NCBI GenBank assembly: GCA_019115445.1
Contig: DXDP01000469.1
Span: 1 to 33,895, forward strand
DNA length: 33,895 bases
From: Candidatus Nocardiopsis merdipullorum
GTDB taxonomy: Bacteria > Actinomycetota > Actinomycetes > Streptosporangiales > Streptosporangiaceae
Direction of reading: 5' to 3'
The notes under the pieces were generated by a model. That model was not told the origin of the DNA and did no database searches. It saw only the letters and a list, made by a program, of their open reading frames with translations. The number at the start of each line of letters is the position of its first letter. Within the stretch, counting starts at the first letter, position 1. Below are positions 1 to 33,895 of this stretch, piece by piece. A program made the translations under genes and the position numbers.

Positions 1-2
1 GT

Positions 3-179
3 GGCCGCACTGATCATCCGAGGCGCGGACGAACGCGACATCTCCCATCCAGGTTCGCCCGTGTTCGGCTCTCGGAACAGGTGTCCGCCCCGCACGTCAC
101 TGACGCCGTCGCCCCGGCCGACATCGCGCAACAGCTGACCAGCATCGTCCGCAAGCCCCACCCCGAGGAGCATCCATGA
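3..179 (+). CDS. 3' end of an unidentified protein, possibly frameshifted
   Basis: This frame is open from the window edge and its TGA overlaps the ATG of the next gene as ATGA, the usual sign of translational coupling. The last 35 or so codons have strongly GC-rich third positions and end in ...TSIVRKPHPEEHP. Over the first 50-60 bases, however, the better coding signal lies in another frame (VAALIIRGADERDIS). The two frames could be one protein joined by a frameshift near base 45-60, either a real lesion or a sequencing error. I do not recognise the family. The 186-aa minus-strand ORF across this region is a shadow. Confidence 0.35.
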   Translation, partial: GRTDHPRRGRTRHLPSRFARVRLSEQVSAPHVTDAVAPADIAQQLTSIVRKPHPEEHP

Positions 180-661
180 TCGTCGCACCCCTCCGGCCCG
201 AACAGATCGGTGAAGTCCAGAAGCTGATGGAGCTCGGTGAGCCGTACATCAGCGCACGCACCCTGTCCGACTACTGGCTCTACGCCACTCTGTTCTCCTC
301 CACCTGCCCCATCGCCATCACCGATGACGGCACCGTCGTCGGTGCGGTGATCGCCTTCCAAAGCCAGGACGACCCCGCCGAGGTCTACGTACAAGACGTC
401 ATGACCCACCCGCAGCACCGGCGTCGCGGCATCGTACGAACGCTTCTCCAGAACGTGCGTTCCCAGGCAGAGGCTCGGGGCTGCAGGCGCCTCTACCTCA
501 CCTCCGAACCCGACAACCGGGCCGCACACGCCAGTTGGACCGCCCTCGGCTTCGTCAACACTCCCGGCAACCACGAGGTCGCCGGTGTCTCCGTCATCAG
601 CGACTTCAAGGGACCGGGCCGTGATCGAGCCGTCTACCAGTTGAACCTGGACCAGAAGTGA
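176..661 (+). CDS. GNAT family N-acetyltransferase
   Basis: A 161-aa single-domain acetyltransferase of the GNAT fold, which transfers an acetyl group from acetyl-CoA to an amine. The acetyl-CoA pyrophosphate loop is visible as HRRRGIVRTLL at about residues 82-92, after the beta4 strand (VYVQDVMTHP). The later PDNRAAHASWTALGF segment is the typical GNAT motif B, with the Asn and the GF end. Length is normal for a stand-alone GNAT. The ATG overlaps the upstream stop by four bases, so the gene is probably the last of an operon that begins outside the window. The substrate cannot be inferred; small-molecule detoxification and protein N-acetylation are both possible. The next gene is convergent, 51 bp away, with no clear terminator between. 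Confidence 0.85.
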   Translation: MIVAPLRPEQIGEVQKLMELGEPYISARTLSDYWLYATLFSSTCPIAITDDGTVVGAVIAFQSQDDPAEVYVQDVMTHPQHRRRGIVRTLLQNVRSQAEARGCRRLYLTSEPDNRAAHASWTALGFVNTPGNHEVAGVSVISDFKGPGRDRAVYQLNLDQK

Positions 662-712
662 CCGGCGCCTTGCCGCGCGTACTCTTCCTCGGTATCGGTA
701 AGCGGGAAACCT

Positions 713-1198
713 TCACATGAGCCACACGGCCCAGATCATGCTGAGAAAGGCAGCCATCGAAAGGACCGTGCGCACATTGTTCCACCGGTTCCACGGCGCC
801 TCGAAACGGAGACGAACCCTGCCGACATTGTGCGTTTCCGTGAGATCTTCCGCGCGGGCCAGTTCGTCGTTCAGGCGGATGTTGAAGACCCGAGTCACCA
901 CCACGACCGCCAGATAGAGCACAAAACCCGCGATGACCTGGGGATAGGCCTCACCTCCCCCGAGCACCGTGTGGAGGACGACCGAGGTGGCCGTGGCCAA
1001 CAGCGCACCCACGAAGAACAAGAAGAACCAGAAATTGAGAATGGCGACGTTGATGCGCTGCATCACCTCGACGAGCACTTCGTCCCGGGTCCTCCTGAGC
1101 GCGGGCATCACCGAACACGAGAAAGCGAAGAACAGACCTGCCACCACACCGGTGAATAAAGTGGACAGAAGAACGGAAATATCGAGTGCCGCTTGCAT
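713..1198 (-). CDS. DUF1772 (anthrone oxygenase-like) membrane protein
   Basis: A 161-aa integral membrane protein with about four hydrophobic segments (residues ~5-30, 52-78, 83-103, 143-161). The C-terminal half carries the DUF1772 signature ending in a W-NRWN-VRT motif (FEAPWNRWNNVRT). The family includes fungal anthrone oxygenases, but most bacterial members have no assigned function, so no reaction is claimed. The start is well supported by AGGAGG eight bases upstream of the ATG. It is a single gene, convergent with the GNAT gene and separated from the upstream transporter operon by a long perfect hairpin, so it is probably transcribed from its own promoter in 1199-1340. Confidence 0.75.
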   Translation of the reverse strand: MQAALDISVLLSTLFTGVVAGLFFAFSCSVMPALRRTRDEVLVEVMQRINVAILNFWFFLFFVGALLATATSVVLHTVLGGGEAYPQVIAGFVLYLAVVVVTRVFNIRLNDELARAEDLTETHNVGRVRLRFEAPWNRWNNVRTVLSMAAFLSMIWAVWLM

Positions 1199-1340
1199 CG
1201 CTTTCCTCCTATCCCAAAAGGGTTCGTCGCCGAAACTCCGTCGGATCCTACACTGAACCTTTCCGGGTAAGCATTACTCACACAGAGTGACGGCCATGAG
1301 TGGTGGATGTCCGCTGCGGCCGAGCCCAATCCCCCCGGAC

Positions 1341-1395
1341 GATCTTGCTCGTGCCGCCATATTCGACGCCCGAACATGGCGGCACGAGCAAGATC
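1341..1395 (-). terminator. 20-bp perfect inverted repeat, likely transporter-operon terminator
   Basis: The arms GATCTTGCTCGTGCCGCCAT (1341-1360) and its exact complement (1376-1395) enclose a 15-base loop. The repeat begins 36 bp after the stop of the MalG-type permease and lies upstream of the DUF1772 gene, which fits a transcription terminator for the leftward transporter operon. There is no U-tract on the minus strand, which is common for actinobacterial terminators. The arms are longer and more perfect than needed, so a small palindromic repeat element is an alternative. Confidence 0.6.
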
Positions 1396-1430
1396 ACGGA
1401 ACTCGACGGGAGCCCCGGTGGGGAACAGGG

Positions 1431-2342
1431 TCAGCCCTTGACCGCACCGGAGGTCAACCCCGAAACGATCCGCTTCTGCAAGATCAGGGCAAAAGCGATG
1501 AGTGGGGCCGAGACCAGGACCGAGGCGGCCATGATCTGGCCGATCGGGTTCTCATAACCCACCCGTTCGAAAGTACCGATGAAGACCGGGACGGTCTGCA
1601 CGTTCAGGTCCCTGGGAGCGAACGAGAACGCCAACAGGAACTCGTTGGTGGCGTAGACGAAGGTCAGGATCGCCGCGGCCCCCACACCGGGAGCCGCCAG
1701 GGGTGCCACCACACGCCAGAAGGCCTGGAACGGGGTTGCCCCGTCGACCTTGGCCGACTCCTCCAATTCCTTGGGGATGCCGGAGAAGAACGTGGTGAGG
1801 ATGAAGATGGCCAGCGGCAGGGTCAGCGCCACGTAGGGGATGACCATGCCCGCGTAGGAGTTCAGCAGGCTGATCCCGGTCAGGTCGTCGAGCTCCAGAT
1901 AGAGCTGATACAGCGGGTTGACCAGCGCGACCGGTGGGAAAAGCGTCGCCACCAGGGTCAACGCCAAAATCGCGAACTTACCTGCCAGCGGCAGCCGAGC
2001 CAGTGCGTAACCGGCCAACGACGCCACGGGGATACAGATGAGCGTGGTCACGGACGCCACGACCAGCGAGTTGCGCAAGGAGAAATGGAACCCCAGTTCG
2101 ACGACCTGTTCGTAGTTGCCGAAGTCGAACGGGCCACGGAAGATGTTGGGCTCCGTGATCGCCACCGAACCCGTGCGCAGGCTCGTCATGGCCATCCACA
2201 AAAAGGGAAACAGGCACCACACCAGTACCACGAGCAGGCCGAGCAGCTTGAGTGAGTTGACCACCCACGGCGGCACATCCCTTCGTCGGCGAGGTGGGGT
2301 CCGTACCCGCGCACCGGACGGCCTCACGGTCTGTTCCGTCAT
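1431..2342 (-). CDS. Carbohydrate ABC transporter permease, MalG type
   Basis: A 303-aa inner-membrane permease of the MalFG family; with its partner it forms the channel of a CUT1 sugar importer. After a basic cytoplasmic N-terminus (about 25 residues), six hydrophobic segments follow. The EAA loop that docks the ATPase is clear at about residues 190-215 (LEESAKVDGATPFQAFWRVV). Its ATG overlaps the TGA of the upstream permease (ATGA), so translation is coupled. It is the last gene of a three-gene operon: binding protein, MalF-type, MalG-type. No ATP-binding gene follows; a strong hairpin does instead. Actinobacterial CUT1 systems of this kind usually share the MsiK ATPase encoded elsewhere, which is inferred here. 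Confidence 0.92.
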   Translation of the reverse strand: MTEQTVRPSGARVRTPPRRRRDVPPWVVNSLKLLGLLVVLVWCLFPFLWMAMTSLRTGSVAITEPNIFRGPFDFGNYEQVVELGFHFSLRNSLVVASVTTLICIPVASLAGYALARLPLAGKFAILALTLVATLFPPVALVNPLYQLYLELDDLTGISLLNSYAGMVIPYVALTLPLAIFILTTFFSGIPKELEESAKVDGATPFQAFWRVVAPLAAPGVGAAAILTFVYATNEFLLAFSFAPRDLNVQTVPVFIGTFERVGYENPIGQIMAASVLVSAPLIAFALILQKRIVSGLTSGAVKG

Positions 2343-3259
2343 CCCTTCTCCTTCCGCGGGGCCACGTCACCCACCATGTGCCGCCCCATCCTGCTGATGA
2401 AGGCCAACCCCACGAGCATGACGATGACGAACGTGACCGTGGACAGTGCGTTGGCGTAACCCAACTGCGGTTCGGCCACCAGGAAGCGTTGCGCGTACAC
2501 CGACAACGTGGCCAACGAGTTCGAGTGCCCGGCGAACACGTACGCGAAGTCGAACATGCGTAGCGCGTCCACCGTGCGGAACAACAGGGCGACCACGATG
2601 GAGGGCCGTAGCAGCGGAAGGGTGATCCCCCAGAAACGCTGGAGTGCGTTGGCCCCGTCGACCTTGGCCGCCTCGTAGTAGTCCTCGGGAATGGTCTGCA
2701 AACCGGCCAGGAGCAACAAAGCCACGAACGGCGCGGTCTTCCACACGTCCGCGGAGATGATGCCGACCATGGACCAGGCGGGGTCACGCAACCAGTTGAT
2801 GTCGGCGCCCAACACCGCGTTCACAAAGCCCGGGTTGTGGTCGAACATGTACCGCCACACCTGGGCGGCCACAGCGGTCGGGACCACCCACGGCACCAGG
2901 ATGACCGCCCGGGTCAACCCTCGACCCACGAAGACCTGGTGCATGATCAGGGCGAACACCATGCCGATGACGAACTCCAGGGACACCGAGGAGACCGTGA
3001 AGACGAAGGTGTTGCCGACGGCGTTGAAGAACCCCGAATCGGTCAGGGCCCGCGCGTAGTTGTCGAACCCGATGAACTCCTGACGAAGGCCACGGATGTC
3101 GTACAGGCTCTTGCCGATGGCGTAGAACACCGGAAAGAGTGCGATGACGGCCATGAAGGCGAACGACGGGGCGAGAAAGATCCGCCCCATCGCTCGTTCC
3201 CCCAGGCCCGTATCTGCGGGCTTGCGGGCAGGCGCGCGAACAGGAGCCGTACTCACCAT
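2339..3259 (-). CDS. Carbohydrate ABC transporter permease, MalF type
   Basis: A 306-aa permease with six predicted membrane spans and the EAA loop (YEAAKVDGANALQRFWGITLPLLRP) at about residues 200-225, the contact site for the nucleotide-binding subunit. It pairs with the MalG-type permease encoded immediately downstream. The ATG lies 6 bp after the binding-protein stop, and an AGGAG overlaps that stop codon, so the start is well placed. The length (about 300 aa, without the large extra periplasmic loop of E. coli MalF) is typical of actinobacterial trehalose/maltose/alpha-glucoside systems such as SugA/ThuF-like proteins. The exact sugar is not shown by the permease; the neighbouring alpha-glucosidase suggests alpha-linked glucosides. 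Confidence 0.92.
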   Translation of the reverse strand: MVSTAPVRAPARKPADTGLGERAMGRIFLAPSFAFMAVIALFPVFYAIGKSLYDIRGLRQEFIGFDNYARALTDSGFFNAVGNTFVFTVSSVSLEFVIGMVFALIMHQVFVGRGLTRAVILVPWVVPTAVAAQVWRYMFDHNPGFVNAVLGADINWLRDPAWSMVGIISADVWKTAPFVALLLLAGLQTIPEDYYEAAKVDGANALQRFWGITLPLLRPSIVVALLFRTVDALRMFDFAYVFAGHSNSLATLSVYAQRFLVAEPQLGYANALSTVTFVIVMLVGLAFISRMGRHMVGDVAPRKEKG

Positions 3260-3265
3260 GGGCGC

Positions 3266-4582
3266 CTACTCCTGCTCGAGTGCGTTCTCGGCGGCGTCGT
3301 TCACCGCTTCCAGTGCCGCTTCGGGGTCCTCCTGCCCCAGGAAGGCCGGGTGCAGGTTCTCCTGGATCTCCAAGGAGAGCGAGTTGTAGCCGGGCACCGG
3401 CGGGCGGGCCTGCGCATCGGCCAGGATGTCACCGAGCATCTCGAAGTCGGGATCATCGGCCTCGTCGTAAAGGTCGAGCATGGTGGGCGGCAGGCTGTGG
3501 TCGAGCAAGATCTGCTGTGCCTCCGGGTCGGTGGCGGCCCAGAGGACGAACTCACGGGCAAGGTCCTGGTTCTCGCTCAGACTGCTGACGGCGTTGTTCA
3601 ACCCGCCCAGGGCGCTGGTGGTGCCTTCCCCGGTGAAGGTGGGCAAAGGGGCGACGGCGAAGTCCCCGGCGACCTCGCTCTCCTCGCCCTCCTCACCTTC
3701 CAGGAGTGGGATGGCATAGGGCCAGTTACGCATGTAGACGGCCTCACCCGCCTGGAACAGGGCACGGGCGTCGTCCTCGACCATGGAGTCGTAACCCTCG
3801 GCGAAGAACCCGGATTCCTGCCCCTCGATCATGAAGTCCAGGGCGGTCTCGGCGGCGTCGCCTTCCAGGAAGGTGCTGTTCTCCTGGGCCTCGTCGAACA
3901 GTTCGCCCCCTGCGGACCAGTACTTCTCCAGGTAGCTGACGACAAAGCCCTCGTACTGGTCTCCTTGGCCGACGAAAGCGGAGATGTCCTCCTCCTCGGC
4001 GGCCTCCATCCCTGTTTCGTACAGCTCGTCCCAGGTCGTGGGGGGTTCGTCGATGAGGTCGGTGCGGTAGTACAGGAACGCGCCGTTGGAGGAGTACGGA
4101 AGGGCGAAGAGCTCCTGCTGCCACTGGGCGCTGTCGATGGCCCCTTCCAGGCTGACGTCCTCGACCTCCGAGCGCATGTCTTCCAAGCTCTCGACGTAGC
4201 CGAAGTCGGCGAACTCACCGGTCCAGATGACGTCGAGGCCGAGCACGTCGAACTCTCCGGCCTGGCTCTGCAGGTCCTGGAACATGGCCTGGCGTTGCTC
4301 GTCGGCCGTGGGCGCCAGGAAGAAGATGTCGACCTCTTGGTCGGGGTTGTTCTCGTTCCACAGGCGGGCGACGTCCTCGTGGATCTGTCGATCCGCGCCG
4401 GTGACCGCCCAGATGAATTGGGGGTCCTCGGCCAGGTCCGCGCTCTCGCCCTCCCCTTCGGACCCTTCGGTGTCCTCACCGGGGGGTTCTCCGCACGCGG
4501 TGGCCAGGGCCAGACCCAGGACCATGAACCCTGCTGTACAGACACGGAGCCCGTATCTCTTCTTCCATGGAAGTTCGGACAT
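3266..4582 (-). CDS. Sugar-binding lipoprotein of a CUT1 ABC importer
   Basis: A 438-aa extracellular solute-binding protein (family 1). The N-terminus has a Lys/Arg-containing region, a hydrophobic core and a lipobox ending at Cys30 (LALATAC), predicting lipid anchoring to the outer face of the membrane. An acidic linker follows (about residues 31-50), then the two-lobed binding fold; motifs such as DVIWTGEFADFGYVESL and ALPYSSNGAFLYYRTD are typical of LpqY/ThuE-type trehalose or maltose binders. The whole protein is strongly acidic. The ATG is preceded by GGAAGGAAAG. It is the first gene of the leftward operon and is read away from lacI across a 220-bp control region. Ligand assignment (maltose, trehalose or related alpha-glucoside) is inference from family and context. 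Confidence 0.9.
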   Translation of the reverse strand: MSELPWKKRYGLRVCTAGFMVLGLALATACGEPPGEDTEGSEGEGESADLAEDPQFIWAVTGADRQIHEDVARLWNENNPDQEVDIFFLAPTADEQRQAMFQDLQSQAGEFDVLGLDVIWTGEFADFGYVESLEDMRSEVEDVSLEGAIDSAQWQQELFALPYSSNGAFLYYRTDLIDEPPTTWDELYETGMEAAEEEDISAFVGQGDQYEGFVVSYLEKYWSAGGELFDEAQENSTFLEGDAAETALDFMIEGQESGFFAEGYDSMVEDDARALFQAGEAVYMRNWPYAIPLLEGEEGEESEVAGDFAVAPLPTFTGEGTTSALGGLNNAVSSLSENQDLAREFVLWAATDPEAQQILLDHSLPPTMLDLYDEADDPDFEMLGDILADAQARPPVPGYNSLSLEIQENLHPAFLGQEDPEAALEAVNDAAENALEQE

Positions 4583-4659
4583 CTCTTTCCTTCCCGCCCC
4601 GGCCGGTGCCGGCTCGGAGCGTGGTCGAGCGCGTCGTGGATGATCCCCCCAGACCGTGC

Positions 4660-4672
4660 GAAAACGATGCCA
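4660..4672. promoter_or_regulatory. Putative LacI-family operator, copy 1
   Basis: GAAAACGATGCCA, which recurs 99 bp further on with one change (GAAAACGTTGCCA). The central ACG(A/T)T and flanking A-run resemble half of a LacI/GalR-type operator. It lies 78 bp upstream of the binding-protein ATG. On the minus strand it overlaps a weak possible -10 (GCATCG) placed 17 bases after TTGACG, so binding here could repress the transporter operon. Confidence 0.5.
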
Positions 4673-4688
4673 CCGAGGATGTGATCAC

Positions 4689-4705
4689 GTCAACAGACAG
4701 TTGAC
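4689..4705. promoter_or_regulatory. Inverted repeat GTCAAC-N5-GTTGAC
   Basis: Perfect 6-bp arms separated by AGACA. The repeat has the same arm length and spacing as the one at 4728-4744. TTGAC-type -35 elements occur in both directions inside it, so it may be a promoter core, an operator, or both. This is seen in sequence; the role is inferred. Confidence 0.4.
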
Positions 4706-4727
4706 TCTTATCGGTGGTGACCGAGGA

Positions 4728-4744
4728 AAAGTTCGCGAAACTTT
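4728..4744. promoter_or_regulatory. Inverted repeat AAAGTT-N5-AACTTT, operator-like
   Basis: AAAGTTCGCGAAACTTT has perfect 6-bp arms around CGCGA, with a central CG-rich core as in many LacI/GalR operators. It lies midway between the divergent binding-protein and lacI genes. It could be the main binding site of the adjacent LacI regulator, with the repeated GAAAACG(A/T)TGCCA elements as a second site class, or the reverse. Confidence 0.45.
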
Positions 4745-4758
4745 GTATTTGCCGGGAT

Positions 4759-4771
4759 GAAAACGTTGCCA
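4759..4771. promoter_or_regulatory. Putative LacI-family operator, copy 2
   Basis: GAAAACGTTGCCA, 12 of 13 bases identical to the copy at 4660-4672 and in the same orientation. It lies 31 bp upstream of the lacI ATG, a position suited to autoregulation. AACGTT at its centre is a perfect 6-bp palindrome. Confidence 0.5.
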
Positions 4772-4802
4772 TGTTCTGTGTCGTGCTCTTACCGTGGGCA
4801 CC

Positions 4803-5813
4803 ATGCCCAAGCGACCCTCGAGTATGCGTGACGTGGCACGTCGAGCAGGGGTGTCCCTCTCGACGGTTTCCCGTGTGCTTCGGTGTGCTCCCGGGGTCGC
4901 CCCGGAGGTTCGGGAACGCGTTCGGCGGTCCGCCGACGAACTGTCCTACGTGGTCTCGCGCAACGCCTCCGGGTTGGTGACCGGACGTACCGGGAGGGTC
5001 GCGGCCGTCGTACCGTCCCTCGAACCGTGGTTCTTCGGCGCTGTGCTCTCCGGGGTCGGTGAAGCGTTGCACCGGTCCGACCTGGACATGCTCGTCTACC
5101 AGGTCGACGTGCGTGACCGGGCAGGCTCCTTGCCGCTGCCCCGCAACAGTGACGCCGTGATCACCGTGGCACTGGATCTGGCCGAGGAGGAATGTCGTCT
5201 TCTCGACAGGGTCGGCGTACCGCTGGTGCTCACCGGTCAGCGTGTGCCCGGGCGGGCCTGCGTGTTCGTCGACAACCGTGCGGGCACCGCTGCGGCCACT
5301 CGGCACCTGCTCAACCTCGGTCACACACGTATTGCCTACATCGGCTCGCGCACGGGTTCACACATCAGCCGGAGTTCACGCGATCGCCTCGCAGGTCATG
5401 AGTCGGTGATGGGTGAGGCCGGGATCCGACCGTGGACCGTCCTCAAACCCTCTGGGTACGAAGGCGGTGAGCTCGCCGTCGGAGAGTTGCTCTCCGGGCA
5501 GACCTTGCCCACCGCGGTGCTGGCCGAGTCCGACGACATGGCTCTGGGTGTCCACCGGGCCCTGCGGCGCTCCGGCATCGCGATCCCGGACGCGATCTCC
5601 CTCATGGGTTTTGGCAACCGCGATGTCACCGAGGTCCTCGACCTGACCACGGTGGATCAGGTCCCTCGTGACATCGGTGTGGAAGCGGGCCTGCTCACCG
5701 CGGACATCCTCGAGGAGACCCGCCCCTTCGACACGCACGTGGAACTTCCCACACAGATCATCCCCCGCCGGTCCACCGCGGCTCCGAAGGAGACCCGCGA
5801 ATCGTCCTCGTGA
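4803..5813 (+). CDS. LacI-family transcriptional regulator of the sugar locus
   Basis: A protein of about 336 aa. The N-terminal helix-turn-helix is clear (MRDVARRAGVSLSTVSRVL), followed by a hinge and a periplasmic-binding-protein-like effector domain with ESDDMALGVHRAL and a C-terminal LTTVDQVPRDIG segment, all typical of LacI/GalR repressors. I prefer the ATG at 4803 (MPKRPSSM...) to the in-frame GTG at 4794; neither has a strong ribosome-binding site, so a short-leader or leaderless message is possible. The gene is divergent from the transporter operon and 25 bp upstream of the alpha-glucosidase, so it probably represses both unless the imported sugar is present. The effector is unknown. 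Confidence 0.92.
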   Translation: MPKRPSSMRDVARRAGVSLSTVSRVLRCAPGVAPEVRERVRRSADELSYVVSRNASGLVTGRTGRVAAVVPSLEPWFFGAVLSGVGEALHRSDLDMLVYQVDVRDRAGSLPLPRNSDAVITVALDLAEEECRLLDRVGVPLVLTGQRVPGRACVFVDNRAGTAAATRHLLNLGHTRIAYIGSRTGSHISRSSRDRLAGHESVMGEAGIRPWTVLKPSGYEGGELAVGELLSGQTLPTAVLAESDDMALGVHRALRRSGIAIPDAISLMGFGNRDVTEVLDLTTVDQVPRDIGVEAGLLTADILEETRPFDTHVELPTQIIPRRSTAAPKETRESSS

Positions 5814-5838
5814 GTTGAACCGACCCCAGGGGGAAAGC

Positions 5839-7467
5839 ATGCAGCAGTGGTGGCGTGACGCAGTCCTGTACCAGATCTACCCGCGTAGCTTCGCCGACAG
5901 CAACGGTGACGGCATCGGCGACATCCCGGGCATCACCAGCCGTTTGGACCACATCGCCGCTTTGGGGGTGAACGGCGTGTGGTTGTCACCTTTCTACCCG
6001 TCTCCGTGGGCGGACGGAGGGTACGACGTCGCCGACTTCCGTGGGGTCGACCCGGCGCTCGGCACTCTGGACGACTTCGACGCGATGGTGCGCAAGGCAC
6101 ACAAGCGGCGACTGAAAGTCATGATCGACATCGTGCCCAACCACACCTCCGAAGCGCACCCCTGGTTCCAGGAAGCGCTGGCAGCAGGCCCCGGGTCACC
6201 GGCGCGGGAACGGTACGTGTTCCGTGACGGCCGTGGGGAGAACGGTGAGGAGCCACCCACGAACTGGCGGTCCACCTTCGGAGGTCCGGCCTGGAGTCGA
6301 ACCTCGGACGGACAGTGGTACTTGCACATGTTCGCCCCCGAACAACCCGACCTGAACTGGGACGACGATCGGGTCCGTGAGGAATTCCGTGGGATTTTGC
6401 GTTTCTGGGCGGACCGGGGCGTGGACGGATTCCGTATCGACGTGGCCTATGCGCTGGTCAAGGACATGGACGAGCCGTTGCGCGACCTCGTTCCGGTCGA
6501 GGGTGGTCGGTTCGAGGACATCCTCGCCAACCCCGATCACCCGCTGTTGGACCGGCCGGGGGTGCACGAGGTGTACCGGGACTGGCGCAGGGTGCTGTCG
6601 GAGTACGATCCGCCGAGGGCGACCGTGGCCGAGGTGTGGCTTCCCAGTGATCGGCGGGTGCGTTACACCCGCCCGGACGAACTGGACCAGGCGTTCAACT
6701 TCGAGTTCTTGGAGGCCCGATGGGACGCGGACACCTATCGACAGGTCATCGACGCCTCCTTGCGTGATGCCCGGTCGGTGAGCACGGTCCCGACCTGGGT
6801 GATCGGTAATCACGACGTGGTACGTCCGGTGAGTGTGTTGAGCTTGCCCCCCGGTACCGATCAGCGAGCGTGGTTGCTCTCCGACGGCCGTGAACCCGAA
6901 CCGGACCTTGCGTTGGGTGAGCGCAGAGCCCGCGCTCTTGCCTTGTTGAAGCTCGCTCTTCCGGGTTCGGCCTACATCTACCAGGGTGAGGAACTCGGTC
7001 TTCCGGAGGTTGCCGACCTGCCGGCCGACGCGTTGGAGGATCCGCGCTGGGTCAACAGTGGCCGTACCGACAAGGGGCGGGACGGTTGTCGCGTTCCGCT
7101 GCCGTGGAACACGGGCGGTCCGTCCTTCGGGTTCGGTTCCAACGGATCCTGGTTGCCTCAACCTTCCTGGTGGGGCCGGTACTCGGTGGAGGCCCAGGCC
7201 GATGTGCCGGATTCGATGTTGCGGCTGTACCAGGAGGTGCTGACTCTGCGGGAGAACTGTGCCGTCGACGAAGAGGTGAGGTGGGACCGCCGGCTCGACC
7301 AAGGCCCGGTGTTGGCTTTCTGGCGTGGCGGGTACGTGCTGGTGATGGTCAACACGGGTGAGGTACCGGTTCCGCTTCCCGAGGGCGAGGTCATGGTGGC
7401 CAGTGTCCCCTTGGAGGGACGCACCCTTCCCGGCAACTCCGCCGTGTGGTTGCACCGAGAGCCCTGA
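5839..7467 (+). CDS. GH13 alpha-glucosidase (oligo-1,6-glucosidase type)
   Basis: A 542-aa cytoplasmic enzyme of glycoside hydrolase family 13 that would cleave alpha-glucosides delivered by the adjacent importer to glucose. All four conserved regions are present: DIVPNH at 97-102, GFRIDVA with the nucleophile Asp201, the acid/base Glu265 in ATVAEVW, and GNHD with Asp326. The N-terminus (WWRDAVLYQIYPRSFADSNGDGIGD) is that of the oligo-1,6-glucosidase/alpha-glucosidase subgroup. There is no signal peptide. The ORF track extends 57 codons into lacI; the start used here is the ATG preceded by AGGGGGAAAGC, 25 bp after the lacI stop. Linkage preference (alpha-1,4, alpha-1,6 or alpha,alpha-1,1) cannot be fixed from sequence alone. 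Confidence 0.93.
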   Translation: MQQWWRDAVLYQIYPRSFADSNGDGIGDIPGITSRLDHIAALGVNGVWLSPFYPSPWADGGYDVADFRGVDPALGTLDDFDAMVRKAHKRRLKVMIDIVPNHTSEAHPWFQEALAAGPGSPARERYVFRDGRGENGEEPPTNWRSTFGGPAWSRTSDGQWYLHMFAPEQPDLNWDDDRVREEFRGILRFWADRGVDGFRIDVAYALVKDMDEPLRDLVPVEGGRFEDILANPDHPLLDRPGVHEVYRDWRRVLSEYDPPRATVAEVWLPSDRRVRYTRPDELDQAFNFEFLEARWDADTYRQVIDASLRDARSVSTVPTWVIGNHDVVRPVSVLSLPPGTDQRAWLLSDGREPEPDLALGERRARALALLKLALPGSAYIYQGEELGLPEVADLPADALEDPRWVNSGRTDKGRDGCRVPLPWNTGGPSFGFGSNGSWLPQPSWWGRYSVEAQADVPDSMLRLYQEVLTLRENCAVDEEVRWDRRLDQGPVLAFWRGGYVLVMVNTGEVPVPLPEGEVMVASVPLEGRTLPGNSAVWLHREP

Positions 7468-7506
7468 TCGGTACACAACCGGCGGGGGCCCAGGTGTTCG
7501 TACCGA
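7468..7506 (+). terminator. Possible terminator of the lacI-glucosidase operon
   Basis: Directly after the glucosidase TGA, TCGGTAC and GTACCGA form 7-bp arms. Further imperfect pairing (ACAACC with GGTGTT) lies around a GC-rich loop. There is no U-tract. It is a reasonable end of the rightward transcript but less certain than the other hairpins. Confidence 0.35.
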
Positions 7507-7715
7507 GACCATGGGGATTCGAAAGCTCAGGGCGGGGCAGCCGTGCCTGGCGTCTCCCCCGATGCCGACCGTGATCAGGTGGCGGCTGCGCTCGCCCCAC
7601 TCGCAGGCGAGGCGGTCATCAGCGAAGGAACGGCAGCGCTCGAAGAAACTCGAGGAAACGATGATGCTCACCACTCGGCCCGGCTTCTCGGATCACTGAG
7701 ACGGGCGCCCCACAC
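7507..7715. other. Non-coding stretch, possible gene remnant
   Basis: No credible complete gene. A plus-strand GTG frame at 7543 would run into the tRNA (its tail GIRTPDLLHAMEARYQLRHSP is the standard false translation of a tRNA). A minus-strand frame from 7674 has modestly GC-rich third positions for about 55 codons (includes SRHLITVGIGGDARHGCPAL) but then runs uninterrupted through the antisense of the glucosidase and has no ribosome-binding site. It may be a decayed fragment; I do not recognise it. Confidence 0.3.
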
Positions 7716-7747
7716 GAAGCTGCCCCGTCCTCGGACGGGGCAGCTTC
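7716..7747 (-). terminator. Terminator downstream of tRNA-Ala
   Basis: The arms GAAGCTGCCCCGTCC and GGACGGGGCAGCTTC are perfect over 15 bp, with only two bases between them (in practice a tight tetraloop). The hairpin begins 16 bp after the 3' end of the tRNA on the minus strand. Because it is symmetrical it could also stop rightward transcripts arriving from the glucosidase side. Confidence 0.75.
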
Positions 7748-7763
7748 GGTTGTGCGATCTACG

Positions 7764-7836
7764 TGGAGCTATGGGGATTCGAACCCCAGACCTCCTCCAT
7801 GCCATGGAGGCGCGCTACCAGCTGCGCCATAGCCCC
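7764..7836 (-). tRNA. tRNA-Ala (GGC anticodon)
   Basis: Read on the minus strand this is a 73-nt cloverleaf starting GGGGCTATGGCGCAG and ending with TAGCTCC plus discriminator A. The acceptor arms pair over 7 bp with one G-U. The anticodon stem CCTCC/GGAGG encloses ATGGCAT, giving anticodon GGC. The T arm is CTGGGGTTCGAATCCCCAT. CCA is not encoded. Its place after the nadD-rsfS-phosphatase genes is a familiar actinobacterial arrangement. Confidence 0.96.
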
Positions 7837-7877
7837 GTGTGGGAGTCGTCGGACGTGTCCTGCCCGGCGACCCCTCC

Positions 7878-7907
7878 ACAATAGCTGAATCTGCCCGACA
7901 CGTCGAA
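7878..7907 (-). promoter_or_regulatory. Promoter of tRNA-Ala
   Basis: On the minus strand TTCGAC and TATTGT are separated by 18 bases, a fair housekeeping-sigma promoter. The predicted start lies about 35 bases before the mature tRNA. The upstream phosphatase gene ends at 7972, so the tRNA probably has its own promoter. Confidence 0.5.
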
Positions 7908-7971
7908 ATGGTTCGGCGTTCGACCCGAAGCAGTGACCGGTCTTACTTCCTCAGGCACCGTCACCGGTACT

Positions 7972-8595
7972 TCAGGTGTCGTCACTGAGGACCACGGGTT
8001 CGGGCAGGCTTGCCGCATTGTGCTCCATGAGACGCCAGTGGTTTCCGCGCCGTTGGAGGATGGACCAGCAGCAGTTGCTGAGTGGACCGAGGATCTCGCG
8101 TCGTTCGTCGGGCACACCGAGCATCCGGGCAAGGGCCACGCGCATGGCGGCGCCGTGGCTGACCACGACAAGGAGGCCGGCTGCAGGTGTGCGTCGGAGC
8201 CCACGGGCCACGGCGGCGTGCATACGGTCACCGACCTCGGCGATGTTCTCACCGTCGGGGATGTCCATGCGTGCGTGTTCGATGGGCCAGCGTTCGGCGA
8301 GTTCGTCACGGGTGAGCCCTTCCCAGGAACCGCCGTAGCGTTCTCGTAGACCTTTGTCGTACTCGACTGTGACACCGCAGGCGCGGCCGAGGTAGGCGGC
8401 GGTGTCGGCGGTACGTTTGAGGTCCGAGGAAACGATGACGTCGGGGCCGAGGGCGGCAAGCAGTGGCCCCGCACGCTCGGCCTGGGCGTGGCCGACCGGG
8501 TCGAGTTCGATGTCGGTCTGTCCCTGGAATCGGTTCTCCACGTTCCAGGAGGTGCGTCCGTGCCGCCAGAACAGCACGCGAGGGGTTTCGCTCAC
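7972..8595 (-). CDS. Histidine phosphatase family protein (phosphoglycerate mutase-like)
   Basis: A 207-aa cytoplasmic phosphatase of the histidine phosphatase superfamily. The catalytic RHG motif lies at residues 11-13 (FWRHGRTSWN), with His12 as the phospho-acceptor. The second-half catalytic His is in VVVSHGAAMR, and RERYGGSWEG supplies the acidic residue. The ORF track begins 73 codons too early, inside rsfS; the GTG at 8595 is the family's normal start and has GAAGGGAAG upstream. It follows rsfS by 22 bp and is the last protein gene of the nadD operon. The true substrate (sugar phosphate, nucleotide-sugar precursor or other) is not predictable; glycolytic phosphoglycerate mutase activity is less likely. 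Confidence 0.88.
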   Translation of the reverse strand: MSETPRVLFWRHGRTSWNVENRFQGQTDIELDPVGHAQAERAGPLLAALGPDVIVSSDLKRTADTAAYLGRACGVTVEYDKGLRERYGGSWEGLTRDELAERWPIEHARMDIPDGENIAEVGDRMHAAVARGLRRTPAAGLLVVVSHGAAMRVALARMLGVPDERREILGPLSNCCWSILQRRGNHWRLMEHNAASLPEPVVLSDDT

Positions 8596-8617
8596 GAGGT
8601 GTGTGTCTTCCCTTCGG

Positions 8618-9016
8618 TCACTGGTCGTCCAGCGGGGTGCGATCGGTACCGCGTGAGCCGTCGGGAAGGTCGATCTCGGGACAGTCCTTCCAGAGCCGTT
8701 CAAGACCGTAGAAGCCGCGCTCCTCCTCGTGCTGGATGTGCACGACGATGTCGGCATAGTCCAGCAACACCCAGCGCCCGTCACGTTCGCCTTCGCGGCG
8801 GATCGGTTTGGCACCGGCTTTGACGCGTAGCTGATCCTCGATCTCGTCGACGATGGAACGAACTTGGCGATCGTTCGGGGCGGAGCAGAGCACGAAGGCC
8901 TCGGTGATGGCCAGCTGTTCGCTGACGTCGTAGGCGATGATCTCCTCGGCGAGCCTGTTGGCGGCGGCCTCGGCGGCGACCTTGACCAGTTCCTTCGCCC
9001 TGTCGGTGGCTGTCAC
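8618..9016 (-). CDS. rsfS: Ribosomal silencing factor RsfS
   Basis: A 132-aa member of the Iojap/YbeB/RsfS family. It binds protein uL14 of the large subunit and blocks subunit joining when cells run short of nutrients. The family core is visible: EIIAYDVSEQLAITEAFVLCSAPNDRQVRSIVDEIE, then the RRWVLLDYADIVVHIQ-type segment (GRWVLLDYADIVVHIQHEE) and FYGLERLWKDCPEIDL. The longer frame in the track overlaps nadD; the GTG at 9016 matches the family's start and leaves 17 bp after the nadD stop. nadD-rsfS-phosphatase is one leftward operon. Confidence 0.95.
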   Translation of the reverse strand: MTATDRAKELVKVAAEAAANRLAEEIIAYDVSEQLAITEAFVLCSAPNDRQVRSIVDEIEDQLRVKAGAKPIRREGERDGRWVLLDYADIVVHIQHEEERGFYGLERLWKDCPEIDLPDGSRGTDRTPLDDQ

Positions 9017-9033
9017 GTTGTGCTTGCTGCCTT

Positions 9034-9687
9034 TCAGCTCTCGCGGTAGAGCCCGGTCTTGTTGATGTAGCGAACGATACCGTCCGGCACGAGGTACCAG
9101 ATGGGTTCGCCCTTGCGGACGCGCTCGCGACACTCGGTGGAGGAAATCGCGAGGGCGGGCACTTCCACCAGCGAGACCTTGCCGTCGGGCAGCCCTGGGT
9201 CGCTGAGTTGGTGACCGGGTCGGTTACAGCCTACGAAATGTGCGAGCTCGAAGAGTTCGTCGACATTGCGCCAGCTCAGGATCGCGCCGAGCGCGTCGGC
9301 CCCGGTGATGAAGTACAGGTCGACGTCGGGACCGTACTCGGCACGCATCTGCCTCAGGGTGTCGAGTGTGTAGGTGGGACCTTTACGGTCTATCTCCATC
9401 CGGTCGACCCTGAACTGCGGGTTCTCCGCGGTCGCGATGACCGTCATGAGGTACCGGTCCTCGGAGGGGGTGACCTTGTCCAGGTCTTTCTGCCAAGGTT
9501 GGCCGGTGGGCACGAAGACGACTTCGTCGAGCTCGAAGAAGTGTGCCACTTCACTTGCCGCAACGAGGTGTCCATGGTGGATCGGGTCGAAGGTGCCCCC
9601 CATGATGCCGACCTTGGACGGTGTGGAGCCACCTCGCCGCGCGGGTGAGATGCCCCCACGGGAGGCGCCTTTCACTTCGTGCGCCAC
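9034..9687 (-). CDS. nadD: Nicotinate-nucleotide adenylyltransferase
   Basis: A 217-aa enzyme that adenylates nicotinate mononucleotide to deamido-NAD in NAD biosynthesis. The nucleotidyltransferase signature [12 protein letters not shown] lies at about residues 30-41, and [13 protein letters not shown] near the C-terminus is the second ATP-binding motif. The N-terminus carries an extra 25 residues or so before the usual KVGIMGG beginning. I choose the GTG at 9687 because CGGAG lies six bases before it; an ATG at 9720 ([11 protein letters not shown]) is the alternative but has a poor ribosome-binding site. It is the first gene of the leftward nadD-rsfS-phosphatase operon. Confidence 0.93.
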
Positions 9688-9788
9688 AGTGCGCTCCGTT
9701 TCGCCGGGGAACGTTACCATTGCCGGAATCGGCCACCCGAGGGTAACCGACACCAGCACTGTGTTCGGATGGTACGCCCCTGTTCGTA

Positions 9789-9822
9789 CCCTTGTGTGAC
9801 CTTGTCTACGTCACCACAAGGG
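9789..9822. promoter_or_regulatory. Hairpin in the nadD / M48 divergent region
   Basis: CCCTTGTG-TGAC pairs with GTCA-C-CACAAGGG (one bulged C) around a 9-base loop. The 284-bp stretch between the nadD start and the M48 gene contains no gene. The hairpin lies about 100 bp upstream of nadD and 150 bp upstream of the peptidase; it may be an operator or part of a leader. The function is unknown. Confidence 0.3.
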
Positions 9823-9936
9823 GCCACCGGGAGTCTTCCTCCCCCTTCCCGGAACCTGCTCACCTGCGCAAAACACCTGCCACGCCACACTCTCCCATCC
9901 CCGCGGAAACACGTTATATCTCGATCTCCAAAATCA

Positions 9937-9971
9937 TGGCCAAGCGCTGTCACGGCACATAGCATGCCGAT
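9937..9971 (+). promoter_or_regulatory. Candidate leaderless promoter of the M48 peptidase
   Basis: TGGCCA and TAGCAT are 17 bases apart, and the ATG of the peptidase begins exactly where transcription should start (seven bases after the -10). No ribosome-binding site precedes the ATG, which fits a leaderless message, common in actinomycetes. Confidence 0.4.
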
Positions 9972-11033
9972 ATGGCCAACTCACCAGATCGCGTCCGCGT
10001 CCGCCTCCCCGACCTCTCCCCCCGCGCCTACGAACACCCCGCGGACCGCGGCGCCTTGGTGGCACTGCGGTCCCTGACCGGGTTCGACGTCCTGGTCAAG
10101 AGCGTGTTCGGCCGGATCAGCGAGCGCCAGCTGCGCCTGCTGTTCCTCGCCGACGCCGTACGCGTGGGTCCCACACAGTTCCCCGAACTGCACGACTACC
10201 TCCGCGACGCCGCCTACGTTCTCGACCTCGACCAGGTGCCCGAGCTCTACGTCAAGATGGACCCCACACCCAACGCCATGGCGATCGGCCGCAAGAAGCC
10301 GTTCCTCGTCATGACCACGGGCCTGTTCGACCTCTTCGACGCCGAGGAGAAGCGGTTCGTCATCGGCCACGAGGTCGGACACGTCCTCAGCGGCCACGCT
10401 CTGTACCGCACACTCCTGCTGTTGCTGATCTGGATCTCCCAGAAGATCCTGTGGATCCCGCTGGGTGCGTTGGCCATCCAGGCGATCTTGGTGGCGTTGA
10501 AGGAGTGGCACCGTAAATCCGAACTGTCGGCCGACCGGGCCGGGCTCCTGGCCTGCCAGAACCCCGAGGCCGCCAAGCGTGCCCTGATGAAGCTGGCCGG
10601 CGGAACGAACCTGTCCCAGATGAACCCCGACGCGTTCATGGAGCAGGCCGACGAGTACGAAAGTGGCGGCGATGCGGTGGACAGCATCCTCAAGCTGATG
10701 TCCACGGTGCCCGCGAGCCACCCCTTTGCGGTGGTGCGTGTTGCCCAGTTGAGCCGCTGGGTGGACAGCGGCGAGTACCAGCGCATCCTCGACGGTGCCT
10801 ACCCCCGCCGCAGCAGCGACAAGGACACACGCGTCAGCGAGGAAGCGGGCAAGGCCGCCAACTCCTACCGTGAGGAGTGGAAGCGCAGCACGGATCCACT
10901 CGTCAGTGTGGTGCGCGACGTGGCCGGGGGCGCCTCGGACGCGGGCGGCAGGTTCTTCGACTCCTTCGCGGAGCGTTGGAAGAACGGCCCGCGTGGCAAC
11001 GGCGAACAAAACCGTGGCTCCGACAACAGCTGA
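9972..11033 (+). CDS. M48 family membrane metallopeptidase
   Basis: A 353-aa zinc peptidase of the M48 (Ste24/HtpX-like) family. The catalytic HEVGH lies at residues 133-137 and the third zinc ligand is in ELSADRAG at about 184-191. Between them, residues 145-176 form one long or two short hydrophobic segments, so the active site sits at the membrane. An N-terminal domain of about 90 residues and a charged C-terminal tail (to 353) flank the core; the tail shows no motif. HtpX-type enzymes degrade damaged membrane proteins; the substrate here is unknown. It is a lone rightward gene divergent from nadD, with no Shine-Dalgarno site at the ATG, and is followed by a strong hairpin. Confidence 0.88.
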   Translation: MANSPDRVRVRLPDLSPRAYEHPADRGALVALRSLTGFDVLVKSVFGRISERQLRLLFLADAVRVGPTQFPELHDYLRDAAYVLDLDQVPELYVKMDPTPNAMAIGRKKPFLVMTTGLFDLFDAEEKRFVIGHEVGHVLSGHALYRTLLLLLIWISQKILWIPLGALAIQAILVALKEWHRKSELSADRAGLLACQNPEAAKRALMKLAGGTNLSQMNPDAFMEQADEYESGGDAVDSILKLMSTVPASHPFAVVRVAQLSRWVDSGEYQRILDGAYPRRSSDKDTRVSEEAGKAANSYREEWKRSTDPLVSVVRDVAGGASDAGGRFFDSFAERWKNGPRGNGEQNRGSDNS

Positions 11034-11080
11034 GTCCTTCCGGCCGGATACGGCACCGCGATCCACCAGGACGGGGACGG

Positions 11081-11119
11081 CATCGGTCGGTGCCGGTGGC
11101 CGATCGGCACCGACCGATG
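11081..11119. terminator. Bidirectional terminator between the M48 gene and the secreted repeat protein
   Basis: CATCGGTCGGTGCC and GGCACCGACCGATG form perfect 14-bp arms around an 11-base loop. It lies between convergent genes, 48 bp after the M48 stop and 41 bp from the stop of the leftward gene, so it can serve both. Confidence 0.75.
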
Positions 11120-11159
11120 TCTTGCGCCGTTGGCGGAAGACGGGCTGGAAGGCAAAGGC

Positions 11160-12128
11160 CTAGAAGGCAGGCCCGCTCTCCAAGGCCTCCTCGATGGTCT
11201 CGGAGCGCAGCTCCTCCACCTCGGCCTCGAGTTCGGCCTCGTGGGCCTCGAACTCCGCCATGACCTCGGCGCCGAAGGTGCTCAGGGCGACCTCCTCCGT
11301 GTCGAGGTCACCGCGGACACGGTTGTTGTCACCGACCTCGGCGACCGGGGAGTTGTTCTCGGTGACAAGGGCACCGCCGATGATGTTGTTGTCGATGTAG
11401 GCGCCACCGGAGATGTCGGTGACCGTCAGGTCTCCGTCGATGTAGTTGACGAAGTCGCAGAAGTTCTCCTGCTCACCCGCGCCGACCGCGACGGGACCCG
11501 CACCATCGGTGTAGGACACCGCTCCCAGGACCTCGCTGTCGCACAGGATGCCGCCACTCTGTGAACCGTTGACCGTCAGATCACCACGCAAGACGGAGTC
11601 GACGATGTCGGTGTACTCGGCTCCGTCGCTCTCCGCGCCTTGGCTGATCCGACTTCCGCTGACGTACACGCCGCCGACCTCGGCAGCCACGGAGCTGATG
11701 GAGGAGTCGATGACGTAGACGAAGCCGTCGTTGTCGACGTCCTCGACCGGGACCGCGTTCAGACCCTCACCGGTGGAGTTCTCCAGGTAAGTACCGTAGG
11801 AACCCTTGTTGGTCACCTCTCCGGCCAGAGAAGAGTCGGAGGAGTCGAAGTAACCATCGGGTTCGACCGTCACCTCACCCTCGATCTCACCACCGACGAT
11901 GTGCAGGTTGGCTTCCTCGTTCACGGTGACATCGCCCTGGACGGTCGTACCGTCCAAGTAGCAGCTCTCTCCGGTGGGGACGACCAGATCGGTGGGCAAG
12001 GTGATGGCGCCGCCGTGTCCGCTGCACGTCGTGACCAGATCGGCCTGGGCGGGGGCGGCCATCATGGTCACCCCACCGACGGCCAGGACAGCCGTTGCCG
12101 ACGTCGCGACCACGCTCCGGAACTTCAT
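11160..12128 (-). CDS. Secreted acidic repeat protein, beta-helix-like
   Basis: A 322-aa exported protein. It begins with a classic signal peptide (MKFRSVVATSATAVLAV...) with likely cleavage after APAQA at about residue 29. The mature part is very acidic and built from irregular repeats of about 18-22 residues containing G-D/E-V/L-T-V or I/V-x-G steps (VQGDVTVNEEANLHIVGG, IDGDLTVTDISGGAYIDNN), the pattern of a right-handed beta-helix or bactofilin-like stack. At least four Cys residues could form disulfides. The last 45 residues change to a Glu/Ala-rich helical, coiled-coil-like tail (MAEFEAHEAELEAEVEELR). There is no LPXTG motif and no catalytic motif. Uncharacterised repeat proteins of this look are common in actinomycetes; the role is unknown, perhaps surface or matrix structure. 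The ATG at 12128 has AAAGGA upstream; the track's 21-residue extension is not real. Confidence 0.75.
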   Translation of the reverse strand: MKFRSVVATSATAVLAVGGVTMMAAPAQADLVTTCSGHGGAITLPTDLVVPTGESCYLDGTTVQGDVTVNEEANLHIVGGEIEGEVTVEPDGYFDSSDSSLAGEVTNKGSYGTYLENSTGEGLNAVPVEDVDNDGFVYVIDSSISSVAAEVGGVYVSGSRISQGAESDGAEYTDIVDSVLRGDLTVNGSQSGGILCDSEVLGAVSYTDGAGPVAVGAGEQENFCDFVNYIDGDLTVTDISGGAYIDNNIIGGALVTENNSPVAEVGDNNRVRGDLDTEEVALSTFGAEVMAEFEAHEAELEAEVEELRSETIEEALESGPAF

Positions 12129-12208
12129 GCGGGGGATTCCTTTCGTTGTGATCGGGGGGCGATGCTCCTGATCGGTGTGCGGGAAGAGCACCGCAAAGCA
12201 TCACAGCG

Positions 12209-12237
12209 AAAGTACCCCTCGTGCATCGATTTGTGAA
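12209..12237 (-). promoter_or_regulatory. Promoter of the secreted repeat protein
   Basis: On the minus strand TTCACA and TACTTT are spaced by exactly 17 bases, predicting a start near 12202 and a leader of about 74 nt. The -35 box lies inside the GTGAATA repeat described separately, so a bound regulator would block or recruit polymerase. Confidence 0.5.
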
Positions 12238-12259
12238 TACTCCGCCGGTGAATATTCAC
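12233..12259. promoter_or_regulatory. AT-rich operator: GTGAATATTCAC palindrome plus extra half site
   Basis: A perfect 12-bp palindrome GTGAATATTCAC (12248-12259) and a further GTGAATA (12233-12239) 15 bp away in the same orientation. Such AT-rich repeats stand out in this GC-rich DNA. They overlap the -35 of the secreted-protein promoter. The binding protein is unknown. Confidence 0.5.
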
Positions 12260-12339
12260 TTCTGTCCAAGTTTCTCGCCGGGAAACGGAAAAACAACCAG
12301 GAAAGGAACATCCGTCGGCGAAAAGCCCCAGGTTCCACC

Positions 12340-12371
12340 CTTCCCGTGGCCGAGGGGTCGGCCACGGGAAG
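12340..12371 (-). terminator. proA terminator
   Basis: The perfect 14-bp arms CTTCCCGTGGCCGA and TCGGCCACGGGAAG enclose a GGGG loop, starting 9 bp after the proA stop on the minus strand. There is no U-tract. Confidence 0.75.
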
Positions 12372-12379
12372 CACGAAAA

Positions 12380-13654
12380 CTACCTCAGGTGGCCGTCTCC
12401 GGTCACCACGTATTTGGTCGAGGTGAGTTCGAGCAGACCCATCGGGCCACGGGCGTGCAGCTTCTGGTTGGAAATACCGATTTCTGCACCGAAACCGAAT
12501 TCGCCTCCGTCGGTGAAACGGGTGGAGGCATTCACCATCACCGCGGCCGCGTCCACCCGGGACACGAAGTACCGGGAGGCCTTCAGGGAGTCGGTGACGA
12601 TCGCCTCGGTGTGCTGGGTGGAGTGGGTGCGGATGTGTTCCAGAGCAGTGTCGATGTCGGGCACCACACGCACCGCGATGTCCATGGAAAGGTACTCGGT
12701 GGACCAATCCTCCTCGGTGGCCTCCTGCACCTGTGCCTTGGTGTTTGCTGCCCGTGCCACCGCAAGCACGCGTTCGTCCCCGTGCACCGTCACATCCAGC
12801 TCGGCGAAGCCTTCCAACGCTCGAGGCAAGAAATCCTCGGCCACCTGCTCGTGCACCAGCAAGGTCTCGGCGGCGTTGCACACCGAGCAGCGCTGGGCCT
12901 TGGCGTTGGTCGCGATGTCCACGGCCTTGTCCAGGTCCGCGTGGGCATCCACGTACACGTGGCACAGCCCCTCGCCGGTCTCGATGACCGGGATGGTGGA
13001 GTCGCGCATCACCGCCTGGATCAGGGAGGCACCCCCGCGCGGGATGAGTACGTCCACAAGGCCACGTGCCCGCATCAGCGCGGCGGAGGACTCCCGGCTC
13101 CGGCCGGGAACCATCTGGATGGCGTCGGCGGGCACCCCGGTGCCTTCGAGGGCCTCACGCAGCACCTTGGTCAGTGCGACGTTGGAGGCATAGGCCGAGG
13201 ACGACCCGCGCAGCAGTGACGCATTGCCGCTCTTGAGGCACAAGGCCGCTGCGTCCACGGTGACGTTGGGTCGTCCCTCGTAGATGATGCCGACCACGCC
13301 CAGGGGCACGCGGATCTGACGCAGGTCCAAGCCGTTGGGCAGGACCCCACCGCGTACGGATTCACCCACCGGGTCGGGCAGTTCCACGATCTCACGTACT
13401 GCGTCGGCGATCTGCTCGATGCGTTCCGGGGTCAGCCGCAACCGGTCGATCATCGCCGGGGAAGTGCCTGCTTCCTGTGCCCGTTCCACATCTTCTGCGT
13501 TGGCTGCGGTGATCTCGTCGGCCCGCTTGACCAGTGCGTCGGCGATCGCCGACAGTGCGGCGTCCTTCACCCCCCGACTGAGCGGGGCGAGGTCGGCCGC
13601 TGCATTTCCGGCACGCTCGGCAACAGCGTGCACCTCGCGCTCGATGTCACTCAT
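12380..13654 (-). CDS. proA: Gamma-glutamyl phosphate reductase
   Basis: A 424-aa NADPH-dependent dehydrogenase that reduces gamma-glutamyl phosphate to glutamate semialdehyde, the second step of proline synthesis. The aldehyde-dehydrogenase-like core shows [29 protein letters not shown] at about 117-145 and the catalytic cysteine in [12 protein letters not shown] (Cys259). [23 protein letters not shown] near the C-terminus is the family signature. The start is the ATG at 13654 ([16 protein letters not shown]); the track's 84-residue extension has no family resemblance. No strong ribosome-binding site is visible. Normally proA directly follows proB; here a dehydrogenase on the opposite strand lies between, so proA must have its own promoter in 13655-13995. 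Confidence 0.96.
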
Positions 13655-13995
13655 CTGATGTGCGGGGCAGGCTCCCCGCCCTCGGGCCGAGGAAGAAGCC
13701 CCTGCCTCCTTCTGTGTGTTGTAGGTGTGACCGTCCGCTCGTCGAAGCAGGCGCGAGCCGTTCTTCTTCGTCGGAGAATCTTCGAAGTCTTCCTTCAGGA
13801 TATCCACCGAGGCCGTCACGCCCAGGCCGTACCACTCAAGCAGAACGAATGTGGACCTCGACCTCTTCGGACTCGAGAAGAAGTTCGGTGCACAGAGTGT
13901 GGCCACCCTGCCAGGTGCAGGAAGATGAGTGGGTCATAGGCTCCGAGCTGCGCGAAATATCAGTACGAACCAGGAAAGAAGAGAAGACGCACAAC
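13655..13995. other. Divergent proA / SDR control region
   Basis: A 341-bp gap with no convincing gene. It must hold the leftward promoter of proA and the rightward promoter of the SDR gene, but I see no clear -35/-10 pair for either. A short plus-strand GTG frame ([15 protein letters not shown]...) with GC-rich third positions ends after 25 codons and may be a remnant. GCGGGG/CCCCGC just upstream of proA can form a small hairpin. Confidence 0.4.
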
Positions 13996-14745
13996 ATGGG
14001 CAAGGGAAAGATCATCATCACCGGCGCCAGTGCCGGTCTTGGGGCGGAGATGGCGCACCAGTTCGCCGCTCTCGGCTATGACCTGGGGCTTTGCGCACGG
14101 CGCCGGGAGAAGATGGAGGCGCTGCGTAGCGATGTCATCGCTGCCCACCCCGAACGCACGGTGGAGTTGCGTGCCCTGGACGTCACCGACCACGACGCCG
14201 TCTTCACCGTCTTTCATGAGCTGTCCCAAGCCCTTGGCGGTGTCGACCGAGTGATCGTCAACGCCGGACTCGGCAAGGGCGCGGCTCTGGGCAAGGGGCG
14301 TGCCGACGCCAACCGCCGGACGGCGATGACCAATTTCGTGGGTGCTCTGTCCCAGAGCGAGGCCGCGATGGAGATCTTCCGTGAACAGGGCCGGGGGCAC
14401 CTGGTGATGATCTCGTCGATGTCCGCACTGCGCGGGATGCGAAAAGCAATGACGGTCTATGCCGCCACCAAGGCCGGACTGGCCTCTTTGGCAGAGGGGC
14501 TGCGGTCCGAGCGGGTCCCCGGGCTCGACGTGTCGGTCATTTATCCGGGTTACATCCGTTCGGAGATGAACGAGCACGTCACCCAGAAGACCCCCTTCAT
14601 GGTGGACACCAAGACCGGTGTGCGTTCCATGGTCGCGGCCATCGAAAAACGCAAGACCAAGGCGTATGTGCCCGCGTGGCCCTGGGTCCCGATCGGCTGG
14701 TTGTTGAAGCTTCTGCCTCTGTCGCTGGTACGCAAGCTCACCTGA
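13996..14745 (+). CDS. Short-chain dehydrogenase/reductase (SDR)
   Basis: A 249-aa classical SDR with a Rossmann fold. The dinucleotide motif GASAGLG is at 10-16, the structural NAG motif at 89-91, and the catalytic Ser at about 141 with Tyr155-x3-Lys159 (VYAATKAG). PGYIRSEM follows at about 184-191. The C-terminus (WPWVPIGWLLKLLPLSLVRKL) is hydrophobic and may touch the membrane, as in SDRs acting on lipids or acyl substrates. The ATG at 13996 is preceded by AGGAAAGAAGAGAAG; the 112-codon extension in the track is not supported. The gene sits alone on the plus strand between proB and proA. The substrate is unknown. Confidence 0.9.
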   Translation: MGKGKIIITGASAGLGAEMAHQFAALGYDLGLCARRREKMEALRSDVIAAHPERTVELRALDVTDHDAVFTVFHELSQALGGVDRVIVNAGLGKGAALGKGRADANRRTAMTNFVGALSQSEAAMEIFREQGRGHLVMISSMSALRGMRKAMTVYAATKAGLASLAEGLRSERVPGLDVSVIYPGYIRSEMNEHVTQKTPFMVDTKTGVRSMVAAIEKRKTKAYVPAWPWVPIGWLLKLLPLSLVRKLT

Positions 14746-14795
14746 GAGCAGGAGGTCCACCGACCGACCAGGTACCGCGGGTCGTTCCTTTCCGG

Positions 14796-15953
14796 TCAGA
14801 GCACCACCAGATCGTCGCGGTGCACCAGTTCCCGCTCGTAGGAAGGGCCCATCTCCCGAGCCAACCAGCGCGTCGAACGGCCCAGGAGACCGGGGACCTC
14901 TGTGGCGTCGTAGTTGACCAGACCGCGTGCGATCACGGTTCCGTCCTCGTCACGCAGGTCCACCGGGTCTCCCGCGCTGAAGTCACCCTTGACCCTGACC
15001 ACCCCCGCGGGCAACAGCGAGGCCTTGGCCTCGACCACGGCGCGAACCGCCCCCGGGTCCAGGACGAGACTGCCCCGCCCCGCGGTGGCGTGGGCCAGCC
15101 ACAGCTGGCGTGCCGAGGGGCGACGCCCCTTCGCCGGTGCGAAGAACGTGCCCACACGTTCACCGGTCAGGGCCGCGCGGGCATGGGCCGCGGAGGTCAG
15201 AACGGTGTGCACCCCCGCCTCGGTCGCGATGCGTGCCGAGTCGACCTTGGTGACCATCCCTCCGGTGCCCACCCCGCGCTTACCCGCACCACCGATGTCG
15301 ATACCGGTCAGATCGGACGGGTCACGCACCATGTGCACCACTGAAGTGCCCGGGGACGCCGGGTTGCCGTCGTACAGGGCGTCCACGTCCGACAGCAACA
15401 CCAGCGCATCGGCGCGCATCAGGTGGGCGACCAACGCCGCCAGCCGGTCGTTGTCACCGAAGCGGATCTCGTGCGTGGCCACGGTGTCGTTCTCGTTGAC
15501 GATCGGCAGTGCTCCGATGTCCAGCAGTCGGTGCAAGGTGCGTTGGGCGTTGCGGTGCTGGACCCGGCGCATCATGTCCTCGACAGTGAGCAGAACCTGC
15601 GCAGCGTTGAGCCCGTAGCCGGCCAGTTCCGCGGTGTAGGAAGCCAGGAGCAACCCTTGTCCGACACTGGCCGCGGCCTGCTGTGACGCCAGGTCGTGGG
15701 GGCGTCGGCGCATACCCAGAGGGGTCATTCCGGCGGCCACCGCGCCGGAGGAGACGAGGATGACTTCCTGACCGGCGATACGGCGGGCCGCCAACACCTC
15801 CACCAGATCACGGATACGGCCGTCGTCGATACGGCCGTCCGGGGTGGTCAGTGACGACGACCCCACCTTCACCACGATCCGCCGGGCCTCTGCTACCGCG
15901 GTCCGGCCCTCGATCTCCAGGGCATCGATCTGTTCACTGCTCGTGCTCTGCAC
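14796..15953 (-). CDS. proB: Glutamate 5-kinase
   Basis: A 385-aa enzyme phosphorylating glutamate to gamma-glutamyl phosphate, the first and feedback-controlled step of proline synthesis. The amino-acid kinase domain starts with RRIVVKVGSSSLT at about 24-36 and includes ILVSSGAVAAGM, VNENDTVATHEIRFGDND and GVGTGGMVTKVDSARIA. A C-terminal PUA domain (about 290-380) with ARGLVNYDATEVPGLLG is present as in the longer bacterial forms. The assigned start is a GTG; a short non-conserved leader of about 20 residues precedes the core, so initiation slightly downstream cannot be excluded. It lies 99 bp after obgE and is convergent with the SDR gene. Confidence 0.96.
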   Translation of the reverse strand: MQSTSSEQIDALEIEGRTAVAEARRIVVKVGSSSLTTPDGRIDDGRIRDLVEVLAARRIAGQEVILVSSGAVAAGMTPLGMRRRPHDLASQQAAASVGQGLLLASYTAELAGYGLNAAQVLLTVEDMMRRVQHRNAQRTLHRLLDIGALPIVNENDTVATHEIRFGDNDRLAALVAHLMRADALVLLSDVDALYDGNPASPGTSVVHMVRDPSDLTGIDIGGAGKRGVGTGGMVTKVDSARIATEAGVHTVLTSAAHARAALTGERVGTFFAPAKGRRPSARQLWLAHATAGRGSLVLDPGAVRAVVEAKASLLPAGVVRVKGDFSAGDPVDLRDEDGTVIARGLVNYDATEVPGLLGRSTRWLAREMGPSYERELVHRDDLVVL

Positions 15954-16052
15954 CGTGCAAGAGACTTTCCATCCGTGGCGTGGCGACCGGGCGCCGCGCG
16001 CGTGCCTTGAATACGGGTACGGCTGGTGAGAAATGATGCGTCCCCGCGCGGC

Positions 16053-17432
<1,380 letters not shown>

Positions 17433-17486
17433 TCATGGGCCGCTGACCGGCGGCTCGGTGAAACGCGTGTCACCTGGTGACAACGC

Positions 17487-17517
17487 AAAAGGCGGGCCGG
17501 TGTTCCCTGGCCCGCCT
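17487..17517 (-). terminator. Intrinsic terminator after rpmA
   Basis: The 9-bp arms AGGCGGGCC/GGCCCGCCT enclose a 10-base loop. On the minus strand the stem is followed by TTTT (the AAAA at 17487-17490 overlaps the stem base). It is a conventional rho-independent terminator separating rplU-rpmA from obgE. Confidence 0.75.
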
Positions 17518-17544
17518 ACGAAAACCACAACGCTCGTGCGTGAC

Positions 17545-17802
17545 CTACTCGGCCACAGGAACGATGTTCACTGCCTTGCGGCCGCGGAAGTTGCCGAACT
17601 TGACCTCACCGCCGACCAGCGCGAACAGCGTGTCGTCACCACCACGGCCCACGTTGGCGCCCGGGTGGAACCTTGTGCCGCGCTGACGAACCAGGATCTC
17701 GCCGGCGTTCACGCTCTGACCACCGAAACGCTTCACGCCGAGGCGCTTGGCATTCGAGTCACGACCGTTCCTGCTGGAAGAAGCGCCCTTCTTGCTTGCC
17801 AT
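17545..17802 (-). CDS. rpmA: 50S ribosomal protein L27 (bL27)
   Basis: An 85-aa ribosomal protein near the peptidyl-transferase centre. The sequence is standard: [19 protein letters not shown], then [26 protein letters not shown] and [12 protein letters not shown]. There is no N-terminal extension of the kind cleaved by Prp in Firmicutes. TAGGAGG, formed in part by the rplU stop codon, lies just before the ATG, so the pair is tightly coupled (12-bp gap). Confidence 0.98.
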
Positions 17803-17814
17803 GTGTCCAGCCTC

Positions 17815-18126
17815 CTACTTCGCCGCGATACCGGTGACTCGCACCTGGGTGTGCTTCTGGCGGTGTCCCTGGCGCTTCTTGTAACCGGTCTTGTTCTTGT
17901 ACTTGATGATATTGATCTTGGGGCCGGTGACCTCACCGAGAACTTCGGCGGTCACGGAGTAGCCGTTCAGCTTGTCGGCCTCTGAGATGACATTGCCGTC
18001 ATCGACGACGAGAATGGGCTGCCACGTGATCGTGGTGCCGGCCCCTTCCGAGACCTTGTCGATGGTCAGAACGTCATCGACGGACACCTTCTCCTGTCGG
18101 CCGCCCGCTCGCACGATCGCGTACAC
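17815..18126 (-). CDS. rplU: 50S ribosomal protein L21 (bL21)
   Basis: A 103-aa large-subunit protein. The family pattern is complete: VYAIVRAGGRQEKVSVDDVL, then VTAEVLGEV and the basic GPKINIIKYKNKTGYKKRQGHRQ tail. The start is GTG at 18126 with GGAAGAGAG upstream; the track's 87-codon extension runs through the non-coding leader. It is the first gene of the rplU-rpmA operon, preceded by nearly 300 bases of structured leader after the rne terminator. Confidence 0.97.
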   Translation of the reverse strand: MYAIVRAGGRQEKVSVDDVLTIDKVSEGAGTTITWQPILVVDDGNVISEADKLNGYSVTAEVLGEVTGPKINIIKYKNKTGYKKRQGHRQKHTQVRVTGIAAK

Positions 18127-18420
18127 CGGGTAACTCTCTTCCTGCTCGCTCAACGAATACTGCGCTCGGGACCATTCCCGGGACCAAACCCACGAAAGTG
18201 GGACCCGAGACCCGGGGTCCTGGGTCCGGTCGTGCCCTGCTCGGGCTTGACCGGGAGGGATCACCCCACCAAGGGGTGGAGAGAAGCCTCGTTCCACGAT
18301 CCACTTGATCGCCTGTAGCGGGGCGCGGGGATCTGAGGGAAACAAACCCTGCGTGGAGAGCACTTCGGTGTCGGGGCGCGCGGTCACACGGAGCGCGCCG
18401 AAGCACCGTCCCTCAGGTTA
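18127..18420 (-). ncRNA. Structured 5' leader of rplU-rpmA
   Basis: There is no gene in this stretch. Several stable stems are visible: CCCAC/GTGGG with a four-base loop (18189-18202), ACCCC/GGGGT around 18263-18277, CGGTC/GACCG enclosing GCCC/GGGC around 18227-18253, and repeated GGTCCC/GGGACC blocks between 18169 and 18226 that could pair in alternative ways. This is what an autoregulatory ribosomal-protein leader would look like. It resembles no leader I can name, and its 5' end is not fixed. Confidence 0.4.
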
Positions 18421-18455
18421 CCACTGCCTTGCCACAGGCCTGCACACGCGTCCGC

Positions 18456-18485
18456 GTTCGGACCGGGCCGAAACCCGGTCCGAAC
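18456..18485 (-). terminator. rne terminator
   Basis: The perfect 12-bp arms GTTCGGACCGGG/CCCGGTCCGAAC enclose a 6-base loop, beginning 14 bp after the rne stop on the minus strand. It separates rne from the rplU leader. Confidence 0.75.
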
Positions 18486-18499
18486 CGTTCACCCATCGG

Positions 18500-21253
18500 T
18501 CAACCGGCGTCCACGGTGTCCACCGTGGTGGATGTGGACGCGGCCGTCCTGGTACGCCGCGTACGGCGCCGTTTGGGCCGTTCCGCGTCGCCCTCGCCCT
18601 CTGCGGACTCTTCGGCATCGACCGTCGGGGTGGTTTCCTCCGATGCCCCGGAGGTTGCGTCTTCGGTCCTTCGGGAGGTCTTGGCCTTTCCCTCGGGAGC
18701 CTCTGTTCCGGCGGTGTCGGTTGCAGAGGGTTCGGCCTGCTCGGTCGGTTCGGCGGTCTTTACGGCATCGTCCTTGGCCGTCTTGCGGCTCGTGGACTTC
18801 TTGGACTTGCCCTTGGCCTGCTCGGAGGCCGCTGCCTCCTCCGTCTTGTCCTTGTCGGACTGCTTGCCCGCCTTGTCGGCCTTCTCTGTCTTGCCGGCCT
18901 TGTCGGATTTGCTGGACTGCTGCTCGGTGTCGCCCTTGGCCTTGTCCTTCTTCTTACGGCCACCGTTGCCGTTCTTGCCCTCGACCGGCTCGTCCGACAA
19001 CAACAGTCCGCGACCGCCACAATGTTCACACGTGTGCGAGAACGCCTCGAGAAGCCCTTGACCGACCCTCTTACGGGTCATCTGCACCAGCCCCAGCGAC
19101 GTGACCTCCGCCACCTGGTGCTTGGTGCGGTCCCGTGACAGGCACTCCAACATCCGTCGCAGGACCAGGTCCCGGTTGGACTCCAACACCATGTCGATGA
19201 AGTCGATGACGATGATGCCGCCGATGTCCCGCAGACGCAGCTGCCGAACGATCTCCTCGGCCGCCTCCAGGTTGTTCTTGGTGACGGTCTCCTCGAGGTT
19301 GCCGCCCTGACCGGTGAACTTGCCGGTGTTGACGTCCACGACGGTCATCGCCTCGGTACGGTCGATGATCAACGAACCACCGCTGGGCAACCAGACCTTG
19401 CGCTCGAGGGCCTTGTTGATCTGCTCATCGACCCGGTAGGCGGCGAACACGTCCTGCTTCTGGTTCCAGTGCGACAAACGCTCGGCCAGATGGGGAGCCA
19501 CGTGCTCCACGTACTCGTGCACGGTGTCCCAGGCCTCGTCCCCCGAGACCACCAGGCTGGAGAAGTCCTCGTTGAACACATCACGGACGACCCGGACGGT
19601 CAGATCCGGCTCACTGTTGAGCAGAGCAGGAGAGCGCGCCGACTTCGATTTGCGCTGGATGGAGTCCCACTGCTTCGCCAGGCGCGAGATGTCGCGTTCC
19701 AGCTCCTCCTCGCTCGCCCCCTCCGAGGCAGTGCGCACGATCACGCCCGCACCCGACGGCATGACCTTCTTGAGGATCTGCTTCAGGCGCGCACGCTCTT
19801 TGTCGGGGAGCTTACGGCTGATACCGGTCATCGACCCGCCCGGCACATACACCAGGTAACGGCCCGGCAAGCTGATCTGACTGGTCAGGCGGGCACCTTT
19901 GTGCCCCACCGGGTCTTTGGTGACCTGCACCAGGACCGACTGGCCGGACTTGAGCACCGATTCGATGCGTTTGGGTTGGCCGTCCACCCCCAGCGCGTCC
20001 CAGTTGACCTCACCCGCGTACAGGACGGCGTTGCGTCCCTTGCCGATGTCGACGAACGCGGCCTCCATCGACGGCAACACGTTCTGCACCCGACCCAGGT
20101 ACACATTGCCCACGAACGAACGGTGCGTGGCGCGATCGACGTAGTGCTCGACAAGGACGTCGTCCTCGAGCACGGCGATCTGTGTGCGATCCCCCGTGCG
20201 CCGGATGACCAGGTCACGTTCGACCGACTCCCGGCGAGCCAGGAATTCCGACTCGGTCACTATCGGTGTCCGGCGACGCCCCTGCTCGCGGCCCTCCCGT
20301 CGGCGCTGCTTCTTGGCCTCCAGCCTGGTGGAACCACGCACCGCCTGGACCTCGTCCTCGACGGGTTTGTCCTGACGTGGTTCGCGCACCCTGACCACGG
20401 TGTTCGGCGGATCGTCCTCGACGGACTCGGTGGAGCTTCCCACACGGCGACGACGCCGACGACGACGCCGGCTGCCACCTTCTTGCTCCTCCGAAGAGCT
20501 CTCGACGCCGTTGCCGCCTTTGCTGCCTTCCTCCCGCACCTGGGTGGCCCGGCCGTTCTCGGCGGGCTCGGTGGCTCCGGTGTCCTCGGCGGTCTCTTCC
20601 GCAGAGCGTGAGCGACCACGTCCACGGCCGCCACGGCGTCGGCGCCGACGGCTGGAGCGCTCGGGGTCCCGGCTTTCCTCGGGATCGGTGGATCCGGTGC
20701 TCTGCTGGTCGTCCGTGTCCGTCTCTTCGGCTGCGGGGACGGCCTGGTCGGCAACCGGGTCCGGCCTCGTCGGACGTTCCTGAGCGACCGGAGGTTGAAA
20801 GAGCATGCCGGGCGCGCGGAAAACTGTGGCGCCCTCGGCAGAAGTCTCTTCCACGGTGGTGTCGGGCCTTGGTTCTGTGTCTTGCTCGGAACTCTTGGAG
20901 GCCGACTCGGCTGTTTCGGTTGCGGCACGGGTGCGGCGGCGTGGGGCCTGCGTTTCCGCGGGTCGGCCCGCGGCGCGCACTGTGCGCCTGCGCGAGGTGG
21001 GTGCGCTCACCGCTGTCTTGACCGTCCCTCCTTCACCGGAGCCGGCCGGGGAGGTGACGGGTGCGGAAGGGGCAGAGAAAACCTCGTCTGATTCGGGAGG
21101 TGGTCCTGCGGCACGCCGAGCACCCTTGGTGGGCGCGGGCGTGGTCACGCGTACCTCGCTGTCCCCTGTCGGAGGCGATGCTGCCTCGTGGTCGGTTGTT
21201 TCAGTTGTACCCGCGGTGCCTTCGGCACCGTTCGTGGGCTCGTTGTCGAGCAT
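18500..21253 (-). CDS. rne: Ribonuclease E/G with long disordered arms
   Basis: A 917-aa endoribonuclease for RNA turnover and rRNA/tRNA maturation. The catalytic core spans about 340-760: an S1 RNA-binding domain (SFVGNVYLGRVQNVLPSMEAAF) near 380, the metal-binding aspartates in VVDVNTGKF (about 638) and IDFIDM (about 683), and the zinc-link CEHCGG near 743. It is flanked by a disordered N-terminal arm of about 340 residues, with Arg-rich blocks (SSRRRRRRGGRGRGRSRS and a run of nine Arg), and a Lys/Glu/Ser-rich C-terminal arm of about 170 residues ending in RRRTRRTRT. Two arms around a central core are the actinobacterial layout. GGGAG precedes the ATG. Confidence 0.95.
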   Translation of the reverse strand: MLDNEPTNGAEGTAGTTETTDHEAASPPTGDSEVRVTTPAPTKGARRAAGPPPESDEVFSAPSAPVTSPAGSGEGGTVKTAVSAPTSRRRTVRAAGRPAETQAPRRRTRAATETAESASKSSEQDTEPRPDTTVEETSAEGATVFRAPGMLFQPPVAQERPTRPDPVADQAVPAAEETDTDDQQSTGSTDPEESRDPERSSRRRRRRGGRGRGRSRSAEETAEDTGATEPAENGRATQVREEGSKGGNGVESSSEEQEGGSRRRRRRRRRVGSSTESVEDDPPNTVVRVREPRQDKPVEDEVQAVRGSTRLEAKKQRRREGREQGRRRTPIVTESEFLARRESVERDLVIRRTGDRTQIAVLEDDVLVEHYVDRATHRSFVGNVYLGRVQNVLPSMEAAFVDIGKGRNAVLYAGEVNWDALGVDGQPKRIESVLKSGQSVLVQVTKDPVGHKGARLTSQISLPGRYLVYVPGGSMTGISRKLPDKERARLKQILKKVMPSGAGVIVRTASEGASEEELERDISRLAKQWDSIQRKSKSARSPALLNSEPDLTVRVVRDVFNEDFSSLVVSGDEAWDTVHEYVEHVAPHLAERLSHWNQKQDVFAAYRVDEQINKALERKVWLPSGGSLIIDRTEAMTVVDVNTGKFTGQGGNLEETVTKNNLEAAEEIVRQLRLRDIGGIIVIDFIDMVLESNRDLVLRRMLECLSRDRTKHQVAEVTSLGLVQMTRKRVGQGLLEAFSHTCEHCGGRGLLLSDEPVEGKNGNGGRKKKDKAKGDTEQQSSKSDKAGKTEKADKAGKQSDKDKTEEAAASEQAKGKSKKSTSRKTAKDDAVKTAEPTEQAEPSATDTAGTEAPEGKAKTSRRTEDATSGASEETTPTVDAEESAEGEGDAERPKRRRTRRTRTAASTSTTVDTVDAG

Positions 21254-21411
21254 CCGGGCGGTCTCCCGTCAGAGTCTCCGGGCGCCCCACGACCTGTCGG
21301 TCGCAGTGCAGCCTCACGGAGACTGTCGTCGCTGTATCGGCGCCGGCGACACCTTGGTGCCACCGGGGCAAAGTCCTGTGGTTGCGCCCACGTTCCCCGC
21401 TCAGGGACCGC

Positions 21412-22278
21412 TCATCCGGGTGGCCCCGTCGTGGACACCGACGGCTGCGATGCGTTTTCGTGCCGCTCGTTGACGTCAAGACCCGTGGAACCGGTGCTCG
21501 TTGTGTGAGCGTCGGGTCGGTCCACGGTGAGCGGATCCACGATCGCACCGATCGCCTCGCCCAGCGGCCCCTGCGCCGGCCGAGTCGTCGACAAGGACGA
21601 CGGCGGCGCGAGGTCGGCCACGTGGTGAAGGCCGTTCAGCACGTCACTCGGTCGAACAGCAGGTTGCGTGTGCCGTACGACCATGCGAAGTATGGCATAT
21701 GCGACGTGTTGCTCCCTTGGGCCACGCCCGTGGGGTTTTGCAGACACGTTGCTGCGGACCACCGCCGGCCGAGTGTCGAATCGGCGTCGGCCCTTCTTCG
21801 TCGTTCTTTCCACCTCGACACTGTCGGCGGCCGAACAGTCGGCCACCGCTTCGGCGGCGTCGTCGGGGTCGACTCCCGCCGGCTCCACTCGCCATTCGGA
21901 GGCATGCAATCGATCGGCCGACCCGGGGTTGCGGGCCTCGACGACTTCGATGACGTCGTTGCCCTCCGGCATGGCCTTATCGAGATCTGCTCTCACCTGT
22001 CCCGGAGAACACCGCTCTGCCAAGAGGAGTTCGAGGTGGTCGGCTTCGCCGGCGGCCCCTGTGGGGACCGCTCCGGTGTGGGAAATCTTGGGGTGAGGTG
22101 AAAAGCCCGCCGAAAAAGCCCTGGGCACCTGGGCCCGTCGCAGGGCATGTTCGCATGCCCGGGCGTTGTCCCTGTGGCCGGCGAACCTCATGCGTCCACG
22201 TTTGGCGTGGTGGACACGAAGCCGTTGTCCGGGTGTGGCGGTGGAGGGTGAGGTGTTGCCCTCAGATGCGGGGGGCAG
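21412..22278 (-). CDS. TIGR03936/DUF2344 radical SAM-associated protein, likely CTG start
   Basis: The track begins at ATG 22191 (259 aa), but in-frame codons upstream read GQRLRVHHAKRGRMRFAGHRD, which is the conserved beginning of this family, so the ATG is internal. No ATG, GTG or TTG occurs in frame before the upstream stop. A CTG at 22278 sits five bases after AAAGGAG, giving 288 aa. The core motifs ALRRAQVPRAFSAGFSPHPKISHTGAVPTG follow. Residues after about 215 are low-complexity (Thr/Ser/Pro). The family usually lies just downstream of a B12-binding radical SAM gene (TIGR03960) and upstream of rne; rne is here, the radical SAM gene is not. The function is unknown, probably tRNA or RNA modification. 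Confidence 0.75.
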   Translation of the reverse strand: MPPASEGNTSPSTATPGQRLRVHHAKRGRMRFAGHRDNARACEHALRRAQVPRAFSAGFSPHPKISHTGAVPTGAAGEADHLELLLAERCSPGQVRADLDKAMPEGNDVIEVVEARNPGSADRLHASEWRVEPAGVDPDDAAEAVADCSAADSVEVERTTKKGRRRFDTRPAVVRSNVSAKPHGRGPREQHVAYAILRMVVRHTQPAVRPSDVLNGLHHVADLAPPSSLSTTRPAQGPLGEAIGAIVDPLTVDRPDAHTTSTGSTGLDVNERHENASQPSVSTTGPPG

Positions 22279-22559
22279 CTCAACTCCTTTCCTCGTGCCC
22301 CCTGTGTTCGGCCGCCGGAGCGACCCGAAGGGGCTTGTTCCTCGTCTTGTTCAGCGTACGGTGCATAGTGGTGCACATGCGCCGGCAAGACCACGCATAC
22401 CGATACCTCCCCCGCTGACCTGCGATCGAAAAGTCACAAGCCGACCGGGCGGGGCCTCAGAACCGGTGTTGATCACCGGAACACGGACAGCTCGGAAAAA
22501 AATCCAAAAAAATCTGCGTTCGATGGCAACCAAACGCGTGCCCCACGAGTCTTATTGGT

Positions 22560-22596
22560 TGTATGGCCCGGCGCGAGCGGGGCGCCGGGCCATACA
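22560..22596 (-). terminator. 15-bp perfect hairpin downstream of rodA
   Basis: The arms TGTATGGCCCGGCGC and GCGCCGGGCCATACA enclose a 7-base loop. It lies 148 bp after the rodA stop on the minus strand. It could terminate the mreB-rodA transcript; T7 runs lie about 45 bp further on rather than directly after the stem. Confidence 0.5.
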
Positions 22597-22643
22597 CCTT
22601 CCCCTTGAAGCAGCCCTTTTTCTTCCGGGGTTGTCCGCCCTCC

Positions 22644-22660
22644 CACATCACGGTGATGTG
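22644..22660. promoter_or_regulatory. 17-bp palindrome CACATCAC-G-GTGATGTG
   Basis: Perfect 8-bp arms around a single base, with another TGATTCACCAC directly after. It has the form of a dimeric repressor site (GntR or TetR type), but no promoter or target gene is obvious in this gap. Confidence 0.35.
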
Positions 22661-22743
22661 TGATTCACCACTTGTGCCGGCCCGTGTCTCCACGACGAAG
22701 GGTCCAGTTCTGGAAATGCGCCCCTTCGGAAGGGTGTTCGCGG

Positions 22744-23925
22744 CTACTCGAAACCACGGTTGCGGGCATGGATCCCCAACACCAACCCGAGCGCGAACAT
22801 GTTGGCCAGGAGCGCGGTACCCCCGTAGGAGACGAACGGAAGCGGGATCCCCGTGACCGGCATCAGCCCCAAACACATACCGATGTTGATGAAGGACTGG
22901 AACCCGAACCAGGTGGCGACCCCCACGCAGACCAGCCGCGGATAGGGCAGATCGCACTTCAGGCCGATACGCAGGACACGCCACAGGATCAGGGCCGTGA
23001 GCGCGATGATCGCCATCGCGCCCACAAAACCGAGCTCCTCCCCCGCGACGGTGAAGATGAAGTCGGTGTGCTGCTCGGGCACGAACCGGCCGTGCGTCTG
23101 CTCCCCCTGGAACAGCCCCGTGCCGTCGAACCCACCCGAACCCACCGCGATCAACGCCTGCGCCGAGTTGTAACCGGCACCCTGGGGATCCGCGGCCGGA
23201 GACATGAGCGTGGCCACACGCTGCATCTGGTACGGCTCCAACAATTCGAACCACCACACGCAAAGAGCCACCACCGCACCGCAGGCGAGCATGCCCATCA
23301 CCCACATCACGGGCGCCCCGGACAGGGTGAGCACACCAAGAAAGATCGCCCCCAGCACCAAGGCAGTACCCAGGTCCGGTTGAAGCACCACCAACATCAG
23401 CGGCGTGACCAACACCAAAAGGCAGAACAAGACGTCCCGCGTCATCGGTTTGGTCTCACCGTCCCGGGGTTCGCCCAGCAAAGTCGCAAGGACCATGATC
23501 AGGCCGACCTTCATCAGCTCACTGGGCTGAAACTGAAAACCTCCGACGACGAGCCAGCCCCGTGAGCCGTTGACCACCGCCCCCAGCGGGGTGAGCACAA
23601 GCACCAGACTGACCAAGGTAAAAAGGTAGATCAGGGGCGTATAGGCACGGATCGTCCGATAATCCACCGAGGCGATCACCAGACACACCACGAACCCCGT
23701 CACCAGATGCACCAGGTGACGAGTCAGGTGGTGGGTGGAATCCAGCGGATCCCCACCGTCCCCGGGCAAGGTCGCCGCCCATACGAGCAGGGCTCCGAGC
23801 ATGCCGAGGGCCAGAACGGCCAGGACCAGGATCCAGTCCAGACGTCGTACTTCTCCGGCCACGTTGCCGAAGGTCCGACCAAGATCACCCTGTGTACGTG
23901 GCCTACTTTCCGCGTGCGTGAACAT
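22744..23925 (-). CDS. rodA: Lipid II polymerase of the SEDS family, RodA
   Basis: A 393-aa polytopic membrane protein with about ten spans. SEDS proteins polymerise peptidoglycan glycan strands and pair with a class B PBP, here the product of the gene just upstream. Signatures seen: VNGSRGWLVVGGFQFQPSE, with the functionally important QPSE, the VLQPDLGTALVL segment carrying the catalytic-type Asp, and the C-terminal GIPLPFVSYGGTALLANM. Its ATG overlaps the mrdA stop (TGATG), and its neighbours mreB-mreC-mreD-mrdA assign it to the elongation/shape system rather than division, so rodA is preferred to ftsW. Confidence 0.94.
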   Translation of the reverse strand: MFTHAESRPRTQGDLGRTFGNVAGEVRRLDWILVLAVLALGMLGALLVWAATLPGDGGDPLDSTHHLTRHLVHLVTGFVVCLVIASVDYRTIRAYTPLIYLFTLVSLVLVLTPLGAVVNGSRGWLVVGGFQFQPSELMKVGLIMVLATLLGEPRDGETKPMTRDVLFCLLVLVTPLMLVVLQPDLGTALVLGAIFLGVLTLSGAPVMWVMGMLACGAVVALCVWWFELLEPYQMQRVATLMSPAADPQGAGYNSAQALIAVGSGGFDGTGLFQGEQTHGRFVPEQHTDFIFTVAGEELGFVGAMAIIALTALILWRVLRIGLKCDLPYPRLVCVGVATWFGFQSFINIGMCLGLMPVTGIPLPFVSYGGTALLANMFALGLVLGIHARNRGFE

Positions 23926-26057
23926 CAGGGCTCCAACATCTCGATGGAACCGTCGGAGCGCACGGTGGGCAGGTCCTCGTAGGGGTGTCCCCCGGGCAGC
24001 AAAGGCTCACCCTGTTCGGCGCCCTCGGCGTCCTCGGTGGAACTGATTCCGTATATGCCCTCGTAGATCTCACGTGTGATGGGAGCTGCTGCCTCGGCCC
24101 CGGTACCGGCCTGAGAGACCAGGACGGCCACGGCGAACTGCGGGTCATCGGCCGGGGCGTAGGAAGCAAACCACGAGGAGACCTGGCGTCCCTCTACGTC
24201 GGCACTACCGGTCTTGCCCGCCACCGACACCTGATCCTGTGGGAACCCGTCGAAGGCACCACGGCCGGTACCGGACTTGGTCACTTCCTCCAGCGCGTCC
24301 TGCAGGTAGGAGATGGTCTCGTCGCTCGCGGGCAACTCGCCCTTGACGGTCGGCTCGATCTCCTGCACCTCGGACCCGTCGGCGGAGACCATCGCACGTG
24401 CCACCCGTGGCTCGTAGAGCGTGCCACCGTTGGCGACGGCCGCGTAGGCGGCAGCCAGTTGCAGTGGGCTGACCAGGACGTCGCCCTGGCCGATCGAGAA
24501 GTTGACCGCCTCGTTGGCACGCCACTCGAAGCCCTCCACACAGTGCTCGTGGGCGAGCCGTTCGAGGTAGGCGGCCCGGGACGGATCGGTCTCGGCGACT
24601 TCTGGGTAACCCTGCTCGGCCCGTTCGCAGTTGACCTCCTGGGTCTCCTCCCAGAAGGAACGCTTCCACTCCCGGTCCGGGATGCGCCCACCGGTCTCGT
24701 AGGGCAGGTCGACCCCGGTCGGTGAACCAAAACCGAAACCTCGTGCGGTTTCGGCCATGAACTCGTCCGCATCACCGTCGGGGTGCAGGCCGCCGTCCTG
24801 CTTCCACATCTGATATCCGAAGTTGTAGAAGACGGTGTTGCAGGACTTGACGATCGCATCCTTCAGGGAAATGCTGCCCTGCCCCGCACCGCCGTAGTTC
24901 TCGTAGCTCTGTCCGGCCAGGCTCACCGACCCGGGACAGGAGTAGGTGTCGTGCAGGCCGTAACCGTTCTCGGCGGCGGCCACCATCGACGAGACCTTGA
25001 ACGTGGAGCCGGGCGGGTAGGTGCCCTGCACCGCACGGGAGAGCATGGGTTCACCCGCCTCCTCGCTGAGGATCTCGTCGAAGGTCTCCTGGTCGATACC
25101 GCCCTCCCAGATGGTGGGGTCGTAGGTCGGCACACTGGCCATGGCCACGACCCCGCCGGTGCGCACGTCCAGAACGACCGCGGCCCCCGAGTCTGCCTCG
25201 TACTTGGAGCGGGCGTTTTCCATACCGCGAGCCAGCGCCTCCTCCGCGACCTTCTGGACGTTCATGTCCAGGTGGGTGATCAGGTGTGCTCCCGGCTCGG
25301 GCAGCGTCTCGGAAATGACGTCCATGACTTCGCCGTGGTTGTTCACACCAAGGGTGCTCAGCCCGGAAGTACCACGTAGTTCCTTGTCGTAGACCGCCTC
25401 CAGACCGTCCCGGCCCACCTGGTCGACCCCGGTGAACTGGGTACGTAGCTCCTCACGCGACTCCAGCTCTTCTTGAGTGACCGGTTGGAGATAACCGAGG
25501 ATCTGTCCGGCCCGCTCCTCGTACGGGTATTCACGCATGGCCAGTGCCTGGGCGGTGATTCCGGGAAAGTCCTCGGAGCGTTCCATGATCTGCAGGGCGA
25601 CAGGGGCCTCGACGTCCTCGGCCAGGGTGACGGGCTGATAGGGCGACCCGGGCCAGCAGGGACGTTGGACATCGGGCCCACACAGGCGCATGCGCTGCTG
25701 GAGGTCTTCCAGTGGGATGTCGAGGAGCTCGGACAGATCGGTGAGGACCTGTTCTCCCCCGTCCTCCATGCCTTGGAGTTCGTGGTAGTCGGCCGACACC
25801 GTCAGTTCGGTCCTGTTGTTGACCATCGTCCGGCCCGCGGTGTCGAGGATCTGACCACGGGTGGCGGGCACGACGAGTTCTTGTCGGTGGTTGGCCACAG
25901 CAAGGTCACGGTAGTGGTCGGCCATCGGCACCTGCAGGTACCACAGGCGTACAGCCAGAACGGCAAAGAGCACCAGGACCAGGATCTGAGCCAGAATGAG
26001 CCCGGCCCGGCCCAGGCGGCGGCCGGGCAATGTGGGGTCGACCGGAGGTCGATGCAC
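23925..26057 (-). CDS. mrdA: Penicillin-binding protein 2 (class B transpeptidase)
   Basis: A 710-aa cell-wall transpeptidase anchored by one N-terminal membrane segment (about 18-38). The PBP dimerisation domain begins with VPATRGQILDTAGRTMVNN near 63-81. The transpeptidase domain has the catalytic Ser351 in STFK, the SCN motif at 405-407 and KTG at 615-617. Two Cys pairs lie in insertions (Cys126/Cys134 and Cys478/Cys506) and could form disulfides outside the cell. The acidic C-terminal tail (about 670-710) has no motif. The GTG start has GGAAGGA upstream and lies 3 bp after mreD. With RodA it forms the elongasome synthase. Confidence 0.95.
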   Translation of the reverse strand: MHRPPVDPTLPGRRLGRAGLILAQILVLVLFAVLAVRLWYLQVPMADHYRDLAVANHRQELVVPATRGQILDTAGRTMVNNRTELTVSADYHELQGMEDGGEQVLTDLSELLDIPLEDLQQRMRLCGPDVQRPCWPGSPYQPVTLAEDVEAPVALQIMERSEDFPGITAQALAMREYPYEERAGQILGYLQPVTQEELESREELRTQFTGVDQVGRDGLEAVYDKELRGTSGLSTLGVNNHGEVMDVISETLPEPGAHLITHLDMNVQKVAEEALARGMENARSKYEADSGAAVVLDVRTGGVVAMASVPTYDPTIWEGGIDQETFDEILSEEAGEPMLSRAVQGTYPPGSTFKVSSMVAAAENGYGLHDTYSCPGSVSLAGQSYENYGGAGQGSISLKDAIVKSCNTVFYNFGYQMWKQDGGLHPDGDADEFMAETARGFGFGSPTGVDLPYETGGRIPDREWKRSFWEETQEVNCERAEQGYPEVAETDPSRAAYLERLAHEHCVEGFEWRANEAVNFSIGQGDVLVSPLQLAAAYAAVANGGTLYEPRVARAMVSADGSEVQEIEPTVKGELPASDETISYLQDALEEVTKSGTGRGAFDGFPQDQVSVAGKTGSADVEGRQVSSWFASYAPADDPQFAVAVLVSQAGTGAEAAAPITREIYEGIYGISSTEDAEGAEQGEPLLPGGHPYEDLPTVRSDGSIEMLEP

Positions 26058-26060
26058 GGT

Positions 26061-26612
26061 TCACCATCCTTCCACTGAGGTCGGTCCTTGAACGGTCGTG
26101 AACTCGCTGTCGGTCAGGTGTTCACGCAACCGCAGGATCGGCAGAGTCACCAAGGGTGTGATCAGCGCAGTGACCAGGGTGCTGGTACCGACGGTGTACG
26201 CAGCCTCGGTGAGCTCCACCCTCGGATCTCCCATCACGAAACCGATGGCCGCGTATCCCAGGCCGACAGCCAGGGTGGTCACGGCCGTGACACCCAGTGC
26301 CGTCGGAAAAGAGATCCGCCCTCCGGTCGCTCCGGTGTTGCGGTACAGCAGAGCCACCAGATAGGCCGCCAGACACAACACGAGCGTGTACCGGCCCACA
26401 GGGTGCTCTGCCGGTGGCATGACGTCGATGGCCAACCCTGCCGCGAACCCGGTCCCGGCGGCCGCTGCGGGACTCGTGGTCAGGGCGACCGCAACCACAG
26501 TTGCCACTACCAGGTCGGGGCCCGCGTTCCAGTCGAAAGGCAACCGGTTGATGACGGTGGCCTGTGCCAGGACAGCAACGGTGACCAGGACGAACGTGAT
26601 CGCGACCCTCAT
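26061..26612 (-). CDS. mreD: Rod shape-determining protein MreD
   Basis: A 183-aa, five- to six-span membrane protein of the elongasome, poorly conserved in sequence. The identity rests on size, hydrophobic profile (starting MRVAITFVLVTVAVLAQATVINRL and including DLVVATVVAVALTTSP) and its place between mreC and mrdA. Its ATG overlaps the mreC stop by four bases. A C-terminal hydrophilic tail of about 25 residues lies in the cytoplasm. Confidence 0.92.
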   Translation of the reverse strand: MRVAITFVLVTVAVLAQATVINRLPFDWNAGPDLVVATVVAVALTTSPAAAAGTGFAAGLAIDVMPPAEHPVGRYTLVLCLAAYLVALLYRNTGATGGRISFPTALGVTAVTTLAVGLGYAAIGFVMGDPRVELTEAAYTVGTSTLVTALITPLVTLPILRLREHLTDSEFTTVQGPTSVEGW

Positions 26613-27511
26613 CGGTCGTCCTCCTCTGGATCGGGATCGTTCGGGAGTACGGAGTCACGTGGGTCCTCGGCCGGGCCTGCGACGACCACCCCCACCAGGT
26701 CCAGGGAAGCGAAGTCCACGTCCGGGGTGATGCTGGCTGTTCGGCTGAGTGCGCCCGGTGAGACCTGCACCTCCTCGACGGAGCCGATCGGCACTCCTGG
26801 CACGAACGGAGCCCCTTCGTGTGAGCCGAGGGTGACCACCCGGTCCCCGGGCTCGACCGGGACATCCATGTCGAACAGTTCGTAGGTCATCTCCGCCTCG
26901 GGGCCACCCGGGAGCGCACCGCCGTTGACCACCCCGATCTTGCGGGTGGATTCCAGGCGTGCCCCGACCGCGGAAGTTCCGTCGGTGGCGAGCAGGACCG
27001 TGGAGGTCCGTGGCCCGGCATCGACGACCCGCCCGACCAACCCCTCACCGTTGACCACGGTCATGTCCGAGGTCACGCCGGAGTCGGAGCCCACGTCCAA
27101 GGTGACGGTGTGCGCATACCCCTGGGAGGTGACGCGTGTGACGGCCTGGGCGGGCACGACCTCGTAACCACCCAGGCCGGACAGGTGCAGCATGTCCTCG
27201 AGCTGATCGGCACGGCCCTGGTCCAAACGCGCGGCGTCGAGTTCGTTCTCCAGCTCGGCGTTGGCCTCTTCCAGCTCGGCGATACGCTCGGCCGACCCTG
27301 CCCCTTGGCGGATCCCTTCGTAAAGATCCACCGCAGGGCCCAGGGCCCAGGAGACACCCGCCGCGGCAGGGCTGAAGGCCAGTTCTCCGCCGGCCCTGGC
27401 CACCGAGGTGACCGGGTTGGTGCCGGGGCGGACATCCATGACCAGCAGCACCACCGTGACCGCCAGGAGCACGGCCAGGATCAACCGGGACTTCGAGGAG
27501 TCTCGGAACAT
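26609..27511 (-). CDS. mreC: Rod shape-determining protein MreC
   Basis: A protein of about 300 aa: a short cytoplasmic start, one membrane span (about 8-27), a coiled coil (RIAELEEANAELENELDAARLDQ) near 75-105, then the beta-barrel part (DSGVTSDMTVVNGEGLVGRVVD, GDRVVTLGS) on the outer side. It links MreB filaments to PBP2. I choose the ATG at 27511 (MFRDSSKSRLI), one base after the mreB stop; the track's TTG at 27535 overlaps mreB by 23 bases and adds eight unconserved residues. The acidic tail (DPDPEEDDR) is disordered. Confidence 0.94.
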   Translation of the reverse strand: MFRDSSKSRLILAVLLAVTVVLLVMDVRPGTNPVTSVARAGGELAFSPAAAGVSWALGPAVDLYEGIRQGAGSAERIAELEEANAELENELDAARLDQGRADQLEDMLHLSGLGGYEVVPAQAVTRVTSQGYAHTVTLDVGSDSGVTSDMTVVNGEGLVGRVVDAGPRTSTVLLATDGTSAVGARLESTRKIGVVNGGALPGGPEAEMTYELFDMDVPVEPGDRVVTLGSHEGAPFVPGVPIGSVEEVQVSPGALSRTASITPDVDFASLDLVGVVVAGPAEDPRDSVLPNDPDPEEDDR

Positions 27512-27512
27512 G

Positions 27513-28547
27513 TCAGCGCCGCCGTTCGGGGACAAGGACCTGGTTCAGACGTTCGTAGTTCTCCACACAGGTGCCCGATCCGACCACGACCGAGTCGAGT
27601 GCGTTCTCGGCCAGATGGATGGGCATCCCGGTCTCGTGGAGGAGCCGCTCGTCCAGGCCGCGCAGCAACGCGCCCCCTCCTGTGACGGCCACACCCCGGT
27701 CCATGATGTCTCCGGACAATTCGGGTGGACACTTGTCGAGGCTGGTACGGACCGCGTCGACGATGGCGATGATCGATTCCTCAAGGGCCAGACGCACGTC
27801 GGACTCCGACATGACGACGGTCTTGGGCAAGCCACTGACGAGGTCTCGGCCACGTACCTCGGCCTGCAGTTCTTTCTCACCGGTGGGGTGAGCCGCGCCG
27901 ACAGCCATCTTGAGCTGTTCGGCGGTGCGTCCCCCGATCATCATGGAGTACTCCTTCTTGACGAAGGACATGATGGCCAGGTCGAGTTCGTCACCGCCCA
28001 CACGGATGGATTGGGAGGTGACGATCCCTCCCATGGAGATGACGGCGACCTCGGTGGTGCCTCCGCCGATGTCCACCACCATGTTTCCGGTGGGTTCGTG
28101 GATCGGAAGTTCCGCGCCGATGGCTGCGGCCATGGGTTCTTCGATGATGTAGACCCGGCGCGCACCCGCCTGGTAGCCCGCTTCCTTGACCGCGCGGTGT
28201 TCGACCGAGGTGATACCGCTGGGTACGGCCACGATGATGCGTGGTTTGGCGAAGTGGCGTCGTCGGTGGATCTTCTGGATGAAGTAGCGGAGCATCCGCT
28301 CGGTGATCTCGAAGTCGGCGATGACGCCGTCCTTGAGTGGGCGGATGGCAGTGATGTTGGTCGGGGTGCGGCCGATCATCTGCTTGGCCTCGGTACCGAC
28401 CGCGACGATCTTGCCCGTTGACGTGTTGACCGCGACCACCGAGGGCTCGTTCAGCACGATGCCACGCCCACGCACGTACACGAGCGTGTTGGCTGTACCC
28501 AGGTCGACGGCCATGTCCCGGCCGAGAAAAGCAAGGTTGTTCGGCAT
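27513..28547 (-). CDS. mreB: Rod shape-determining protein MreB
   Basis: A 344-aa actin-like ATPase that organises lateral wall synthesis; in sporulating actinomycetes it mainly supports spore-wall formation. The motifs are intact: phosphate 1 AVDLGTANTLVYV, phosphate 2 VVDIGGGTTEVAVISMGG, adenosine VTGGGALLRGL, and EEPMAAAIGA. GAGGACG precedes the ATG. It is the first gene of the mreBCD-mrdA-rodA operon. The 160 bp upstream, after the ndk terminator, must hold the promoter. A GTAACG-N14-CGTTAC inverted repeat (28639-28664) and an AT-rich patch (28675-28688) lie there, but no canonical promoter is evident. Confidence 0.97.
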   Translation of the reverse strand: MPNNLAFLGRDMAVDLGTANTLVYVRGRGIVLNEPSVVAVNTSTGKIVAVGTEAKQMIGRTPTNITAIRPLKDGVIADFEITERMLRYFIQKIHRRRHFAKPRIIVAVPSGITSVEHRAVKEAGYQAGARRVYIIEEPMAAAIGAELPIHEPTGNMVVDIGGGTTEVAVISMGGIVTSQSIRVGGDELDLAIMSFVKKEYSMMIGGRTAEQLKMAVGAAHPTGEKELQAEVRGRDLVSGLPKTVVMSESDVRLALEESIIAIVDAVRTSLDKCPPELSGDIMDRGVAVTGGGALLRGLDERLLHETGMPIHLAENALDSVVVGSGTCVENYERLNQVLVPERRR

Positions 28548-28709
28548 GTAACGTCCTCAAGGCGCCGTGTCGGACGTGGTTGCGCAGGGCGACCATACGT
28601 AGTCGTTCCGGCACGATAGGTATCCAGTCCCCCGCATGGTAACGTTCGGCACTTGGATCGTTACGCAAACACACCGAATTATTGCTCAAAGCACCCCTGA
28701 GACGACAAA

Positions 28710-28751
28710 GCCCGGGTCAGGCCCTTGTGAGAAAGGAGTCCTGACCCGGGC
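28710..28751 (-). terminator. ndk terminator
   Basis: The 12-bp perfect arms GCCCGGGTCAGG/CCTGACCCGGGC, with an inner CCTT/AAGG pair, lie 11 bp after the ndk stop on the minus strand. The following bases on the minus strand are TTTGTC, a short U-run. Confidence 0.85.
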
Positions 28752-28762
28752 GTTTTACGGAC

Positions 28763-29167
28763 CTACAGGTCGGGGAAGAAGAGCTTGATCTCGCGCTCGG
28801 CGGAGTAGGTGGAGTCCGAGCCGTGCACGATGTTCTGCTGCACCTCCAGGGCGTAGTCGCCGCGGACGGTACCCGGGGTGGCGGCAACCGGATCGGTCGC
28901 ACCGGCCAGAGCACGGAAGGCCTCGATCACACGCTCGCCCTCGACCACCATGGCCACCAACGGACCACTGGTGATGAACTCGACCAGCGAATCGAAGAAC
29001 GGACGTGAGGCATGCTCCTCGTAGTGTGCCTTGGCCGTGTCGGGGTCGAGCGTGCGCATCTCCATCGCGGCTATCTGCAAGCCCTTGCGCTCGATGCGTG
29101 AGATGATCTCGCCGATGATGTTGCGGCGAACACCATCCGGCTTGATGAGAACAAGAGTGCGCTCCAC
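28763..29167 (-). CDS. ndk: Nucleoside diphosphate kinase
   Basis: A 134-aa enzyme that transfers the gamma phosphate between nucleoside triphosphates and diphosphates. The phosphorylated His115 lies in [16 protein letters not shown], the family signature. [18 protein letters not shown] at the start and [21 protein letters not shown] complete the fold. It starts with GTG, preceded by GAGGAG. The gene stands between DUF4233 and mreB and has its own terminator. Confidence 0.97.
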
Positions 29168-29334
29168 GTGCGTGTCAACTCCTCACTGAGACTCCGCGTG
29201 GCGCATGTGGGGACTCACCCACGGTGCCGGCCGCACACGGAAAAAGGGATCGGGTGAAGGCGCGGGGAGCGGGCCACGGGGAAGGGGAGAAGACACCCCG
29301 TGGGTCGGACGCACACCCCGGACCTTGCGTCACA

Positions 29335-29715
29335 CTATCGCGTTTGGGGCGAGCCCGTGCCGGACGCGGACGCCTCCTGTGCGTGGACGGCGGCACTGTG
29401 GGCCGCTCGGGCCTCATCGACACGGCGGCCCATGACCACGCCTGTGACCCACAGGGACACGAAGACGACGGCGATGAGCAGCATCCCCGACACCCAGAAC
29501 GAGCTGAGCAGGAATGCCGCCTGTAGTACCCACCCCGCGTAGTGGGCCCAGGTGCGTTTCTGCAGACCCGACAGGACCAGGGCTGCAACGGCCATTCCAC
29601 CCCACAGGCCACCGGCAACGGCGATGCCCATGTCTTGCAGATTGGTGGCCACGGGGATGGCGAGGCCGATCACGATGGCCTCGAACACGAGGACGACGGC
29701 GCAGATGGTGCGCAC
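29335..29715 (-). CDS. DUF4233 family membrane protein
   Basis: A 126-aa protein with about four membrane spans (VRTICAVVLVFEAIVIGLAIPVA, then three more) and a short hydrophilic C-terminus. DUF4233 proteins regularly follow folC in actinobacteria; their function is unknown. The start is the GTG at 29715 with GAAGGGA upstream, 31 bp after the folC stop; the track's upstream Met would lie inside folC. The 167 bp between this gene and ndk contain no other gene. Confidence 0.85.
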   Translation of the reverse strand: MRTICAVVLVFEAIVIGLAIPVATNLQDMGIAVAGGLWGGMAVAALVLSGLQKRTWAHYAGWVLQAAFLLSSFWVSGMLLIAVVFVSLWVTGVVMGRRVDEARAAHSAAVHAQEASASGTGSPQTR

Positions 29716-29746
29716 GGCAGAGTTCCCTTCGTCAGTACGCCGGCTG

Positions 29747-31099
29747 CTATTTCCCGGCCCCGCGCAGCAGATGCACGGCATCACCGGAGGTGACCACCGA
29801 ACCGGTGATCAACACCCCCACACCGCCGAACTCTCCGTCTTCTTCGGCCAGGCCCACGGCCCGGTCGATGGCGTCGTCGAGTCGCGGTGCCGCGTGAACG
29901 CGGTCCTCACCGAAGATCTCCTGTGCCAGGTGGGTCAGCCGCGCGGGTTCCAATGAGCGCGGCGACGAGTTGCGGGTGACGACGATCTCGTCGAGCAATG
30001 GTTCGAGGGGCTCCAAAATCCCCTCCACGTCCTTGTCGGCCATGATCGCGACCACACCCACCAGTTTGGTGAAGGAGAAAGCCTCCCCCACGGCGGCGGC
30101 CGTGGCGATCATCCCGGCCGGGTTGTGTGCGGCGTCGGCGATGATGGTCGGGCTGGTCCGCACGACCTCCATGCGACCGGGCGCCTCGATGCCGGTCAGA
30201 GCTTCCCCCACGAGCTCCGGGGCCAGGGCCGGACCGCCCTCGGAACCGGCGGAGAAAGCTTCCACCGCCGCAACTGCGACAGCGGCGTTGCTCGCCTGGT
30301 GCTCACCGAACAGAGGCAGGAAGATGCCCTCGTAACCGGCGGTCAGCCCCTTGAGGTGGACCTGTTGACCACCGACCGCGATCTCCCGGAAGGTGACCCC
30401 GAATTCCAGGCCTTCCCGGGCCACGGTCGCCCCGATCTCGGCGGCCTGTTCCAGGAGCACCTCGGCCACCGGTACCTGCTGTTGGGCGAGTACCGCCACG
30501 GAGCCGGGCTTGATGACACCTGCCTTCTCCTCGGCGATGCCCCCCGGAGTGTCCGGAAGGTATTCGGTGTGGTCGATGGAGATGGGGGTGATCACCGCCA
30601 CGTCGGCGTCGACGACGTTGGTGGCGTCCCAGCGCCCACCCATACCGACCTCGACCACGGCCACGTCGACAGGTGTGTCGGCAAAGGCTGCATAAGCCAT
30701 CACGGTGAGGATCTCGAAGAACGACAAAGGTGTGTCGTTGATCTCGTCCGCCATGTCGATGAAGGGGCGGATGTCGTCGTGGACCTCGACGAACCTCTCC
30801 TCGGAGATCGGTTCACCGTCCACGACGATGCGTTCGCGTACGGTGCGCAGGTGCGGGCTGGTGTAGCGGCCCACCCGCAGGCCACGGGCGCGTACGAGCG
30901 CGTCGATCATGCGGGCGGTGGACGTCTTGCCGTTGGTGCCTGCCACGTGGATGACCCGGAAGGTGCGCTGCGGGTCACCCAGCAGGTCCAGCACCGTGCG
31001 TACCCGCTCCAAGGTCGGATCGATCTCGGACTCGGGAGCGCGGGACAGGATCTGCGCGCTCACCTCGGCGTAGCGCTCACCGGCGCCGGAGGTGCTCAA
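29747..31099 (-). CDS. folC: Folylpolyglutamate / dihydrofolate synthase
   Basis: A 450-aa Mur-ligase-type enzyme adding glutamate to folates (and to dihydropteroate in bifunctional forms). The P-loop GTNGKTST is at 54-61, then YTSPHLRTVRERI, the FFE motif (SFFEILTVMAY), EVGMGGRWDATN, the Mg-binding His in ISIDHTEYL, EEKAG with the carbamylated-type Lys, and DAAHNPAGM in the C-terminal domain. The assigned start is a TTG with weak ribosome-binding context; conserved sequence begins at RYAEV, so the exact start is uncertain. It is followed by DUF4233. The gene upstream is a divergent paralogue of the same fold. Confidence 0.95.
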   Translation of the reverse strand: MSTSGAGERYAEVSAQILSRAPESEIDPTLERVRTVLDLLGDPQRTFRVIHVAGTNGKTSTARMIDALVRARGLRVGRYTSPHLRTVRERIVVDGEPISEERFVEVHDDIRPFIDMADEINDTPLSFFEILTVMAYAAFADTPVDVAVVEVGMGGRWDATNVVDADVAVITPISIDHTEYLPDTPGGIAEEKAGVIKPGSVAVLAQQQVPVAEVLLEQAAEIGATVAREGLEFGVTFREIAVGGQQVHLKGLTAGYEGIFLPLFGEHQASNAAVAVAAVEAFSAGSEGGPALAPELVGEALTGIEAPGRMEVVRTSPTIIADAAHNPAGMIATAAAVGEAFSFTKLVGVVAIMADKDVEGILEPLEPLLDEIVVTRNSSPRSLEPARLTHLAQEIFGEDRVHAAPRLDDAIDRAVGLAEEDGEFGGVGVLITGSVVTSGDAVHLLRGAGK

Positions 31100-31173
31100 A
31101 GCTTTTCGAAGGTCTGGATGTACACGCGCGCCAGTGTACGCGCCTTCACGTGGACAACCGGTCCGGGTGAAGG

Positions 31174-31209
31174 ATTCGGGGACGCCCGTACGCGGACCAT
31201 ACTGGTCCC
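31174..31209 (+). promoter_or_regulatory. Leaderless promoter and overlapping palindrome of the FolC paralogue
   Basis: CATACT (31198-31203) ends seven bases before the ATG at 31210, as expected for a leaderless transcript; a weak TTCGGG lies 17 bases upstream of it. The -10 sits inside a perfect GGACCA-TAC-TGGTCC inverted repeat (31194-31208), which looks like an operator. No Shine-Dalgarno site is present. Confidence 0.45.
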
Positions 31210-32460
31210 ATGCCGAACCTTGACCCCTTTTTCACCGAATGGGCCACCCGGGCCCCGGGGCAGAGCCGCTCCCTGTCCCGGGCCGCCATGCTCCTACGTG
31301 CACTGGATCTGGAGCGGGAGCGTGTCCCGGTGCTCGGGGTCGTGGGGTCCAAGGGCAAGGGCACCACGGCCACCTTCGCGGCGGCGACGCTGGCGGCAGC
31401 CGGACTGCGTACCGTCCTGGTGACGGGGCCGAGCTTTCGGTCCTACCGCGAGCGGGTCCGCGTGGACGGCATGTCCGTGACCGACACCGAACTCCACTTC
31501 CTGGGGGAGGCGCTCGAAACCGCCCGTCGTACACTGCCCACGGTCGAGGAGTCCGGCGGCTACCTGGCACCGAGCGGCCTCTTCCTGATCGCGGGCCTGC
31601 TGCACGCCCGTTCCATCGGCGCCAACGTGTGCGTTCTGGAAGCAGGCATGGGTGGCCACCGCGACGAACTGCGTCTTGTCGGACCCGAGGCGGTCGCCCT
31701 GGGGCCGGTCTTCGGCGAACATCTTGGGGTGCTGGGAAAGACCGTGCCCGAGATCGCCCGGGAGAAGACCCTCGTGGCCGGGAAGCGCACTCGGGCTCTG
31801 GTGAGCCTGCCGCAGAAGGCGCAGGTCACACCGGTGGTGGCCCAGACCTTGGCCGAAGCCACAGGTGGTCGGGTGTCGCCGGAGATCGTCGACCCGGATG
31901 TGGAGGGGACAGAACCTCCGGTGTGGTTGCGCCCGGCGGGGCTGTCGGCCGCCTCGGGCGTGTTGGGTACGGCCGCCGCGAACCGGATGTCGAGAACACT
32001 GGGGCAGCCACGACCCGCACCGGAACGTCTGCGTTCGGTGTTGACCGGCGTGCGCCTGCCCGCCCGGCTGTCCCGGCATCACGTGCCCGGTACTTCGACC
32101 GAGGTCGTGGTGGACTCGGCCATCGACCGCGTGGGCATCACCGCGGCCCTCACACACGTCCGTGATCTTTGGCCCGGTGTGGACCATGTACTGCTGTGCC
32201 TGCCCGACCACAAGGACGTGTCCGGCGCCGTGGCGGCCCTGGAAGGGATCCCGGTGACCATGGTGCGCCTGCCCGAAACACACCTGCGCTTCGCGTACGG
32301 TCTCCCCGGACATTGGGGACACACCGACGTGGACGACCTCTCCCCCGCCTCCGTCACCGCATTGGGCGAGCGTGTACTGGCCCTGGGCACCGTGTACTTC
32401 ACCGGCAGGATGCTGGAGCTCCTCGACGCCCCCACGGACAGGTTGTTCGACCCGAGCTGA
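31210..32460 (+). CDS. FolC-like Mur ligase paralogue, function unknown
   Basis: A 416-aa protein aligning with FolC along its length. Kept: the P-loop GSKGKGTT (46-53), RERVRVDG, EAGMGG (144-149), the His171 and Lys186 equivalents (GEHLGVLGKTVPEIAREK). Changed: SPH is GPS, the FFE motif is absent, WDATN becomes HRDELR, and DAAHNP is DSAIDR (302-307). Nucleotide and metal machinery thus seems intact while folate- and glutamate-side motifs are not, suggesting ATP-dependent amide ligation on another substrate. It is divergent from folC (110 bp) and convergent with clpX (34 bp). A degenerate paralogue is the alternative, but the frame is full-length and codon use is normal. Confidence 0.8.
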   Translation: MPNLDPFFTEWATRAPGQSRSLSRAAMLLRALDLERERVPVLGVVGSKGKGTTATFAAATLAAAGLRTVLVTGPSFRSYRERVRVDGMSVTDTELHFLGEALETARRTLPTVEESGGYLAPSGLFLIAGLLHARSIGANVCVLEAGMGGHRDELRLVGPEAVALGPVFGEHLGVLGKTVPEIAREKTLVAGKRTRALVSLPQKAQVTPVVAQTLAEATGGRVSPEIVDPDVEGTEPPVWLRPAGLSAASGVLGTAAANRMSRTLGQPRPAPERLRSVLTGVRLPARLSRHHVPGTSTEVVVDSAIDRVGITAALTHVRDLWPGVDHVLLCLPDHKDVSGAVAALEGIPVTMVRLPETHLRFAYGLPGHWGHTDVDDLSPASVTALGERVLALGTVYFTGRMLELLDAPTDRLFDPS

Positions 32461-32494
32461 GCGGCACGAGCCCGAAATGATGCAAAAACACGAC

Positions 32495-33775
32495 CTAGGC
32501 GGACTTCTCCTGGCTTTCGTCCCCGCCGGGCTGGGTGCGCGGCACGATCGTCGGATTGACGTGTTCCTCGACCGACTCACGGGTGATGATGACCTGACCG
32601 ACGTCCTCCCGGCTGGGCACCTCGTACATCACCGAGAGCAGGACCTCCTCGATGATTGCCCGCAGACCACGAGCACCGGTCCCCCGGATGATGCCCTGTT
32701 CGGCGATCGCCTCCAGAGCGTCCTCGGTGAACTCCAACTCGACGTTGTCCAGGTCGAACAGCCGCTGGTACTGCTTGACCAGGGCGTTCTTCGGTTCCGT
32801 CAAGATACGGATGAGCGCGGCGTTGTCCAGGTTGTGCACACTGGTGATCACCGGCAGACGTCCGATGAACTCCGGGATCATCCCGAACTTCAACAGGTCC
32901 TCGGGCATCGCCTCGCCGAAGACCTCGCTGCTGTCGACCTCGGACTTGGGCCGCAGGACCGCGTTGAACCCCATGCCCTGCTGCCCGGCACGGGCCTCGA
33001 TGATCTTCTCCAGACCCGCAAAGGCACCACCGCAGATGAACAGCACGTTCGTGGTGTCGATCTGGATGAACTCCTGGTGGGGGTGCTTACGCCCGCCCTG
33101 TGGCGGCACGCTCGCCGTGGTGCCCTCCAAGATCTTCAACAGCGCCTGCTGAACGCCCTCACCGGACACGTCCCGGGTGATCGACGGGTTCTCGCTCTTA
33201 CGTGCGACCTTGTCGACCTCGTCGATGTAGATGATTCCGGTCTCGGCCTTCTTGACGTCGTAGTCGGCGGCCTGGATCAGCTTCAGCAGAATGTTCTCGA
33301 CGTCCTCACCCACGTAACCCGCCTCGGTCAGCACGGTGGCGTCGGCGATCGCGAACGGAACGTTCAGGATCTTGGCAAGGGTCTGGGCCAACAGGGTCTT
33401 GCCCGAGCCGGTGGGGCCCAGGAGCAAGATGTTGGACTTGGCGATCTCCACTTCCTCGTCGCCAGGACGCTGCTCACTGTCGGAACGGACCCGCTTGTAG
33501 TGGTTGTAGACCGCTACGGACAGGGCCTTCTTCGCCCGGTCCTGACCGATGACGTAGGAGTCCAGGAACTCGTAGATCTCCCTGGGCTTGGGAAGTGAGT
33601 CCCAGGTGAGCTCTGTGGCGTCCGCGAGTTCTTCTTCGATGATCTCGTTGCACAGGTCGATGCACTCATCGCAAATGTACACGCCGGGGCCGGCGATGAG
33701 CTTCTTCACCTGTTTCTGGCTCTTGCCGCAGAATGAGCACTTCAGCAGGTCCCCGCCGTCACCGATGCGTGCCAC
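32495..33775 (-). CDS. clpX: ATP-dependent Clp protease ATP-binding subunit ClpX
   Basis: A 426-aa AAA+ unfoldase that feeds substrates to ClpP. The zinc-binding domain has Cys13, Cys16, Cys35 and Cys38 (CSFC...CDEC). The AAA module shows Walker A GPTGSGKT near 118-125, the GYVG pore loop, Walker [10 protein letters not shown] near 183, the RKH loop ([10 protein letters not shown]) and sensor residues in [11 protein letters not shown]. The start is the GTG at 33775, where GAGGAG lies at ideal distance; the track's 35-residue extension is not supported. clpP usually lies upstream and would be beyond the window edge. Confidence 0.97.
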
Positions 33776-33809
33776 CCAGCCACTCCTCAAAACTAAGGCC
33801 ACCCCGCCC

Positions 33810-33828
33810 CCGACGCGTGTCGCGTCGG
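33810..33828. promoter_or_regulatory. Palindrome upstream of clpX, ClgR-like core
   Basis: CCGACGCG-TGT-CGCGTCGG, perfect 8-bp arms, 35 bp upstream of the clpX start. Its centre reads CGC-GTGTC-GCG, the CGC-N5-GCG spacing I recall for ClgR, the actinobacterial activator of clp genes. It could instead be a short hairpin in a clpP-clpX transcript. Confidence 0.4.
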
Positions 33829-33895
33829 ACGGCACGGAAGCGAACTCCCGTGAATCTTCCGTCCACGACCGACCGGTCACGAACGGGGCGATCTG

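Follow-up and report, generated by a model that had tools for sequence, protein, structure and literature searches.

The window analysed here, a stretch of 33,895 nucleotides from Candidatus Nocardiopsis merdipullorum, contains an open reading frame whose product (P0001) an earlier note, made from the letters alone, had described as a FolC-fold ligase paralogue next to folC (Table 1). BLASTP against the neighbouring FolC gave 27% identity (E 6e-14) and a profile–profile alignment of paralogue and FolC covered 381 columns (E 8.5e-39), which bears out this relationship. The position between folC and clpX was likewise confirmed by the coordinates and the Pfam domains of ClpX. The starts of folC and the paralogue gene are 110 bp apart. 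The folC product reached 641 bits with NF047860 and 336 bits with TIGR01499; downstream of folC follow DUF4233, ndk, mreB, mreC, mreD, a PBP2-type transpeptidase gene and rodA, mreC being assigned from position and sequence only. The genome itself, which is 85% complete, contains the paralogue, one FolC and one weak Mur-type match below the cut-off. A PADLOC search for defence genes gave no match for the paralogue.

Table 1. Features of the paralogue locus (positions in the window; residue numbers of the paralogue; residue counts among 64 paralogues).
Feature	Position	Strand	Basis or remark
folC, complete and ordinary	29747-31099	-	divergent neighbour of the paralogue
Intergenic region	31100-31209
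Near-repeat ATGTACAC	31118-31125		conserved; GTGTACAC in most Nocardiopsis
Near-repeat GTGTACGC	31134-31141		conserved
CATACT hexamer, ends 6 nt before ATG	31198-31203	+	intergenic DNA alignment; conserved across 20 aligned loci of Nocardiopsis type
FolC-fold ligase paralogue, 416 aa, ATG start	31210-32460	+	ORF call, profile search, model
P-loop G46-S-K-G-K-G-T52; Ser47, Lys48, Gly51 clade-typical	31345-31365	+	64/64 for G46, S47, K48, G49, K50, G51
G73-P74-S75, counterpart of FolC SPH Mg2+-ligand loop, Ser to Gly	31426-31434	+	Gly 43, Ser 21
A120-P-S-G123 in place of FolC S-F-F-E (folate pocket)	31567-31578	+	profile alignment, motif comparison
EAGMGG, Glu144 = FolC metal ligand	31639-31656	+	E 64/64
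D152-E-L-R in place of FolC D-A-T-N, Asp retained	31663-31674	+	motif comparison
E170-H171, metal-site His	31717-31722	+	H 64/64
Lys186, carbamyl-type Lys position	31765-31767	+	K 63/64
L-P-A-R286-L-S-R, Arg of FolC PGR motif	32059-32079	+	R 64/64
D302-S-A-I in place of FolC D-A-A-H	32113-32124	+	motif comparison
P332-D-H-K-D336, counterpart of FolC DKD	32203-32217	+	motif comparison
G393-T394, counterpart of FolC C-terminal GS motif	32386-32391	+	profile alignment, motif comparison
clpX	32495-33880	-	convergent neighbour; Pfam zf-C4_ClpX and AAA_2

The conserved position of the CATACT hexamer supports the annotated ATG start, and the hexamer would fit the -10 box of a leaderless mRNA. Of the two conserved near-repeats in the intergenic region, GTGTACGC overlaps a minus-strand TACACT, which is likely the -10 box of folC; together the two repeats might form an operator.

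No current family model describes the paralogue clade. With TIGR01499, the FolC model, the paralogue scored 99.4 bits and thus falls below the curated cut-off of 162.65; paralogues from the genomes checked reached 92–132 bits, and the best E-value among 23 clade members was 2.6e-42. Pfam Mur_ligase_M gave 16.5 bits (gathering score 24) and Mur_ligase_C no match, while at E < 0.01 the two domains were found in 20 and four of the 23 members, respectively. Every curated family cut-off exceeds the score of the paralogue. An AlphaFold model computed with 23 orthologues (pLDDT 94.4, pTM 0.93) had as its 17 top PDB matches exclusively FolC/FPGS structures (TM 0.68–0.80), the best being 1jbv, L. casei FPGS with AMPPCP, at 0.80. 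Model, PDB comparison and profile alignment show the two-domain FolC fold over the full length of the paralogue. This fold is common to the FolC proteins of L. casei (1jbv), M. tuberculosis (2vor) and E. coli (1w78), and shared with them are also the P-loop, the metal Glu and His, the Lys, the PGR Arg, the C-domain Asp, the DKD Lys and the terminal G[S/T]. The paralogue differs from FolC in its score below the family cut-off, in the replacement of folate-pocket residues and of the DxxHN His, in forming a separate clade and in not replacing FolC. The Mur ligases (MurC-F, Mpl) and the pseudomurein peptide ligases are alike in the fold of the ATPase and C-terminal domains and, by homology, in acyl-phosphate chemistry, but the 416 residues of the paralogue include no UDP-binding N-domain, and these enzymes lie well behind FolC/FPGS in the comparison with the model (TM 0.40–0.57). 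CapB/PgsB, CphA, MurT and CfbE are precedents for the use of the Mur fold on other acids and amines; in lengths and motifs we take them to be unlike the paralogue. A profile search gave no PgsB or CfbE match for the paralogue and only a marginal hit to a CphA-type P-loop (NF010623, 13.3 of 877 bits).

For a detailed comparison of motifs, 64 paralogues were set against 45 FolCs. The catalytic positions are retained in at least 62 of the 64 paralogues. Kept across the clade are P-loop G46, G49 and K50, E144, G146, G148, G149, H171, K186, P284, R286, D302, K335, D336 and G393; the catalytic P-loop Lys, Glu, His, Lys, Arg and Asp of the Mur superfamily are all present. The P-loop, the Glu of EAGMGG, the metal-site His and the carbamylated-type Lys, which the earlier note had listed as kept, are therefore indeed conserved (see also Table 1). 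Around them the motifs have been rewritten. The P-loop reads GSKGKG throughout the clade, where FolC has GTNGK[T/G/S]; [S/T]xFE of FolC is changed to [A/S]P[S/A/T]G, DATN to DE[L/V]x, DxxHNP to DSA[I/V]xR and the terminal GS to GT. Residues F128, E129, H325 and N326 of the FolC encoded in the window are found in 45 of 45 FolCs, and the paralogues have S/A/T/N, G, I/V and D/N/S at these positions. In M. tuberculosis (Mtb) numbering, F152, E153, the ATN of DATN and the DxxHN His show little or no variation among the FolCs and are uniformly replaced in the paralogues, which thus possess neither the dihydropteroate-pocket signature ([S/T]xFE, DATN) nor the DxxHN motif of the C-terminal domain. The claim that SPH, FFE, WDATN and DAAHNP are all lost holds for FFE, ATN and the His of both SPH and DAAHNP, which are gone in all 64 sequences. 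It is slightly too strong for the Asp of DATN and the Asp of DAAHNP, which are kept, and for the Ser of SPH, retained in 21 paralogues; Gly takes its place in the other 43, which belong to Nocardiopsis and close genera and include the paralogue described here. Since Ser is present in all six rare lineages outside the main carrier family, it was lost later, within the Nocardiopsis group. The Asn of Mur/FolC enzymes (N271 of the FolC in the window) is Ser in this paralogue and Asn in 18 of the 64. The equivalent of Mtb R49 is R24; this position and the DATN Asp are invariant or nearly so in the clade.

In Mtb FolC, S98 binds Mg2+, S150 forms a hydrogen bond to a dihydropteroate analogue, and E153 contacts this analogue and pairs with R49, according to a modelling study (PMC9637297); the substitutions S98G, S150G and E153A occur in PAS-resistant isolates (PMC9637297). 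The paralogue has Gly, Ala and Gly at these three positions. Among the residues of the FolC pterin site are a conserved Asp and several hydrophobic ones, Phe being one of them (reviewed in PMC4790348). F125 of the paralogue was considered as an equivalent of the FolC Phe and dropped, as the profile alignment pairs it with a helix Leu.

Phylogenetic analysis placed 28 paralogues in a single clade apart from all 45 FolCs (support 100/100), and thus outside ordinary FolC; a position inside it would have overturned the earlier note's interpretation. In a second tree, to which a Mur outgroup and the FolCs of E. coli, L. casei, T. maritima and M. tuberculosis were added, the paralogue clade emerges within the wider FolC radiation, far from the actinomycete FolCs, and is therefore FolC-derived; the closest FolCs belong to other classes of the phylum (support 91/82, on long branches). 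Both trees rule out a recent duplication of the adjacent folC. Branching within the clade, ((f3, f36), (f17, f1)), resembles the species order, with one long sequence (L135) shifting between the two trees; families f3, f36 and f17 are probably Micrococcaceae-, Microbacteriaceae- and Frankiaceae-type, respectively. In our reading the gene is old, was inherited vertically and has been lost many times; transfer between ancestors is a less likely alternative.

The distribution is patchy. Within the order, the paralogue was found in 109 of 250 genomes; all 109 belong to one family (f1), and 21 of 57 genera are represented among them. It is present in essentially every sampled Nocardiopsis genome, and more than half of the genomes of f1 are without it. 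Beyond this family, carriers amount to one of 35 genomes in f17, three of 151 in f3 and two of 200 in f36. Among 397 genomes across the phylum no further match rose above the FolC background of 132 bits, whole clade members scoring at least 223; outside the class the clade profile yielded FolC-level scores only (up to 132 bits), and plasmid records gave weak FolC matches only. A full FolC above the cut-off was found in all 14 genomes checked, paralogue carriers included. In the literature searched, which did not extend to subscription papers, a FolC paralogue of this kind is not described.

The paralogue is under purifying selection. Ten pairs gave omega values (NG86) of 0.21–0.31 for the paralogue and 0.09–0.25 for FolC, the absolute values being rough because of GC-rich codons. 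Frame damage, the second circumstance that could have overturned the earlier note, is rare: frameshifts occur in L059, a Nocardiopsis eucommiae record, and in L167 (genome G049), and an interruption in L106 (G618). The two frameshifts are either sequencing errors or recent losses. Apparent stops in L166/L169 and L168 are the normal ends of intact genes, and nearly all remaining copies are intact. Mostly open frames together with the omega values rule out a pseudogene. Some copies have insertions that separate the paralogue's two halves close to or at the junction of the domains, as extra in-frame residues in L046, L047, L051, L055 and L170 and as the larger interruption of L106.

A survey of neighbours across relatives identified folC as the only recurring one. 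The paralogue adjoins folC divergently at 27 of 30 whole-genome loci, as it does at all 28 named Nocardiopsis-type loci; the exceptions are three genomes of genus g31, in which folC lies elsewhere (confirmed in G030 and G108). At the g31 loci L102–L105 the paralogue is found near genes for a TetR regulator, an MFS transporter, a SIS-domain protein and a methyltransferase. The two genes are also separated in four of the six rare carriers outside f1: the paralogue lies between dapF and hflX in L100 and L134 and far from folC in L099 and L133. In the other two it follows ileS-folC-DUF4233 directly with a gap of 17 bp (L135) or precedes ileS-folC-ndk (L101). Some neighbours at these loci were read by eye. 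As the two main branches both have the gene linked to folC, this is probably its ancestral position there. All other flanks are lineage-specific (MFS/TetR, SIS, methyltransferase, sugar ABC, FGase, luciferase-like and HAD-like genes, ABC and HAD assigned by eye), and the conserved neighbours across loci offered no functional clue. Locus L057 (NYMS01000062.1), labelled Glycomyces fuscus, is of the Nocardiopsis type, and its name seems wrong or outdated.

The earlier note's remark that valS stands at this place in Streptomyces proved correct for the Streptomyces-like genome G167, in which valS is located directly upstream of folC. Bacterial-type valS adjoins folC in G167 and in the Actinomadura-like G132, whereas G000, G089, G018 and G030 have only a lower-scoring ValS type, encoded elsewhere, and lack a bacterial-type ValS that passes the TIGR00422 cut-off. 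In the Nocardiopsis lineage valS thus vanished from the folC gap and the paralogue stayed. As Actinomadura-like relatives carry both types, one ValS type was lost.

Our preferred explanation, to which we give a probability of about 0.66, is that the paralogue is an active ATP-dependent carboxylate-amine ligase of FolC fold with a predicted acceptor other than dihydropteroate. It would be a stand-alone, cytoplasmic, two-domain enzyme whose P-loop, E144, H171 and K186 bind ATP and Mg2+ as in FolC. A carboxylate would be converted to an acyl phosphate using ATP, and an amino acid positioned by the C-terminal domain (K335/D336, T394) would accept the acyl group on its amine. FolC chemistry runs via an acyl-phosphate intermediate (PMC4790348); catalysis, this mechanism and an amino acid as the amine are taken over by analogy. 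Because K335/D336 and G393/T394 are kept, an amino acid, possibly glutamate or a glutamate-like one, is the likeliest amine. The acid in the interdomain pocket is unlikely to be dihydropteroate, since the paralogue has neither the FE pair nor ATN nor the DxxHN His and has gained the charged residues K48 and E153. The earlier note had proposed a Mur/FolC-type ligase acting on something other than folate and glutamate. Intact ATP/Mg2+ residues, a rebuilt folate pocket and the position outside FolC in the tree support the first part, and a folate-related acceptor is disfavoured as well, though not more than that, given how little the DATN Asp and the counterpart of Mtb R49 vary. An exclusion of glutamate is not supported, given that the DKD Lys and the terminal G[S/T] are kept.

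The retained DATN Asp and Mtb-R49 Arg speak for a dedicated folate enzyme, for instance a monofunctional FPGS or tail-length enzyme beside a FolC that performs the first glutamylation, as do the adjacency to folC in most loci and the arrangement in the rare carriers L135 and L101. Eukaryotic monofunctional FPGS has a P-loop Lys too (TKGKGS) and is not known to have the FE pair. We nevertheless regard this explanation as unlikely: the whole clade has other residues in place of ATN, FE and the DxxHN His, the paralogue is missing from over half of the genomes in the family, folC is unlinked in g31 and in most rare carriers, and FolC shows no sign of having surrendered a function. Less probable still is a FolC-like protein without catalytic activity, serving to regulate or bind either FolC or a small molecule. 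The paralogue evolves faster than FolC, and the loss of the Mg2+ Ser, the Asn and the DxxHN His together in the Nocardiopsis lineage could leave weak or no ligase activity. However, essentially all 64 sequences, deep branches included, retain the P-loop Lys and Gly, Glu144, His171, Lys186, Arg286 and Asp302, the model shows the whole two-domain FolC architecture, and the paralogue persists where folC is elsewhere.

That the carriers are antibiotic-rich actinomycetes, and that Mur/FolC-fold ligases serve many non-murein products, might point to a tailoring ligase of a natural-product pathway. We consider this very improbable, as the flanks are housekeeping genes that differ by lineage (clpX, ndk and mre genes; miaA-dapF-hflX in two carriers), conserved biosynthetic neighbours were looked for across loci and no cluster was seen at those examined, and essentially every Nocardiopsis genome sampled carries the gene. 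A decaying folC duplicate, for which the damaged copies L059, L167 and L106 could be cited, has hardly any probability left: the trees do not pair the paralogue with the adjacent folC, and frames are open in most carriers with omega as given above.

The paralogue clade is thus an old, conserved, FolC-derived ligase subfamily without a name, whose function can be predicted in its chemistry only. We see an even chance that it represents an undescribed amide-bond-forming family of Actinomycetes, which would predate the split of Streptosporangiales- and Micrococcales-type lineages, have been mostly lost since, and carry out an unrecognised polyglutamylation or aminoacylation of a metabolite or cofactor. 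FolC has a deep sister, probably an enzyme, concealed under FolC-like annotation, and the name folylpolyglutamate synthase should not be transferred to second FolC copies in actinomycetes. Intact ATP chemistry combined with a rebuilt acid pocket may mark an unrecognised aminoacylation step that is near-universal in sampled Nocardiopsis and common in its relatives.
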